Below are positions 1 through 64,000 of a stretch of 64,000 nt of DNA, one piece after another. The stretch is from Thermoanaerobaculia bacterium. GTDB lineage: Bacteria; Acidobacteriota; Thermoanaerobaculia; Multivoradales; J023. Location of the stretch: NCBI GenBank assembly GCA_030431255.1, contig JAUIJL010000015.1:62001-126000 (forward strand), given 5' to 3'. How positions within the stretch are numbered: the first letter of the stretch is position 1; each line of letters opens with the position of its first letter. The position numbers and the translations under genes were made by a program. Under the pieces are notes generated by a model. That model did no database searches. It saw only the letters and a program-made list of their open reading frames with translations, and was not told the origin of the DNA.

Positions 1-66
1 TTGGATGTCGTCCTGAGAGGCCTTGCGGTCGACGCCCAAGGTGGCGTAATAGTCTTTATAGTCCAA
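1..66 (-). CDS. J-domain co-chaperone (DnaJ/CbpA-like), 5' end only
   Basis: The first 22 codons of a leftward gene are visible, running off the window edge. They read M-DYKDYYATLGVDRKASQDD-IQ, the start of a J domain (helix I, YxxLGV, then the start of helix II). J domains stimulate the ATPase of DnaK/Hsp70. The start is a TTG at 66-64, preceded by a GGAGG motif five bases upstream; an ATG nearby is in another frame. The HPD motif and the C-terminal domains lie outside the window, so DnaJ and CbpA cannot be told apart. The gene is divergent from the diguanylate cyclase gene. Confidence 0.85.
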   Translation of the reverse strand, partial: MDYKDYYATLGVDRKASQDDIQ

Positions 67-116
67 TGCATCCTCCGTTTCGGAGCCGAGCACGCCGTGG
101 TTGAGAGCGGCGGCGG

Positions 117-157
117 AAATATGAGGGTAGAAATGTGAGTGCGGCTCCCTCATATTT
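117..157. promoter_or_regulatory. Perfect 11-bp inverted repeat in the divergent J-domain/GGDEF intergenic region
   Basis: AAATATGAGGG (117-127) and CCCTCATATTT (147-157) are exact reverse complements separated by 19 bases. The element sits between two divergent genes. It could be a two-half-site operator (half-site centres 30 bp apart) or a stem-loop in the leader of the rightward transcript. No T-run follows either arm, so a terminator is unlikely. Confidence 0.5.
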
Positions 158-266
158 CATAACAAGGCCGAGCCTACTGGCATTCCCGTTTTCGGGCAAG
201 ACCAGTCATCGACGGTCGCTTTGGATCTCGAATCCTCTGCTTTTTCATCCTGGGGAATCTCACGGC

Positions 267-1595
267 ATGCGCCGACTCTTGCTCCCGCTATTGATCGTCT
301 TCTGTTTTGCCGCGTTCAGCGTGATCCGATCTGAGCCGGCGCCTGGAGCTGCCCTCGATGCGGAGGTCGGATCGACCTCGGGAGCATCGTGGGTGCTCGG
401 CTCTCGGGTAGCCTTTGCCGTGGTGTTCCTGCTCGCCTGGCGTTTGCGACGGGGGCGGGTCGCCTGGGCGATACTCGCCCTGGCGGCGGTCTGTGAAGGC
501 TTCGGGCCGGCGACGAGGAGCGGAGCCCGGGCCGACCTGTATCTAGCCGTCGGTCTGGTGTTGCCGGTGGTTCTAGCCGTTTTGGCGTGGTTGAGGGAAT
601 GGTGGGTCATCTCCCGGGCGGGTTGGATTCGGGGAATAGCCCTGGGGCTCAGTGGTGCCGCCACCTACGCCTTCACCCTGCCCTCGGCCGCACCGTGGCT
701 GGAGAAAGCTCGGGGCTGGGGGCGTGCTCCTGCCGTGCCCCAGGGAGAGCCCACGACCCAATCCTCTATGTCTTTTTCCAGCCGATTCGGTCAATGGATC
801 TCGGATCTCGGGTTGGGTGGACCCGGTTCCGGTGGAGCGGCGGGCTCTGGATTGGAGATAGCCCCGGCGGTCGCTTTGGTGTGGATCGTCGCGCTGTTGG
901 TGGCATTGCTGGCGTTGTGGCGGAAGCGGACCCCGATCGAAGCCGGCATGGTGGGGGTGTTGATCGCCTCGGCATTGGCCTACGCACGCCCCGACCAGCT
1001 CCGTTTCTTTGCCGTGGCCTGCGCCGTGGTGCTCGGAGCCGCCCTGGTGGAGAACGCGTTTACCCTGGCGTTTCACGACGGCCTCACCGGGCTGCCCGCC
1101 CGTCGAGCCTTGGAGGAACGGTTGCAGCAGGTGGGGCGCCACTATTCCTTGGCCATGCTCGATTTGGATAAGTTCAAGCTGCTCAACGACAAACACGGTC
1201 ATGAGGTAGGCGATCAAGTGCTCAAGCTGGTGGCGACCCGCATGCGTGGGGTCACCGGAGGCGGCGAGCCGTTTCGCTACGGCGGCGAAGAGTTCACGGT
1301 GGTCTTCGCGGGTCGGTCCGCCGGCGAGGCCCAAGCCCATATGGACGCCTTGCGCCAGGAAATCGCCGGCCGAAAATTCGTCGTCCGCTCACCGGGCAGG
1401 CCGAAGAAGAAACCCAAAGGCGCGTTGCCGTCCCGTCCGTCGACCATCACCAAAGAGCTGAAGGTCACGGTTTCCGTGGGCATTGCCGAGCGATCCGCCA
1501 AATATTCCACCAAGGATGAGGTTATGAAGGCTGCAGATCAGGCCCTCTATCGCTCGAAGAAGGCGGGGCGGAATCGAGTCACCATCGCCAAGTAA
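267..1595 (+). CDS. Membrane-bound diguanylate cyclase (GGDEF domain)
   Basis: This 442-residue protein has about seven or eight hydrophobic segments in its first 260 residues, then a C-terminal GGDEF domain. The domain opens with the DGLTGLPARR signature near residue 271 and carries an intact GGEEF active-site loop at 339-343. It should therefore make cyclic di-GMP from GTP at the inner membrane. The RxxD inhibitory site normally found five residues before GGEEF is absent (TGGG there), so product inhibition may be missing. The domain has a basic insertion rich in Lys/Pro/Arg (around residues 374-390), seen in some gammaproteobacterial cyclases. I chose the ATG at 267, which has GGGGA ten bases upstream. 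A longer frame from 135 would add an unlikely N-terminus over the inverted repeat. Confidence 0.88.
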   Translation: MRRLLLPLLIVFCFAAFSVIRSEPAPGAALDAEVGSTSGASWVLGSRVAFAVVFLLAWRLRRGRVAWAILALAAVCEGFGPATRSGARADLYLAVGLVLPVVLAVLAWLREWWVISRAGWIRGIALGLSGAATYAFTLPSAAPWLEKARGWGRAPAVPQGEPTTQSSMSFSSRFGQWISDLGLGGPGSGGAAGSGLEIAPAVALVWIVALLVALLALWRKRTPIEAGMVGVLIASALAYARPDQLRFFAVACAVVLGAALVENAFTLAFHDGLTGLPARRALEERLQQVGRHYSLAMLDLDKFKLLNDKHGHEVGDQVLKLVATRMRGVTGGGEPFRYGGEEFTVVFAGRSAGEAQAHMDALRQEIAGRKFVVRSPGRPKKKPKGALPSRPSTITKELKVTVSVGIAERSAKYSTKDEVMKAADQALYRSKKAGRNRVTIAK

Positions 1596-1693
1596 GCTTC
1601 TACGGGCGGATTTCCGGGTTAGACTGACTGCCTATCCGGTCTAGGGCTCATCGGGAAGCAATGTGAGTCTGTAAGAGACGGCTGCGCGAGCCC

Positions 1694-1793
1694 ACTGCGG
1701 GAAACGGCTGGTAAACGACTGGGAAACGAGTGCGGGAAACAACTGCGGGAAACAACTGCGGGAAACAACTGCGGGAAACATCTGCGGGAAACG
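1694..1793. repeat. 13-bp tandem repeat (unit ACTGCGGGAAACA)
   Basis: Five near-perfect head-to-tail copies run from 1729 to 1793. Degenerate copies extend left to 1694, where an isolated ACTGCGGGAAACG sits. The array ends two bases before the GTG start of the protease gene, so it forms the promoter/leader of that gene. Thirteen is not a multiple of three, so copy-number changes would shift any reading frame through it. This argues that translation begins after it. Confidence 0.85.
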
Positions 1794-1795
1794 AA

Positions 1796-2578
1796 GTGAA
1801 ACGAGCTCATCTGACCTTGGCGGTGATCTGGGGCATCGTGATCCTGGCGACACCGTGGCCCGGGCAGCCTGCCTTCGCCCAACAAGAGATCAAGGATTTG
1901 GCGCGGAACGCCCGGGGATCCGTGGTGCTGTTGGAGGTGCTCAGCGGCACGGGCCGCGTCCTCAGCTCGGGCACCGGCTTTTTTGTCGGTGCCGAGACCG
2001 TGGTCACCAACCACCATGTGATTGATTCCGCATCGTTCGTTCAAGCCAGATTCGAAGACGATACGGTCTTACCGGTCCAACAGGTGCTGGCGGAAAACGT
2101 CGACTCCGATCTGGCGATCCTACGGGTCACGGGGGCTACCGCCGGAGGTCTCCCCTTGTACCGGGGAGGAAGCGTGGAGCCGGGCGAGGAAGTCGTGGTC
2201 TTGGGCAATCCCCACGGGCTGTCGGGCACCCTCTCCACGGGCATCGTCTCCGCTTGGCGGACCGACGATTTCGACGCCAGGTGGAAAGGCGGGCCGCTCC
2301 TGCAAATCACCGCACCGATCTCCCCCGGATCCAGCGGCTCACCGGTGATGAACCGTGTGGGCGAGGTCCTAGGGGTAGCAGTATCCGGTTATCTCACCGG
2401 GCAGAATTTGAATTTCGCGGTGCCGATCGACGAAGTGCGGAGGCTCATCGACCGAGTCGGCCCCGAGCCGGTGCGATCGTTCGGGCAAAGCGGCGGGTTG
2501 CAGACCCCTTGGGTCCGAAACCTCACCATCTCGCTGTTGGTATTCGGCGCCCTGATTGTTTTTATCCGCCGGCTGTAG
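1796..2578 (+). CDS. Exported, membrane-anchored trypsin-like serine protease (HtrA/DegP-type fold, no PDZ)
   Basis: This 261-residue protein has an N-terminal signal sequence (hydrophobic core LTLAVIWGIVILA, cleavage probably near AFA-QQ). A protease domain follows with the full S1C triad: His74 in TNHHVI, Asp105 in DSDLAIL, and Ser180 in PGSSGSPV. A single hydrophobic segment (TISLLVFGALIVFI) followed by RRL ends the protein, so it is probably anchored with its protease domain in the periplasm. HtrA proteins usually carry one or two PDZ domains; none fits here. The likely role is envelope protein quality control or specific processing. GTG 1796 is favoured because it directly precedes the signal peptide; an upstream in-frame ATG at 1730 would translate the tandem repeat. 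There is no strong ribosome binding site apart from GGGAAA in the last repeat. Confidence 0.82.
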   Translation: MKRAHLTLAVIWGIVILATPWPGQPAFAQQEIKDLARNARGSVVLLEVLSGTGRVLSSGTGFFVGAETVVTNHHVIDSASFVQARFEDDTVLPVQQVLAENVDSDLAILRVTGATAGGLPLYRGGSVEPGEEVVVLGNPHGLSGTLSTGIVSAWRTDDFDARWKGGPLLQITAPISPGSSGSPVMNRVGEVLGVAVSGYLTGQNLNFAVPIDEVRRLIDRVGPEPVRSFGQSGGLQTPWVRNLTISLLVFGALIVFIRRL

Positions 2579-2585
2579 CTCGATC

Positions 2586-3167
2586 TCAGCCGTGGAGCCT
2601 GCGGGTGGTGTCCACCAGCTCGTGGACGATTTTCTCCAAGCGTGCTCTTGTGCCGTCGTCGGCCAGAGACCCGTCCTCAGCGAAGGCTTGGTAGGCCTCG
2701 GAAACCGCCAATTGGGGCGGAATCACCATCACGCCGATATTCTGCAGAATCGATCGCACGTGCACCAAGCCCCGGAGGCCTCCTAGTTTGCCGGGGGACG
2801 CGGAGAGCAAGGCTGCTACCTTGCCCCGGTAGGCGGCGAGAGGCGGCTCGTTGTCTGCTCGGCCTCGGGATCCCCAGTCGATCGCGTTTTTGAGCAAGGG
2901 TGTGATCGACGAGTTGTATTCCGGACAGGCCACGATCAGGCCTTGGTGTTGGAGCAGCAAGTCTTTGAACTTCTGGGCGTTTGCGGGCATGCCTTCTTCG
3001 GTTTCGAGATCTTGGTTGTAGAGGGGCATGGGCAGCTCGGCGAAATCCACGACCGTCACCTCGGCTCCGGCGTCCCGAGCCATGGCGGCTGCCGCTGCGG
3101 CGAGCTTTTTATTGAAGGAATCCCGGCGTGCGCTGCCGGCGAAAGCGAGAATGCGGGGTGCGGTCAT
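2586..3167 (-). CDS. NADPH-dependent FMN reductase (flavodoxin-fold, ChrR/Azr-like)
   Basis: This 193-residue protein has the flavodoxin-like fold of the FMN_red family. AFAGSARRDSFNKKLA at the N-terminus binds FMN phosphate, and CPEYNSSITPLLKNAIDW is the family signature. Such enzymes reduce FMN, quinones, azo dyes or chromate with NAD(P)H in the cytoplasm. The start codon overlaps the stop of the CRTAC1-family gene as ATGA, so it is the last gene of the lacI operon and is probably translationally coupled. Its link to sugar use is not obvious. Confidence 0.88.
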   Translation of the reverse strand: MTAPRILAFAGSARRDSFNKKLAAAAAAMARDAGAEVTVVDFAELPMPLYNQDLETEEGMPANAQKFKDLLLQHQGLIVACPEYNSSITPLLKNAIDWGSRGRADNEPPLAAYRGKVAALLSASPGKLGGLRGLVHVRSILQNIGVMVIPPQLAVSEAYQAFAEDGSLADDGTRARLEKIVHELVDTTRRLHG

Positions 3168-4972
3168 GGTGTGTCTCTCGATGGCTTGGGTTGTTGGATA
3201 GTCAGGACTTGATTCGCGGCGATATCGCGGACTTCCGAGCTCGATCCGTCCGGCCAGAGGATCGAAAGGGCGTCGACTTTTTTAGCGGTTCCGAGTCCCC
3301 AGAATACGCGTAAATCGTTTTGGGACAAATAGCTGCTTCCGCTGCGCACGAGCCGGGCGTGTTTTTTTTCACCGATTTTGGCGATGACGGTGGCGCCGAT
3401 GGCGTCCACATTGCGGTCGTTGCCTTTGAGCTCGACCGCCAACCAATGGCCGGGATCCGGGGAGCGGTTGAGCAAAATCTGGGCGGCTCCATCCAGGTCG
3501 TTGATCACCAGATCTTGTAGACCGTCGTCGTTGAGGTCGCCAAGGGCCAGGCCGCGCGAAACTCGGCTCTCCATCATGGCGCCTCCGACTTGCGTGGAAA
3601 TTTCCTCGAAGGTGGCCTTTCGCGAGCCCAAGCCGCGATTGCGGTAGAGCAGCTTGCGCTGTTTGTAGGGTGCCGAGGCGCCGAGACGGGCGCCGTCCAG
3701 CTGGGGATAGACGTGGCCGTTGACCAGCACCAGATCCTGATGGCCGTCATTTTCGAGGTCGAGGAAGGCGGTGCCCCAACCGACGTAGGGCAGGCTGCTG
3801 GCGGCGCTGCCGGACCGGAATGAGACGTCTGAGAAGTAGCCGTTCTCGTTGCGGAAGAGGGCGTTGTACTCTTCGGAAAAGTTGGTGACGAAGAGGTCCA
3901 AGCGACCGTCGTTGTCGTAGTCGCCCACCGCCACTCCCATACAACCTTGCTCCGCGCCGTCCTCGCTCACTGCCACGCCCATGGGAAAGGCCGCTTCTTC
4001 GAAGGTGCCGTCTTTCTTATTCAGGTAGAGGAAGTTGGCGGTGGAATCGTTGGCGACGAAAAGGTCCAACCAGCCGTCGCCATCGGCATCGAGCCAAGCC
4101 ACTCCCAGGCCGAAATAGCCGTCCGCGTCGTGGACACCGGCTTGTTTGCCGACCTCGGTGAATTTGGTGCCGTCGTTGCGGAAGAGCAGATCCCCGGTGC
4201 CCGGTAGGCCGCGGGGACCGCATTGCACGGCTACTCCCCGGTATTGGCAGGTTTTGTCTTTGCCGAATTCCGGCAGCTCGTCCAAAGAGATCTCGACGTA
4301 TCGACTGACGAAGAGGTCCAGGTCGCCGTCGCGATCGTAGTCGGCAAAACCGCAGCCCGCGGACCAACCCGAGGCCTCAATGCCGAGGGACGCGGTGACG
4401 TCCTTGAACCGCCCGTCGCCGAGGTTGCGATAGAGCACATCCTGGCCGACATTGGTGACGTAGAGATCACGCCATCCGTCACCGTCGTAGTCCCCCACGC
4501 AGACGCCGACCCCCCATCCGGGGTGAGCGATCCCGGCTTCTTCGGTGACGTTCTCGAATCTCGGGATACCGTCCCGGACGCCCACATTGCGGTAGAGGTG
4601 GCTTTCCGCTTGCTCCGGTCGGCCCGCGGTGTCGACGGTCAGGGAGTCGACAAAGTAGAGGTCGAGCTTGCCGTCGTTGTCGTAGTCGAAAATCGCCACA
4701 CCGCCGCTCATGGACTCGAGGATGTATTTTTTCTCCGGGGCCGAGTTGTGGACGAAAGTCACGCCGGATTCCGCGGTGACGTCCTGAAATTTCGGGTTGG
4801 ACCGGGCTTCAGAGGCCTTGGGGGCTTGGGGGGAGCCCGACGAGGTCTGGGCGCCGAGCCCCGTGGTGATCCACAGGCCGGCCAGGGTCGCTACCAGCAG
4901 GCCGTAGGACCGAGCCGGCAAGCCGCCGAGAAGATGGTGGTGAAATAGACGCCGGATCTGTGGATCGGTCAT
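3164..4972 (-). CDS. Secreted CRTAC1-family protein: FG-GAP/VCBS propeller with ASPIC/UnbV domain
   Basis: This 602-residue exported protein has an N-terminal signal-anchor-like segment (GLLVATLAGLWITTGLGAQ). Seven calcium-binding-loop repeats of the DxDxDGxxD type follow, such as DYDNDGKLDLYFVD, DYDGDGWRDLYVTN and DADGDGWLDLFVAN. They are typical of an integrin-like beta-propeller. The last ~100 residues form an ASPIC/UnbV domain, with GHWLAVELKG, NVDAIGATV and ILWPDGSSSEV as recognisable blocks. No biochemical function is established for bacterial members; carbohydrate or protein binding at the cell surface is plausible. It overlaps the TPR gene upstream and the FMN reductase gene downstream by ATGA junctions. 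Its placement in a LacI-controlled sugar locus is the best clue to its role. Confidence 0.9.
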   Translation of the reverse strand: MTDPQIRRLFHHHLLGGLPARSYGLLVATLAGLWITTGLGAQTSSGSPQAPKASEARSNPKFQDVTAESGVTFVHNSAPEKKYILESMSGGVAIFDYDNDGKLDLYFVDSLTVDTAGRPEQAESHLYRNVGVRDGIPRFENVTEEAGIAHPGWGVGVCVGDYDGDGWRDLYVTNVGQDVLYRNLGDGRFKDVTASLGIEASGWSAGCGFADYDRDGDLDLFVSRYVEISLDELPEFGKDKTCQYRGVAVQCGPRGLPGTGDLLFRNDGTKFTEVGKQAGVHDADGYFGLGVAWLDADGDGWLDLFVANDSTANFLYLNKKDGTFEEAAFPMGVAVSEDGAEQGCMGVAVGDYDNDGRLDLFVTNFSEEYNALFRNENGYFSDVSFRSGSAASSLPYVGWGTAFLDLENDGHQDLVLVNGHVYPQLDGARLGASAPYKQRKLLYRNRGLGSRKATFEEISTQVGGAMMESRVSRGLALGDLNDDGLQDLVINDLDGAAQILLNRSPDPGHWLAVELKGNDRNVDAIGATVIAKIGEKKHARLVRSGSSYLSQNDLRVFWGLGTAKKVDALSILWPDGSSSEVRDIAANQVLTIQQPKPSRDTP

Positions 4973-6270
4973 TCGCGGTCCTTCGGGTCGGTTTCTCGAA
5001 TATTGGGCTCGGCGGGCATGCCGCGCAGCTCCAGCAGGTGACGCTCGGCGTCGCGCTGGGCCTGACGATACAGCTCCAGATGATGCTTGGACTTATCATG
5101 CTCGCCCAGCCGGGCCAGGGCCAGGCTCAGCTGGTAGTGGGTTTTGGCCGATTCGGGCTCCCGGTCCGCGGAGGCCTGGAAAGCATCTCGGGCTTCGGCA
5201 AATCGACCGGCCCGCATGTGGGTCATGCCGAGGGACCACTGGGCCCCGGCATTGCCGGGATCGAGGGCCAGGGCTCTGTGAGCGAATTGCTCGGCAAGCT
5301 CGTCGCGATTCGAGCCCACATAGGCTTCCGCCAGGGCCGCCAGGGCCTCGACGTTTTCAGGAGCCAACAACACGGCTCGCTGGAGCGCTTCGATGGCCCG
5401 CTCGTATTGTTTGCTCCGGTTGAGCGTCAAGCCGAGGGCGACAAAGGAAAGCAGGTGATCCGGCCGTTGCTCCACCGCCGCCGCGAGCACCTCGGCCGCG
5501 TCTTCCAACTGGCCTACCTGCATGTGGGCCACGCCGAGCAAATACGGATAATCCGGCTCTTCCGGCACCATGCGGACCAGCGCTTGGAGCGGGCGGATCG
5601 CCCACGCCGGATTCCGCGACGCCAGGGCGGTTCGAGAGTACAGCGCCAGGAGATCCTCGGAGCTCGGGGCAGCCGCCAAGGCCTGTCGTAACACCGTGAG
5701 GGCTTCGCCGTGGCGTCTTTGCTGGGCTTGGAGGCGTGCCAGCTGCAAACGGGCATGCACCGATTCATGGGCGTCCACCAGATGTTGCAGCTGAGCTTCG
5801 GCGGCTTGAAAGTGGCCGGCGTCGAGCTCGGCCTGTGCCAAACGGCTGGCCAGGTTGCGGTCGAGAGGTCCGAGCTCGGCGGCTTTGCGCAAATGGTCGA
5901 TCGCTCTATCGTCCGCGCCGACACGTAAGTAAAGCAGAGCCAGGTTCTGGTGCGGTGCCATTCGATCCGGAGCGATGCGGACGCTGGTCAAAAGCACCTC
6001 CTCCGCCTCCTGTGGCCGATTCGACCTTGCGAGCACCACCCCGAGAAGGTCCAAGGCTTCCGGTTCCTGGCCTTGGCTCAAGATGGCCCTGAGCCGCCCC
6101 TCAGCTTCCTCAAGCCGGCCGCTCTGGAGGAGCTCGGTGGCTGTCCGCAGCTCCTCGACTTGTTGTGCGCCGAGATCCGCCCCGGCGACCGTCGAGGTCG
6201 CGATCATCGGCGCTAGGCCTAAAAACGCGCACGCTAACCAACGGGTGAGGCATCCCACGGGACGGCTCAT
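4969..6270 (-). CDS. Exported tetratricopeptide-repeat protein (433 aa)
   Basis: A signal peptide (WLACAFLGLAPMIATSTVAGA) is followed by about ten TPR units covering almost the whole protein. They show the usual W/L-G-Y-A-F-A-P pattern, for example ALDPGNAGAQWSLGMTHMRA and REPESAKTHYQLSLALARLG. TPR arrays bind partner proteins, or glycans in some Bacteroidota lipoproteins. The protein is probably periplasmic. Both of its junctions are four-base overlaps, so it is made together with the larger TPR protein and the CRTAC1 protein. It has no enzymatic domain. Confidence 0.88.
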   Translation of the reverse strand: MSRPVGCLTRWLACAFLGLAPMIATSTVAGADLGAQQVEELRTATELLQSGRLEEAEGRLRAILSQGQEPEALDLLGVVLARSNRPQEAEEVLLTSVRIAPDRMAPHQNLALLYLRVGADDRAIDHLRKAAELGPLDRNLASRLAQAELDAGHFQAAEAQLQHLVDAHESVHARLQLARLQAQQRRHGEALTVLRQALAAAPSSEDLLALYSRTALASRNPAWAIRPLQALVRMVPEEPDYPYLLGVAHMQVGQLEDAAEVLAAAVEQRPDHLLSFVALGLTLNRSKQYERAIEALQRAVLLAPENVEALAALAEAYVGSNRDELAEQFAHRALALDPGNAGAQWSLGMTHMRAGRFAEARDAFQASADREPESAKTHYQLSLALARLGEHDKSKHHLELYRQAQRDAERHLLELRGMPAEPNIRETDPKDRE

Positions 6271-8519
6271 GGTGTTTGCCTTTGGCTCTTCTTGAGCTCA
6301 CGAAATCGTTCAAAGGAGGCCTTTGCTTCTTGCCGACGACCGAGCCGCTGATAGGCCTGGGCCAATTGATAGTGAGCGTTTGCATCTTCCGGGGCCAGCC
6401 CTGTGGCCGCCTGCAATTGCGGCAAGGCCGCTTCGGCCTGATCGTTGGCGAGCAGGATCTTGCCCAGCAGGTAGCGGGCGTCACCCCGCTTGGGATCCGC
6501 CTCGAGAATGCGTTGAAGCTCGGCCCGGGCGGTCTCGTGATCTTGCAGCAGGTCTAGCACGGTGGCGAGGTGGAAGCGGGTTTGCAGATGATCCGGACGC
6601 AGCTTCAGCTCTTGGTCGAGATGTCGGCGCGCCTGCTCGAGCTCGCCGGTGCGCAAGTAGATCTCACCGAGGGTGGCGTGGGCTTCGGGCAAGGAGGGGC
6701 TTAGCTCGAGGGCCCGATGGAGCCCCTCGACGGCGGCGGGAAAGTTGCCGTCTTGGGCTTGGGCTTGGGCCATCAGCAGCTCGAGCTCCGGCCAGTCGTC
6801 GTAGCGGGTGAGCCGCTCGAAAATCGGCTGTGCTTCCTCGGTCTTCCCGGTACGTACCAGGGCGAGGGCGTAGGCGTACTCCAACGAGCGATTGCCCGCG
6901 AGCTCTGGGTCGACCGCCAGGAGGTCCGCGGCCCGATGGTAGGCACCGGCATTGAGCTCGGCCATGGCGAGCATGCGGGTCAGGCTCGGGTTCTCGTCAC
7001 CCTGGCCCCGCGCCGATCGCAGAGCGGTTGCCGCCTCTTCGAATCGTTCAGCGTTGAAGAGAGCGACCCCGAGGGAGTATTGGATTTGTGGGAATTTCGG
7101 GTCGAGGAGCGCCGCCGCACTGAAAAATCGAGTGGCCGGCGCAAAGCGTTGCTTGCGAGTCTGCATGATGCCGAGGTTCAAATAGGCTCGACAGAGCACG
7201 TCGACCAAGTGCTTCTTCAGCGTCTGCCGTTCCGCCACCGGCATTTGGCGTAGCTCCGGCGTGGTCAGCTGGGGTAGGGCGGTCCCGACCTCGGTTTCCG
7301 GTCGGTCCGCCAGATATCTCTTGAGCTGCTCCCGGTTGTCGAGGGCCAAGTCGCCGGACGATTGCTTGGCCGCCTCGAAGTGCACGTCGGCTTCGTCCAT
7401 TCGGCCCTGACGGCGCAATGCCTTGGCATATTGATAGTGCAGACTCGTGAGCTGATCGTAGGCGGCACCTTCTGCCAACGTCAGGGCCTGGGCGAAGGCC
7501 TCAGTCGACTCCTCGACGCGCTCCAGCTCGAGCAGGCAGCGTCCCAGGTTGTGGTACGCGTCGCGAGACGAAGCGGGATCCTCCGTCGCGATGCGCAGGT
7601 GGGGAATGGCTTCCTCGAAACGTCGAATTTCCGCCAGGGTCAGGCCGAGAAAAAGGTGCGTTGTGGTGTCGGCATCGGGATCTCGACCCAGCTCGGTCAG
7701 CAGTCGGAGCTCCTCCTCGAAAAGCCGGACCGCCTCTTCGTAGGGCGTTCGACCCTGGGAGTAGAGGGCGAGGGTGCCCAAGTAGAAGCGGGCCCGGGGC
7801 AATTGTGGGGCCAGCTCCAGGGCCTTTTCCAGGTGAATCTGCGCGGCTTCGAGTTGTTTGAAATCCCTCAGAGTCCGACCGAGCAGCAGGTGGGTTTGGG
7901 GAATAGGACGAGCCTTCACGATTTCGTCGAATAGCTCCTCCGCCGCCTCCGGACGCTCGGCCTTGAGGTAGGCCGTGGCGAGAACGAACGCCGTCTCGGG
8001 ATCGTCGGGGCGCGCGACGTAGCTTTCCTTCAGCTCGCCGATCGCCTCTTCGACCTTGCCGTCCGCGAAAAGGGTGTGGGCCAGGCTGCGCCGTAGCTCG
8101 ACATCGTCGGGGTGTTTTGCGATCAATTGCCGCAGGATCCGGATCGCGTCGTCGGATCGGTCGGAGTGTTGGTAGAGGGCCGCCAAAGCCTGTTGGGCCT
8201 CGCGGTTGTCGAGGATCAGATTGCCGGCGGCCAGGAAGGCGGCCTCGGCTGCTTGCGGCCGATTTTCCGCCAGCTCGATCGAGCCGAGAAAGAGCCAAGC
8301 CTCATGCAGGGCGGAGCGGTAGCCGTGCTCGGCCAATTCCGGCTCACCCAGTTGCAGATCCGCTTCCGCTTGACGGCTCCATTGAATGGCCTGGCTGAGG
8401 GGGTCGAGCTGCGGCCCGGGCGTCGGCGTCTCGGGCGGTCGGCTTGCGAGCAGCGTCGCCGGGAGCAGCACCATCGCGAGTAGCAATGCCGCTCGGCTGT
8501 CCTTCGTCTCGAAGCTCAT
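6267..8519 (-). CDS. Large exported tetratricopeptide-repeat protein (750 aa)
   Basis: This protein has a signal-like N-terminus (AALLLAMVLLPATLLAS). TPR units then run nearly to the C-terminus (for example LRPDHLQTRFHLATVLDLLQ and LAPEDANAHYQLAQAYQRLG), about eighteen helix pairs by eye, with a non-repeat linker near the middle. It is paired with a shorter TPR protein and a CRTAC1 protein in one translational unit. I placed the start at ATG 8519, just before the signal peptide; the frame stays open to 9332, but that part overlaps the MFS gene and is proline/arginine-rich out-of-frame sequence. A scaffold or surface complex with the neighbouring proteins is inference. Confidence 0.85.
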   Translation of the reverse strand: MSFETKDSRAALLLAMVLLPATLLASRPPETPTPGPQLDPLSQAIQWSRQAEADLQLGEPELAEHGYRSALHEAWLFLGSIELAENRPQAAEAAFLAAGNLILDNREAQQALAALYQHSDRSDDAIRILRQLIAKHPDDVELRRSLAHTLFADGKVEEAIGELKESYVARPDDPETAFVLATAYLKAERPEAAEELFDEIVKARPIPQTHLLLGRTLRDFKQLEAAQIHLEKALELAPQLPRARFYLGTLALYSQGRTPYEEAVRLFEEELRLLTELGRDPDADTTTHLFLGLTLAEIRRFEEAIPHLRIATEDPASSRDAYHNLGRCLLELERVEESTEAFAQALTLAEGAAYDQLTSLHYQYAKALRRQGRMDEADVHFEAAKQSSGDLALDNREQLKRYLADRPETEVGTALPQLTTPELRQMPVAERQTLKKHLVDVLCRAYLNLGIMQTRKQRFAPATRFFSAAALLDPKFPQIQYSLGVALFNAERFEEAATALRSARGQGDENPSLTRMLAMAELNAGAYHRAADLLAVDPELAGNRSLEYAYALALVRTGKTEEAQPIFERLTRYDDWPELELLMAQAQAQDGNFPAAVEGLHRALELSPSLPEAHATLGEIYLRTGELEQARRHLDQELKLRPDHLQTRFHLATVLDLLQDHETARAELQRILEADPKRGDARYLLGKILLANDQAEAALPQLQAATGLAPEDANAHYQLAQAYQRLGRRQEAKASFERFRELKKSQRQTP

Positions 8520-8578
8520 GGATTTCGCTGATGTTTCCCTGGCGCGATGGGTCGATGATGTTGTGAGCGGGCTGTCCG

Positions 8579-9811
8579 TCACAAGTCGTTCTCTTCTGCG
8601 TCGGACACGGCTCGGACGTCCCCGAGGGGAGGCGAATCTTCTTCGATAAGAAAGTAGAAGATGAGGGCGACCAGGGTCAAGCAGATCAGGGGAATCGAGA
8701 AGCCGATTCGGGTGGAGGTCCACAGCTCGGCGACCTGCCCCACCGACCAGGGAACGCAAGCACCGCCGAGGCCCGAGGCGGCAAAGATCCAGCCCGTGTT
8801 GTCGGTTCTCAGGCGCTCCGCTCTCTGGGTCATGAACGAGACCGTCAAAGGGAATAGGGGTGCCAGACCGAAACCGACGAGGCCGGCGGCGATCCAAGTC
8901 ACTGAAAGCTCCGGTATCAAGAGCACTAAGGCCGTGCCGAAGACGGCTAGCCCGAGGCAGAGCGCGAAGAGGCGATGCTCGGTCATGCGGCGCAAGAAGG
9001 ACGCGGTCAGGCCGCGACCGATCAGCAGGGCTGCCCAAAAGGTGGAGCCGATCAGCAGGGCGACTTTCGAAGCCTCGGCTTCGAGCTCCGCCGCCAGGCT
9101 GACCAGCCACCCGCCGAAGGTGGCCTCGGTGCCCACATAGAAGAAGAAAACCGTGGCGAAGGGCAATAGGGCGATGAAGTCGGAATGTCTGCCGGTGGGT
9201 CGTGGGCTTGTGGCGGTGTCCGCGCTGTCCTTTGCGGGGCCGGGATCGCGGCTCGATCGGCCGGCGGGGGTAGGTGGAACCGGCACCCGTAGCAACGGCA
9301 GCGCCACCAAGAGGCTGGCCGCGCCGATCCAAGCCACGGGAATTCGCAGGGAGAGCCGGCCCGCGACCAAAGCCAGCAAGAGGGGCAGGCCGGTGGCGCC
9401 GATGCCCCAGATCAAATTGACCTTGGCCAGGGCGGCTCCCCGGTTCTCGGGGTCATCGTAGGCAATTCTGAGGTTGGTGGCGGGAATAGCGCTGCCGAGA
9501 CCCAAGCCGACCAGAGACGCGGCCGCCAAGGCCAGACCGGGTCCGCCGAGGGCGAGCAGCAACAAACCGATCCCCATCAGCGCATATCCCCCCGGCAGGG
9601 ACCAATCCAAGCGTTGGGTGGACAACACCGAGCCGAAAGCGCTGCCGATGAATTGGGCCGCAAACAACCAAGAAATTTGCCCGGCTCCCATCGACCAGGC
9701 CTCCTGAAGCTCGGGAAGGATGGGGCCGAGGGTCACGGTGGCGGCACCCGTGAGCACAAACGCGGAGCTCAAAAGCACGAAACGCCCTCGGCGATCGAGG
9801 GTCCCGGTCAT
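8579..9811 (-). CDS. MFS transporter, sugar-type (FucP/FHS-like)
   Basis: This 410-residue inner-membrane protein has about twelve hydrophobic helices and a central cytoplasmic loop rich in Pro/Arg/Ser (about residues 180-208). The N-terminal half carries LGLGSAIPATNLRIAYDDPENRGAALAKVNLIW in pieces that resemble the FucP/FHS subfamily of sugar-proton symporters. The start overlaps the lacI stop as ATGA, so the two are coupled. Substrate cannot be read from the sequence; an oligosaccharide or monosaccharide released by the GH3 enzyme fits the context. About 60 bases separate it from the TPR gene downstream. Confidence 0.85.
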   Translation of the reverse strand: MTGTLDRRGRFVLLSSAFVLTGAATVTLGPILPELQEAWSMGAGQISWLFAAQFIGSAFGSVLSTQRLDWSLPGGYALMGIGLLLLALGGPGLALAAASLVGLGLGSAIPATNLRIAYDDPENRGAALAKVNLIWGIGATGLPLLLALVAGRLSLRIPVAWIGAASLLVALPLLRVPVPPTPAGRSSRDPGPAKDSADTATSPRPTGRHSDFIALLPFATVFFFYVGTEATFGGWLVSLAAELEAEASKVALLIGSTFWAALLIGRGLTASFLRRMTEHRLFALCLGLAVFGTALVLLIPELSVTWIAAGLVGFGLAPLFPLTVSFMTQRAERLRTDNTGWIFAASGLGGACVPWSVGQVAELWTSTRIGFSIPLICLTLVALIFYFLIEEDSPPLGDVRAVSDAEENDL

Positions 9812-10977
9812 CTAGGATCGTCGCTGAGCAGGAGCGGAGTCGTGGTCGGAGACGCCACCGAGGGGTGGGGCGACGGGGGTTTCATCTGAATTTCTTTGGG
9901 CGGAGGGCCTGTGGTTCCCCTGACAATGAGCTCCGGGCTTACATGGATCGATGAGGGGAAATCCTCGTTACCGCCGAGCCGTTGCAACAGCGTTCGGCTG
10001 GCGATCTCGCCCATCTGCGCCAGGGGCTGGCGGATGGTGGTCAAACCCGGATTGTGAAAGGCGGCGCTTTCGATATCGTCGAAGCCGATGACCGAAATGT
10101 CGCCGGGAATGCTCATGTCGGCGTCGAGGAAAGCGCGCATCGCACCGATTGCCGAGACGTCGTTGAAGGCCATCAGCGCGGTGAACGGGCTGCCGGAGGC
10201 GAGGAGCTGTTGGCCGAACGCATAACCCTCGGCATAACCCTGTTGGGGCGTGAAGACCTGAGCCGATAGGTCACCGCTCAGCTGGGGGGTCAGGTCCGGT
10301 CGAAGCTCGATGTCGAGCAGGTGGGCGGAACGCTCGATAGAGGCCCAACGATCCTCCGTATCCGCACTGCCGGGGTGACCTTTGAAGAACGCGATTCGCT
10401 CGTGGCCCAGGTCTACTAAATGCTTCATTGCCAAATGGATGGCGTCGTCGTGGTCGATCACCACGTTGGTCACGCCGGGCAGCTCCTTGTGGCCGGCCAC
10501 CGCCACGGTGGGGATCGGTGGCTCCTCGTTCAGCTGGGTCGCAATCGTCAGCAGACCCTCCACCGAGCGATCCTGTAGGAGCTGGATGTATTTCTCCAAC
10601 AAGCCCTCTTTGGAGCGGTGGGAGGCGATCAAATAGAAGTAGCCCGCTTCCAGCAGATGCCCCTCGATGCCGTTGATGACCCCCACGGCATAGCCGCCGA
10701 TGATTTCAGGCACGATCACACCCACTGAAAAGCTGCGCTGATTCCTCAGGGATCTGGCCAAGAAATTCGGCCGGTAGCCGAGCTCCTTGGCGGCGCGGAA
10801 GATTCTCTCTTGGGTTTCCTGAGGAATCGATTTCGCCACTGGCGAGCCGTTGAGGACGATCGAAATGGTCGCAGGGGAAAGCTTGACGTGCTCCGCTAGA
10901 GTTTTCAGCGTCACGTTCTTGCCGCGCTTTCCTTTCGCAGCTTTCGCAGCCTTTGTCTTTTTTGCTTCGGTGGTCAT
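9808..10977 (-). CDS. LacI-family transcriptional regulator
   Basis: This 389-residue repressor has a Lys/Ala-rich N-terminal extension of about 20 residues. A LacI helix-turn-helix follows (VTLKTLAEHVKLSPATISIV, with the hinge region RPNFLARSLRNQ), then a periplasmic-binding-protein-like effector domain (GVIVPEI, VIDHDDAIH, DISVIGFDDIE). A Pro/Ser-rich tail of about 25 residues is unusual. It heads a six-gene leftward operon and faces the TonB receptor gene across a 206-bp region with two candidate operators, so it probably controls both arms. The effector is likely a sugar connected with the GH3 enzyme. Confidence 0.93.
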   Translation of the reverse strand: MTTEAKKTKAAKAAKGKRGKNVTLKTLAEHVKLSPATISIVLNGSPVAKSIPQETQERIFRAAKELGYRPNFLARSLRNQRSFSVGVIVPEIIGGYAVGVINGIEGHLLEAGYFYLIASHRSKEGLLEKYIQLLQDRSVEGLLTIATQLNEEPPIPTVAVAGHKELPGVTNVVIDHDDAIHLAMKHLVDLGHERIAFFKGHPGSADTEDRWASIERSAHLLDIELRPDLTPQLSGDLSAQVFTPQQGYAEGYAFGQQLLASGSPFTALMAFNDVSAIGAMRAFLDADMSIPGDISVIGFDDIESAAFHNPGLTTIRQPLAQMGEIASRTLLQRLGGNEDFPSSIHVSPELIVRGTTGPPPKEIQMKPPSPHPSVASPTTTPLLLSDDPR

Positions 10978-11049
10978 TTTTCTAGTGTGCCAGGAGAATT
11001 CCGGTCTATCAAGGGAATCTTGACCCTGCCGTATCCGACGAAGGAGCTT

Positions 11050-11063
11050 AGCAAAACGATTCA
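11050..11063. promoter_or_regulatory. Candidate LacI operator, upstream site
   Basis: The sequence AGCAAAACGATTCA shares the core AAAACGATT with a second site at 11121-11136. It lies 17 bases upstream of a TTGACA -35 box and 73 bases before the lacI start. The central CG with A/T-rich arms is characteristic of LacI-family operators. No other copy was noticed elsewhere in the window. Confidence 0.55.
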
Positions 11064-11079
11064 GTAGAAGAATAAAGAC

Positions 11080-11110
11080 TTGACAAAGGCCGTGGTCGTT
11101 GGTCTACCAT
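11080..11110 (+). promoter_or_regulatory. Sigma-70-type promoter of the TonB receptor gene
   Basis: A consensus -35 box TTGACA at 11080-11085 is followed, after 17 bases, by TCTACC (11103-11108) or, after 19 bases, by TACCAT (11105-11110). Transcription would begin near 11115-11118, inside or next to the downstream operator. This layout suits repression by a LacI-type protein. Confidence 0.5.
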
Positions 11111-11120
11111 CTAGAAGTCA

Positions 11121-11136
11121 GCTAAAACGATTTAAC
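11121..11136. promoter_or_regulatory. Candidate LacI operator, downstream site
   Basis: The core TAAAACGATTTA (11123-11134) is a near-perfect palindrome centred on CG; only the bases flanking the centre break symmetry. It falls at the predicted transcription start of the TonB receptor gene and repeats the AAAACGATT core of the site at 11050. The two cores are 71 bp apart, close to seven helical turns, which would allow looping by a tetrameric repressor. Confidence 0.62.
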
Positions 11137-11183
11137 GGATGGCGAGCAGTTGATGGGTCACCATCCACACTGGAGGCGGGGCT

Positions 11184-14100
11184 ATGCGTACCTGGTCAGC
11201 GATAGTTGTAGCGCTCTCGATCCTCCTCTCGGCCCCCGCGTTTGCACAGCGGCATTCCGCCAGCATCCGCGGAACGATCACCGATCCCAGCGGTGCTTTG
11301 GTCGAGGGAGCAAAAATCACGGCGATCAACGCCGACACCGGTCTCACCCGGGAAACCCGATCGAATAGCTCGGGCATTTTCGTATTCGGCGATTTGCCGG
11401 TCGGCCCTTACGTGGTCGAGGTGGAGAAAGCGGGTTTTCGGTCCGTCGTGGTATCCAATGTGGTGCTCAACGTGGCTGACAACCGCCAAGTCGACGCGAA
11501 GCTCGAGGTGGGTGAGGTCACCGACGAGGTGACTGTGCAAGCCTCTTCCACCACGGTGGAAACCATCGGTGGCGAGGTCGCGGGCCTGATCACCGGTGAG
11601 CAGGTACGTGAGCTGCCCCTCAACGGACGCAATTTCGTCCAGCTGACCCAGCTGATGCCGGGCGTCGCCAGCCCGGAGGGATTCGACACCAAGAATAAGG
11701 GTCTCTTGGGTGGTGTCGACATGTCGGTCTCCGGTAGCGCGACCACCGGCAACCTGTGGACCCTAGATGGCGCCAACAACAATGACGTCGGCTCCAACCG
11801 CACGATTTTGATTTATCCGTCCGCGGATGTGATCGAGGAATTCAAGATTCACCGCAACAGCTATGGCGCCGAGTTCGGCGGTGCCGGTGGCGCGGTGGTC
11901 AATGTGGTGACCCGCGGCGGCGGCAACCAATACAGCGGCAGCGTCTACTACTTCACCCGCGACGACGCATGGGCCGAAACCAACTTCTTCCTCGAGGAAG
12001 CCGGTCTCGACAAAGAAAATCTCGCCCGTGACGACTACGGCTACACCATCGGTGGCCCGATCATCAAAGACAAGCTGCACTTCTTCGCTTCCCAAGAGTG
12101 GAATATCGAGGACCGCGGCATTGTGCGCTCGGGTTTCGTGCCCACAGCGGCCGAGCGCAGCGGCGACTTTTCAGGCCCGGGGATTCCGGGATGCACCAGC
12201 CCGGTGCCCATCGATCCGCTGACCGGCAATCCGTTTCCCAACAACATGATTCCTTCGGATCGTCTGAACCCCGGCGGCCAAGGGATGCTCAATCTCTATC
12301 CCTTGCCGAACGTGACTCCGGGTCCCGGCAGCTGCCGCAACTACGTGGAGGCAGTGGACACGGGTATCGATTGGAAGCAAGCCAACTTGCGTCTCGACTA
12401 CAACGTCAACGATCGCACCCGCCTGATGATGCGCTACACCGAGGACGATTGGGACAACTCGGCGCCCAATGCCGGTGAATCGAACGGCCTTTGGGGTGAC
12501 GATCCCTTCCCGGCGGTGGACTCCACTTGGAATCAGCCCAGCCGCTCGATCGTCGCGCAGCTCAATCAAACCTTGGGCGCCAACGCGGTCAACACTTTGC
12601 AGTATTCCGACTCGGGCAATGAGATCGAGATTTCCCGGGGCGGCACGAATCCGGCTCTCAACAACGAGATCAACAGCAACATTCCGAGCATCTTCGACGA
12701 CAAAACCGGTGGCGGCGACCGCAGCCATCCGGTGTTCTGGGGCGGCGCCGGCTACGACGCCCTGTGGAATATCGCGCCTTGGACCAACGAGCAAGATCTC
12801 AAGGTGCTCAAAGACGATTACCAACAGGTTTTCGGCGACCATTGGTTCAAAGCCGGTGTGCTCTACAGCGACAACATCAAACGCGAGAACATCGGTGGTG
12901 CGTCCGCTTTCGAGAGCCCGCAATTCTGGGGCGCCGCCGGCCTCAACGGCTGGGGAGCGACCACCGGCAACGTGCTGGCGGATTTCCTCTTGGAAGACAT
13001 GACCTTCGGATTTAGCGAAAATGGTTTCCAGCCGGATCCGACCATCGAATGGCAGGATTTCGAGTTTTATGTTTCTGATTCGTGGAAGATCTCTTCCAGC
13101 GTTACCCTCGACTACGGAATTCGCTACTCCCGTTACTTCGAGCCCACGGTGGAGAACAACGCCATCGCCAGCTTCGATCCGGACTCCTTCGATCCCGCCC
13201 TCGGAGGTGACCCGTGCAACGGCTTGTTGCTGCCGCCGGATCAGGTGGATGCTTGCCGCGCCGCCGGCTTCCAAGGCGGAGCTGCCGGCCCCAACGACTC
13301 GTTGATCAATAAGGACGACGACAATTTCGCGCCGCGTTTGGGCCTGGCTTGGGACGTCTTCGGTGACGGCCGCTCGGCCCTCCGGGCCGGATTCGGTCAG
13401 TTCTACCAACGGGATCGCGTCGGCATCTTGCTCGACTTCGCCGGCAGCCCGCCGTTCGTGCCCAACCAATCAGGCATCCGCTATCTAGGCAGCGCGGAGG
13501 AGCCTTGTGGCGGTTGCTTCAACGTCAGCTTCGGTGTGCCGACCCGCGGGTTCGCCCTGGACTCGGAGACTCCGTACAACCTCCAATGGAATCTGACTTG
13601 GGAGCAACGCTTGGGTCAGAATTCCACCATCGAGGTGGGTTATGTGGGCAGCCGTGGCAAGCACCTGACCCGCCGTTCCGACATCAATCAGGTGCCGTCG
13701 GGCGACCAAAACGGCAACGGGATCAACGATCGTCTGGAATACGTCCGTAACAACGGCGACCCGGGCGCTCTTGCCGCCTTGCGACCGTTCTCGGCCTTCG
13801 GTGACGCCGGAATCCTCTATTGGGAGCACGATGGCGAATCTGAGTACCACTCGCTGCAGAGCCAATTTATGACTCGATTCGGACAAGGGTCCTCCTTCCA
13901 AGCCTCCTACACGTGGTCGAGCTTCAAGGCAAACGATCCGCTGGACGATTCCGGTGCCGGCACCTTCGACGGTCAGATCTTGGATCGCGATGACCCGAAT
14001 TCGAGCTACGGCTATGCCGGCTTGCACCGCGAGCACGTCTTCAACGCCAGCCTGCTGTGGAACCTGCCCGGATTCGAGGGCTCCTCGTCGCTGACCCGCG

Positions 14101-14636
14101 CTGTGTTGGGCGGATGGCAAGTGGGCACGGTGGTGGCTTACGCTTCCGGTCAGGCTCTAACCGTGACCACCGGCTCTCTGCCGGTCGTCAACGGTCCTTC
14201 CGGCACGGGCTTCACGGACAACCAGCGGCCGAATCGAGTGGCGGGTGTCTCCTGCCGCGGCGGCGGCTCGGCCACCCAATGGCTGAATCCCAACGCGTGG
14301 ACCCTGACCGGATTCCAATTGGGCACCATCGGCAGCGCCGAGGTGGGCGAGTGTGAGGGACCAGACTTCTTCCAAGTCGATCTCTCGCTCTACAAGAACA
14401 TTCGCATCACCGATCGCCTGCAAGGTCAATTCCGGATCGAGGTCTTCAACCTCTTCAACCGGGACAACTTCGTGGACGTGGACACGGTCCTGGATCCGTC
14501 CGCGATTACCTTGGACACCGCCGACTTGGCGGACGCTACCCAGATCACCGGTTTCACCTTGCCCAGCACCTTTGGTCAGGCGAGGGGCGTCCGGGATCCT
14601 CGACAGGTCCAGCTGGGCTTCAAGCTCTCCTGGTAA
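11184..14636 (+). CDS. Oar-like TonB-dependent outer-membrane receptor with carboxypeptidase-regulatory-like N-terminal domain
   Basis: This 1150-residue protein has a signal peptide (AIVVALSILLSAPAFA). A carboxypeptidase-regulatory-like beta-sandwich follows, about residues 24-105, with IRGTITDPSGALVEGAKI. Next comes a plug domain (RELPLNGRNFVQLTQLMPGV, VNVVTRGGGNQYSGSVYYF), then a long beta-barrel ending in the aromatic residue of QLGFKLSW. This is the acidobacterial Oar/TonB architecture, thought to import large substrates such as oligosaccharides using TonB energy. Codon 1 is ATG with GGAGG seven bases upstream. It is the first gene of the rightward arm, directly behind the LacI-type operator and promoter. 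No SusD gene is nearby, unlike Bacteroidota loci. Confidence 0.93.
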   Translation: MRTWSAIVVALSILLSAPAFAQRHSASIRGTITDPSGALVEGAKITAINADTGLTRETRSNSSGIFVFGDLPVGPYVVEVEKAGFRSVVVSNVVLNVADNRQVDAKLEVGEVTDEVTVQASSTTVETIGGEVAGLITGEQVRELPLNGRNFVQLTQLMPGVASPEGFDTKNKGLLGGVDMSVSGSATTGNLWTLDGANNNDVGSNRTILIYPSADVIEEFKIHRNSYGAEFGGAGGAVVNVVTRGGGNQYSGSVYYFTRDDAWAETNFFLEEAGLDKENLARDDYGYTIGGPIIKDKLHFFASQEWNIEDRGIVRSGFVPTAAERSGDFSGPGIPGCTSPVPIDPLTGNPFPNNMIPSDRLNPGGQGMLNLYPLPNVTPGPGSCRNYVEAVDTGIDWKQANLRLDYNVNDRTRLMMRYTEDDWDNSAPNAGESNGLWGDDPFPAVDSTWNQPSRSIVAQLNQTLGANAVNTLQYSDSGNEIEISRGGTNPALNNEINSNIPSIFDDKTGGGDRSHPVFWGGAGYDALWNIAPWTNEQDLKVLKDDYQQVFGDHWFKAGVLYSDNIKRENIGGASAFESPQFWGAAGLNGWGATTGNVLADFLLEDMTFGFSENGFQPDPTIEWQDFEFYVSDSWKISSSVTLDYGIRYSRYFEPTVENNAIASFDPDSFDPALGGDPCNGLLLPPDQVDACRAAGFQGGAAGPNDSLINKDDDNFAPRLGLAWDVFGDGRSALRAGFGQFYQRDRVGILLDFAGSPPFVPNQSGIRYLGSAEEPCGGCFNVSFGVPTRGFALDSETPYNLQWNLTWEQRLGQNSTIEVGYVGSRGKHLTRRSDINQVPSGDQNGNGINDRLEYVRNNGDPGALAALRPFSAFGDAGILYWEHDGESEYHSLQSQFMTRFGQGSSFQASYTWSSFKANDPLDDSGAGTFDGQILDRDDPNSSYGYAGLHREHVFNASLLWNLPGFEGSSSLTRAVLGGWQVGTVVAYASGQALTVTTGSLPVVNGPSGTGFTDNQRPNRVAGVSCRGGGSATQWLNPNAWTLTGFQLGTIGSAEVGECEGPDFFQVDLSLYKNIRITDRLQGQFRIEVFNLFNRDNFVDVDTVLDPSAITLDTADLADATQITGFTLPSTFGQARGVRDPRQVQLGFKLSW

Positions 14637-14990
14637 CCCGTCGCGCGGCAACGTATCGCGGAATAGATTCGAGCATCGGTTCCGCCAACAAAGTTAGGTG
14701 CTAGGTACAGGGTCGCTCCCGGGGCGCAATTCACGGCTTCGGGTCGGCCCAGGCTCAGGCGGAAGGTCGAGGGTGCTGACCGAGACGATTCCCCACGAGC
14801 CGAGCCCGTTTGGGCGCTTCACAACTTCGGATCCTGGGTGGTCGCTTCGGAGCCCACCCACCCAGGGTCCTCTTTCTTTGCTCGAAATTTCCTCGAATCC
14901 CTTCTCCGGCGTCTCTCGGTGCATCAAAGCACCGCCCCATTCCAGTCCATCCTCAGTGTGAAATAGATCCTCTGCCGACGGAGCTTTGTC
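14637..14990. other. Intergenic region between receptor and GH3 genes (354 bp)
   Basis: The only clear structure is the terminator-like hairpin near 14833-14880. The last 100 bases lead to the GH3 start, with GGAG eight bases before its ATG. I see no convincing -35/-10 pair and no copy of the AAAACGATT operator core. Confidence 0.4.
14833..14880 (+). terminator. Terminator-like hairpin after the TonB receptor gene
   Basis: CCTGGGTGG (14833-14841) pairs perfectly with CCACCCAGG (14858-14866), with a 16-base loop. A pyrimidine-rich stretch with several T residues (GTCCTCTTTCTTTG) follows. It lies about 200 bases after the receptor stop, so it could separate receptor and glucosidase transcription. 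The T-run is interrupted, so it may act weakly. Confidence 0.45.
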
Positions 14991-17576
14991 ATGAATATGT
15001 GGAAGCCAAGGTTGCTCGTGCTCGTGCCCCTGGTCTTTTTGATTGCCGCTTGTACCTCTCCCGAGGCCGACGAATCCTCGGATCAAGACTCCTCTGAAAG
15101 CGCGCGAGGGGAGGCTGAGTCGGTGGCCACGGTGCATCCCGATCAATGGCCTGATCTCGAGAGCCCGGTGGGGCTCGACGACGACATCGAGAAGCGGATC
15201 TCCAACTATCTCGACGCGATGAGCGATGAGGAGAAAGTCGGGCAGATTATCCAAGGCGAAATCCGTCACACCACTCCGGAGGACGCCCGGAAATACCATC
15301 TCGGCTCGGTGCTCAACGGTGGGGGCTCTTTCCCCAACAACGAAAAGCACTCGACGCCCCAGGATTGGCTCGACCTCGCCGACGCCTATTGGGAGGCGTC
15401 CACCGACACCAGCGACGGCGGTCAGGGCATTCCGCTGATCTGGGGTGTCGATGCGGTGCACGGTCACAACAATGTGATCGGGGCTACGCTCTTTCCTCAC
15501 AACATAGGTCTCGGAGCCGCCAAAGACGCGGATTTGATGCGCCGGATCGGTGAGGTCACCGCGGCGGAGGTGTTGGCGACCGGCCTGGACTGGAATTTCG
15601 GCCCGACGCTGGCCGTGCCCCGGGATGATCGCTGGGGTAGGGCCTACGAAGGATATTCCGAGCATCCGGAGATTGTCGCCGAGCTGGGGGCCGCGATGGT
15701 CGAAGGGCTGCAAGGCAAGGTCGGCAGCGACGAATTTTTGTCCAAGAACAAGATCATTTCCACCGCCAAGCATTTCCTCGGCGACGGTGGGACCCACACG
15801 GGCAAAGACCAGGGTGATACCCGTGCGACGGAAGCCGAGCTGCGGGACATCCACGGCGCCGGCTATGTCACCGCTTTGAACGCGGGTGTCCAGACGGTGA
15901 TGGCTTCGTTCAACAGCTGGCACGGCCGAAAGCTGCACGGTCACGGCCCTCTGCTGACCGATGTGCTCAAGGGTCAGATGGGTTTTGACGGTTTCGTGGT
16001 CGGTGATTGGAACGGTCACGGCCAGCTTCCGGATTGCACCAATGGAAATTGCTCGGCCGCGTTCCTGGCGGGTGTCGACATGTTCATGGTGCCCGAGGAT
16101 TGGAAAGAGCTCTACGGCAACCTGCTGGACCAAGTGAAATCCGGAGAGATTCCCCGGGAACGGCTGAACGAGGCGGTGCGTCGGATTTTGCGGGTGAAGC
16201 TGCGGGCGGGTTTGCTCGACCGGGGCAAGCCCAGCGAGCGGGCCGTGTCCGCGGATTTAGGCATCATCGGCTCGGAGGGGCATCGAGCGGTCGCCCGTGA
16301 GGCGGTGCGCAAGAGTCTCGTCTTGATCAAGAACAACGGCTCTGTGCTGCCGATCGATCCGGGCGCCGAGATTCTGGTGGCCGGAAGCGGTGCCGACAAC
16401 ATCGGCCAACAAAGCGGTGGTTGGACCATCACTTGGCAGGGCACCGGCAATCAAAATGCCGAATTCCCCGGCGGCTCGTCGATTTGGGACGGCATTGAAG
16501 AAGCGGTGCAGGCGGCCGGAGGCAAGGCGACCCTTTCCGCCGACGGCAGCTACGACCAAAAGCCCGATGTGGCGATTGTGGTCTACGGCGAGGAGCCCTA
16601 CGCGGAATTCCAAGGAGATCGGGACTCCGTGGCCTACGAAGGTCCCGGGCTCGATCTGTTGAAGAAGCTCCAGGCCGACGGCATCCCGACGGTCTCGGTC
16701 TTCATCTCCGGTAGGCCCATGTGGGTGAATCCCCATCTCAATGCGTCCGACGCCTTTGTCGCCGCTTGGCTGCCGGGTTCCGAGGGCGCGGGAGTCGCCG
16801 ATGTGCTGCTCAAGTCTAACGACGGATCCTTGGCTTACGACTTCCAAGGCAAGCTTTCCTTCTCTTGGCCGGCCGATCCGTCCCATGCGGTGGTCAATCA
16901 CGGAGTCGACACCAAGAAACCGCTCTTCCCGTTCGGCTACGGTGGCTCCTACGCCGAGGAAATTGCCGTGGATCAGCTGCCGGAAACGATCGAAGAGGTC
17001 GAGGTCGGCGACAGCGCGAAGGTCTACTTCGATGGTGGGCCCGTGCCCCCTTGGAAGCTTTACCTCGGCGACGAAACCGATTGGCGAGTTCCGGCTCCCG
17101 GAGCCCTTGCCACGACCCGCACGTCGCAGCGTTTGAAGCTGCGGGTCGCGGACCGCCGGGTTCAGGAGGATGCTCGCTCCGTGCGCTGGCACTTCCCCGG
17201 CACCGAGGCGGTCGTTTACCTGCAGAGTGAGAATCCCGTCGATTTGGAGCGGGAGTCCAATGGTGGTTTGGCCCTTTCCTTCGATGTCTACATCGAGGAG
17301 GCGCCCACGGACAAAGTGACCTTGGCCATGGGCTGCGGCGGCGACGCGTGTGGCGGTGAGCTGGATATGACCGAAATGTTGTCCGGGTTGCCCTTGGAGT
17401 CGTGGCAAACCCTGAGATTCAGTCTGCGTTGCTTCGCCGACGCGGGCATGAATATGAACAACGTCGAAATACCCTTCCGGGTCGGCACCGAAGGCACCCT
17501 GGCCATGCGCTTCTCAGACGTCAAGCTGGTGACGGCGTCCGAGGGCAATGCGTTGTGTCCGGGGAATGATGGCTGA
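14991..17576 (+). CDS. Glycoside hydrolase family 3 exo-beta-glucosidase, lipoprotein
   Basis: This 861-residue enzyme begins with a lipoprotein signal (LVFLIAAC, lipobox cysteine near residue 21) and an acidic Ser/Glu/Asp linker, so it is anchored to a membrane facing outward. The GH3 barrel follows, with ISTAKHFLGDGGT and the nucleophile Asp339 in GFVVGDWNG. The second alpha/beta domain carries VVYGEEPYAEFQGD (residues 531-541), the region that provides the acid/base glutamate in plant-type exo-glucanases. The last ~200 residues form a beta-sandwich like the C-terminal domain of marine ExoP-type 1,3/1,4-beta-glucan glucohydrolases. It should release glucose from beta-glucans or cello-oligosaccharides. 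The SGLT-type symporter gene starts 28 bases downstream. Confidence 0.92.
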   Translation: MNMWKPRLLVLVPLVFLIAACTSPEADESSDQDSSESARGEAESVATVHPDQWPDLESPVGLDDDIEKRISNYLDAMSDEEKVGQIIQGEIRHTTPEDARKYHLGSVLNGGGSFPNNEKHSTPQDWLDLADAYWEASTDTSDGGQGIPLIWGVDAVHGHNNVIGATLFPHNIGLGAAKDADLMRRIGEVTAAEVLATGLDWNFGPTLAVPRDDRWGRAYEGYSEHPEIVAELGAAMVEGLQGKVGSDEFLSKNKIISTAKHFLGDGGTHTGKDQGDTRATEAELRDIHGAGYVTALNAGVQTVMASFNSWHGRKLHGHGPLLTDVLKGQMGFDGFVVGDWNGHGQLPDCTNGNCSAAFLAGVDMFMVPEDWKELYGNLLDQVKSGEIPRERLNEAVRRILRVKLRAGLLDRGKPSERAVSADLGIIGSEGHRAVAREAVRKSLVLIKNNGSVLPIDPGAEILVAGSGADNIGQQSGGWTITWQGTGNQNAEFPGGSSIWDGIEEAVQAAGGKATLSADGSYDQKPDVAIVVYGEEPYAEFQGDRDSVAYEGPGLDLLKKLQADGIPTVSVFISGRPMWVNPHLNASDAFVAAWLPGSEGAGVADVLLKSNDGSLAYDFQGKLSFSWPADPSHAVVNHGVDTKKPLFPFGYGGSYAEEIAVDQLPETIEEVEVGDSAKVYFDGGPVPPWKLYLGDETDWRVPAPGALATTRTSQRLKLRVADRRVQEDARSVRWHFPGTEAVVYLQSENPVDLERESNGGLALSFDVYIEEAPTDKVTLAMGCGGDACGGELDMTEMLSGLPLESWQTLRFSLRCFADAGMNMNNVEIPFRVGTEGTLAMRFSDVKLVTASEGNALCPGNDG

Positions 17577-17604
17577 TCGCATTGATCGAATCAGGAGAAG
17601 TTGA

Positions 17605-19248
17605 GTGGAATATTTAGCGACCTTGGATTGGGTTCTGATCGGCCTCTACTTCCTCGCCATCATGGGCGTGGCGTGGTGGTCGGCCGCGCGGAAAGAGTCG
17701 ACTCACGCGTCGTCCGCGGGTTATTTCTTGGCCGGGCGCGACGTCGGTTGGTTTGTGGTCGGAGCGGCTCTTTTCGCCTCCAACATCGGTTCCGAGCACT
17801 TGGTCGGTTTGGCGGGAACGGGCTTCGGCAGCGGTGTGGCGGTGGGCCAATTCGAGGTCTTGGCGTCGTTGATCCTGCTCATTCTCGGCTGGCTCTTCGT
17901 GCCGTTTTACATCCGCAGCAACGTCTTCACCATGCCGGAATTCTTGGAGAAGCGATATTCCGCCGGTGCCCGTTGGTATCTGGCGGTGATCTCCATCGTC
18001 GGCTATGTGTTGACCAAAATCTCAGTGACCCTCTACGCCGGTGGCATCGTCTACGAGGTGTTGGTGGGCGGCTCGTTTTGGACCGGCGCGTTGATCATTG
18101 TTTTGGCCACCGGTGCCTACACCGTGCTCGGTGGATTGCGCGCCGTGCTCTACACCGAGCTGATGCAAATGTTCATGCTGGTGGGCGGCGCGGTTTTGGT
18201 GACCCTCATCGGCCTGGGCAAGCTGGGTGGCTGGGGAGCGCTCCAAACCTCGGTGGAGGCCAGCTTCTTCGACATGTGGCATCCGATGACCGACCCGGCA
18301 TTCCCGTGGACAGGCATCCTCTTCGGCGCGCCGATCCTCGGGGTTTGGTATTGGTGCACGGACCAATTCATCGTGCAGCGGGTGTTGTCGGCCCACGGCA
18401 TCGACCAAGCCCGTCGCGGCACCATCTTCGGCGGTTATCTGAAGCTGCTGCCCCTCTTCATTTTCGTCGTGCCGGGCATCGTCGCCCGCGCCCTCTCCGA
18501 CTCCGGTCAATTAGTGGTCGAAAAAGCCGACCACGCCTTGCCGGCGATGATCCAAGGCCTTCTGCCCGCGGGCATTCGCGGTCTGGTGGTGGCGGGATTC
18601 CTGGCCGCCCTAATGAGCTCCCTGGCGGCGGTCTTCAACTCCTGCTCCACCCTCATCACCTGGGACGTCTACCGCAAGCTGCGCCCGGAAGCGTCGGAGA
18701 AGCAGCTGGTGTTGGTGGGCAAGATGTCGACCGCGGTGCTGGTGGTCTTCGGCTTGGCGTGGATCCCCTTCATGCAATACATCTCCAGCCAGGTTTACGT
18801 CTACATGCAAAGTGTGCAGGCCTACATCTCACCCCCCATCGCAGCGGTTTTCCTCTTCGGCATCTTCTGGCGGCGGGTCAACTCCACCGGCGCCATGGCG
18901 TCCTTGCTGACGGGTTTCGTGCTCGGCATGAGTCGTTTGGTGCTCGAGCTCAACAAGGGCTCTATTGAAAGCGGCGCCGTACAGTGGTTCGCCAGCATCA
19001 ACTTCCTGCACTTCGCCATCCTGCTCTTCGCAATCTGCACCGCGGTGCTGGTGGTCGTCAGCCTGCTGACCCCGGCCCAAAGCGATGAAGAGCTGGCGGG
19101 CCTCACCTTCGCCACCGCCGACGCCGCAGCCGGTGAGGCGGAAGCCGGCCTTCCCGAGCCGGATCCCGCCTGGCGCCGCAAGGACTTCTGGCTGTCCATG
19201 GGCCTGATCGCTTGCGTGATCCTCGTTTGGTTGAGCTTCACGGGATAG
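17605..19248 (+). CDS. Sodium/sugar symporter (SSS family, SGLT-like)
   Basis: This 547-residue protein has about fourteen transmembrane helices. Family marks include FLAGRDVGWFVVGAALFASN and IGSEHLVGLAGTGFG near the N-terminus (the sodium-site helix), then FTMPEFLEKRYSA and WYWCTDQFIVQRVLSA. These match the glucose/galactose-type sodium symporters (vSGLT/SGLT). The start is a GTG with AGGAG seven bases upstream. The gene follows the glucosidase with a 28-base gap, so it probably imports the freed glucose or galactose, powered by sodium. This fits the Na+-NQR operon further right. Confidence 0.94.
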   Translation: MEYLATLDWVLIGLYFLAIMGVAWWSAARKESTHASSAGYFLAGRDVGWFVVGAALFASNIGSEHLVGLAGTGFGSGVAVGQFEVLASLILLILGWLFVPFYIRSNVFTMPEFLEKRYSAGARWYLAVISIVGYVLTKISVTLYAGGIVYEVLVGGSFWTGALIIVLATGAYTVLGGLRAVLYTELMQMFMLVGGAVLVTLIGLGKLGGWGALQTSVEASFFDMWHPMTDPAFPWTGILFGAPILGVWYWCTDQFIVQRVLSAHGIDQARRGTIFGGYLKLLPLFIFVVPGIVARALSDSGQLVVEKADHALPAMIQGLLPAGIRGLVVAGFLAALMSSLAAVFNSCSTLITWDVYRKLRPEASEKQLVLVGKMSTAVLVVFGLAWIPFMQYISSQVYVYMQSVQAYISPPIAAVFLFGIFWRRVNSTGAMASLLTGFVLGMSRLVLELNKGSIESGAVQWFASINFLHFAILLFAICTAVLVVVSLLTPAQSDEELAGLTFATADAAAGEAEAGLPEPDPAWRRKDFWLSMGLIACVILVWLSFTG

Positions 19249-19282
19249 CTGCCGGCCTTACGGCGGCTGCTTGGTCAAGAAG

Positions 19283-19425
19283 CTCGGTTGGGGGCAAGCC
19301 CCGCCCCGCGGCGGTTATCTCGATCGGGAATGGCGGCTGGGGGCAAGCCCCAGCCCTACGGCGGATTGCTCGTCAGGAATGGCGGCTGGGGGCAGGCCCC
19401 AGCCCTACGGCGGATTGCTCGCTGT
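19283..19425. repeat. Three tandem 49-bp units with a palindromic REP-like core
   Basis: Three head-to-tail copies with exactly 49-bp spacing carry the core hairpin GGCTGGGG-GCAAG-CCCCAGCC (second copy at 19335-19355), followed by CTACGGCGGATTGCTCG. The first copy has diverged. The same GGGG-CAAG-CCCC core and flanking CTACG occur at 40965-41047, so this is a dispersed palindromic family. The array separates the symporter gene from the beta-propeller gene and could form an mRNA-stabilising or attenuating hairpin series. Confidence 0.8.
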
Positions 19426-19508
19426 TGGGCGCGGTATCGACATCCGGGGCGGTTTTTTGAGCGAAGATCCTAATGTGGCTCGTGATGAGCCCGAAAGGAG
19501 ATTGCCCC

Positions 19509-20756
19509 ATGAAGCTTGCTCATGTTCTATCGATATTCGGCGCCGCGCTGTTGTTGGTGCCTCAAACCGCACAGGCCGCGGATTGGCCGCAATGGGCCGG
19601 TCCGACCCGTGACTTCAAGGTCCATTTGGCGGACGACTTGCCCGAGGACTGGCTCGGCCAGGGTCTCAAGCAGATCTGGCGAAAACCTCTCGGATTGGGT
19701 TATTCGTCCATCGCCGTGGTCGGGGACCGTCTATACACCCTCGATCGAGATGGCGACACGGAGCGCATTCTTTGTTTGTCCGCGGTGAATGGCGAGACCG
19801 TTTGGGAATTCAGCCACGCGGCACCTCACCTCGACGGCATGCGCACGGGTTACGGCACGGGTCCCCACGCCACACCCTTGGTGATCGACGATCAGCTCTT
19901 TGTGGTCGGTACCACGGGTTTATTCCATGCTCTGAATGCCGGGGACGGCTCGTTGCTGTGGAAGAAGGATCTTTGGGGCGAGCTGGGCGGCACGTTTTTG
20001 GTCCGGGGTTATGCGTCGAGCCCGATCGCTTTCGGCGATTCGGTGATCGTGACCGTGGGCGGTGAAGGGCAGGGGTTCATGGCCTTCGACCGGCAGAGTG
20101 GTGAGGAGCTGTGGCGTGGCACGACTTTCGACAACTCCCAAAGCTCGCCGGTGCTTGTGGATGTAGGCGCCGAGGGCAAGAAAGATCCGATACTCGTCTC
20201 CTTCGTCAATAACGAGGTGGTCGCCGCCGATCCGACCAACGGCAAGGAGCTGTGGCGGGTGGAGCATAAGTCGGGGGCCGCTTACAACATCACCACGCCG
20301 GTTCTCGACCCTGAAAATCGGCACCTTTTCATCTCGTCCGCCTACGGCGGCGGCACCCGCGGATTGAAGATCTCTCGCGCGGGGGTGGAGGAGATCTGGC
20401 ATACCGGCAGGATGAAGGTGCAATTCACCAACATCCTTTGGGTCGACGGCTTGGTGGTCGGCACCACGGGCAATGTGGGAGCGGTGATCCTCGGAGCGGT
20501 CGACGCCGAAAGTGGCGAGATGCTGTGGAAAGATCGCAAGATCCGGCGTTCTCAATTGCTGAATGTGGGTGACGGGCGTGTGCTGGCCCTCTCGGAAGAT
20601 GGGGAGCTGAAGCTGGTAAGGATCGGAAAAGAGGGGGTTGAAATCCTGGCGGAGGTGGAGATCGGCGAGTCCAAGACCTGGACCATCCCTACCCTGATCG
20701 GTGATCGTCTGTATCTGCGCAATGAAGGTATGATCGCCGCCTATTCCCTACGCTGA
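19509..20756 (+). CDS. Exported PQQ-type beta-propeller protein
   Basis: This 415-residue protein has a signal peptide ending near AQA-ADWPQWAG. The rest is a run of blade repeats of the PQQ-binding-like type (for example SAVNGETVWEF, DAESGEMLWKDRK, DRQSGEELWRGTT, NGKELWRVEHKSG). Quinoprotein active-site residues cannot be assigned, and such propellers without a dehydrogenase domain are often scaffold or binding proteins in the BamB style. ATG 19509 has AGGAG eight bases upstream; an earlier ATG at 19473 would place a charged stretch before the signal. It sits after the repeat array, and the FGE-like gene starts 16 bases or more downstream. Confidence 0.88.
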   Translation: MKLAHVLSIFGAALLLVPQTAQAADWPQWAGPTRDFKVHLADDLPEDWLGQGLKQIWRKPLGLGYSSIAVVGDRLYTLDRDGDTERILCLSAVNGETVWEFSHAAPHLDGMRTGYGTGPHATPLVIDDQLFVVGTTGLFHALNAGDGSLLWKKDLWGELGGTFLVRGYASSPIAFGDSVIVTVGGEGQGFMAFDRQSGEELWRGTTFDNSQSSPVLVDVGAEGKKDPILVSFVNNEVVAADPTNGKELWRVEHKSGAAYNITTPVLDPENRHLFISSAYGGGTRGLKISRAGVEEIWHTGRMKVQFTNILWVDGLVVGTTGNVGAVILGAVDAESGEMLWKDRKIRRSQLLNVGDGRVLALSEDGELKLVRIGKEGVEILAEVEIGESKTWTIPTLIGDRLYLRNEGMIAAYSLR

Positions 20757-20771
20757 GTCGCTGAAGATTTA

Positions 20772-21530
20772 TTGCTGATACCAGAGGTGTCGAGCTTGGC
20801 AGATCCATCGAAATCCCTTGAGGATGAGCGCCTGAAGAAGGTGTTGAACCCCGAGTGGATCACCATTGCGTCGGCTGTGTTCACCATGGGCGGTGGGCCG
20901 CGATCCAACGAGAATCCCGCCCACGAGGTGGAGGTGTCGGCGTTCCGATTGGCACGGACCCCCGTGCGGCGTCGGCAATACCAGGTTTTCCTCGATCAAA
21001 CTGGCAGGAGCGCGCCGGAAGTTTGGTGGAATCCCGCCTTCGGGGATCCCGACATGCCGGCCGTAGGCACCACGTGGTTCGATGCCGACGCCTATTGTGC
21101 GTGGCTGTCACAGCAGCTGGAGACCTCGGTCCGTTTGCCCACGGAGGCGGAGTGGGAGCACGCGGCGCGCGGCGGAAGAGAGGTCGCCTATCCTTGGGGA
21201 GACGATCCTCCGGAGAGCTTGGTCGACTACGGGTTGCGTTGGCGAAACGGGCCGGAGCCGGTGGACGCCTACCCATCGGTGCATCCTTGGGGTCTGCTCG
21301 GCATGTGCGAGAACGTGCACGAATGGTGCTCGGATTGGTACGACGCCGACTACTACGACGAATCCCCGCGCCTGAACCCCCAAGGACCGAAGTCGGGCCG
21401 TCGCCGAGTTTCCCGAGGTGGCGCATGGCGGCACGACGTCAAAGTGTGTCGAGTCACCCACCGTTCTTCGATTCCGCCTGAAAAAAGCTATACCGACTAC
21501 GGTTTCAGGGTGGCGGCGGCTTCAGGCTAG
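20772..21530 (+). CDS. Formylglycine-generating-enzyme/sulfatase-modifying-factor family protein
   Basis: This protein of about 245-252 residues covers one FGE-sulfatase domain: MGGGPRSNENPAHEVEV, TWFDADAYCAWL, RLPTEAEWEHAARGG, WGLLGMCENVHEWCSDWY and SRGGAWRHDVKVCRVTHRSS. Family members include formylglycine-generating enzymes, EgtB and PvdO-type proteins. Only the first of the two catalytic cysteines of true FGE appears (VCRVTHR); the position of the second is not Cys, so sulfatase activation is unlikely. There is no signal peptide. The start is uncertain: TTG 20772, GTG 20787 or TTG 20796, the last having AGAGG eight bases upstream. Function is unassigned; it may modify or bind something linked to the preceding propeller protein. 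Confidence 0.82.
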   Translation: MLIPEVSSLADPSKSLEDERLKKVLNPEWITIASAVFTMGGGPRSNENPAHEVEVSAFRLARTPVRRRQYQVFLDQTGRSAPEVWWNPAFGDPDMPAVGTTWFDADAYCAWLSQQLETSVRLPTEAEWEHAARGGREVAYPWGDDPPESLVDYGLRWRNGPEPVDAYPSVHPWGLLGMCENVHEWCSDWYDADYYDESPRLNPQGPKSGRRRVSRGGAWRHDVKVCRVTHRSSIPPEKSYTDYGFRVAAASG

Positions 21531-21908
21531 GGCTTGAAAGCAGCTACGAATGGGCAGGCGCAGATCCGTAGGCGGTCCGCGAGTCTTCTGGAAAAGACGG
21601 TCTAGAAAAAAAAACGAAATTTTTTTGCCCAAGGTATATCAAATCCATTCTCGTGGTCTCTATTGACGTAGAGGGCAGACAGCACCGCTAGTGCTTGCCA
21701 ACGAGAGCTCGCAAGAGTCCGTTCTCTTCCCCGCATCTTCTGATGGCTTGGTCGACAAATAGGGGGTTCTACCAAGCTGGGGAGGATGACCGCGAGGTCG
21801 ATTCGCGGGAATCCAAGGTCGCCGCTCTCGTCTCTTGCGGCGTTGATTTGTTTGCGGCACGGATCCAAAAGATCCGTGCCGCTTTTAGTATTTGGTGCCC
21901 GGGCGGCG
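21531..21908. other. Intergenic region with hairpins and an orphan rightward terminator (378 bp)
   Basis: No gene is convincing here. An A/T run near 21604-21626 (nine A then CG then seven T) stands out in GC-rich surroundings. Further on are ACGAGAG and CTCTCGT, and CGCAAGAG and CTCTTGCG, complementary pairs that cannot all form at once, plus a small CCGCGA/TCGCGG stem. The segment ends in a strong terminator for rightward transcripts. It may hold a small RNA, but I matched no known family. Confidence 0.4.
21854..21887 (+). terminator. Strong Rho-independent terminator with no obvious upstream gene
   Basis: GCGGCACGGATC (21854-21865) pairs perfectly with GATCCGTGCCGC (21871-21882) across a CAAAA loop, followed by TTTTAG. 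The T-tail faces right. The nearest rightward gene ended about 320 bases earlier, so the terminator serves either a long trailer or an unannotated transcript. For the leftward OPT gene, whose stop is 27 bases away, the hairpin could help but lacks a T-run on that strand. Confidence 0.8.
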
Positions 21909-23876
21909 TCAGTCTTCCAGCCGCCGTTTGGCGAAGACGGCCAGCAGACCGGCGATCGCCAGCACCGCGAGCAGGGCAATGGCTTGGGCCACCGGCGCCG
22001 GTAGGTCCAAGGGAATGCCGGTGATCTTCTTGCCGCCGGTCAGGCCGACCCAAGACGCCAGCAGGACCCCGGTCAATCCTCCGCCGCCCACCAAACCCGA
22101 GCCGAAAAGCACACCTTGCTCACGCCGTCGCTCGGATTCTTTCTCTTCCTGATTGCGGGTCAACAAGTGGCGCAACAGACCGCCGACGAAGACCGCCGCC
22201 ATGGTGTAGAGCGGCAGGTAGACGCCGACTGCGAATGCCAACACCGGAACCCTAAAGGCCGCTACCACCAACGCCAGGACGACGCCGATGCCGATCAGCG
22301 CCCAGGGTAGATTTTGATCGAGCACACCGTCGATCACCAATTTCATCAGCACGGCTTGGGGAGCCGGCAGCTCCTCACCGCCCAAGCCTCCCTCGACGTT
22401 GTTGTTCAGCATCATGACCACCAGGCACACGAAACCGGCCGAGGTGATGACGCCGATCAGCTCACCGACTTGTTGCCACCTAGGAGTGGCGCCCAGCAGA
22501 AAACCGGTCTTGAGGTCTTGGGAGGTATCCCCGGCGATAGACGCGGCGATACAAACTACTGTTCCCACCATCAACGCAGTGGCTTTGCCCATGGTGTCGG
22601 TCCAGCCCATGGCCAGGAAGACCATGCTCACACCCAAAAGTGTGGCGATGGTCATGCCCGAGGTGGGGTTGGAGGTCACACCCACCAAACCGACGATGCG
22701 TGAGCTGACGGTGACGAAAAAGAAGGCAAAAACGGCAATGAGCACCGAGGCCAGGGCTCGGGCGAGCACGGAGTCGATGGCTCCCAAGACTCCGGGAATC
22801 AGGGTCAGCCCGAGCAGGATGGTGCCGATCATCACCAGCACGAGCTTGAAGGAGAGATCATGGTCCGTCCGCTCGACGTTTTCTTCGGAGCCGCCGCCCG
22901 CTCGCTTTTTCATCTGCTCGAAACCGAGCTTGAACGATTCGATCATCGTCGGGATGGATTTGATCAAGGTGATCATGCCGCCCGTGGCCACGGCGCCGGC
23001 GCCGATGTAGCGGATGTAGCGATTCCAGATTTCGCTCGCCGACATCTCGCTGATCAGCTTGACCGTTTCCGGATAGACCGGCGCGCTTTGAGAAGCACCC
23101 CAATAGTCGATCAAAGGAATGATCACCAAGGCGGAGAGGGCGCCGCCCGCGACCATGACCGTGGCGATCCTCAAGCCGAGAATGTAGCCCACGCCGATCA
23201 GAGCGGGAGACACGCTGATCGCCAGCTTGGCTTTGCCCAGGAGCGCCAGCTCGAATTTGCTCTGCACGAGCTTGAAGCCGTCCGTCAGCAATTTGAACAG
23301 CATGCCGATGCCGATTCCCCAGAAAACCGGCGATGCTTGCTGGCGGCTGCCTTGGGAGGCGACCAACACCTCGGCGCAGGCCAAACCTTCGGGATAGGGG
23401 AGCTTGCCGTGCTCCTGTTTGATCAAATATCGCCGCAAGGGGATCATCGCCAGCACACCGATCAAACCGCCGGACATCGCCAATAGGGTGATTTGTTGCC
23501 ATTCCACCGGCATGCCCCAGATGAAGAGGGCGGGTACCGTGAACAACACGCCGGAAGCCACCGACGAGCTGGCGGATCCGATGGTCTGGGAGGTGTTGGC
23601 CTCGAGGATCGTGTGCTTGAAACCGAAGGCCGACAACAGTCTGAAGGCGACCACGGTGAGCACGGCGACGGGGATCGAGGTGGAGATCGTGAGACCCGCT
23701 TTGAGGCCCAAATAGGTATTGGCGGCGCCGAAGACCACACCGAGAATCGCGCCGGTCACCACAGCCTTGAGAGTAAATTCAGCCAAAGATTCGCCCTGGG
23801 TCAAGGGCACGTAGGTCTCGCCTTCTTTCATCTCATAGGCTGTCGGCGGCAGCTTCTTGGTCGTGGGATCGGCCAT
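21909..23876 (-). CDS. OPT-family oligopeptide or metal-chelate transporter
   Basis: This protein of about 655 residues is highly hydrophobic, with some fourteen to sixteen helices. Its opening GESLAEFTLKAVVTGAILGV and AANTYLGLKAGLTISTSIP, then NTSQTIGSASSSVASGVLFT and PYPEGLACAEVLVA, are typical of bacterial OPT/YSL members. Related proteins move oligopeptides, siderophores or metal chelates with protons; the substrate here is unknown. I start at ATG 23876, which has GGAG six bases upstream, rather than four codons earlier. A charged cytoplasmic loop (KKRAGGGSEENVERTDHD) lies mid-protein. Confidence 0.92.
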   Translation of the reverse strand: MADPTTKKLPPTAYEMKEGETYVPLTQGESLAEFTLKAVVTGAILGVVFGAANTYLGLKAGLTISTSIPVAVLTVVAFRLLSAFGFKHTILEANTSQTIGSASSSVASGVLFTVPALFIWGMPVEWQQITLLAMSGGLIGVLAMIPLRRYLIKQEHGKLPYPEGLACAEVLVASQGSRQQASPVFWGIGIGMLFKLLTDGFKLVQSKFELALLGKAKLAISVSPALIGVGYILGLRIATVMVAGGALSALVIIPLIDYWGASQSAPVYPETVKLISEMSASEIWNRYIRYIGAGAVATGGMITLIKSIPTMIESFKLGFEQMKKRAGGGSEENVERTDHDLSFKLVLVMIGTILLGLTLIPGVLGAIDSVLARALASVLIAVFAFFFVTVSSRIVGLVGVTSNPTSGMTIATLLGVSMVFLAMGWTDTMGKATALMVGTVVCIAASIAGDTSQDLKTGFLLGATPRWQQVGELIGVITSAGFVCLVVMMLNNNVEGGLGGEELPAPQAVLMKLVIDGVLDQNLPWALIGIGVVLALVVAAFRVPVLAFAVGVYLPLYTMAAVFVGGLLRHLLTRNQEEKESERRREQGVLFGSGLVGGGGLTGVLLASWVGLTGGKKITGIPLDLPAPVAQAIALLAVLAIAGLLAVFAKRRLED

Positions 23877-23961
23877 GACACTCTCCATAGGATTCGAAAT
23901 TTCGGGCTCGGGGAGGCGTTTGTTTTATCACGTCGAGGCGGGAGACCGATCAGCGCGCCGG

Positions 23962-24825
23962 CTAGCTGGGACGCCGAACGAGGCCGAGGAGTCGGAAAAT
24001 CCAAGGCGCTCCGAGAGCAATCCACAATCCGAGGGCCCCGTAGCGCAAGAAGTCCGCGAGGGTCTGAAAGCTCACAGCCTCCGTGAGCAGCTCCTTTAGC
24101 CCCCATCGTAAGGCGAACGTGACCACCAATCCGAGGCCGATGGCCGCGGCGATGGAGAGCGCCCCTTTCGGCAGCTCCGGGCTGATTCGGCGAGCCGGTC
24201 CGGCCCCGAGCCAGAGGGTGAGCAAGACGCCGCCGGATTTGGCGCCGGTGGTGTCGTGGGGATGGATCGGAAGCGAGAAGACGGCCAACAGGACGGCAAG
24301 GCTGAGGTAGAAGCACCGAGACGTCGTTCCGAGCCGACTCCAAAAAGCCGGTGAGGCGTCCATCCAACGCCGGGCGACGGCCAAGATCAAGGCTCCACAG
24401 AGCAACCCCCAACAGACGTCGCGCAGGCTGTGCACGCCGAGATAGACACGGCTCGCGGCGACTCCGAAAGCTAACACGACGGCCAGGGGCAGGGCCCAAC
24501 GTCTGCCGGTGGCCCCTTGGTAGTCGAGGGCCAGCCACGGCCAAATTGCTGCGGCGACCATGGCATGGCCGCTGGGGAACGACCATCCCTCTGCGGCGAT
24601 CAGGGCCAGGGAGGGATCGGGGCGCGGGGCTTGGAAGATCGCTTTGAGCACACTGTTGGCCAGACCGGTCGTGACCAACACCAGGGTCGCTCGAGTGAAG
24701 ATCTCCCGGCTCAAAACCCAATAACCGACCGTCAGCACGAGCAGGAAGAAGGTCGGCTCACCGGTGAACGAGAGGGCCTTGAAAAGAGGTGTCAGGGAGT
24801 CGTGGCGGAATGCTTCGATCCACAC
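23962..24825 (-). CDS. PAP2-family membrane phosphatase
   Basis: This 287-residue integral membrane protein has all three phosphatidic-acid-phosphatase-2 motifs: KAIFQAPRP (KX6RP), SFPSGHA (PSGH) and SRVYLGVHSLRD (SRX5HX3D). It should dephosphorylate a lipid phosphate or undecaprenyl pyrophosphate on the outer face of the inner membrane. Extra hydrophobic helices at the C-terminus (about 190-280) make it longer than the minimal family. It is followed in the same direction by the OPT gene after about 85 bases; a functional link is not evident. Confidence 0.93.
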   Translation of the reverse strand: MWIEAFRHDSLTPLFKALSFTGEPTFFLLVLTVGYWVLSREIFTRATLVLVTTGLANSVLKAIFQAPRPDPSLALIAAEGWSFPSGHAMVAAAIWPWLALDYQGATGRRWALPLAVVLAFGVAASRVYLGVHSLRDVCWGLLCGALILAVARRWMDASPAFWSRLGTTSRCFYLSLAVLLAVFSLPIHPHDTTGAKSGGVLLTLWLGAGPARRISPELPKGALSIAAAIGLGLVVTFALRWGLKELLTEAVSFQTLADFLRYGALGLWIALGAPWIFRLLGLVRRPS

Positions 24826-24848
24826 GGGTTTAGATCCTCGATCCGGTC

Positions 24849-26000
24849 CTACAGCCCGTAGCGATAACCGGTGCGAGCACGTACCTCGATTTCCTGATCC
24901 GTGGTGGTGACCGTCAGATTCTGATAGCCGATTTCTCCAGAGGGCCTTTCGGAGCGATAAGTGAGCAGGTAATACCCGTGGTTTTCGCCGGCGATCGCCT
25001 CAAAGGGTTGGAAGAAGCCGGTGAAGTTGGGGTCAAATCGTCCGCCGGTATCGTCCGCCAGCTTTTGCAGGAAATCTTCCTGGGGAGGCGGCGAGCCGGG
25101 CGGAGTGAGGTCGATGGGATAGACCGCCACATTGTGATCGTTGAGCACCGGTTCCAGCTGAGGGTAGTAGCGGGGATCGGGAATCGAGGCGCGCCCACCG
25201 GCTTTCTCCACCCCGAAACCGAGGGTGTAAAGCAGCATGACCTTGCGGCCCACCAAGAATCCTGTGGTCTCGGCGACCCGCTGGATTCCCTCGTAGACAT
25301 TGGATACCGAATCTTCCAGCTCTCGGCCGACCGGCAGTCGGCTCAGGATGCCAAGCTCGCGGCCACGGCCCAAAGCTTCTCGGCGTCCGGGTCGGAATTG
25401 ATCCGGCTTCTTGCCCGTCGCGACCCGCTCCAAGGCGGCTGACAAGACCTCGGGATCCTGGGTGAAGTCTTGATGCACTCGAAGCTCGACGTCGTAGCTG
25501 ACGATCGCGACCCAATCCGAGGGCTCCATGGCTTCTTGGATCCACCTCCGAGCATCGCGAGCTGCCCGGAGCTGCTGGCGCATGAGCCGATTGTTGAATA
25601 GGCCGAAGCGGGTTTGGTCGTGAAAAAAGAGAATGAAGTAGCGGCTGGACGGGACTTCTTCCGCCTCGGTCGCTGTCGCGCCGGCGAATTCGGCGCCGTA
25701 GCGGGTGGTGTAGTAGCTGACGCTGGTGAGCTCGACCGGCTCGCCGTCCTCCTCGACCACGAAATCGTCGATTCCCAAGCCGCGGGCCACCTCACCTTCG
25801 CGCAGAGCCAGCACGTCGAGGAAGACCTCCGAGACCTCGACCAGATCCTCAAAAGTCTGTAGGCCCTGGGCCGGTGCTTGCGGCTGCGCGGTATCTGCCG
25901 ATTCCTGGGCACGGGCCACCGAGAAGGGAGAGAGCAACGCCATCAGCAATACCATCGGCGATGCAATGCAAAGGCTCAAATACCGGGTCTTGTCGAGCAC
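24849..26000 (-). CDS. Exported VWFA-related domain protein (acidobacterial type)
   Basis: This 383-residue protein has a signal peptide (LSLCIASPMVLLMALLSPFS) and a short Gln/Ala/Pro linker. It then has EVFLDVLALREGEVARGL-type sequence and a von Willebrand A-like fold (YFILFFHDQTRF, DWVAIVSYDVELRVHQDF, VMLLYTLGFGVE), closing with RSERPSGEIGYQNLTV and VRARTGYRYG. This matches the VWFA-related family common in Acidobacteriota, with no known function. The MIDAS Ser residues look replaced (HDQTR), so metal binding is doubtful. The start is a GTG with an excellent AAGGAGG five bases upstream. A longer in-frame extension reaching 26264 is not supported. Confidence 0.9.
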   Translation of the reverse strand: MLDKTRYLSLCIASPMVLLMALLSPFSVARAQESADTAQPQAPAQGLQTFEDLVEVSEVFLDVLALREGEVARGLGIDDFVVEEDGEPVELTSVSYYTTRYGAEFAGATATEAEEVPSSRYFILFFHDQTRFGLFNNRLMRQQLRAARDARRWIQEAMEPSDWVAIVSYDVELRVHQDFTQDPEVLSAALERVATGKKPDQFRPGRREALGRGRELGILSRLPVGRELEDSVSNVYEGIQRVAETTGFLVGRKVMLLYTLGFGVEKAGGRASIPDPRYYPQLEPVLNDHNVAVYPIDLTPPGSPPPQEDFLQKLADDTGGRFDPNFTGFFQPFEAIAGENHGYYLLTYRSERPSGEIGYQNLTVTTTDQEIEVRARTGYRYGL

Positions 26001-26024
26001 ATCGGCCTCCTTGCGAGCGAGTCT

Positions 26025-26045
26025 CACCCCGTGGATCACGGGGTG
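26025..26045. promoter_or_regulatory. Perfect 9-bp hairpin/operator in the VWFA leader
   Basis: CACCCCGTG and CACGGGGTG are perfect reverse complements around the three-base loop GAT. The element lies 12 bases upstream of the ribosome binding site of the VWFA gene. No T-run follows on either strand, so it is more likely an operator or a leader stem-loop than a terminator. Confidence 0.55.
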
Positions 26046-26217
26046 AAAAGAGAGGGTGAGGACTTGCGATTCTGAGATGATGCCAGAGAACGGCTCAGGA
26101 AGCGAAGGACGCCCTGGTTGAGATCTTTGCGAATTTCCGCAGAGTGGGAGGCAAAGTCTGTAAACACAGGATTTAGGGGGGAGAATCGGCGTGCTTATTT
26201 GTCCCTGTCTATGGACC

Positions 26218-26398
26218 TGTGGAAAAAGGTGGGCGATTTCGTGCAAAAAGGGGGAGGGGATCACAGTGAAAGATCTCTAAATGTTGATATAATTGATCTT
26301 ATGTATGATGCACAAAAACATGTGCAAATCGTCGGAAGTTGCGATGTTTGTTGACCTATCGGGTGTTTTCCTGGGATTTTTCCACAGGCTTTTTCACA
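26218..26398. other. Candidate replication-origin-like element: DnaA-box matches flanking an AT-rich tract
   Basis: Three exact matches to TTWTNCACA are present: TTTTCCACA on the minus strand at 26218-26226, TTTTCCACA at 26378-26386 and TTTTTCACA at 26390-26398. Single-mismatch versions occur at 26306-26314 (TGATGCACA) and, on the minus strand, 26321-26329 (ATTTGCACA). Between them, 26270-26320 is about three-quarters A+T by my count, in a GC-rich region. The layout resembles a bacterial origin with an unwinding element. Against it, dnaA, dnaN, gyrB, parAB and rpmH are not nearby, and gene direction gives only weak support. Confidence 0.35.
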
Positions 26399-26443
26399 GT
26401 TCCTGCGGAAGACCGAAAGAGCCGCCAACGAACGGGGTTTGTG

Positions 26444-26845
26444 ATGAAAATTTGCCTGAAACGCGCCTACGAAGAACCCTCCGGGCAGGACGGTTATCGG
26501 GTCTTGACCGAACGTCTGTGGCCTCGCGGCGTGTCGAAAGATCGGGCTCGGATCGATCAGTGGGCGAAGGAGTGGGCGCCCTCCACCGAGCTGCGAAAGT
26601 GGTACGGGCACGAAGCCGACAAATGGCCCGAGTTTCAGCTTCGATACCGTCGCGAGCTCTCGGCTCGGGCGACGGAGCTCAAGACCTGGGCCAAGGAGCT
26701 CGAGGGCTACAGAGCTGTGACGTTCGTATTCGGCTCGAAGGGTAAGCTCATCAGCTCGGAGATCCTCCGTCAGGTGATCTATGAGCTGCTGGACCGGCCA
26801 CACTTAGATTCGGGAGGCTCAACGGAAAACATCGGGTTAGAATAG
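26444..26845 (+). CDS. DUF488-family protein (YeaO-like)
   Basis: This 133-residue cytoplasmic protein matches the DUF488/YeaO family: ICLKRAYEEPSGQDGYRVL, ERLWPRGVSK, WAKEWAPSTELRKWYGHE and AVTFVFGSKG. Typical members are about 115-120 residues, so this one has a slightly longer C-terminus (HLDSGGSTENIGLE). The function of the family is unknown. The ATG at 26444 directly aligns with the family start; a longer in-frame extension from 26339 reads through the DnaA-like boxes and is unlikely. Confidence 0.88.
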   Translation: MKICLKRAYEEPSGQDGYRVLTERLWPRGVSKDRARIDQWAKEWAPSTELRKWYGHEADKWPEFQLRYRRELSARATELKTWAKELEGYRAVTFVFGSKGKLISSEILRQVIYELLDRPHLDSGGSTENIGLE

Positions 26846-26942
26846 GACGCATCCGAGAGCGGGGCTCTGCTCACTTGAAGCCCGGGAAGACCGAAAATCC
26901 CCGTTCGAGTCGAAATCCACTGATTGATCGAGAGACTTCACC

Positions 26943-27596
26943 ATGAAAGCATCACGTTTTGGGCCGACCCTAGCTTTGACCGCTCTATCCATGATTTTGG
27001 GGCTGACACCGGTCGTCGAGGCCGACATCTTGGTCTTGACGGACGGCACCCGGGTGGAGACCCAGGGACCGCCCAAAGTCGAGGGCAAACGCACGATCTA
27101 CACGGATCTAGAAGGTCGGCTGCTGGCCTTGAGGTCTTCGGAGGTGGATCCAGAGGCCACCGAGAAGGCCAATCGGGCGGCACCGAAAGCCATGCCGGGT
27201 GCCCAAGAGGTGGCGGCCGTCGCCGAAAAGAAACCTGTGATGGTGCTGACCGACGCGGATATTCCCGAAGGCAAATCAGCTCCCGAGGACGGTGAAGCAG
27301 CCCCGATAGCCGTGACGGTTTACGTTACGGATTGGTGTGGTTACTGCCGTAAGACCGAGCGGCTGCTCAACGAGCTCGAGGTCGACTTCGAGACCGTGGA
27401 CGTCGAAAAGGTCCCGGGAGCACGGGCCGAGAAGAACCGGGTACAACCGGGTTGCGGTGTGCCGGTGGTCGTGGTGGCTGAAGAATCGGTCTGTGGTTAT
27501 GCCGAAGACAGGATCCGCGACATGGTCGAGGAGCTCAAAGGCTCGGCCGCCTCGCCCGCCGACGGCTCGACCGGTGAGGCCGAAGAGGCGGCCTAG
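26943..27596 (+). CDS. Exported glutaredoxin-like protein with N-terminal small beta domain
   Basis: This 217-residue protein starts with a signal peptide (ALTALSMILGLTPVVEA). A short beta-rich module follows (ADILVLTDGTRVETQGPPKV to LRSSEVD), of a sort seen at the start of many secreted acidobacterial proteins. After an Ala/Glu/Pro linker comes a glutaredoxin fold (about residues 120-195) with the redox motif WCGYC and the cis-Pro region CGVPVVVVAEESVCGYAEDRI. It is probably a periplasmic thiol-disulfide protein; glutaredoxins are normally cytosolic, so export is unusual. The C-terminus is a Ser/Ala/Glu-rich tail. It is about 100 bases downstream of the DUF488 gene. Confidence 0.85.
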   Translation: MKASRFGPTLALTALSMILGLTPVVEADILVLTDGTRVETQGPPKVEGKRTIYTDLEGRLLALRSSEVDPEATEKANRAAPKAMPGAQEVAAVAEKKPVMVLTDADIPEGKSAPEDGEAAPIAVTVYVTDWCGYCRKTERLLNELEVDFETVDVEKVPGARAEKNRVQPGCGVPVVVVAEESVCGYAEDRIRDMVEELKGSAASPADGSTGEAEEAA

Positions 27597-27608
27597 GCAG
27601 CTCGGCTC

Positions 27609-29273
27609 TCACTGATCTTCGGCGATCATTCGCGCGGCTTTTTCGGCGATCATGATGGTCGGAGCATTGGTATTGCCACCGATGACCTCGGGCATGACGG
27701 AGGCGTCGGCCACCCTCAACCCTTGGACTCCGTGGACTCGCAAGCGTGGGTCCACCACCGTCGGAATCGGCCCACCCTGGGGACCCATGGCGCAAGTGCA
27801 GGCCGGATGGTAGAGGGTTTCCGTCCGCCGCCGAACGAAGCTCTCCAAGCCGGCGTCGTCCGCCCCCTCGGCGCCGGGCCAGACCTCGTAGTCGAGCACG
27901 TCCTCAAACGCGGCGGTCGCCGCCAATCGACGCGCTTCCCGAACCCCTTGGATCAGGATTCTCAAGTCTTCTGGATCCGCAAAGTAATTTCCCGCGATGC
28001 GCGGGGATTCCAGCGGGTCGGCTGAGCGCAGGGTGATGCTTCCCCGGCTTCTGGGTTTGATCAGAGTCGGACCGAAGTTGAACCCGTGGTCGGTGGCTGA
28101 GTCGAATCCGTGGTCGATCAAGGCCGCGGGAATAAAGTGGAATTGCAGGTCCGGTTGGGCGAGATCGGGGCTGGAGCGGATGAAGGCGCCGCCCTCGCAG
28201 ACGGTGGTGGTCAGGGGTCCCCGTTTCATCAACAGGTACTTCAAGAAGTTGCCCACGGTTTCCGCGTTGTCTAGCCCGATGTCTTGTCGGCTACGGTAAA
28301 TCACCGAGACGACGGGGTGATCCTGGAGGTTTTGTCCGACCCCCGGCAGCTCGTGGACGAGCGGAATGTCGTGGGACCGTAGCTCATCGGCGGGGCCGAT
28401 CCCAGAGAGCAATAAGAGGTGCGGGGATCCGATGGCTCCCGCGGTCAGAACCACTTCGCGTTCCGCCGCCAAATGCACGGGCTGCCCACGGTGCAGAACG
28501 CGGACGCCGGTGACCCGAAGCGCTGAAGCGTCGGATCCGGAGCTGTTGTTGGATCCCCGATCGGTGGTCAGGCCGAGGGCTCGGCAGTCCGTCAGGATGG
28601 TCAAATTGGGGCGTCGACGCGCGGACTTGAGAAAGGCCGTCGTGCTGCATCGACGTCCCCGATTTTGGGTCACCTGATAAAGACCCACACCCTCCTGACG
28701 CGGTCCGTTGAAGTCGTCGTTTGTCGGCCAGCCCAGCTGCTCGGCGGCGGCTAGGAAGCGTTGGCTCAGGGGGTTGACGTAGCGCCGCTCTTGCACTTCC
28801 AGGGGCCCGCCGACGCCGTGAAACGGGGACGGGCCGCGCTGTTGGTTCTCCGAGGCTTTGAAAAACGGCAGCACCTGGTCGAAGGACCATCCCTCGGCTC
28901 CGTAGTGGGTCTGCCATCGGTCATAGTCCCGCTGGTGGCCACGGACGTAGAGCATGGCGTTGAACGAGCTACATCCTCCCAGCAGCTTGCCCCGCGGCCA
29001 ATACAGGCGGCGATGGTCGCAGTGGGGCTCGGGCTCGGTCTCATAAGCCCAGTCCAAATCGGTTTTGAACAACTTGGTGAAGCCCGGTGGAATGTGGACT
29101 TCCATCGCGCGGTCCTTGGGACCGGCTTCGATCAAACAAACCCGTCGGGATGGATCCTCGCTCAGTCGAGCTGCCAGCACACAACCGGCGGAGCCGGCGC
29201 CCACCACCACGACGTCGAACCGTAATTCTGAGCTGCGGCGGGATGAAGCTTGCGATTCCGACTGATTGACCAA
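27609..29273 (-). CDS. GMC-family FAD-dependent alcohol/choline dehydrogenase
   Basis: This protein of about 554 residues has the FAD dinucleotide motif [16 protein letters not shown], the GMC signature [19 protein letters not shown], and [17 protein letters not shown]. The C-terminal catalytic pair is His in [10 protein letters not shown] and Asn in [10 protein letters not shown]. It is closest to choline dehydrogenase (BetA)-like enzymes, which oxidise alcohols to aldehydes; the actual substrate is unknown. There is no partner betB in view. I start at TTG 29273, which has GGAGG six bases upstream; the frame stays open to 29342. It converges with the glutaredoxin-like gene 12 bases away. Confidence 0.93.
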
Positions 29274-29467
29274 GGGGATCCTCCGAGCTGGATACTCCGA
29301 ATCGAGCGACCGATTTTGAGGAGGGCAGACTATCAGAGGCACCCGCGCTCAGCGTTTTGCTGAGCAAAGGTTTGCAGAGCTTTGTGTCCGGAAGCAAAGA
29401 AGGTCGCCATGCGTAAGGAAAGTTAATACGGGTGAAAGACCTTGAATTCCAGTCTGGAGACATTCCC

Positions 29468-30082
29468 ATGGTTTCTGCGGATCTGAATCGAAAACATGAG
29501 CCGGGGTCGGGTTGCGGCGGCGACGACGAAATTACCCACTTGCTTTGCGAGTGGAGCGAAGGAGATTCCGCTTCTTTCGAGCATTTGCTGCCCTTGGTTT
29601 ATGACGATTTGCGGGAGATCGCGTCCCGTTATCTCACCGACGAACGGTCGGAGATCAGCCTCCAAGCCACCGACATCGTGCATGAGGCCTATTTCCGTTT
29701 GGTCACTCACCACCGCATCCAATGGCAGAGCCGTTCCCACTTTTTCGCCATCGCGGCCAAAATCATGCGTCGGTTTTTGGTCGACCACGCCCGTCGCCAG
29801 CTCGCTGCCAAGCGCGGAGGTCGAGGGCTACAAGTGCCTCTCGAGGAGGTGCAGGGCTTGTCGTTGGATCGTCCGGAAGAATGGCTGCGTTTGGACCATG
29901 CCCTCGAAGAGCTGGCCGCTTGCGATCCCGTGAAGGGACGCATCGTCGAGCTGAGGTTCTTCGGTGGATTGTCCATCGGCGAAACCGCGGCGGTGGTCGG
30001 GCTGTCGCGCGCTACGGTGGTTCGGCAATGGCGTTTGGCCAAGGCTTGGTTGTTGCGTCTGATGCTCGCCGGCGCTTCCTAG
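29468..30082 (+). CDS. ECF-type RNA polymerase sigma factor (kinase-associated subfamily)
   Basis: This 204-residue sigma factor has region 2 (LPLVYDDLREIASRYL, QATDIVHEAYFRLV, WQSRSHFFAIAAKIMRRFLV) and region 4 (GRIVELRFFGGLSIGETAAV). It matches the sigma-70 subfamily common in Planctomycetota and Acidobacteriota, typically placed before a large Ser/Thr kinase gene, as here. No anti-sigma factor is seen; the kinase may control the sigma factor. I prefer ATG 29468, with GGAG eight bases upstream, over GTG 29432. Confidence 0.92.
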   Translation: MVSADLNRKHEPGSGCGGDDEITHLLCEWSEGDSASFEHLLPLVYDDLREIASRYLTDERSEISLQATDIVHEAYFRLVTHHRIQWQSRSHFFAIAAKIMRRFLVDHARRQLAAKRGGRGLQVPLEEVQGLSLDRPEEWLRLDHALEELAACDPVKGRIVELRFFGGLSIGETAAVVGLSRATVVRQWRLAKAWLLRLMLAGAS

Positions 30083-30093
30083 GGGTCGGCACC

Positions 30094-33000
30094 GTGGACC
30101 CGAAACGCCGCCAACGCATCGAAGAGCTGGTGGAAGCCGTCGAAGGGGCTCCCCCGGACGAGCTCGATCATCTGCTGACAAAGGCCTGTGGCCAAGACTC
30201 GGAGCTCCGTCTCGAGGTGGAGCTGTTGCTCGAAGCGATGACCGCGGCCGAGGACTTCTTCGAGCTGCCGGCCGTGGCGAGAATGCCCCTGGCCGCCGAC
30301 GGCGCCTTGGGGCGAGCCGAAATCGGCGCGGTGGCGGACGGCGAGCCGAGCGGGGGCCGAATCCGTGAGCGTTTCAGCTTCCACGGCTCGAGCTCAAGGG
30401 AAAACCGGCGACTCGGTCCGTTTGAGCTGCTATACGAAATCGGGCGGGGCGGCAGCGGGACCGTATACGAAGCGGTGGACACCCGGGTGGGCACACCGGT
30501 GGCGGTCAAGGTCTTGGATTGGGCCTCGTCTGCGGCCATTGCCCGGTTCAAACAAGAATTCCGGGCCCTGCGGGGCCTCACCCATCCGAACTTGGTGCGA
30601 TTGCACGAGCTGCAGCGTATCGGCCCCGTGTGGCTGTTGAGCATGGAAAGGGTTTCGGGGCTCAGCTTTCGCGAATTCTTGGCCGGTACGGATGCGGATG
30701 GGTTGCGGGATGCCTTTGCCCAGCTGGCCGATGGCCTGACCGCTCTGCACGAAGCGCGCAAGCTGCATTGCGACGTTAAACCGAGCAACATTCGAGTCAC
30801 ACCCGAAGGCCGGGTCGTCTTATTGGATTTCGGCTTGGTCAAAGAGCTCGAGGGGACGCCTCGGCAGATGGCGGGGACTCCCTATTACCAAGCCCCGGAG
30901 CAGTGGTTGGGGCAGCCGCTCCACGAATCCAGCGATTGGTTCTCTTTCGGGGTGATGTTGTTCGAGAGCCTGGCGGATCACCTACCGTTCGTCGAAGGAT
31001 TGTGTCGGACCCGGGACCGGCCGGGCGAGCCGGTGCTCAGCGACCGGCGATCCAGTGGTGCGAGCCGAGCCCATTCGCGACGATATGCCGAGCTGTGCAG
31101 GCTTTGCGATCGTTTGCTCCGGCCGGATCCCGGAGGGCGAGCAGGGCGGCAAGAGGTGCGCAAAGCTCTGGGTCTGCGCTCCGTGCGGCGTCCGACCTCG
31201 GCGCCGCGGGGAAGGCGGGGCAACACCGACTCCAGAGCCGAGCTCGAACAGGACTGGGTGATCGGTCGGCAGGGAGAGCTTCGAGCCCTGCAAGAGGCGT
31301 TTCGACAAAGCTCGGAAGGGCGAGTGGTTTGGGCTCGCATCGCCGGCGCGTCCGGCATGGGTAAGACCTCCTTGGCTCAACGCTTCGCGGAGTCTCTCGA
31401 ATCTCACGAGACCGGGCAGGATCTCTTGGTGCTGCGCGCTCGTTGTTTCGAGCGCGAGGCGGTTCCTTATGCGGTTTTCGATTCGCTGATGGACGATTTG
31501 GCCCGTTGGCTGGAGCATCAAGGGCCGCAAGAGAGATCCCGTGCCCTGCCCCGGGATCTGTGGGCCCTAGTGGATCTCTTTCCCGCCTTGGGGCGATTTC
31601 AGGGGGCGATTCAAGTCCCGGATCTCGACGCTCAAGAGCGCAAGCGGCGCGCGTTGTCGGCGTTCGAGGATCTTTTTACCGCCCTCTGTGCCCACCGCTC
31701 GGTGGTGCTTTTCTTCGACGACCTACAGTGGGGTGATTTCGAAAGCTTGGAGCTGTGGCGAAAGCTGATCGGCCGTTCCGACGCCCGGTTGCTGATCGTC
31801 AGCTGCCACCGAAGTGATGAGGAGCGCTCTTCGGCGTTTGTCAGCGGCTCTATCGGGCTTGTGTCGGAAGCGATTCAAGTGGAGCTTCCTCTCGAGCCGC
31901 TCGACGGACCCGCGTCGCGCCGGTTGGCGACCGAGATTTTGAGCCGACGCCGAGCCTTCTCGGGTCGATTCGTGGCCGAGTGGGCTCGGGAGATCGCCAG
32001 GGAGTCGATGGGAGCGCCGTTTTTGATCCATCAGCTGTCGATGGAAGCCGAGGCCTCCGGCCCGCGATCAACGGGGGGCCGTGGCGTTTCAGGGGCTTCC
32101 GTGGCGGGTCTGTTGAGGAATCGTACCCGAGGTCTTTCCCCGGGAGCCGTCGAGCTGCTGTCGGTCGTAGCGATCGCTGGACAGCCCTTGATCATGGCGG
32201 ATGCTATGCAGGCCGCGGGATTAGGTGCGGAGGCGAGATCGTGTCTGACCGACCTTTGCGCGGCGGGGCTGATCCGTTTGCGTCGCGGCGAATCCGACGA
32301 GCTCGAGGTCTACCACGATTGCCTCCGGCAGGCCTGGCTGAAGGAGCTTTCCGATCGCCAATGCCGAGATCTGCACCGTGCTTTGGGAGAGGCATTGGAA
32401 CGGTCGGGGCGTGGCGAGGCGGAACAGCTGTTGCGGCACTTCAAGGCGGCCGGCGAATCCGGAAAGGAGCTGTGCTACACGGTGCAGTCGGCGGATCAGG
32501 CTTCCCGATCCCTGGCCTTTGCCCGCGCCGCCGAGCTCTACCGCCGTGCCTTGGAGGTTGCTCCAGCCTCGGCTACCCAGACCCTTCGGGTGTCCCTGGC
32601 CGAGGCTTTGGCCGATGCCGGTCGAGGCCGGGAGTCCGCGCGGGAATACCTGATCGCGATGGCCGGAGCGGAGGATGAGGAAGCGACCCTGGACCTCCAA
32701 TGGAGGGCCGCGGAGCAACAGCTCAAGGGCGGCTTTTACGACAGCGGACTGAAAACCATGGAATCCGTGTTGGCCCGTTTGTCCATGCGGTTGCCGAAGT
32801 CCTCGTCGATGGTGATGGCTCGGGTCGTCGCGGGATCCCTGGGTTTGGCCTTCAGAGGGGCTGCCGGTGGGCTGGTCGGCAGTCGCAGGTCACCGCCGGA
32901 GCGGAAGGTCAACAAGCCGTCGGTGGCGTTGCTGCGAAAGATCGATGTGCTGCGGTCCTTGACCATGGGATTGGCGAATGTTCGACCCATGGCGGCCACC

Positions 33001-34113
33001 GACTGTGCGATTCGTCAGCTGAGATTGGCCCGGGAAGCCGGAGAGCCTCGCCGCCTGGGGCGAGCGTTGGCTTTGGCAGGCGGTTTCTTCTCGACCCATT
33101 CCATGGGACGAGGCATGGCCCGGCAAATGATCGCGGAGGCACGGCAAGTCGAGGCGTCGGTCGACGATCCGGGCCTCACGGGTTTGGTGCGCATCATCCA
33201 AGGGCTGCACGCCTATTTACAAGGTCGTGGGGTCGAGGGCTTGGCCTTCTTCGAAGCAGCGGAAGAGAAGCTACGGACCTGCGCGGGAGTCGCCTGGGAG
33301 CTCGATACCACCCTCTTTTACGAGCTGCGGCTCATGCTCTTTCTCGGTCGTTTCCACCGGCTCCGGGAGCGTCTGCCCCATGTCATCGAGGAATGTCGGG
33401 CTCGCAACGATCTCTATGCTGTGAGCAGCATGTTGGCGGATGTGGCGGCTTCCATGGCGTTGATCGACGACGATCCCGATCGCCACGACCAGTTGGTTTC
33501 AACCGTCGAGGCATCGTGGTCCAAGACCGGATTCCATCTGCAGCATTACCTATGCCTCGGGGCGCGGGTGGAGGGGGCAATCTACCGCGGTCAAGGTGAG
33601 AAGGCTTGGCGTTGCATTGAGGAGGGTTGGAAACATATTCGAGGGTCCGCGCTTCTACGGGTGGATCTGGTCCGACTGCAGGCCATGAATATTCGCTGCC
33701 GGGCCGCCTTGGCGGCTGCGGCGGAAGCTCCCCCGGGATCGGAGCGCCGGCGGCGTCGCATGCAGCGAGCCGGTCTCGGTCTCGGGCGGATCGAGCGAAT
33801 CCGTCACGCTTGGGCGAGGCCTTTCGCCCTGCTGGGGCGGGCGGCGCTCCATGACCTCGAAGGTCGACCCGGACAAGCGGTCGGGATCTTGCAAGGAGCT
33901 ATCCCGCTTCTCGAGGAGCAGAGCTTGGCGCTGCACATGAGGGTGGGGGAGCTGCGACTGGCTGAGCTACAGCTCGCTCACTCGGGGGAGAGGTCTTCTG
34001 CAGGTCGTGCCGCGCGGGGGTGGATGGAGGACCAAGGAGTGGGGTGTCCCTACCGTCTGCTGCGCCTGATGGCACCGGGATTCGTTTCCGCGGTCGGCAT
34101 AGGTGAGGTCTGA
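30094..34113 (+). CDS. Giant Ser/Thr protein kinase fused to an AAA-type ATPase and TPR-like region
   Basis: This 1339-residue protein begins with an acidobacterial-type leader (VDPKRRQRIEELVEAVEG). A kinase domain spans about residues 105-345: glycine loop IGRGGSGTVYEA near 113, VAVKVL, catalytic HCDVKPSN near 224, DFG near 244 and APE near 266. The HCD in place of HRD makes it a non-RD kinase. An ORC/AAA_16-like ATPase follows, with Walker A GASGMGKTS near 418 and Walker B VVLFFDDLQWGD near 536. The C-terminal ~650 residues are helical repeats as in MalT/PknK-type regulators. GTG 30094 has AGGGG eight bases upstream, 11 bases after the sigma gene stop. It probably senses a ligand and controls the adjacent sigma factor. 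Confidence 0.9.
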   Translation: MDPKRRQRIEELVEAVEGAPPDELDHLLTKACGQDSELRLEVELLLEAMTAAEDFFELPAVARMPLAADGALGRAEIGAVADGEPSGGRIRERFSFHGSSSRENRRLGPFELLYEIGRGGSGTVYEAVDTRVGTPVAVKVLDWASSAAIARFKQEFRALRGLTHPNLVRLHELQRIGPVWLLSMERVSGLSFREFLAGTDADGLRDAFAQLADGLTALHEARKLHCDVKPSNIRVTPEGRVVLLDFGLVKELEGTPRQMAGTPYYQAPEQWLGQPLHESSDWFSFGVMLFESLADHLPFVEGLCRTRDRPGEPVLSDRRSSGASRAHSRRYAELCRLCDRLLRPDPGGRAGRQEVRKALGLRSVRRPTSAPRGRRGNTDSRAELEQDWVIGRQGELRALQEAFRQSSEGRVVWARIAGASGMGKTSLAQRFAESLESHETGQDLLVLRARCFEREAVPYAVFDSLMDDLARWLEHQGPQERSRALPRDLWALVDLFPALGRFQGAIQVPDLDAQERKRRALSAFEDLFTALCAHRSVVLFFDDLQWGDFESLELWRKLIGRSDARLLIVSCHRSDEERSSAFVSGSIGLVSEAIQVELPLEPLDGPASRRLATEILSRRRAFSGRFVAEWAREIARESMGAPFLIHQLSMEAEASGPRSTGGRGVSGASVAGLLRNRTRGLSPGAVELLSVVAIAGQPLIMADAMQAAGLGAEARSCLTDLCAAGLIRLRRGESDELEVYHDCLRQAWLKELSDRQCRDLHRALGEALERSGRGEAEQLLRHFKAAGESGKELCYTVQSADQASRSLAFARAAELYRRALEVAPASATQTLRVSLAEALADAGRGRESAREYLIAMAGAEDEEATLDLQWRAAEQQLKGGFYDSGLKTMESVLARLSMRLPKSSSMVMARVVAGSLGLAFRGAAGGLVGSRRSPPERKVNKPSVALLRKIDVLRSLTMGLANVRPMAATDCAIRQLRLAREAGEPRRLGRALALAGGFFSTHSMGRGMARQMIAEARQVEASVDDPGLTGLVRIIQGLHAYLQGRGVEGLAFFEAAEEKLRTCAGVAWELDTTLFYELRLMLFLGRFHRLRERLPHVIEECRARNDLYAVSSMLADVAASMALIDDDPDRHDQLVSTVEASWSKTGFHLQHYLCLGARVEGAIYRGQGEKAWRCIEEGWKHIRGSALLRVDLVRLQAMNIRCRAALAAAAEAPPGSERRRRRMQRAGLGLGRIERIRHAWARPFALLGRAALHDLEGRPGQAVGILQGAIPLLEEQSLALHMRVGELRLAELQLAHSGERSSAGRAARGWMEDQGVGCPYRLLRLMAPGFVSAVGIGEV

Positions 34114-34122
34114 CTTTCGGCC

Positions 34123-34812
34123 TCAATCTTCTCGGCTTTCCGCGACGGAACCCACAATTACGGCCTCGCCGACCGCCAACCCGAGTCGTTGGCGAAGGTC
34201 CTGAGACCTGTCCTCCGCGGCCCGCAAGCCCATGGGATATCCGATCCGAAAGGTCAGCCGCTCGGACCGACCACGGTCGCTGGCGGGTAGGGCACAGGTC
34301 AGGATCAGCTTATGGCTGCGAAGGCGGGAAGCGACGAGCCCGGGATCCCCTAGGTGGGCTTCGATCCGGAGCTCGAGCTGGGCGGATTCGTGTGCTCGGG
34401 ACTCGCCTTCCGTGCTTTGGCCGGGCTCGGAGCCACCCACGTAGGGACCGGAATAGGTCGGAGGCCGAAACCTCCAGCCCTCGATGTAGGTCATATGATG
34501 CCGGTCGCCGTCAATTCGAAGCTCATGGCGCTTTAAGCTCTGCGCGGCTTGCCAAAGGCCGAGACCTGCAAAGAGCAGGGGCGCTGCTTGGAGCTCGGGC
34601 ATCAGCAGTCCGATTCCCAAGCTCAGAGCGGCAAAAATTCCCGCGGCCAACCACGAAGACAAGCTCGAAGCTCCGAGCACGAGTGTGCCGCCTTGATCGG
34701 TCCTGAGGGGCAGGAGGATTTCGGCCATGGCTTCTGGTCGGCGATTTCTGGACGGTAGCTCTGGACGACGGTTTCTGGTCGGTGGCCGGCGATGCTCGGA
34801 ACGTCGGCTCAA
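34123..34812 (-). CDS. Small hypothetical membrane protein coupled to ychF
   Basis: I do not recognise this family. Two hydrophobic segments ([20 protein letters not shown] and [17 protein letters not shown]) precede a soluble beta-rich domain of about 140 residues containing [18 protein letters not shown]. The start is uncertain. A TTG at 34812 overlaps the ychF stop as TTGA, but the first 28 residues would be Arg/Pro-rich repeats ([20 protein letters not shown]) encoded by a short direct repeat at 34729-34800. An ATG at 34728 gives a more ordinary N-terminus (201 residues) but no ribosome binding site. It converges with the kinase gene at 34113. Confidence 0.7.
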
Positions 34813-35900
34813 ACGTTGAAGAGGAAGTGCACAACCTCGCCGTCTTGAACCACGTAATCCTTGCCTTCGGACCTTTTGCGTCCGGCCTCTTTGGCGCCCT
34901 GCTCGCCCCCGAGCTCGATGTATTCCGGGTAGGAAACAATCTCAGCCCGGATAAAGCCCCGCTGGAAATCCGTGTGGATGGCGGCGGCCGCTTCCGGCGC
35001 GGTGGCGCCGACCCGGATGGTCCAAGCGCGAACCTCTTTCGGTCCGGCGGTGAAGTAGGTCTGCAGACCCAAAAGCTGATATCCGGCTCGAATGACCCGG
35101 TTGAGGCCGGGCTCTTCCATGCCCATTTCAGCGAGGAATTCTTCCTTCTCCTCGTCGTCGAGCTCGGCGATTTCAGCTTCGAGCTTGCCGCACACCACGA
35201 CCACCCCGGCGCCCTCGGCCTCGGCCATGGCGCGCACGCTGTCCAGCAGCGGGTTGTTTTCAAAGCCCCCTTCGTCCACGTTGGCGATGTACATCACCGG
35301 CTTGGAGGTCAGCAGGTGGAATCCTTTGAGGCGCTCGAGCTCGTGGCCGGCCAGCTGCAGGCTGCGCACCGGCAATCCTTCGCTGAGGTGAGCCACGACC
35401 TTTTCGAGGACGGCTTTTTCTTGAATGGCGACCTTGTCTTGGCTCTTGGCGCTGCGGGAGGCCTTTTGGAGAGCTTTCTCGCAGGTCTGAAGATCCGCCA
35501 GGATGAGCTCGGTGTTGATCACCTCAGCGTCGTCGGTGGGGGAGACTTTGCCCGAGACGTGGACCACGTTGTCGTCTTCGAAACAGCGCACCACATGGGC
35601 GATGGCGTGAGTCTCGCGAATATGAGCCAGGAATTGATTTCCCAAACCCTCGCCTTTGGAGGCGCCGGCGACCAATCCGGCGATATCGACAAAGGTCATG
35701 GTGGCGGGCACCACCTTCTTGGGCTGGGCAATGCTCGCCAGCTCTTGGAGTCGGGGATCCGGGACTGGAACCACGCCCGTGTTGGGCTCGATGGTGCAAA
35801 ACGGGAAGTTCTCGGCGTCGATTCCGGCCTTGGTCAAGGCGTTGAAGAGGGTCGACTTGCCGACATTGGGCAGACCTACGATTCCACAGTTGAAACCCAT
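34809..35900 (-). CDS. ychF: Redox-regulated ribosome-associated ATPase YchF (EngD)
   Basis: This 363-residue protein has the standard length for YchF. The P-loop is [15 protein letters not shown] and the switch II is [19 protein letters not shown], with a C-terminal TGS-like domain ending in VVHFLFNV. YchF belongs to the Obg-type GTPase superfamily but prefers ATP; it binds ribosomes and affects translation and stress responses. The ATG 35900 aligns with family members; the open frame upstream to 36050 is not needed. Confidence 0.97.
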
Positions 35901-36135
35901 GATTTCGATCCTATGTAAACCCGCTGAGCAGGGCTGAGCAGGATTGTGGGGCTTGGGCACGCGCCGAATGCCACGAAGAGCCTGGTGGCTTGTGGTCCTC
36001 CGAGCAGCAAGGGGGCGGAGGTGAGACGGCGGTTTGTTGGGATGGTGCATCCGGAGGCAGGAGATCTTGAGCTCGACGCTCCAGATAACGGGCTCATTCT
36101 ACATCGAAATGCTCTGGATCGCACCTGCCCCGGCC

Positions 36136-37056
36136 TCAGGTCAGGCGACGAAGGATTGCCAGGCATTGGGAACGGTAGCCGGAACCGAATAGATTGAGGT
36201 GATTGAGCAGGTGATAAAGCTGGTAAAGGTCGAGCCGCTCCCTCGCCCCGGGCTCCAAGGGCCAGCTGCTCTCGTAAGCCAGGAAGAAGGATGGGTCGAA
36301 GCCGCCGAAGAGCCGGCACATGGCGAGCTCGGCTTCCCGATGCCCGTAATAGGCGGCGGGATCGATCAGCACCGGCTCGCCATCGGAGCCGACCATGAAG
36401 TTGCCCGACCACAGATCGCCGTGCAGAAGGGACGGTGGCTCGGTGACGCTGCCGATGAGGTCCGGCAAGCGCTGGATCAATCGCTCGGAACGGGTTTCCA
36501 ACTCGGTGTCCGACAAATCCAGTTGGCGGGCTAAGCGCATTTGATGACCGAGCCGGTGCTCTGCCCAAAAGTCGACCCAATCTGAAGTCCAACCGTTGGG
36601 TTGGGGGGTGGCTCCGAGGTAGTTGTCGTGGTCGAAGCCGAATCGGTCCGCGGTAGCCAGCCGATGCAGGTCTGCGAGCTGTTGACCGAATCGATGGAAA
36701 AACTTCCCGGTCGGGCGACCGGTTGCGACGGCTTCCAGCAAGAGAAAAGCGGTGCCGGGCACCTCAGAGCCCGCGGATCCGTCCCCGGTGGCGAGCACGG
36801 CCGGAATTCTGAGGGCGTCGGTGGCTGCCAGAGCGATGAGCCCTTCCGCTTCCCGCTGGAAAATGTCCCGACCTGCGGATGCGTCGGAAGTTATCCGAGA
36901 GGTTTTGAGAAAGACCGACGATCCGTCCGCCAGGCCCAGCAACAGGGCGTTGTGGATACAACCACCGGACACCGGCGACGAGGACACCACCCGGTGGGAT
37001 CTACCGAGGCCTTCCAGCCGCGCTTCGACGGCTCGACGCAGGGCGTTTTCGATCAT
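36136..37056 (-). CDS. Fructosamine-3-kinase-like protein (protein deglycation)
   Basis: This 306-residue protein has the aminoglycoside-phosphotransferase fold: SGGCIHNALLLGLADGSSVFLK, then the catalytic LLHGDLWSGNFM and the metal-binding PVLIDPAAYYGHREAELAM. This is the signature of the fructosamine/ketosamine-3-kinase family, which phosphorylates sugars attached to proteins so that they fall off. The bacterial role is protein repair. The neighbouring low-molecular-weight tyrosine-phosphatase-like protein lies upstream in the same direction. This pairing occurs in some bacteria and plants, where the two activities are suspected to cooperate. Confidence 0.93.
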   Translation of the reverse strand: MIENALRRAVEARLEGLGRSHRVVSSSPVSGGCIHNALLLGLADGSSVFLKTSRITSDASAGRDIFQREAEGLIALAATDALRIPAVLATGDGSAGSEVPGTAFLLLEAVATGRPTGKFFHRFGQQLADLHRLATADRFGFDHDNYLGATPQPNGWTSDWVDFWAEHRLGHQMRLARQLDLSDTELETRSERLIQRLPDLIGSVTEPPSLLHGDLWSGNFMVGSDGEPVLIDPAAYYGHREAELAMCRLFGGFDPSFFLAYESSWPLEPGARERLDLYQLYHLLNHLNLFGSGYRSQCLAILRRLT

Positions 37057-37092
37057 GCTCGCTGTGGACCTGTGGCCGAGGTTGGGGCTCGA

Positions 37093-37572
37093 TCAACCCG
37101 GAGAGCTACCGAGCAAACGGTCGAGGATCTCCGGACAAGCCTGCTCGATCATATCGAGCACGGTCTCGAAGCCGTCGGCACCGCCGTAGTAGGGATCCGG
37201 CACGTCCGGGGAGCTCCCGTCGGGAAGGAAGCTCGACAACAGGCGCACCTGATCGGGGCGGGCTCCGCCGAGATCGATGATGTCGGAATAGTTCTCCCGG
37301 TCCATGGCCACGATCAGATCGAATCGGTCGAAGTCCGACCGTGAAATCTGTCGGGCGCTGCCGGTCAGCTCGTAACCGCGGCGGGCCGCAGATTCAATCA
37401 CGCGCGGATCGGGAGGATTGCCGGTGTGGTACGAGATGGTGCCGGCGGAGTCGATGTGGATTCGGTCGCTCAAGCCGCGGTCTTCCACATAGGCTCGAAA
37501 CAATCCTTCGCCGGTAGGAGATCGGCAGATATTGCCCATGCAAACAAATAGGACGCTGTAGGGTTTGCTCAT
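37093..37572 (-). CDS. Low-molecular-weight protein-tyrosine-phosphatase-type phosphatase
   Basis: This 159-residue protein has the catalytic P-loop VCMGNICRS (Cys11, Arg17) at the extreme N-terminus and the general-acid loop DVPDPYYGG near the C-terminus. Full-length LMW-PTPs have about 150-160 residues. Possible substrates are phosphotyrosine proteins or sugar phosphates such as fructosamine-6-phosphates. The start is ATG 37572. It lies 36 bases upstream of the fructosamine-kinase-like gene and is probably co-transcribed with it. Confidence 0.95.
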   Translation of the reverse strand: MSKPYSVLFVCMGNICRSPTGEGLFRAYVEDRGLSDRIHIDSAGTISYHTGNPPDPRVIESAARRGYELTGSARQISRSDFDRFDLIVAMDRENYSDIIDLGGARPDQVRLLSSFLPDGSSPDVPDPYYGGADGFETVLDMIEQACPEILDRLLGSSPG

Positions 37573-37608
37573 GATCAAGTCTCAGTAGGTACGCGGCCCA
37601 TAGCCGGT

Positions 37609-39045
37609 TCAGAAGACATATCCCAGGGATTCCATTTTCTTCCGAGCTTCCTCATTGGTGGACTTGCCGAGCTGAACCCGCTGGCGGCGGTTTGCGCTCC
37701 AGCGGTTGAGAAGCTCGAGGTATTCGGGAATTTGCGGGTGTTCCACCAAGGGCGTGAGCTCGCCTGGATCTTGCGCCAGATCGTAGAAATAAGTCAGCTC
37801 TCCGCCGCCGGGAGTGGGGTAGGTGGTCAGCTTATGATTTCCCATTCTGACGGCGGTGGCCAAGCGGTCCTCGTCGAGCTTGATGCCTTCAAATTCGAAA
37901 ATGAAGCTGGCCACCGTGCATTCCGCGAATTCTGCGCGTTTTCCTCGATCTGTTTGCCCTTCGATCAAAGGAAGCAGGCTGCGGCCTTGGTTGAGGGGCA
38001 AGGAAGTGGGATCCAGGCCGAGCATCTCAAGCAACGTTCCAGGAAAATCCACCATGCCGACGAGGCCACCGACACGCCGAGCCACGAGGCCCGGAGCCCG
38101 CAAGACTGCGGCGATGCGAGTCTGCTCCTCGAAAAGCCTAGAGCCGTGGTCGAAGGGATATTCCAGCCTCTCGCCGAGGGTTTCTCCGTGGTCTGAGATC
38201 ACCAGAACCACCGTGCGCTCCAGGTCGATCTCATCCAGCAGGCGACCGAGATGGCGGTCTAGATACCGGATTCCCGCGTCGTAGTGGTTCACGTAGACCT
38301 GAACGTCGGTGATGATGCCTCCGCTTTGGGGATCCAGCTTCCGCTGATATTGGGGGATTCGCGGTGCCCACGGCCCCCGCTCATCGGACTCGAATTGCTC
38401 CGCGACCCTTTCGGGAGGCTCGTAGGGGCCATGGGCGTCGTAGAGGTGGACCCACAGAAAGCGAGGGCTCGACTTCTGCTCGTCGTACCAAGCCAAAGCG
38501 TTCTCGACGGTCACGGCGCCGTTGCGGCGAAGGGTCTTGAGCTCATCGTCATACTCCTCGAAGCTGCGGCCCAATCCGCTCATGGAGTCGGTGAGCGGAA
38601 ACCCGCTGACGAAAGCGCCGGTAGCATAACCCTGGGCCTTCAGGAGAGTTCCCAAGGTCTCGAGCTCCGCCGAGATCACCTCTCCGTTGCGCCGGACTCC
38701 GTGGGAGTGGGGATATTGGCCGGTGAAAAGGGTGGTGTGGGCGGGGCCTGTGGTGATCGAGTGGCTCATGGCGTTGTCGAAGACCACGGAGCCGGCGGCC
38801 AGAGCGTCGAGGTGCGGGGAGGTGGGGCGGTCGTAACCGTAGATTCCGAGGTGATCCGGGCGCACGGTGTCGAGGGTCACGATCACCAGATTCTTCTTTT
38901 CCGGAACGCAGGCCAGACACAGCCAACCGGTCATGAGGGTGCCCACGAGAAGCAAAAGGTTGGGGGAGCGGAGTGGGGTTCGATTCTTCAACGGAAAAGC
39001 AAAGCTGAGCCGAGAGCAAGGCATTCGACGGACGAAAGCTGACAT
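37609..39045 (-). CDS. Sulfatase/alkaline-phosphatase-superfamily lipoprotein (Thr nucleophile type)
   Basis: This 478-residue protein has a lipoprotein signal (TGWLCLAC, cysteine 46) followed directly by the superfamily core: VIVTLDTVRPDHLGIYGY for metal binding and the nucleophile region SITTGPAHTTLFTGQYPHSH. The C/S-x-P-x-R sulfatase motif is replaced by T-G-P-A-H, so the nucleophile is probably Thr99 and not formylglycine. VLVISDHGETLGE supplies further metal ligands. It is better described as a hydrolase of the superfamily with unknown phosphate or sulfate ester substrate. ATG 39045 has GGGAG six bases upstream. Transcription is leftward, toward the phosphatase gene. Confidence 0.9.
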   Translation of the reverse strand: MSAFVRRMPCSRLSFAFPLKNRTPLRSPNLLLLVGTLMTGWLCLACVPEKKNLVIVTLDTVRPDHLGIYGYDRPTSPHLDALAAGSVVFDNAMSHSITTGPAHTTLFTGQYPHSHGVRRNGEVISAELETLGTLLKAQGYATGAFVSGFPLTDSMSGLGRSFEEYDDELKTLRRNGAVTVENALAWYDEQKSSPRFLWVHLYDAHGPYEPPERVAEQFESDERGPWAPRIPQYQRKLDPQSGGIITDVQVYVNHYDAGIRYLDRHLGRLLDEIDLERTVVLVISDHGETLGERLEYPFDHGSRLFEEQTRIAAVLRAPGLVARRVGGLVGMVDFPGTLLEMLGLDPTSLPLNQGRSLLPLIEGQTDRGKRAEFAECTVASFIFEFEGIKLDEDRLATAVRMGNHKLTTYPTPGGGELTYFYDLAQDPGELTPLVEHPQIPEYLELLNRWSANRRQRVQLGKSTNEEARKKMESLGYVF

Positions 39046-39349
39046 GGGGTCTCCCAAACAGAGGCATTGGAGGGGATCCGAGAAATAGGGGGATCCGAGA
39101 ATATGGGCGCAGGATATCTTTGATGGGCGCGACCATCGACTCTCTGTAGCGTATCGTCGAAGCGGGTGGTTGTCGACGTCTGGAGGTCGGCGGGGCAACC
39201 GACTTGGAGTCTTGCGTGCAGTGGGGCTCTATTCCGGCTCTGCAAATCCATTTTCTCGGTGCCGAACGTAAGGTCTAAAAAGGCCCCTGCCGAGGTCGGC
39301 TCACGGCGTCGGCGGGTTCGAGAAATTGGGATTCTACGCAGGTGCCGAT
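39046..39349. other. Divergent intergenic region (304 bp) with a 17-bp direct repeat
   Basis: Two adjacent copies of a 17-bp sequence starting GGGGATCCGAGAA lie at 39072-39088 and 39089-39105, in the leader of the sulfatase-superfamily gene. I see no hairpin with a T-run, no tRNA, and no credible small gene. The DUF1223 gene starts at the right edge. Confidence 0.5.
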
Positions 39350-40195
39350 ATGCGTCCGTTGGTCGTTGGTTTTGTTTTGGCCGTTTTGGCGGCCTTGGCT
39401 TTCTTCTTTGGGATGAGCCTAGCTCCCGCCCCCTCTACCCTGGCGGCTTCGGTCGCGGACGCTTCGGATATCTCGGATCCCGTGGCGGAGCGCCCGATCC
39501 TCGTGGAGCTGTTCACGTCCCAAGGTTGCTCGAGCTGCCCACCGGCCGATGAGCTCCTGGGGGTGTTGGCGGAAGATCCCAATCGAACAGTGATCCCGCT
39601 CTCATTTCACGTCGATTATTGGAATCGTTTGGGTTGGCGGGACCCGTTTTCTTCGGCGAAGTGGTCGGAGCGGCAGCGCCTCTACAACTCCGCTCTGCGC
39701 ACGGGTCGGGTCTACACGCCTCAGCTCGTCGTGGACGGCGCGGCCCATTGTGTCGGCTCCGATGTCGCGACCGTGCACCGCTTGATCGATGAGGCCTCCC
39801 GGCGGTCCACGGGCGTCCAAGTGCTGCTCGAGGTCGAAAAGACGGGCAATCGCTTGGTGGCCAAGGTGGCGGCGGAAGTCGGTGGCGCGGGATTCGACAC
39901 CAAGGCGTCGTTGGAATCCTTAGAGCCGACGGGGGTGTGGGTAGCGTTGGCTGAGAGCGGGCTCGAAACCTCGGTGAAGACCGGTGAAAACGCCCGCCGC
40001 ACCCTGAAGAACAACTTCGTCGTCAGGGATTTGAAACCCGCTTTCGAGCTGAGCCGCGAGGCGGTTTCCGGGTCCGGGCAAGTGAGCTTCGAGCTGGGTA
40101 AAGAGCTCTCCGTGGACCGTCTGCACGTGGTGGCCCTGGCCCAAGAAAGCGCGACTCGCAGAATCCAAGGGGCTCAGATTTGGTCCGCGCCCTGA
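39350..40195 (+). CDS. DUF1223 thioredoxin-like exported protein
   Basis: This 281-residue protein has a hydrophobic N-terminus (LVVGFVLAVLAALAFFFGMS), then the DUF1223 signature LVELFTSQGCSSCPPADELL and VIPLSFHVDYWNRLGWRDPF. TPQLVVDGAAHCVGSD is the third conserved block. The fold is thioredoxin-like with a CSSC motif, so a role in periplasmic thiol chemistry is likely but not shown. ATG 39350 has AGGTG six bases upstream; a TTG eight codons earlier is also possible. Confidence 0.9.
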   Translation: MRPLVVGFVLAVLAALAFFFGMSLAPAPSTLAASVADASDISDPVAERPILVELFTSQGCSSCPPADELLGVLAEDPNRTVIPLSFHVDYWNRLGWRDPFSSAKWSERQRLYNSALRTGRVYTPQLVVDGAAHCVGSDVATVHRLIDEASRRSTGVQVLLEVEKTGNRLVAKVAAEVGGAGFDTKASLESLEPTGVWVALAESGLETSVKTGENARRTLKNNFVVRDLKPAFELSREAVSGSGQVSFELGKELSVDRLHVVALAQESATRRIQGAQIWSAP

Positions 40196-40441
40196 CTGGC
40201 TGAGTCGCTGTCCAAGCTCACATCCTCGGCAGTGCCGTTCCTCAGCTCCGGAAAGCCCGCCTATTCGGGTGCCCAATGTAGAGGCAGGGGCAGGGCTCGC
40301 TCCGGGTTTGCTCCTGCCCGGAGGACCGAAGCCGGAACAGAATCTGGTTTATCTTTCTGTCCCTTAGATCTGGTCCAGGCAGCGTGTAAAATGGTGAAAG
40401 CCTGAGCCGATGCCGGCCTTTGACCATTGAGGAGCCGAACG

Positions 40442-40879
40442 ATGCCAGATGCTTCCGCATCCAATGGGAAAGCGCGAGTTCTGATCGTCGATGATGATGA
40501 CGGAATCCTTCAGATCTCTCGCATGAGCTTGAAGCGGGTCAAATTTCGTGATCGTCGACTGGATATTCTTCTGGCCCGATCTGCCCGCGAGGCGATTCAG
40601 ATTTTGGGCGAGAAGAGCGGGGTCGGTGTGATGCTGATCGACGGCGAGATGGAAACTAAAACTGCGGGTTTGGATACCTGCAAAGCCGTCCGCGAAGACT
40701 TGGGCAACGCTGAGCTGAGGATTTTTCTCAGAACCGGCAAAGTGGAAATGGACCGCGCCGAGGTGGAAGCGGTTAGAACCTGGGATCTCGAAGGACATTT
40801 GCCCAAGGGGGATGCCTCTAAAGACGACCTGATCGCGACCGTCGTCGCCGGCTTGGAAGCCTACTACGATCGCTTCTAG
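40442..40879 (+). CDS. Stand-alone receiver-domain response regulator (DUF3369-type receiver)
   Basis: This 145-residue protein is a single receiver domain with acidic residues 17-20, phospho-acceptor Asp67 in LIDGEMETKTAGLD, Thr98 and Lys122. The METxxAGLD run and the ELRIFLRTGK strand resemble the receiver that precedes DUF3369 in larger response regulators. There is no output domain. No histidine kinase is in view, so it probably acts by protein-protein contact or as part of a phosphorelay. GGAG lies seven bases before ATG 40442. Confidence 0.88.
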   Translation: MPDASASNGKARVLIVDDDDGILQISRMSLKRVKFRDRRLDILLARSAREAIQILGEKSGVGVMLIDGEMETKTAGLDTCKAVREDLGNAELRIFLRTGKVEMDRAEVEAVRTWDLEGHLPKGDASKDDLIATVVAGLEAYYDRF

Positions 40880-40964
40880 CCCTCTTGGCTCCGTCTCTAA
40901 TGCCCCGTCTTCTTTACGGCTAGCGAAGCTTCGCCTCAAACCGACGAGATCTGCCCTTCCCGAC

Positions 40965-41047
40965 GTAGGGTCGGGGCTTGCCCCCGACCGGCCTGGGGAA
41001 GCTCGGCTTTGCCTCGCCTCACGGGCGGGGACAAGCCCCGCCCCTAC
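40965..41047. repeat. Inverted pair of REP-like palindromes (BIME-like)
   Basis: Palindrome A is GGTCGGGG-CTTGC-CCCCGACC (40969-40989) and palindrome B is GGGCGGGG-ACAAG-CCCCGCCC (41023-41043). B is an inverted copy of A; flanking CGTAGG on the left of A matches CCTACG on the right of B. The spacing between them is 33 bases. The core is shared with the tandem array at 19283-19425. The pair lies 3' of the nqrABCDEF-apbE-nqrM operon and 3' of the receiver gene, so it may protect both transcripts. Confidence 0.8.
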
Positions 41048-41122
41048 GCAGCGTCTGTCGCGATCACAGGCGATTTACCGTAGAACTTGACTCATCTGCG
41101 AAGAAAGAGGCTTAGCAGATGT

Positions 41123-41347
41123 CTAGTGAATCACCGGCAAGCCGCCCTGCTCGCAGTCTTCAGGGCGCTCGCTTTTGGGTTTGTCTCGATTCGGGCATGT
41201 CGCACAGGAGAGGGATTCCCCGCCCGCGCCGAGCACCTCGGGACCACCGCACGAGCCGCGCAGACATGGCCGCTTGAAAATCACACCCACGGCCATGATC
41301 AGCATGGCGATCGCGAAGATCAAAAAAGTCAGTAACACAATAGTCAT
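41123..41347 (-). CDS. nqrM: Na+-NQR maturation protein NqrM
   Basis: This 74-residue protein has one N-terminal membrane helix followed by a Cys-rich tail: AVGVIFKRPCLRGSCGG and SLSCATCPNRD, with four conserved-looking cysteines. This matches NqrM (DUF539), which is needed to insert the iron centre at the NqrD/NqrE interface. It is the last gene of the NQR operon, 36 bases after apbE. The small size fits the family. Confidence 0.93.
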   Translation of the reverse strand: MTIVLLTFLIFAIAMLIMAVGVIFKRPCLRGSCGGPEVLGAGGESLSCATCPNRDKPKSERPEDCEQGGLPVIH

Positions 41348-41383
41348 GGTTGGTTCCTCGGTTGACCTGCTCAGAATAGCAGC

Positions 41384-42547
41384 TCAAGGTGCGGTATCGG
41401 GCGAGGGTGTCTCCGATGAGGCTTGAGATAGTGGGCTCGCCCCGCCCGGAATATACTCACCCGGAATAAATTTCTGTTGAAAGGCTCGGCTGGCGACCTC
41501 GCGGAATGTGTCTCCTTCGCGTACCAAAAAGAGTGCCGACAGCCCCTCGCGCTCGGCGTACGCCGGTCCCTCTTCCGAGCCCAAGACCATGAGCGCGGTC
41601 GACAAAGCGTCGGCTCGCATGCACGACTCGTCGATGACACTTACGGATGCCAATCGATGACCGATGGGTCGGCCGGTCCTCGGGTCGATGATGTGTGAAA
41701 GCCTGACACCGTTTCGCTCACGGTAGTTGCGATAGTCGCCCGAGGTGGCGAGAGCCATATTCTCGAGCGCCACGATCCTTTGCAGGGACCCGAAAGCGGA
41801 GGCTGGGCGCTCGATGCCGAGACGCCAAGCCTGCCCGCTCAGATTGACCCCGGAGGCACGGACCTCTCCGCCGACTTCCACCATCAGATTGGCGTAACCC
41901 AGCCGGCTGAGCCGGGCATGGGTTTGATCCACGGCAAATCCCTTGGCCAGGCTCGAAAGGTCCACGTAGAGGTCTGGCAACGCTTTGGTCACCGTGGGGC
42001 TCCGGGGATCGGAGCTCAATGCCAAGAAGTGATAACCCACCCGACTGCGCAGCTCCTCGAGCTGCCGCTGATCCATCTCCGGAAGCTCCTCGAAATCCGG
42101 ACCGAAACCCCAGGCGTTGACCAAGGGCCCGACGGTGACGTCCAAGGCACCGCCGGTGGATTCGGCGACCGCGAGGGCCCCTTCCAGCACGCGAAACGTT
42201 TCCGCGGATAGGGGGAACGGGTCCGTAGACGGGGATGCGTTGAAGGTGCTGAGCTCGGAGTCGGCGCGATAAGTGGACATCAACCGGTCCACCTGATCGA
42301 GGGATTGCTCGATCTCCTCCATGACCTGCTCTTGGACCTCTGCGCTCAGCTCCTGCTCGGCGGGTCGCACCAGCTTGACCGCAAAGTAGGTGCCCATGGT
42401 GGAGCCCTGGAAGGTGTAAAGCAGCCGCTCGGGTTTTTCCTCCGGGATCGCGCAGCCGAGGCACAGACCCAGGGCGATCCATACGATCAGACCCAAGCGG
42501 CGGATCCCACGGGCGCGCGCGGCCCCCAGGCGTATGCGCAGGCCCAT
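41384..42547 (-). CDS. apbE: FAD:protein FMN transferase ApbE
   Basis: This protein of about 387 residues has a lipoprotein-like signal (LIVWIALGLCLGC) and the ApbE fold: STMGTYFAVKLV, VDLSSLAKGFAVDQ, HIIDPRTGRPIGH and the metal-binding CMRADALSTALMVLG. ApbE attaches FMN through a phosphoester to Thr residues of NqrB and NqrC, so it serves the operon in which it lies. The start is uncertain; ATG 42547 gives a typical signal, but no ribosome binding site is evident, and GTG 42565 is an alternative. Confidence 0.92.
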   Translation of the reverse strand: MGLRIRLGAARARGIRRLGLIVWIALGLCLGCAIPEEKPERLLYTFQGSTMGTYFAVKLVRPAEQELSAEVQEQVMEEIEQSLDQVDRLMSTYRADSELSTFNASPSTDPFPLSAETFRVLEGALAVAESTGGALDVTVGPLVNAWGFGPDFEELPEMDQRQLEELRSRVGYHFLALSSDPRSPTVTKALPDLYVDLSSLAKGFAVDQTHARLSRLGYANLMVEVGGEVRASGVNLSGQAWRLGIERPASAFGSLQRIVALENMALATSGDYRNYRERNGVRLSHIIDPRTGRPIGHRLASVSVIDESCMRADALSTALMVLGSEEGPAYAEREGLSALFLVREGDTFREVASRAFQQKFIPGEYIPGGASPLSQASSETPSPDTAP

Positions 42548-42617
42548 AGAGAAAGAGGCAGACACTTTCGCGCCTGCCTCGCTCCTCGCTGGAGAGATGG
42601 TGCTCACCAGCCTGCCG

Positions 42618-43853
42618 TTAGGACCCGAAGTCGTCGAAGAGGATGTTCTCACGTTCCACACCCAAGTCGTCGAGCATTTTCATGCACGCCGACAGCATCA
42701 TCGGTGGACCACATAAGTAGTACTCGATGTCTTCCGGAGCCGGGTGCTTCTGCAAGTATTCATCGTGAACGACTTGGTGGATGAATCCGGTGTAACCGTC
42801 CCAATTGTCTTCGGGCAACGGATCCGACAGGGCCAGATGCCATTCGAAGTTGTCGTTCTCAGCTGCGATCGAGTCGAAGTGATCGTCGTAGAACGATTCC
42901 CGACGGGAGCGGGCACCGTACCAGAAGGTCACCTTACGATCGGTGTTGAGGCGCTTGAATTGGTCGAAGATGTGGGAGCGCATGGGCGCCATGCCCGCAC
43001 CACCGCCGATGAAGCACATCTCGTTGTCGGTCTCTTTGGCGAAGAACTCACCGTAGGGACCCGAGATCGTGACCTCGTCGCCGGGTTTGAGGTTGAAGAT
43101 GTAGGACGACATGATGCCCGGCGGCGTATCTTCCGGCGCCCGGGGGGGCGGGGAGGCGATACGCACGTTGAGCATGATGATGCCGCGCTCTTCCGGGTAG
43201 TTGGCCATCGAGTAGGCGCGGGTCACGCCCTCGTCGACCTTCGACACGTAGCGCCACATATTGAATTTGTCCCAATCCCCCCGATACTCCTCTTGAACTT
43301 CGAAGTCGGCGTATTTGGCCACGTGGGGCGGACATTCGATCTGGATGTAACCGCCCGCTTCGAACGGCACGGATTCACCCTCGGGCAGCTCCAGGACGAG
43401 CTCTTTGATGAAGGTTGCGACGTTGTCGTTCGAGCGCACTTTGCATTGCCATTTGCGCACCGAGAAGACTTCGTCGGGGACCTTGATCTTGAGATCCTCC
43501 TTGACCTTCACCTGGCACGACAGCCGGCAGCCTTCTCGGGCCTCACCGCGATTGATGAAACCCTTCTCCGTCGGCAGCATGGCGCCGCCGCCTTCGAGGA
43601 CGTCCACCTTGCAGACGCCGCAGCTGCCCTTACCGCCGCAGGCTGACGGGATGAAGATCTTCTGCGCCGCCAAAGCGCCCAGCAGGGTGCCGCCGGACGA
43701 CACGGTGATGGCTTTGTCGGGATCGTCGTTGATCACGATCGTGACGTCGCCGGACGCAACCAGCTGCTTGCGGGCCGCCATCAGAATCAGCACCAGCGAC
43801 AGGATGATGAAAACAAACATCCCGACGCCGAGACCAATGGTCATGAAATCCAT
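42618..43853 (-). CDS. nqrF: Na+-NQR subunit F (NADH dehydrogenase subunit)
   Basis: This 411-residue protein begins with a single helix ([18 protein letters not shown]). The plant-type 2Fe-2S domain follows ([12 protein letters not shown], then GCRLSC), then FAD-binding ([11 protein letters not shown]) and NADH-binding ([31 protein letters not shown]) ferredoxin-reductase domains. It takes electrons from NADH and passes them into the pump. It lies 26 bases after nqrE. Confidence 0.97.
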
Positions 43854-43879
43854 GTTTTAGCCTCCAATAGTGGCGTCGC

Positions 43880-44497
43880 TCAGAGCTGGATGCCCGAGAA
43901 CGCCATGAAGCCGATACCGATCAGGCCGGTCAGGATGAAGGTGATGCCCAAGCCGCGCAGGCCCGGGGGAACGTTGGAGTAGCGCATCCGTTCGCGGATC
44001 GAGGCCAAGGCGACGATCGCCAGCAGCCAACCGATGCCCGAGCCGATGCCGAAGACCACGCTCTCGCCGAAGCTGTAGTCGCGCTCCACCATCCACAGGG
44101 ACGCCCCGAGAATGGCGCAGTTCACTGCGATCAGCGGCAGGAAGACGCCGAGGGCTGAGTAGAGGGCCGGTGCGAAGCGATCGAGGGTCATTTCCACGAT
44201 CTGGACCATGGCGGCAATGGTGCCGATATAGGTCAAGAAACCGAGGAACGACAGATCGTAGCGGGCAAAATCGGGACCCAGCCACGCCAGGGCGCCGTCT
44301 TTGAGCAGGTAGTTGTAGAGCAGGTTGTTGACCGGCACGGTCACGGTGAGCACAAAGGTCACCGCCATGCCCAGGCCCAGAGCCGTTTCCACCTTCTTGG
44401 AGCACGCCAAGAACGAGCACATGCCCAAGAAGAAGGTCAGGGCCATGTTTTCAACGAAGATCGCCTTGACGGCGAGACTCAGATATTCCTCGACCAT
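43880..44497 (-). CDS. nqrE: Na+-NQR subunit E
   Basis: This 205-residue membrane protein with about six helices has the NqrDE/RnfAE signature, including [20 protein letters not shown]. One of the paired cysteines that hold the iron centre with NqrD is in this region. It is separated from nqrD by three bases. Confidence 0.96.
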
Positions 44498-44500
44498 GGC

Positions 44501-45124
44501 TTACGACTCCTCGATTTGCTCGGGCTTCCAGATGCGGATCGCCCAGATGAAAAAGCCGATGATGAAGAACGCACCCGGAGAAAGCACCATCAGACCATTG
44601 GGGTTGTACCAGCCGCCCTCGGTGACCAGGGACATCACCTCGAAGCCGAAGAGCTTGCCGGATCCGAGCAGCTCCCGTAGGAATGCCGTTCCCAGCAGAA
44701 TCACGCTATAACCGGCGGCGTTGCCGAGGGCGTCGAGGATGCTCGAGTACGGGCCGTTCTGCATGGCGTAGGCCTCCGCGCGGCCCATGACGATGCAGTT
44801 GGTAATGATCAAGCCGACAAAAACACTCAGCTGCTTGGAAATCTCGAAGAGATAAGCCTTGAGGATCTGGTCGGTGACGATCACCAAAGACGCGATGACC
44901 GTCAGCTGCACGATGATGCGGATCGACGGCGGAATCTTGTTTCGCATCAAGCTGATGGACAGATTCGAGCCCACCAAAACGGCGGTCACCGCCAGGCACA
45001 TCACGATGGTGATCTCGAGCTTGGTGGTCACCGCCAGCGCGGAGCAGATGCCGAGCACCTGCAAGGCGATGGGGTTGTTGTTGAAAAGCGGGTCCAGCAG
45101 GACCTCGCGGTTCTTCGCAGACAT
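44501..45124 (-). CDS. nqrD: Na+-NQR subunit D
   Basis: This 207-residue membrane protein has [20 protein letters not shown] at the N-terminus and [20 protein letters not shown], both with the Cys residues used with NqrE for the iron centre. Its start shares one base with the nqrC stop, indicating coupled translation. Confidence 0.96.
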
Positions 45125-45903
45125 TACGCGGCCCCTTTTTGGTGCAGATTTTGGATGTACGGTCCGAAGGCCTCTTCGCCGAGCCAGAAGCGCATCATGT
45201 TGGAAACACCCCTGGAGGTGATGGTGGCACCGGACAAGCCGTCCACCTTGTGAGGGGCTTGGTCCGGCGGTCCGGCAACGCCCTTAATCACCTCGATCGC
45301 GGGATCGCCGCCGGAGCCGTAGACCTTACGGCCGGGCCACAGGGCGCGCCAACGAGGGTTTTCTACCTCACCACCGAGACCGGGGGTCTCGCCGTGCTCG
45401 TAGTAGGCCAAGCCGCGAACAGTGTTGAGGTCACCCTCCAAAGCCAAGAATCCATACAGTGTCGACCACAGGCCGTAACCTTCCACCGGCACCACCAGCA
45501 TGTCCAGGCTGCCGTCCTCGCCGATCGCCTTATAGACCAAGGCTTGCAAAGGCATGCGGTTGACCCCGGCGTTGTTGTCCGGAGCTTCCCGGCTGCGCTC
45601 GGGATCTTTTTTGGCTTTGCGTTGATCGAAAGTGGTCGGGTCGACATCCGGAAGCTCTTTGCCGGTTTCCAGGTCGATCACCACGGGCTCGAACTTCGCG
45701 AACCGTTCTTCGATCACCGAGGCCTCGACGCTCTCGCCCGACTCCACCAAACCGGCGGCCATCAGCACGTTCTTCTTCTTGTCGAGCAGCTTATTGACTT
45801 CCTGAGCTTCCTTCAGGGACACCGCCAACGACGAAACGAAGACGGCGCAGACCCCGCATACGGCCAGGGAGAAGAGGATGATGTAGCGAACGCTAAATTG
45901 CAT
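45124..45903 (-). CDS. nqrC: Na+-NQR subunit C (covalent FMN)
   Basis: This 259-residue protein has one N-terminal helix and a periplasmic FMN-binding domain. The flavinylation motif is SGATITSRG near the C-terminus; its Thr is the phosphoester FMN site modified by Apb[21 protein letters not shown] is another family block. It overlaps nqrB by 11 bases. Confidence 0.97.
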
Positions 45904-47134
45904 AGCGAGCTTTCCTCCGTTTGATGTTGGCCTGGACCACGAAGTGATCGATGGTCGCAGAGAAGCAATTCATGAACAGGATGGCGAGCATCATGCCCTC
46001 GGGGAACGCCGGGTTGAGCACCCGGATGAAGATCGCCAGCACACCGATCAAGAATCCGTAGATCCAACGACCGGTATTGGAGTGGGAGGCGGACACCGGA
46101 TCGGTGGCCATGAAGACCATGCCGAAGGCCCAACCACCGAGCACGATGTGCCAGTGGAACGGGATGTTGATCAGGGCGTTGGTTTCGGAGCCGATGGCGT
46201 TCAGCAGCAGGGTCGCCGCGAGGCTACCGCCGATCACGCCGAGCATGATGCGATAGGAGCCGACCCCGGTCAGCACCAAAATCAGAGCGCCGATGAAACA
46301 GGCCAGAGCGGAGGTTTCACCCATCGAGCCCGGGACGGTTCCGAGGAACGCGTTCATCCAGCCGACGCTTTGGTCGAGCATGCCGGACACCGAGCCGGTG
46401 GTGGCGTCGAAGACCGCGCCTTCAGCCAGCCAGGTGGCGCCGGAGTAACCGTCGGCGGAGGTTTGAGCCGCGACCCACACCTTGTCACCGGAGATCTCCG
46501 CCGGATAGGCGAAGAAGAGGAAGGCGCGAGCCGTCAGCGCGGGGTTGAGCACGTTCATGCCCGTGCCGCCGAAGATCTCCTTGCCGATCACGACACCGAA
46601 GGCGATGCCGAGCGCCACCTGCCACAAAGGAATGGTCGGCGGCAGGGTCAAGGGGAAGAGAAAGAGCGTGACGAGGAAGCCCTCGTTGATCTCGTGCTTA
46701 CGCACGATGGCGAAAGCGGCCTCGATGTTGCCACCGATCAGGCCCGTGACCGCCAGCACCGGAATGAAGTAGAGCGCGCCGTGCAGGAAGAGGGTCAGAA
46801 AGTCACCTTGAGCGGTGATGTCGAAACCCAGGGCAGCCATGGCGCTGGTCTGCCAGTTGTCGAGGGGCAGGGCACCGCCTTGGAAGGCCCGGAAGGCCTG
46901 CAAGCCGGTGTTGTACATGGCCATGAGAACGGCCGGTAGCAAAGCCACCACAACGGTGATCATGATGCGCTTGAGATCAGCGGCATCACGGACGTGGGAG
47001 GCTCGTCGGGTCACTTCACCCGGCGTGTAGAGGAACGTGTCCTGAGCCTCGTAAAGTGGGTATAGCTTCTCGAGCTTGCCGCCCTTTTCAAAGAGCTTGG
47101 CTTGGTTGTCGAGAATTTTCCTTAGGGCTTTCAT
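45893..47134 (-). CDS. nqrB: Na+-NQR subunit B (covalent FMN, sodium channel)
   Basis: This 413-residue membrane protein has about ten helices. [13 protein letters not shown] (near residue 230) is the FMN attachment motif, and [20 protein letters not shown] is typical of NqrB/RnfD. It binds riboflavin and one FMN and forms the sodium pathway. Its start shares one base with the nqrA stop (TGATG). Confidence 0.97.
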
Positions 47135-48504
47135 CAGCCTTCCTTCTCGATGGTGGTCAGGACGTCACGAAGGTGAACGCCGTAATCGATCTTGCCGGGG
47201 CAAACGAATGAACAGAGGCCCATATCCTCCTCGGCCAGCTCCAGGGCGCCGAGGGCCTCGGCGTGCTCGATGTCGCCGACGGCGAGGGAGCGCACCAAGA
47301 ACGTGGGCAGGATGTCGAAGGGAAAGACCTTTTCGTAAAGCCCGATGGGAACAATGGCCCGGTGCGAGCCGTGGGTGGTGGTGGTAAACGCGAACTTCTT
47401 GCTCGGCATGAGGGTCGAGGTGAAGGCGCGCACCAAGGAGAATTTGTTGCCGCCCGGTCCGAGCCAGCCCAAGAATTCCCGCTCGCGGTCCTCAGCCAAC
47501 ACTGAAATTTGATTGGAGTAGCGACCCAAATAACCCAAGCGCTCACCGGCCGCGGCACGACCGCTGAAGACGTCGCCGGAAATCACCCGGGCTTCGTCGG
47601 CGGAATGCTCGCCTTCGACCAGATCGTCCACGGAGGCGCCCAAGCGAGTCTCCAGCAATCGCGGGCTCTTGACCGGTGGGCCGGCCAGGGAGATCACTCT
47701 CCGGACGCTCAGCTCACCGGTGTGGAAGAGCTTGCCGATAGCGATCACATCCTGGTAACCCAGATGCCAGACCTCTTTGTTGCGGTCGACGGGATCCAGG
47801 GTGTGAATGTGGTACCCGACGGTTCCCGAGGGGTGGGGGCCGGAAAAGCGTTCGTGGCGGAACGGGCCGCCGCTCGGCATTTGGACGCTGGTGCTCTCAT
47901 CGGTGCAGACGAAAACACTGCCGTCGGTGAGCTTGCTCAGAGCCACGAGACCCCGTTGAAAGTCCTCGCCGTGGCCTTCCATCACCGCCGCGACCCGGGG
48001 AGCCAGGGGCGAGCTGTCCGTGGCGGTCACGAAGAGAGAATGCGGCACCGCCTCGGGGGCGGGCACCTTGTCGAACGGGCGTTGACGAAGCGCCGTCCAG
48101 AGACCCGATTCGATCAGCAGGACCTTGACGTCCTCGCGGCTCAGCTCCGCCGGATCTTTGCCCTTGAAGGCTTTGAATTCAACGCTCGCGCCGCGCCCGG
48201 CCTTTTCATCGTCGTCGAGCTCGACGACCACCGATTCGAGGGCGCGTTTGGCGCCGCGGTTGATCGCGACGACCTTGCCGCCGGCCGGCGACGTATAACG
48301 CACTCCCGGGGTCTTCTTGTCTTCGAAGAGCAGCTGACCCCGGCGGACTTGGTCTCCGACCTCCACGTGCATGGTCGGTTTCATCCCGTGGTAGTCGGCG
48401 GCCATCAGGGCCACCCGACTGGGCTGACGGGCCGTCTCGACGGTCTGCTCAGGCTCGCCGACGATGGGCAGGTCGAGCCCTTGCTTGATCTTGTGCACAG
48501 CCAT
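47134..48504 (-). CDS. nqrA: Na+-NQR subunit A
   Basis: This 456-residue peripheral subunit opens with [20 protein letters not shown], the family N-terminus, and carries HYPADLPG-like regions as [20 protein letters not shown]. It interacts with ubiquinone on the cytoplasmic side and leads the operon. ATG 48504 is placed by family alignment; AAGGA lies 12 bases upstream, a rather long spacing. Confidence 0.95.
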
Positions 48505-48776
48505 CTTGGATTCGGTCCTTCTCGATCTCGCCATTGGACTGGAGGCCGTCCGAACGACGGCGCACCCACTCAGTGTCTGTGGGCAGTGTCCGTGGGCGGG
48601 GAGGTCGGCCTGTGGCCGAGTTACCGTTGGGTATTCGCGCAGCCTGAGGGTTTGGGGAGTGGACCGAGTCATGCCTTAGGAGCGGCATGCTCGTGGTAAT
48701 GGTCCGTGGCGGACCGCGCTGTGAACCCTCGCCGGGCCCTATTTTGGCAGGGATCGATCGGGGTTCCAAGCCCCAT

Positions 48777-48794
48777 TTGTGAAATTTTTCACAA
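48777..48794. promoter_or_regulatory. CRP-type palindrome upstream of trmH and nqrA
   Basis: TTGTGAAATTTTTCACAA contains TGTGA-N6-TCACA (48778-48793), identical in layout to the CRP core consensus. It lies about 100 bases before trmH and about 275 bases before nqrA, so it could act on either gene. A CRP/FNR-family regulator is the natural candidate, but none is in the window. Confidence 0.55.
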
Positions 48795-48802
48795 GCTCCA
48801 TT

Positions 48803-48814
48803 GCGAAATTTCGC
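48803..48814. promoter_or_regulatory. Second palindrome next to the CRP-like site
   Basis: GCGAAATTTCGC is a perfect 12-bp palindrome. Its centre is 23 bp from the centre of the CRP-like site, about two helical turns, so the two could bind proteins on the same DNA face. Both share the GAAA-TTTC core. Confidence 0.45.
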
Positions 48815-48894
48815 CGGTGGCGGCAAACATGCCTGGCTCGGGCCGGGATGCGCTTATGTTCAGCCGAGGGTGCTTCCGATAGGATCCGCCGACC

Positions 48895-49557
48895 ATGACC
48901 CCACGACGATTCGCCCGACTGACCGCCATCCTCGATCGACGCCAAGTCGGCTTGACCGTGTTGATGGATGACCTGCAAAAGGCCCACAACGTTTCAGCGG
49001 TGATTCGCACATGCGACGCGGTAGGGGTGCCGAGAATCCATGCGGTCACTGAGGAAACGAGCTTCAAGGCGAAGATCACCAGCTCGGCGGGGACGGCTCA
49101 ATTCGTCGATGTCTGCCTGCACCATTCCTATGCTGCCGCCGTCGAGTCGCTGCATCTGCAAGGATTTCGCATCTTGGCAGCGCACCTGGATCCGGACGCG
49201 GTGGATTTCCGTGCCGTCGATTTTACCCAGCCCACCTGCATCGCCCTGGGCCAGGAAGGGCCGGGCGTGACCCCTGAGCTGCTGAAGCTTTGCGACGGCT
49301 CGTTCTATATCCCCATGGCCGGGGCTGTGGATTCCCTCAATGTCTCCGTCGCCGCCGCCGTGACCCTCTTCGAGGCCCAGCGGCAACGGCAGGCCGCCGG
49401 TATGTACGACCAATCCCAGCTCGATGAGGCGACTCGTCAACGCCTGCTCTTCGAGTGGGGATACAAGCGGCTCACCCGTTGGTATCGCGAAAAAGGTTAC
49501 GACTATCCGCGCATCGGCGACCAAGGCGAGATTCTGGATCCCGTTCCGAGGGGTTGA
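48895..49557 (+). CDS. trmH: tRNA (guanosine-18-2'-O)-methyltransferase TrmH
   Basis: This 220-residue SPOUT methyltransferase aligns over its length with TrmH: RFARLTAILDRRQVGLTVLM at the start, HNVSAVIRTCDAVGVPRIHAV (motif 1 with the catalytic Arg), ALGQEGPGV (motif 2) and IPMAGAVDSLNVSVAAAVTL (motif 3). It methylates the ribose of G18 in tRNAs using S-adenosylmethionine. It is divergent from nqrA. Confidence 0.95.
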   Translation: MTPRRFARLTAILDRRQVGLTVLMDDLQKAHNVSAVIRTCDAVGVPRIHAVTEETSFKAKITSSAGTAQFVDVCLHHSYAAAVESLHLQGFRILAAHLDPDAVDFRAVDFTQPTCIALGQEGPGVTPELLKLCDGSFYIPMAGAVDSLNVSVAAAVTLFEAQRQRQAAGMYDQSQLDEATRQRLLFEWGYKRLTRWYREKGYDYPRIGDQGEILDPVPRG

Positions 49558-49666
49558 GCCGGATCCCTGAACGCTGGGCCTGATGAATTGGTTGTTTGGG
49601 GACAATTTGCCCGCTATGATTCTGAGAAGACTCTTCCGGTAAGCCCGTCAGCGAAGGAGAATCGCT

Positions 49667-50551
49667 TTGTCGACGTTTCACCCAGGCCGGCCCCTCATGT
49701 GGATGAAAGGACGGGCTGTGCGCCGGCTGGCAGTCTCTATCCTGTTTTCCTTGGGAGCCATGGGAGCCGTGGCTGAGCCGGCCGCGGACACGCCGGTAGC
49801 GGAAAAATCGGTCTCCGCGACCCCGGGTTCTGACTTGGCGCAGGTGCTCGAATCGGGAGCGCTTCGATACACCTCCATCCCCGAGCAGACCAGCCCGTTC
49901 CTGCGCATCGATATCCAAGCCGCGGAAAAAAACGCCCCCAAAGCGACTCACGGCATCGACGCCGAGCTGCTCAAACATCTGGCTCGCAGGCTGGATGTGA
50001 CCCTGGAGCTGGTTCTGCCGAAGGAGCCGGTCTTCATGGAAGTGTGGCGCCAGTTGGAATCCGGTGAGGCTCAGGTCGCCGCCGGGGCGCTTTCTATCCT
50101 GCCCACTCGAGAAGCCTTTTTGGATTTCTCCGATCCGTATTTTGCGACCGGCCTCGTGGTGATTGGTCGCAGGGGTAGCCCTTGGAGAACCGTGGAAGCC
50201 TGCCTCGGATTGAAGGTGGCGCTGATCGACGGGTCCAGCGCCGACTACCATTGGAGGCAATTGGCGGAGCCGGCTCCAGAGCGAGTGATTCCGGCCGAGT
50301 TCACCATCTCGGCCCTGGCCGCGGTTGCCGAGGGCGATGCCGATATCACCGTCGAGGACGATCTCTATGTCCGCCCCGCCCTGGAGGCGCTTCCGGATCT
50401 AGAAGCCCTTTTCACCGTGCCGATCCAAGACCAATACGGCCTCGTCTTCAAAAAAGGCAGCGAGCTCAAGCACGTCTTCAACGAGCTGCTCGACGAGCTC
50501 AAACAAAGCGGTGAGCTTCAGCGGATCATCGATCGGCATTTGCCGGAGTGA
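49667..50551 (+). CDS. Exported family-3 solute-binding-like protein
   Basis: This 294-residue protein has a signal peptide (LAVSILFSLGAMGAVAE), then a family-3 periplasmic binding domain: THGIDAELLKHLARRLDV, MEVWRQLESGEAQVAAGALS, FLDFSDPYFATGLVVIG, and a C-terminal ELQRIIDRHLPE. Such proteins bind amino acids or other small ligands for ABC transporters or act as sensors. No transporter permease or ATPase is adjacent, so it is an orphan. TTG 49667 is preceded by AAGGAG seven bases upstream. Confidence 0.88.
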   Translation: MSTFHPGRPLMWMKGRAVRRLAVSILFSLGAMGAVAEPAADTPVAEKSVSATPGSDLAQVLESGALRYTSIPEQTSPFLRIDIQAAEKNAPKATHGIDAELLKHLARRLDVTLELVLPKEPVFMEVWRQLESGEAQVAAGALSILPTREAFLDFSDPYFATGLVVIGRRGSPWRTVEACLGLKVALIDGSSADYHWRQLAEPAPERVIPAEFTISALAAVAEGDADITVEDDLYVRPALEALPDLEALFTVPIQDQYGLVFKKGSELKHVFNELLDELKQSGELQRIIDRHLPE

Positions 50552-50577
50552 GATTGATTCCGAACAGTGGGAGCTGA

Positions 50578-51177
50578 TCAAGCCCCCATCTGGGTGTCTT
50601 CGATACCCACTCGTAGCAGCAGAGTCTGAATGATGCGCGAGGTCAGCCCCCAGATCTGGCGGCGTCCCACGTGGTAGATGCGCAGGACCCGCTCTTTGCC
50701 GTCGATCAGCACGGCCCGATCTTCCACCAGATCCGGGTTGGCTAGGTTGTTGAGGGGCACGGCGAAGACGTCTTCGATTTCGTCTTCGTTGATGGTGGTT
50801 TCGAGGGGGTAGGGCACCACGCCGACGCAAGGGGTGACGCGAAATCCGGCGGGGGTCTCGGCTTCGTCCAGGCAGCCGAGCTTGAGCACGGAGGTCGGCT
50901 CCAATCCAATTTCTTCTTGGGCTTCCCGTAAAGCGCCTTGCCAAGCGTCTTCGCCGTCTTCCAAGCTGCCGCCGGCGAAGGCGATTTGCCCTTTGTGGGT
51001 GGGCAGGTGCTCGGTTCGTTTGGTGAGCACGGTCCACAGCTGACCGGCATCCACGTAAAGCGGTATCAGCACCGCGGCCTGGCGCACGTCCGAAGGCGGC
51101 AGGACGTTGGGCGGAGGGTTTTCCAGCCTGGCCCGAATTTCCGTGATCCAGCTGTGGATTTGGGATGGCTCATGCAT
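50578..51177 (-). CDS. Nudix hydrolase (CoA-pyrophosphatase-like)
   Basis: This 199-residue protein has a perfect Nudix box, GSLEDGEDAWQGALREAQEE-IGL, shown here in two parts. The NPPPN, AAVLIPLY and VLTKRTEHLPTHKGQIAFAGG region before it is typical of the CoA pyrophosphatase (NudL/YeaB) subfamily, which splits CoA into phosphopantetheine and ADP. It overlaps the membrane protein gene by eight bases, so it is translated with it. Confidence 0.92.
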   Translation of the reverse strand: MHEPSQIHSWITEIRARLENPPPNVLPPSDVRQAAVLIPLYVDAGQLWTVLTKRTEHLPTHKGQIAFAGGSLEDGEDAWQGALREAQEEIGLEPTSVLKLGCLDEAETPAGFRVTPCVGVVPYPLETTINEDEIEDVFAVPLNNLANPDLVEDRAVLIDGKERVLRIYHVGRRQIWGLTSRIIQTLLLRVGIEDTQMGA

Positions 51178-52957
51178 TGGGGTCTTGCTCCTTGTCGGGA
51201 GAGTCGGCGGGCTCGCCGACCAAACGAAATCGAATGCGTCGATCCGTGGGCTCGGGCAGTTGAAAACCCAAGCGGTAGATCCATTGGGTGCGGGGGCTCC
51301 ACCAAAGATTGTGTTTGCGGTAGAGCTCCGGCTCCAAGCGAAAGCTGATGCCGCCGTCGGAGAGCAGGATGCGCTCGACGACTTTCGCCCCTGCCGGCTC
51401 GAGCCGCGACGGAGCGTGCTCGTCCATGGCCAGATCGATCGATCTCAGGGGCTCCGGGCTTGCCAACCAGAGTTTTACCGGCCGATCCCCGGCGAAGGAA
51501 AAGAGGTCCACCACATCCTCTCCCACGCCTCGATCCATCAGCCTCACCCTCAAATCCAGATGGTCGAGCACCGGTCCACCGGGCATGGTTCGCTGGCTGA
51601 TTTCGTAGGGCAGCAGACCTTTGGCGACCGCCGTGGGGTAGCGATAGCTCTCGCCGTCGATCACCGGGTGGTCTCCGGGATGCCGCCAAAGATTCCAGAG
51701 GAAGGGCGCGGCCAGCAGGGGGATAGCCAATAACAAAGCCCTTTGCCGTCTTGAGGTGGGGCGTCCCCAGGCCAAGACCGAAGCGGCCGCTAAGGGCAGC
51801 AACAGCCGGTTGGCGACCACCGCTTCACCACCGGAGAGGTCGAAGGGCCGGAAAATCAAGAGGCCGAGAGCCCAGCAGAGCAAGGCCGCCCACCAACCGC
51901 GGCGTCCAGGGGCCGGCCCACGCGCCAGCAGGGGAAGCAAGATCAACGGCAAGAAATAAGGCAGGATGCCGAAGGATTGGCCGATCCACAAATGGGCGAT
52001 ATTCCACAGCCAAAGGTCGGGGTCGAAGCCCCAGGCCAGCTTGAGGGCCCCTTCCCAATGTAAGGCCGAGAGCTCGGCGACGGACGCCCGCCATTGTGGC
52101 TCAGCAAATTCGACAGCGGGGAAGCCGGTTTCGGGGGTGAATCGGAAGCGGCTCGTCCCGAAGATCCTGAGGCCGCCGCCGTTCCACCATTGGACCATGA
52201 CCACTGCCATCGAGCCCAAAAATAGGCCGAGACCACCGGCCAGGGCGACGCCGCTGCGATCCCTCTTGGGCAGGGAGAACGCCACGACGAGCAAGATGGG
52301 CAAGTGCCAAGGGGAGGTCAAGATGGGGATGCTGAGCAATGCTCCAGCGATCATCGCGTCCCGGGGTGACACGTTGCTCGGCTCGTCCTGGCGCTCCCGG
52401 ATGAGCACGCAGGCAATCAGGGTCAGGCAGAAGAGAAAGAGGTCGGAGGTGGCGAAGAATGCGTGGGCGAAGATCGCGGAGCCGAAAACCAGGAGGGCGA
52501 GCAGGGCCGGGGTCCAAATGCCGACGGACGGTTTGAGCCTTCGAGCGGCCCACAACAGGACCGCGCAGAGCAGCAGGGCGTTGGCGAGGGCGAAACCGGT
52601 GGTCGGGCGGAGGGCCAGGAATGGGGCGATCCACAGGGCATAGGGAAAAGGCTGGTCGAAGGTAATTTCCCGCCCGCCCGAGCCGGTGGCTAGACGCAGA
52701 TCCGTCGGGGCGCCATAACGGCTGAGCAGGTGGCGGTCGAAGTCGAGGCGGGTGTAGTGAAGATCGTGGTCTTGCCACAGGCTTTCCGCCTGCATCAAAT
52801 ACGTGGACTCTTCCGCCGCCGCCGCCGGGGCCTTGCGATATTCGTAACCCAGGATGGTGATCGCCAGCCACAGCAAGGGCAGACCCAAGGCCAGCCAAGC
52901 GAGGGAGCCCGGCTTGAGGAGCTTGGGCTGCTTCGGCACTACAGATCCATCGCCCAT
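51170..52957 (-). CDS. Polytopic membrane protein, GT-C glycosyltransferase-like
   Basis: This 595-residue protein has about ten to eleven hydrophobic helices. After helix 1 a periplasmic loop with EESTYLMQAESLWQDHDLHY resembles the acidic first-loop motif of GT-C enzymes (GT39/GT83-like). A soluble C-terminal domain of about 150 residues (from HPVIDGESYRYPTAVAKGLL) follows. It could transfer a sugar from a polyprenyl phosphate donor. Family assignment is tentative. It overlaps the upstream glycosyltransferase gene by 19 bases and the Nudix gene by 8. Confidence 0.7.
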   Translation of the reverse strand: MGDGSVVPKQPKLLKPGSLAWLALGLPLLWLAITILGYEYRKAPAAAAEESTYLMQAESLWQDHDLHYTRLDFDRHLLSRYGAPTDLRLATGSGGREITFDQPFPYALWIAPFLALRPTTGFALANALLLCAVLLWAARRLKPSVGIWTPALLALLVFGSAIFAHAFFATSDLFLFCLTLIACVLIRERQDEPSNVSPRDAMIAGALLSIPILTSPWHLPILLVVAFSLPKRDRSGVALAGGLGLFLGSMAVVMVQWWNGGGLRIFGTSRFRFTPETGFPAVEFAEPQWRASVAELSALHWEGALKLAWGFDPDLWLWNIAHLWIGQSFGILPYFLPLILLPLLARGPAPGRRGWWAALLCWALGLLIFRPFDLSGGEAVVANRLLLPLAAASVLAWGRPTSRRQRALLLAIPLLAAPFLWNLWRHPGDHPVIDGESYRYPTAVAKGLLPYEISQRTMPGGPVLDHLDLRVRLMDRGVGEDVVDLFSFAGDRPVKLWLASPEPLRSIDLAMDEHAPSRLEPAGAKVVERILLSDGGISFRLEPELYRKHNLWWSPRTQWIYRLGFQLPEPTDRRIRFRLVGEPADSPDKEQDPNA

Positions 52958-54537
52958 GTAGGCCCCCCCAATTCCGCGAAAGAAGCGTGTCCCAGGGCGT
53001 GGGGAATGATCTCCAACCGTACGTCGGACGCCAGGGGTCGGCGCACGGCCAACGAAAAGGTCCGGCTCTTTCCCGGCGCGAGATCAAAGGGCAGCCCCAT
53101 CCAAGCTCGATCGGCGAATTGATCCTCGCCATCGGCCAAAAGCTTCACCTCGAGGGCCAATCCCCCGGACGGCGCCTCCCCGGCAAGCCATCGCGCCCGG
53201 CTGTGGTTGGTCAGCTCGATGGTCAGCTGTCGACGTTCCCCGGGAGACCACGGCGGCTCCGCGCCTTCGACCTCGACGGTGCCCGACAAATCGTGCCAAA
53301 TCAAGCTGGTGGGGATGGGTACGTCGGGGGCCGATGGCAGAGCCGGTGGCTCGAGCTGGGCCCATTCGCGGCAGGCTTCCACCATCGCCTGGGCGGCATC
53401 GGCCGGCCGGTGGTGGTTTTCCACATGCAAACGGGCTCGGCGGCCCATGGCTTGCAACCGTTCGGGCTCGGCCAACATCTCCGCCAGCTGACGGGCCAGA
53501 CCTTTGGGCTCGTCGTCCCCCAAGGGCACCTTAATCACCACATCGTCCGGTAGGTCGGCGCTTTGGGCGTGGTCGGAGACCAAGACCGGGCGGCCGACGG
53601 CGAGGATCCGCAGCAGAGAAGCGGAGGTCTCTCCGGCCGTGGGATAGCGCAAGTTGAGGGCGACGTCGGCGGCGGCGATGCCCGCTTCAAAATCTTCGTA
53701 GGGCAAAAATCCGAGCACGTGCAGCCGATCTTCGACCCCGATGTCTTGCGCCATCTCTTCCAGCCGAAGTATCGATGCGACCTCACCGGCGACCATCAGG
53801 TGGGCTTGCTCGAGACCCGGCTCGGCCAAAGCTCGGACCGCGCTCTCCGTCCGTTTCATGGGGGTCTGGAAGCCGAAGGAGCCGATGATCGGTTTGCCGG
53901 TGGGCAGTCCGTAGCGGCGTTTGAAATCGTCTCCCAGCTCGTCGTCCGCCGCGGGAGGCAGGGGGACACCCATGCTCAGGCTGCGAATCCTCAGGCCGGG
54001 AATTTCCTCGGTCAGGAAGTCGGCCGACCAGGGACTGTGGGTGAGGATGCCTTTCTGACGAATCAGCAGCTCGCGGTGGGCCGGCAAAGCAAATTGAGCG
54101 GCGTTGCCGACCGCGCCGGGCCAGCGGATCGGCCGACCCGCGGCGTCACCGACCCAACCGTGAGTGGTCGCGAGGGCCTTGCGATAGGCCTCGAAGTCAC
54201 CGTATTTCACGGTCTGCTCGATGAGGAAATGGTGCAGGACGAGATCGTGCAGCACCAGCACGCCGGGGATCCGGCTCGCCAGCTCCCACACCCCCTCGTG
54301 ATGGTGGTTGTTGCCCATGTGGTAGAGGGGCAGGCGACCGTCTTCTCCCAGCCGATCCGCTTCCACCACCGGCCAGCGGTCGCGCACCGATGCATCGACC
54401 TCTTGTCCGGGCAGCCGGATCAGCCTCAAATCACAGCGGGATTCGAGGGCGGGAAAGAGGTCGACGCTATAGTCCGAAATGCCGGAGCGGATCGGCGGGA
54501 GCGGCGACACGTAGTCGATGGGAAAGAGTGAATCCAA
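52939..54537 (-). CDS. Glycosyltransferase family 4 with C-terminal beta-sandwich
   Basis: This 532-residue protein has a GT-B glycosyltransferase fold: DYVSPLPPIRSGISDYSVDL at the N-terminus (acceptor side), PIIGSFGFQTPMKRTESAVR (start of the donor domain), and DVALNLRYPTAGETSASLLR for nucleotide-sugar binding. About 150 further residues after position 385 form a beta-sandwich (SLIWHDLSGTVEVEG, ELTNHSRARWLAGE), an unusual extension for cytoplasmic GT4 enzymes. It is the first of three overlapping genes that look like a glycan-assembly unit. Confidence 0.88.
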   Translation of the reverse strand: MDSLFPIDYVSPLPPIRSGISDYSVDLFPALESRCDLRLIRLPGQEVDASVRDRWPVVEADRLGEDGRLPLYHMGNNHHHEGVWELASRIPGVLVLHDLVLHHFLIEQTVKYGDFEAYRKALATTHGWVGDAAGRPIRWPGAVGNAAQFALPAHRELLIRQKGILTHSPWSADFLTEEIPGLRIRSLSMGVPLPPAADDELGDDFKRRYGLPTGKPIIGSFGFQTPMKRTESAVRALAEPGLEQAHLMVAGEVASILRLEEMAQDIGVEDRLHVLGFLPYEDFEAGIAAADVALNLRYPTAGETSASLLRILAVGRPVLVSDHAQSADLPDDVVIKVPLGDDEPKGLARQLAEMLAEPERLQAMGRRARLHVENHHRPADAAQAMVEACREWAQLEPPALPSAPDVPIPTSLIWHDLSGTVEVEGAEPPWSPGERRQLTIELTNHSRARWLAGEAPSGGLALEVKLLADGEDQFADRAWMGLPFDLAPGKSRTFSLAVRRPLASDVRLEIIPHALGHASFAELGGPTWAMDL

Positions 54538-54576
54538 GGGACCTCACGGGGCTCGGGGAACCGACTGTCCGGCCGG

Positions 54577-55696
54577 CTAGCTCGCGGCTTCCGAATCCGA
54601 GTCCATGTTGGTCTTGAGAAATGCCTCGATGAACGGACCCAGCTTGCCGTCGAGCACGCCGTCGGCGTCGCCCACCTCGCAATTGGTGCGATGGTCCTTG
54701 ACCATGCGATAGGGGTGCAACACATAGGACCGGATCTGGCTTCCCCAGCCGATCTCCATCTTGGCGTCTTCCAACTTGGCCCGTTCCTCCTCGCGTTTCT
54801 TCATCTCCAAGTCGTAGAGACGGGATTTGAGGATCTTCATGGCGGCGGCGCGGTTCTTGTGCTGGCTGCGCTCGTTCTGGCAGCTGACCACGATGCCCGT
54901 GGGCAAGTGGGTGAATCGCACGGCGGAGTCGGTTTTGTTGACGTGCTGGCCACCGGCGCCGCTGGCGCGGAAGGTGTCGATCTTGAGGTCTTTGTCGAGC
55001 ACCTCGATTTCCACGTCGTCATCGACCTCCGGCACCACGTCCACGGAAGCGAAAGAGGTCTGGCGACGGGCGGCGGCGTCGAAGGGGCTGATGCGAACCA
55101 AGCGATGAACCCCGGCCTCGCTCTTGAGATAACCGTAGGCATTCTCGCCGCGCACCGCAAAGGTGGCGCTTTTGATGCCGGCCTCGTCCGCGTCCTGGTG
55201 GTCGAGGGTCTCCACGGCGAATCCTTTGGCTTCGGCATAGCGCAAATACATGCGCAACAGCATGGCTGCCCAATCTTGGGACTCGGTGCCGCCGGCGCCC
55301 GGATGGATCGCCAGGATGGCGTTGCGGCCGTCGTCGGGGCCGCTCAGCTTGAGCTCCAGCTCCAGGCGCTCGACGTCGTTCTCCACCCGGCCGATGAAGT
55401 CCACCAGCTCTTCGTCCGCTTCGCCCTCGCCGGCCAGCTCCCGCCAGGCTTCCAGCTCGTCGGCGTCTTCCCGGAGCTGCTTCAAGGTCTGTACCTTGCG
55501 CTCGACGACCCGCCTCTTTTGCAGGATGGGCGTGGATTTCTCGGGATCGTCCCAGAAATCCGGAGCCTGCATCTCACGGTCGAGCTCGGCGAGCTCGTGC
55601 TCTACTCCGGCTTGGTCAAAGGAACCCCCGAAGGTTTTCGAGCTTGCGGGAGATGGTGTCGAATTTTTCGGTCAGTTGAAAGCTGAGTTGGGTCAT
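54577..55696 (-). CDS. prfB: Peptide chain release factor 2, with programmed +1 frameshift
   Basis: The gene is split by an in-frame TGA after codon 26. The first part reads MTQLSFQLTEKFDTISRKLE then NLRGFL, the second begins DQAGVEHELAELDREMQAPD. Joined by a +1 shift they make a 372-residue RF2. The SPF tripeptide (RISPFDAAARRQ), which reads UGA, and the GGQ motif (SGAGGQHVNKTD), which hydrolyses peptidyl-tRNA, are intact. RF2 ends translation at UGA and UAA. The start is ATG 55696, 32 bases after the lnt stop, with AAGGT upstream. The frameshift is a feedback control, not a sequencing error. Confidence 0.96.
55616..55630 (-). promoter_or_regulatory. RF2 +1 programmed frameshift site
   Basis: Reading leftward, CGG-GGG-TTC-CTT-TGA-C has all the usual parts: an internal Shine-Dalgarno-like GGGGG, three bases, the slippery CTT and the TGA stop followed by C. 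When RF2 is scarce, the ribosome slips to frame +1 and completes the protein. This is the layout of the E. coli element. Confidence 0.95.
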
Positions 55697-55728
55697 GATG
55701 GGTTACCTTATTTCAATCCGTCGGGATT

Positions 55729-57306
55729 TCAATCCGTCGGAGACGGCTCGGGGGATGCCGGGTCGCCGGGCAGGCGCTTCGGCCCACCGCTGCGGAGCCC
55801 GGGGATCATAGCAAAGGCGAGCAGGCCGGCGGCGATCCAAACCGGCCACCAAGGTGCTCGAGCGTAGGGTGTCAGCGTTGACGAGCCGACCACCTCTCCA
55901 CGAAGGATGCCGGTTTTTCCGACCCCCAGCTGCTCGACGACTTTGCCCCGGGAGTCGATGATCGCCGAGACGCCGGTGAGGGCAGCCCGGAGCATGGGTT
56001 TGCGATGTTCCGCCGCCCGGAAGCGAGCCGCGCGGAGGTGCTGCCACGGGGCGGCGGTATCCCCGTACCAAGCGTCGTTCGTCACCGTCAGCAGGATATC
56101 CGCACCGGCCCGGCATTGCTCGGCGGTCGGACCGGCGAAAATGACCTCGTAGCAGATAGCCATGGCCAAGTCTTGGTCGCGAAACGACATCAAGCCCACC
56201 TCGGTGCCTGGGGTGAATTGGCCGGCGTTGCGCGCCAGGTGGCTGATAAAAGGAAACCAATCCGCGAGGGGAACATATTCCCCCCAAGGCACCAGACGCC
56301 GTTTTGCGTATTCGGCGGGTGCTCGGCCATCGGCGAAGACCAGCAGGGTGGTGTTGAAAACCGAGTCCTGGCGGCGACGCGGGGAGCTCAAGATCACGGA
56401 GCAACCCATGCGACGGATCATCTCCACATCCCGTCGCAGCCGGGGGGCGTCGTCCCACACAAATGGCCAGGCCGCGCTTTCCGGCCAGATCACCAGGGCG
56501 GGTGCGTCGCAGGCCTCGCGGGTGAGCTGAATCAGCCGCTCGTAGTTGGCCATCACCTCGTCGGACTCGAAGGAGATGGCCGAGTTGGGCTGGATCACTC
56601 GGATGGGAATCGGCTCAGGAGTGTCTTTGGGGGTGCCTTCGGGGCCGTAGGCCGGAGCCGAGAGCTGCGCCAGAGCCGGCAGCACCAAAGCCACGGACCA
56701 GCCCGCGAGCAGCAGGGACCACGAGCGTTGTTGCCAGGTGACGGCGGCCGTCACGTTGACCCCGACCACCAGGAACGAGAGTCCCCAGGCGCCGATCCAA
56801 GGGGCCAGCGCCAAGGCGCCCGGCATGTCGATCCAGGCATGGGCCGCCAGATTCCATGGAAAACCGTGGACCATGAACCCGCGCTGGGCTTCGAGCAGGA
56901 GCCAAATCGACGGCAGAATCCAGAGTCGATGTGCCTTGGACCAACCGGTTAGGGCTTGGGTCGTGATCTGCCCACCCGTGAGACGGCGCCCGAGGGCCAC
57001 GAAGATCACGCATTCGAGGGCGAAAAAGGCACACAATGCGATCCACAGTGCTTTGGCCAACACCGGATGAAGTGGGCCGAAGGTTTCGAGGGTCGTCGCC
57101 ACCCAATGGGTTGCGGGCAGCCAAGCCGCAAGGCCGAAGAGCCAACCATTGAGCCAAGGCCGGTCGCTATCGATCGCCAGGATGAGTGGGACCATGGCGA
57201 TCCAGGCCAGGGCGGGCAAGGATTGCGCGTTGAAGCACGCGGACCAAGCCAGACCTCCGATCACGGACAGGGCTGGGTCGGGGATCCGATGTCGGTTGTG
57301 GAGCAC
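55729..57306 (-). CDS. lnt: Apolipoprotein N-acyltransferase
   Basis: This 525-residue protein has an N-terminal block of about six helices and a nitrilase-like periplasmic domain. It holds the Glu-Lys-Cys triad: Glu in VIWPESAAWPF, Lys in EYAKRRLVPWGEYVPL, Cys in AICYEVIF. A last helix near the C-terminus (WWPVWIAAGLLAFAMI) closes it. It completes lipoprotein maturation by adding the third acyl chain. The start at GTG 57306 has no clear ribosome binding site and remains uncertain. Confidence 0.94.
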   Translation of the reverse strand: MLHNRHRIPDPALSVIGGLAWSACFNAQSLPALAWIAMVPLILAIDSDRPWLNGWLFGLAAWLPATHWVATTLETFGPLHPVLAKALWIALCAFFALECVIFVALGRRLTGGQITTQALTGWSKAHRLWILPSIWLLLEAQRGFMVHGFPWNLAAHAWIDMPGALALAPWIGAWGLSFLVVGVNVTAAVTWQQRSWSLLLAGWSVALVLPALAQLSAPAYGPEGTPKDTPEPIPIRVIQPNSAISFESDEVMANYERLIQLTREACDAPALVIWPESAAWPFVWDDAPRLRRDVEMIRRMGCSVILSSPRRRQDSVFNTTLLVFADGRAPAEYAKRRLVPWGEYVPLADWFPFISHLARNAGQFTPGTEVGLMSFRDQDLAMAICYEVIFAGPTAEQCRAGADILLTVTNDAWYGDTAAPWQHLRAARFRAAEHRKPMLRAALTGVSAIIDSRGKVVEQLGVGKTGILRGEVVGSSTLTPYARAPWWPVWIAAGLLAFAMIPGLRSGGPKRLPGDPASPEPSPTD

Positions 57307-57410
57307 GGGAGAGGAGTCGGTATTCGAGAGGTCGCCGCGGTGGCGCTATCCGGTGAGTCGGCTGGCTGGGACGGTGGAGTGGGAGGGTTGGCGGCGATGG
57401 CGGATTCGTT

Positions 57411-57461
57411 CCGGCGAGGGTCGGTTGCCGGCGAGGGTCAGCGGTCGGCGAGGGTCAGTTG
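57411..57461. repeat. Short tandem repeat at the end of the SPOR gene
   Basis: Three imperfect 16-18-base copies containing CGGCGAGGGTC run from 57411 to 57461, overlapping the last bases of the SPOR gene. They fill part of the 148-bp gap between lnt and that gene. Confidence 0.6.
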
Positions 57462-58252
57462 CCGGCGGCGGTCACCCACGGGTCGAGCTTCATTTGCCGA
57501 CGCACCTGACCGGCGACTTTCTCCGCTTCACCCCGCTGGGCGAATGGCCCGACCCGGACTCGATACATGGTTTGACCCGTGACCTCCACGGCGGAAAGGA
57601 AAGCTCTGTGTCCAGCGCCCTTGAGCTCGCTCAGCACCTTGCGGGCTTGGGGCTCGTCGCGGGTCGAAAAAACCTGAACCACAAAGCCGTCGCCCGCGGC
57701 GGGAGTGGCCGGTTGTGCCTTTGGTGGTGCGGCCGGGGGTTTCTGGGCCGGCGCCGAGGTCGGCGGAGGAGGGGCATCCCGGCGGGCCGTGGGCTGGGAG
57801 GCCGGGTCGGCGGCCTTGGGCTCGGCGTTGCGGGGCTGAGCCGTGGCCGGACGCTCGCTGCCGATGTCTTGGGCGAAGGTGCTCGGCGGCGGGGTGGACT
57901 GTTGTTGCGCTCCCTGGCTGGTGGTTTGGGGGCTGTTGGCCGACGGCTTGTCCAAGGCGGCTAGATTGGGTTTGTCCAAGGTCTGGGCTTGGGCGCCTCC
58001 CTTGGCGCCCTCTTCAGCGAAGAATTTGAATTCTTCCATATTCGCCAGCTGGTCCGGCTCCGATGGGGTGGCGGCTGGATGGGTGGGAGTCGAGGTCCCG
58101 GCCGCGGCCAAACGCTCTTGGCCGTTCTTGCCGATCCAAACGCCGCATAGGAAGATGGCCAACACCAAAGTCAGAAGAATCACAAAGGCGATCACGACCT
58201 GGCGATTGGTCAGTGCAATCTCGTAGTAGCTTGGTTCAGTGCTTTCGTTCAC
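57455..58252 (-). CDS. SPOR-domain membrane protein
   Basis: This 265-residue protein has a short cytoplasmic start, one membrane helix (VIAFVILLTLVLAIFLCGVW), a long Pro/Ala/Gln-rich linker and a C-terminal SPOR domain (GFVVQVFSTRDEPQARKVLS, MYRVRVGPFAQRGEAEKVAG). SPOR domains bind denuded peptidoglycan glycan strands at the division site. It may take part in cell division or envelope organisation. GTG 58252 has AGGA eight bases upstream. Confidence 0.9.
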   Translation of the reverse strand: MNESTEPSYYEIALTNRQVVIAFVILLTLVLAIFLCGVWIGKNGQERLAAAGTSTPTHPAATPSEPDQLANMEEFKFFAEEGAKGGAQAQTLDKPNLAALDKPSANSPQTTSQGAQQQSTPPPSTFAQDIGSERPATAQPRNAEPKAADPASQPTARRDAPPPPTSAPAQKPPAAPPKAQPATPAAGDGFVVQVFSTRDEPQARKVLSELKGAGHRAFLSAVEVTGQTMYRVRVGPFAQRGEAEKVAGQVRRQMKLDPWVTAAGN

Positions 58253-58454
58253 GAAGTCGATCCTATTATCCGAAATGCAACGCCGATGGTGCGGCTGTTG
58301 AAGGAAGTCTAACGGTAACGCTGACCGAGCCTCGGCCGGAGGGCGGGGGCTCGTCGCAAGGGGATTATGGCATGAATCGAATCTATCGGCAGGTGTTCCA
58401 TGCCCAAGACCCCTTGATCTTAGAGTTTGAACGTAGTAAGTCTTTCTCATAGAT

Positions 58455-59660
58455 ATGAGATATTTGCCGTCCTCCTACGCTTCTTCCCAGTCCAGGGGCA
58501 TGGCCCGCCTTGCCGCGCCCCCTCGGTCCTCGAAAAAGGGCCGTTTGCAGATCGCAATCGGTTTTTTTGCGTTGACCTTTTTGGCCCTTTCCGCCACGGC
58601 CCTAGCCCAGGCCGGATCCCACCCTCACGCCCTTTTGGTGCGATACGGCGATAACGGCTCCGCCGACGCCCTATTTTATTTCGACCTCGGCAACGGCTCC
58701 GGATCGGTGGTCGACCAGCTGCGTCGCAACCCCGATGAGGGGCGGATCGCAAGGTTGAAGACCAACCTCTTCACCGAGATTGGTCGGCCCCGTGATTCGG
58801 CCGCGACCGTCGGCGAGATTTTTCTCGGCCCGATCCGCGAATCCGATGGTCGAGTACGTTCCACATTATTCGTGGAGGCGAGCACCGGTTACACCATGTA
58901 CTTCGATCAATTGGGCAAGGGAGGCAATCTCGGCCGCGTGACCACCATGATCAAGCGTGGTTACGAGCCGATCGCGTCCCCCGATCGAAACTTTGCCCTG
59001 CTCATGAGGCGCAACAGCTCGGGGCGAACCGACGGTGCCTACCTCTACAACGCCACCACCGGCCAGGCGATTCATCTGGCGGGGCTCAACGAGCTCGAGA
59101 TCGACCCACCGTCGACTCCGATTTCGGGCCTACCGGTGCTCAAGGGCAAGGTCAGCGCGGCGCCGATCGTTTCCCGCGAGGAAACCATCGGTTATGTGGT
59201 GATCGACAACGCCGACGGCTCGGTGCAATTTTTCGACGTCACCGGCAGCATCAGCCGATTCAACGTGCGCGCCACCGAGCTCGTGTTGTCGAACGAGATG
59301 ACCGCGGAGCAGCTGAATCCGTCGACCCAGCGTTTCGTGCCGATACCCCTTCAAAACGACGAGATCACCACCTATGGGATCTTGATCGTCGATGTGGGCA
59401 CAGGCTCGTTGGCCATGTTGGATGGGTTGCGCAATCCCCGCCCGAGCCTTCGAATTTTTTCGCAGAATGTCTACGGGGTGATTTCCGGCGGGCTACGCTC
59501 CGACGCTTGGCGGACCTTTGCGGCCGCCGATGCGAACGGGGCCGATGGGGCGACTCTCGGCGTTTGGATTCTCGACAGCCTGACTGGTGGTTTGGCCTAC
59601 GTGGAGTCACCCGGCAATCCGGCCAACACCCGGGTCAAGCGGGTCACCCTGGATCGCTAG
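58455..59660 (+). CDS. Exported protein of unknown function (401 aa)
   Basis: I do not recognise the family. A signal-like segment (IAIGFFALTFLALSATALAQ) is followed by about 350 residues of beta-rich sequence, with motifs such as YFDLGNGSGSVVDQL, LYNATTGQAIHL and VWILDSLTGGLAYVES that recall propeller or lipocalin-like repeats. It is divergent from the SPOR gene. Its 3' end overlaps the convergent pseudouridine synthase gene by 17 bases. The start at ATG 58455 lacks a good ribosome binding site; ATG 58500 is possible. Confidence 0.7.
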   Translation: MRYLPSSYASSQSRGMARLAAPPRSSKKGRLQIAIGFFALTFLALSATALAQAGSHPHALLVRYGDNGSADALFYFDLGNGSGSVVDQLRRNPDEGRIARLKTNLFTEIGRPRDSAATVGEIFLGPIRESDGRVRSTLFVEASTGYTMYFDQLGKGGNLGRVTTMIKRGYEPIASPDRNFALLMRRNSSGRTDGAYLYNATTGQAIHLAGLNELEIDPPSTPISGLPVLKGKVSAAPIVSREETIGYVVIDNADGSVQFFDVTGSISRFNVRATELVLSNEMTAEQLNPSTQRFVPIPLQNDEITTYGILIVDVGTGSLAMLDGLRNPRPSLRIFSQNVYGVISGGLRSDAWRTFAAADANGADGATLGVWILDSLTGGLAYVESPGNPANTRVKRVTLDR

Positions 59661-60660
59661 CCTCGTGCTCTTCGGGGCTCACGCCGACTCGATCGACGAT
59701 TTGAGCGAAGTCTTGCGGAATTGGGCAGACGGCTCGCACGATTTCGTGGTGCACCGGGTGCTCGAAGCTCAGGGCGAAAGCGTGGAGCATGGGACGCGGG
59801 GCCAGGGCCGCTACCTCGGGCGGTGAGTAGAGTCGGTCCCCGAGGATCGGCAGGCCAAAGGCCGCAAGATGGGCTCGGATTTGGTGCTTGCGGCCGGTCC
59901 GCGGCCGGGCTTCCAAGAGCGCGAAAAGACCGTCTTCCGTTCGGGCCTGGGCAAGGCGACGGACGTCGGTGACCGCTTCTACCCCGAGGGAGCTCACTTG
60001 GACCTTTCGGCCCTGGACGTCCAGCCCGAGCTCAATCGTAAAGTCTTCCTCCAGGGCCCGCGGATCTTCCACAGCCACCAGCAGTCGATACGTTTTCTCC
60101 ACCCGCCCGTGGCGGAAGGCCTCGGCCATGCCCGCGTTGGCCCGGCGGGCCTTGATCAGGATCAAGGCTCCGGAGGTGCCGCGATCCAATCGATGGGGAA
60201 GGGCCAGGTAGGGAGGTTTCCGAGGACGGCGTTTTTGGAGGTAGGCCCGGGCTTGTTCCAAAGCGTTGCCCAGCGAGTCGGATTGGGTGGCCTGGCTGGG
60301 CAAACCGCTGGACTTATCGATGATCAGCAGATCGGCATCCTCGAATAGGATTTGATCCGCTTGCAACGCGGGGGCTGGGCGAGCGTTGGCGACACGAGCC
60401 GAGCCGGTCTCGTCCACTTGCAGCACGATCTCTACCCGATCCTTGGGGTCGACCGCCCGAGACGCCACCCGAACCCGCTTGCCGTTGACGTAGACCGCTC
60501 CCGCCTGCAGGGCCCTGCGGACCGCCCGCCTGGACAAGGGATGGCCGTGCTGCTCCGGCACGGCGGCGGCGAGAAATTGATCGAGCCGCAGCCCTCGCCG
60601 GCTCGCGTCCACGTTGCACCTGAGCTTGGTCTGTGATGCGGGTGATTGGAAGGTATTCAT
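59644..60660 (-). CDS. RluA-family pseudouridine synthase
   Basis: This 338-residue protein has an N-terminal S4-like RNA-binding domain (LRLDQFLAAAVPEQ, VYVNGKRVRVASR) and a catalytic domain with HRLDRGTSGALIL, containing the catalytic Asp. RTGRKHQIRAHLAAFGLPIL is the conserved C-terminal motif. It isomerises uridine in rRNA or tRNA; RluC/RluD-type, exact target unknown. The start overlaps the stop of the following beta-propeller gene as ATGA. Confidence 0.93.
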   Translation of the reverse strand: MNTFQSPASQTKLRCNVDASRRGLRLDQFLAAAVPEQHGHPLSRRAVRRALQAGAVYVNGKRVRVASRAVDPKDRVEIVLQVDETGSARVANARPAPALQADQILFEDADLLIIDKSSGLPSQATQSDSLGNALEQARAYLQKRRPRKPPYLALPHRLDRGTSGALILIKARRANAGMAEAFRHGRVEKTYRLLVAVEDPRALEEDFTIELGLDVQGRKVQVSSLGVEAVTDVRRLAQARTEDGLFALLEARPRTGRKHQIRAHLAAFGLPILGDRLYSPPEVAALAPRPMLHAFALSFEHPVHHEIVRAVCPIPQDFAQIVDRVGVSPEEHEASDPG

Positions 60661-61928
60661 GGTGCCTCGGCTCCGGATTCGTTTTCGACCCGATATAGAT
60701 GTTGGTCGGTGCGGATGAAGAGGGCGCCGTCGGCGATCGCGGGCGTGGCTCGGATCTCTCCGTCGAGTGTGTTTTCCGCCAAGAGCTCGAACTCGTCCGC
60801 CGCCCGCAACACCCTGGTCTTGCCGGGAATGCTCCAAACAAAAATCTTGTCGTGGGCGGTCAAAGGCGACGCGTAGTGCTTGCCCTTGAGCCGTTTCCGC
60901 CAGATGTCCTCCCCCTTGGCGGCGTCCAACCAGGTGGCATTTCCGGCTTCGTTGACCATGAAGATCCGGCCGCCGATCAAAAGAGGGGAAGGGTTGGCGG
61001 GCACCTGCCAATAGTAGCTCCAGCGCAGGGCGTCCTCCTCGAGCTGCCCTTCGCCGCCGAGACGGAGGGCCAGCAGGTGGGGTTTCATATAACCGGTGTT
61101 GACGAAGACGAGCCCCAAACCGACCATCGGCATGGCGACATTGGAGTAGCCGTCGTGGGGGAGCCACCAAATCTCTCGTCCGTCGCTGGGATCATAGGCG
61201 CTGGTGTGGGTGGCGCCGGTGGACAACAACAGAGGGCGGCCACGGTGGTGAAAGATGAACGGTGTGCTGAAGGCTTTGCGATGGGGAGGCTTACGGGTGT
61301 CGGTCAGGCGACGCGGGGTCTGCCAAACCAGCTCGCCCGTATCTTTGTGCAAGGCGGCGACGAATTGGGAATCGGTGGCGTCACAGTTGATGATCAGCAG
61401 GTCCCGCCACAGAATCGGTGAGCTGCCCGGTCCCACGTCATGGTTCTGAACAAAAGCCCGGCGACGCCAGATGGGCCGCCCTTCCGTGGTGTAGCAGGCG
61501 GTGCCGTAGGTGCCGAAATGGACGCAAACGCGTCCCGGCTCAGCGGCCGGAGTGGGAGACGCGTAGCTGTTGTCGGGGTGACCGGGCTGCCATTCCGGCG
61601 GCTTGAAGACCTCGAGGTCGTGCAAGATGTCACCGCTTTCGAGACCGACCCCCACCAACCGTAGGGACCGGCTCTCCTCGAGGGCGGTGGTCAGCCAGAC
61701 CTTGCCGTCGACCACCACCGGTGAGGACCATCCCCGGCCTGGGATCGCGGTTTTCCAAGCGATGTTGTGTGTTTCGCTCCACGAGATGGGAAGGCCCGTT
61801 TCCAAGGACCGCCCGCGGCCGTCCCCCCGATACTGACGCCATTCCCCGGCTTCGACGGCGGCGCTCAGGGCGGCGAGCCCGATCAGCCAAGCCCACAGCG
61901 CGCGAAGAAGTCTGCCCTCAAGGGGCAT
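60657..61928 (-). CDS. Exported PQQ-type beta-propeller protein (second copy type)
   Basis: This 423-residue protein has a signal peptide (WLIGLAALSAAVEA) followed by blade repeats (ALHKDTGELVWQTPR, AYDPSDGREIWWLPHDG, WLDAAKGEDIWRKRLKG). It is related in fold to the protein at 19509 but not a close copy. No catalytic residues can be assigned. It overlaps the upstream lipoprotein gene by 11 bases and the RluA gene by four. Confidence 0.88.
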   Translation of the reverse strand: MPLEGRLLRALWAWLIGLAALSAAVEAGEWRQYRGDGRGRSLETGLPISWSETHNIAWKTAIPGRGWSSPVVVDGKVWLTTALEESRSLRLVGVGLESGDILHDLEVFKPPEWQPGHPDNSYASPTPAAEPGRVCVHFGTYGTACYTTEGRPIWRRRAFVQNHDVGPGSSPILWRDLLIINCDATDSQFVAALHKDTGELVWQTPRRLTDTRKPPHRKAFSTPFIFHHRGRPLLLSTGATHTSAYDPSDGREIWWLPHDGYSNVAMPMVGLGLVFVNTGYMKPHLLALRLGGEGQLEEDALRWSYYWQVPANPSPLLIGGRIFMVNEAGNATWLDAAKGEDIWRKRLKGKHYASPLTAHDKIFVWSIPGKTRVLRAADEFELLAENTLDGEIRATPAIADGALFIRTDQHLYRVENESGAEAP

Positions 61929-63153
61929 CGGACGCGGTTTTTCGAGTGCCGAGAATCAAACAGCCGCCATCGGTATTGCTGCTGTAGCCGAGGTTGAAAC
62001 CCAACGGGCTGACATTTTTACCCTTGGCAAAGGCCGCCACCAGATCATCTTGCAACCAATGGCTGTAGGCGGCGAGCACGGATTTGTATTGACCGAAAAG
62101 GCGGACGTCCCAGGTGTCGGAGGTGAGGAATCGAATCGGGATCCCGGAGTCGTCTTGCAGCAGGGTATGGGCTTTTTTCAGCAGAAGCTTGCGGAAGGTA
62201 GAGAACTCATCCGTGTGCAGGAGGTACTCGGCGGACTTCATGTAGACGTTGACCGCTTCCTGACGCTGGATCAGCAAGCTGAAGGGATCGTCGGAAAACA
62301 ATCCGCTGTTGGAGACATCCTGTGCGAAGTAATAAACGGCCTTTGCTTTGACCGCCTCCGCGTCCGGGCCTAGCTGAGCGTCGGGGTTTTCGCTCGGGTG
62401 CTGATCTTGGGGTACGTAGTGGATGACAACAGCCTTCGCCGATGTCGCGTCCGGCGGCAAAGGAGTGATGGCGATGGTTTCCGGGTCGATGGTGACGTAT
62501 TGCAGGTTGATCGGCACCTGCCCCGCCCGGACCAAGCAAATCAGCAGGATCGGCAAGATACCGTCGAAGCTGCCGCCGGATAGATCCTTGTCGATTTCGC
62601 TGCGGACGAAATAGCCGTGCTCCTCAAAGGAGTTGAACGGCTTTCGGAGGCGCTTGAGGTCGCTCTCCAGCACCGAAGCGGAGAAGTCTTCGGGGTTGGG
62701 TAAGTGGCCCGGCGCTTCGAGGCCGATGAGCAAGTAGCTGGAAGCCTCCGGAAAGAATTGAATAGCACTGATCAGATCCGGGCCGCCGAGTGGGTAGAGC
62801 AACGGAGCTTCGGCTTGGTCTCCTGCGGGTTGGACCTCCTTGGCCCAATCCCGCATTTTGACCAACCGGTTCTCGATACCCTCCCAGGTGTCGCCCATCA
62901 ACCGGCCGTGCTCGATCCACAGGGGATCCAGCTCCGCCTCGTCTTCAGGGGCGATTCGGCCGGCCAGAAGATTCGACATATTGCGCAGGCTGTCGGGGTC
63001 GAGCATGCGCATCGGAGGCTTCGACGAGCTGGCTTCTTTTTGGGCGAAGGAGCCGGCGAGGGGCTTTTGCGACTCGGGAGATTCTGAGCCACAGCCGAAT
63101 AAGAGTAGGAAACAAAGGGCCGAGGTGGTGTAAAGGCGAAGTTGCGGGGGCAA
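61918..63153 (-). CDS. Lipoprotein of unknown function (411 aa)
   Basis: The N-terminus is a lipoprotein signal (ALCFLLLFGC). The rest is unrecognised. It has mixed alpha/beta character, with blocks such as LYPLGGPDLISAIQFFPEAS, FVRSEIDKDLSGGSFDGILP and QRQEAVNVYMKSAEYLLHTD. YPLGGPD resembles regions in secreted hydrolases, but no catalytic motif is convincing. It lies in a three-gene set with the propeller and the pseudouridine synthase. A surface or periplasmic role is likely. Confidence 0.75.
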   Translation of the reverse strand: MPPQLRLYTTSALCFLLLFGCGSESPESQKPLAGSFAQKEASSSKPPMRMLDPDSLRNMSNLLAGRIAPEDEAELDPLWIEHGRLMGDTWEGIENRLVKMRDWAKEVQPAGDQAEAPLLYPLGGPDLISAIQFFPEASSYLLIGLEAPGHLPNPEDFSASVLESDLKRLRKPFNSFEEHGYFVRSEIDKDLSGGSFDGILPILLICLVRAGQVPINLQYVTIDPETIAITPLPPDATSAKAVVIHYVPQDQHPSENPDAQLGPDAEAVKAKAVYYFAQDVSNSGLFSDDPFSLLIQRQEAVNVYMKSAEYLLHTDEFSTFRKLLLKKAHTLLQDDSGIPIRFLTSDTWDVRLFGQYKSVLAAYSHWLQDDLVAAFAKGKNVSPLGFNLGYSSNTDGGCLILGTRKTASDAP

Positions 63154-63162
63154 AATCCTCTC

Positions 63163-64000
63163 CTAGCGCGTTGCGGAAGGGGGGTCTGGGCCGATTTTAG
63201 GGGACAGCAAATAGATTGGTAAACCCAATAGTACCGTGAACAGCCCTCCGAGGGACTCCAAGGGATGTTGCAGCAAGGTGAAAATCACCGTCATCAAGCT
63301 GATCAAGAGGAAAATCGCCGGGGTCCAGGGATATCCCCAGGTCCGGTAGGGACGGGCCAGGTCGGGGGCGCGGCGGCGAAGCACGAAGACCCCCAAAACG
63401 GTCAAGGCCGAGCTCAAGGCGAGCACGAATTGGGTGTAGACCAACAAGCTTTGGAAATTGGATTTGATCAGCAGCACGATCACCATGGCGCTCTGAACCA
63501 GGATGGCCAGGGCCGGGATTCCGCGCTCGGTGGTGTGAGAAAGGGTCCGAAAGAAAGCGAAGTCTTGGCCCAGAACTTGGATCACCCGGGGGCCGGCCCA
63601 GGTCATGGCGCTGATGGTCGAGATCAATGCAATACACAGGAGAGCGCTCATCCATCGTCCCGCCGCGGGGCCGAAGACATGGGCGGCGGCGACGTGACCG
63701 ACTTCCACTTGGCCGGACATCTCCTCGGCCGGCGCGCTCACCAAGAAAGCCCAATTGAGGCCGGTGTAGAGCACAGTGACCACCAGCGTGGCGACGATCA
63801 AAGACTTCGGCACGGCGCGCGCAGGATCGTCGATTTCGTCGATGATGTAAGTCGACGCGTTCCAACCCGCGTAGGCGAACATGACGTAAAGCAGCGACAC
63901 CGCGAATGGGGCGCTGAAGATTTCGCCCCAAGCTTCGTGGCTCGGCGAAAAATCGACCGTTTGCAGGTGTCCACGTCCTACCGTCACGCCGACGGTGACG
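63163..64000 (-). CDS. APC-family amino-acid permease, N-terminus outside the window
   Basis: About 279 codons are visible; the frame stays open past the GTG at 63987 to the window edge, so the gene continues. Seven to eight helices and the motifs YAGWNASTYIIDEIDDPARA, RAVPKSLIVATLVVTVLY and TQFVLALSSALTVLGVFVLR fit the APC/LAT-type amino-acid permeases. It probably moves amino acids by exchange or with protons. About 170 residues are missing from the N-terminus. It ends 9 bases before the lipoprotein gene start. Confidence 0.9.
   Translation of the reverse strand, partial: VTVGVTVGRGHLQTVDFSPSHEAWGEIFSAPFAVSLLYVMFAYAGWNASTYIIDEIDDPARAVPKSLIVATLVVTVLYTGLNWAFLVSAPAEEMSGQVEVGHVAAAHVFGPAAGRWMSALLCIALISTISAMTWAGPRVIQVLGQDFAFFRTLSHTTERGIPALAILVQSAMVIVLLIKSNFQSLLVYTQFVLALSSALTVLGVFVLRRRAPDLARPYRTWGYPWTPAIFLLISLMTVIFTLLQHPLESLGGLFTVLLGLPIYLLSPKIGPDPPSATR

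Follow-up and report, generated by a model that had tools for sequence, protein, structure and literature searches.

The window examined here, a stretch of 64,000 nucleotides, corresponds to C40:62001-126000 in the 10.19-Mb draft genome (G000) of a Thermoanaerobaculia bacterium; contig C40 is 224 kb long. Between two divergently oriented genes, one for an Acidobacterial VWA-domain protein (GTG start with AAGGAGG) and one for a DUF488 protein, the window contains a cluster of DnaA-type boxes (Table 1). An earlier note on this DNA had correctly described the divergent neighbours and the three exact TTWTNCACA matches. It counted two one-mismatch boxes, where three are present, and its value of about 75% A+T applies to the centre (71-77% over the central 30-55 bp), the full 181 bp having 58.6% and the window 37.9%. 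The 12-bp inverted repeat spanning the outer boxes had been missed.

Table 1. Features of the DnaA-box locus (positions in the window)
Feature	Position	Strand	Remark
Left neighbour, Acidobacterial VWA-domain protein	24849-26000	-	TIGR03436, E 8e-32; context only
Second, weaker TAA..CTTT palindrome-like motif	26152-26176	-	Outside the distal box; many relatives have a similar motif there
Whole conserved element, as defined by the profile	26215-26410	-	Minus-strand reading puts the core first
12-bp perfect inverted repeat, CCTGTGGAAAAA / TTTTTCCACAGG	26216-26227 and 26377-26388		Arms 149 bp apart
Distal box TTTTCCACA, exact TTWTNCACA	26218-26226	-	Invariant in alignment A1
One-mismatch box	26240-26248	-	Between exact boxes
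AT-rich imperfect palindrome ATAAGATCAATTATATCAACATTTAG	26277-26302	-	Sits where other copies have the IHF-type consensus
Inverted pair of TTTGCACA-type boxes, TGATGCACA (+) / ATTTGCACA (-)	26306-26329		Conserved as TTTGMACA-n5-TTGTGCA in alignment A1
One-mismatch box	26306-26314	+	Between exact boxes
One-mismatch box	26321-26329	-	Between exact boxes
Core box III, TTTTCCACA, exact TTWTNCACA	26378-26386	+	Strongly conserved in alignment A1
Core box II, TTTTTCACA, exact TTWTNCACA	26390-26398	+	3-nt gap to box III
Core box I, TCTTCCGCA, two mismatches to TTWTNCACA	26404-26412	-	Missed in the earlier note
Right neighbour, DUF488 protein	26444-26845	+	PF22752/PF04343; context only

The cluster is genuine and well outside what chance would give. 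Five exact TTWTNCACA sites occur in the whole window, against a mean of 1.13 in shuffled sequences. None of 5000 dinucleotide-preserving shuffles of the 181-bp segment reached three exact boxes (mean 0.045), and no 181-bp stretch contained more than one exact box in 200 shuffled versions of the window. Box I lies 14 bp before the start of box II (5-nt gap), in the opposite orientation.

Although the arrangement of DnaA-type boxes and AT-rich centre is origin-like, as the earlier note had proposed, the locus is not the replication origin. On C40, each 10-kb step as far as 220 kb has a positive GC skew; the sign is the same on both sides of the element and does not change at 88.2 kb. The minus-to-plus switch of G000, the skew minimum, is found on C53 at ~323-326 kb, inside the gyrB-recF-dnaN-mutY-dnaA cluster; the usual origin genes are absent beside the element, as had been pointed out. 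Within that cluster, the dnaN-mutY stretch (C53:323059-323400; L004 5060-5400) has its own DnaA-box cluster and a DnaA-trio-like TAGTAAGAATAGTAG tract, and is likely the true oriC of G000. This region and the element have DnaA boxes and an AT-rich tract in common, but only the former is located at dnaN-mutY-dnaA and the skew minimum and contains the TAGTAAGAATAGTAG tract; the element profile gave no match in the oriC region at E<=1.

The relatives gave the same picture. In the single-contig genome G047, dnaA (2.72-2.73 Mb) marks the skew minimum, and the element copy, at 4.477 Mb, lies at about three quarters of the distance from there to the terminus. In another single-contig genome, G289, the copy is at 3.06 Mb, well away from the skew switch near 2.2 Mb. 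The skew has the same sign on both sides of 42 of the 44 copies examined, which lie well inside a replichore, and is near zero on one or both sides of the remaining two. No skew minimum was found at the element on C40, in G047, in G289 or among the 44 copies, and origin genes were not found next to it. The box cluster, the AT-rich centre, the IHF-type site (see below) and the near universality of the element in relatives would suit an origin, but the skew data and the separate oriC-like region between dnaN and mutY contradict this. As the main origin the element is already refuted, and the origin reading as a whole, a second or former origin included, is highly improbable.

Three further replication-related roles were rejected. 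Copies of the element are not at the plus-to-minus skew switch, as a terminus or dif site would be. Copies of a locus family all point the same way, but families differ in this, which gives no support to a fork trap or an element polar to the fork. A plasmid or phage origin is at odds with the chromosomal context of the window element; viral contigs scanned with the box pattern gave no match. Two short contigs of G000, C21 (L001) and C46 (L002), look like plasmid replicons, with replication-protein-like ORFs, TTTTCCACA clusters and repeats, those of C46 being iteron-like (TTTAGACCCTGGAAATACGAA).

Conservation of the boxes, which the earlier note had suggested examining in related genomes, was evident. 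The pattern TGTGGAAA-N138-168-TTTCCACA matched in 37 of 99 relative genomes, whereas the reversed pattern matched in one genome only, probably at a repeat. In an alignment of 36 oriented copies (A1) the box letters are conserved at fixed places over ~200 bp, in the order TCCACAG-n3-CTGTGGAAAA-n2-CTGTGGAAAA; TTTGMACA-n5-TTGTGCA; TAAGT and an AT-rich stretch ending in TTA; TTTTCCACAG. A sequence-only profile of the element (R1) found 146 of 148 relatives, with one to five copies in each; the copies are related by descent, and their counts are not independent. The window copy, itself one of the 36 training sequences, scored 85.7 bits (nhmmer) and was recovered in the genome search at G000:C40:88216-88410 with an E-value of 1e-21.

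Across the Acidobacteriota, with other classes included, R1 matched 142 of 297 genomes at E<=1e-4, some of the 297 having supplied training copies. A pattern scan of named genomes returned mainly Thermoanaerobaculia and Holophagae records, plus Acanthopleuribacter pedis and one Aminicenantes genome. The E-values of R1 are rough and matches near 26.5 bits only suggestive: one of six out-group genomes reached this score (Cycloclasticus, G412:C4:119523-119702, E 5.7e-6), so weak matches are unsafe when taken singly. The Cycloclasticus match, in a gamma-proteobacterium, may mark the DARS or oriC of that genome or be due to chance.

The genes beside the element, whose names were read from the sequences without a family search, vary from copy to copy (gcvT, phoBR-like, ppx, rdgB, ALDH and others). 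Some element positions are old, with a gcvT / phoBR-like neighbourhood that recurs in several families and rdgB that recurs in family f1. A second, more degenerate copy in G000 (C35:569781-569967; L003 7784-7966) lies between GalE-like epimerase and rdgB-like genes, the latter also present next to copies in further f1 genomes. Tandem copies, ~340-490 bp apart, were seen at G005:C334:11844-12503, G090:C6:113531-114031 and G096:C19:3870-4375. Most copies have, besides the core, an IHF-type site, the inverted TTTGMACA pair and the distal box. In family f4 (e.g. L173, L175) the boxes read TTTTCCGCA and a GC-rich palindrome, GCACCGGATCCGGTGC, replaces the TTTGMACA pair, while the TAAGT palindromes remain. 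That these copies represent a conserved, extra-origin DnaA-box element is, in our judgement, very likely.

The protein that binds the boxes would be DnaA, a view supported by the parallel change of box spelling before dnaA and in the element. Throughout the class, pairs of TTTTCCACA immediately precede dnaA; in f4 the variant TTTTCCGCA occurs at this place as well as in the element. The DnaA recognition helices recovered, a set that does not include those of G000, G002 and G003, all read KHHSTV, and no change matching the f4 box variant was found among them. Hda was not found; the second DnaA-domain match, considered as support for a DnaA-ADP cycle, proved to be IstB.

The published consensus of IHF sites is TAAnnnnTTGATW (PMC8682772). 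A looser form, YAANNNNYTGWW or its mirror WWCARNNNNTTR, is present in either orientation at the element centre in 25 of 36 copies, whereas 1 of the 72 segments taken as background matched and shuffled sequences averaged 1.0 of 36; this consensus was noticed after the alignment had been seen, and the 36 copies are related. In most copies the IHF-type consensus is ~111 bp from box I, and the window copy has no strict match. G000 encodes an IHF-beta equivalog (above the cut-off) and four further HU/IHF-family proteins. A genome-wide search with the motif TAAGTnnnTGAAAACAAnnnACTTA detected nine sites in G000 within three mismatches and none in reversed controls. Examples are G000:C14:115731-115755 and G012:C26:28241-28265, and a site in G012 precedes a gene resembling that of ribosomal protein L27. 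The motif may be an IHF-type or regulator site used genome-wide.

With boxes II and III of the core fixed, third boxes were scored in the 36 copies at gaps of 0-19 nt and in both orientations. Only one position was well supported, that with a 5-nt gap and opposite orientation (mean 2.4 mismatches, two or fewer in 24 of 36 copies); all other combinations had mean values of at least 4.3. In E. coli MG1655 the boxes of DARS1 (2108+, 2122-, 2134- in L294) and DARS2 (2136+, 2150-, 2162- in L296) follow each other in steps of 14 and 12 bp. The element core has the same gaps, 5 and 3 nt, and the same opposition of box I to boxes II and III. If gaps and orientations are taken as free, such a match is expected by chance about once in 1600 cases (2 x 20 choices, twice), a rough figure as the spacings of DnaA boxes are not uniform. 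The literature describes the same box spacing for both DARS loci and a box I that runs against boxes II and III (PMC5742627), and boxes I and II serve for the head-to-head contact of ADP-DnaA (PMC8682772).

Like DARS1 and DARS2, the element is a non-coding site located between oriC and the terminus, inside a replichore and away from oriC, and in some genomes it is present at more than one locus. In most copies the loosely matched IHF-type consensus may correspond to the IHF site that DARS2 has beyond its core. It differs from the E. coli sites in the box spelling (TTTTCCACA), in the extra inverted TTTGMACA pair and fixed distal box, and in belonging to a different phylum. Fis is part of the E. 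coli DARS2 machinery. Both the DARS2 core and Fis are reported to be confined to gamma-proteobacteria related to E. coli, the core being conserved specifically in this group (PMC4245941). Profile similarity was not seen: R1 scored at most 1.8 bits with E. coli DARS1 and DARS2 and at most 2.1 bits when datA is included. Because the profile misses the E. coli sites, the tie to DARS is one of geometry, not of sequence homology. We call the element DARS-like rather than a member of the DARS family, since sequence similarity was not found and the activity is a predicted one.

On the basis of this geometry, we think it somewhat probable that the element is an extra-origin DnaA-regulating locus of the Acidobacteriota, of the DARS type rather than of the datA or titrating type; in the window copy, box I has two mismatches and the IHF consensus is not strict, which limits such a reading there. 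A site of the datA or titration type would restrain initiation, either by gathering ATP-DnaA with an IHF-like protein and promoting ATP hydrolysis, or by soaking up DnaA. Such a role fits most of the same facts: minimal datA consists of DnaA boxes 2, 3 and 7 and one IHF site (PMC5742627), and in most copies of the element DnaA boxes likewise flank an IHF-type site outside oriC. However, a three-box core with box I opposed and gaps of 5 and 3 nt is the signature of DARS, and in our scan the E. coli datA boxes (2678+, 2745+, 2907+, 2919-) had no such core and a different order. We therefore regard the datA or titration role as rather unlikely. The DnaA-box clusters of B. subtilis and Streptomyces are also extra-origin, but no shared core geometry is reported for them in the literature consulted.

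The earlier note had offered, as a fallback, a DnaA-regulated promoter region. Such a divergent promoter would serve the VWA-domain gene, the DUF488 gene or both, and the element does lie between divergent genes; inverted boxes are also found in front of dnaA. The gaps of the dnaA-promoter boxes are different, however (3 and 2 nt), and the anatomy of the element is kept while its neighbours change, which makes the promoter improbable.

Nested inverted repeats and near single-copy universality had suggested a structured RNA such as 6S, but RNAalifold gave -0.59 kcal/mol, with no compensatory pair and no RNA covariation, and an Rfam search found no match; the element therefore acts as DNA. An RNA gene or a small MITE-like mobile element, to which the TTTTCCACAG terminal inverted repeats and the one to five, sometimes tandem, copies per genome could point, is very improbable given these results, the conserved boxes and motifs outside the repeats and the position kept beside gcvT or phoBR-like genes across several families. 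Target-site duplications and near-identical copies within one genome, either of which would favour a mobile element, did not come to notice among the copies examined.

A DARS-like element could work as follows. ADP-DnaA would bind boxes I and II head to head, with box III occupied beside them. An IHF-family protein would bend the AT-rich centre, so that the distal box and the TTTGMACA pair come close to the core. Contact between DnaA molecules would then cause release of ADP, and the freed DnaA could take up ATP and become competent to start replication at oriC.

In E. coli, three non-coding sites (datA, DARS1 and DARS2) help to determine when the chromosome is replicated. To our knowledge, DARS-type sites have so far been described only in proteobacteria. 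B. subtilis has been reported to lack datA and DARS loci (PMC13220808), and a literature search for work on origins or DARS in Acidobacteriota found none. For origin prediction in this phylum, the present case means that clustering of DnaA boxes alone can mislead. We tentatively propose a phylum-wide DARS system in Acidobacteriota, made up of DnaA-recharging non-coding loci that would combine the E. coli core geometry with a different body. With the exact DARS core geometry present in a nearly universal element of a distant phylum, the reach of this kind of control can be tested directly, and dozens of natural variants are at hand for relating structure to function. If the proposal is true, reactivation of DnaA by DNA is either ancient or arose twice with the same geometry, and is not a proteobacterial speciality.
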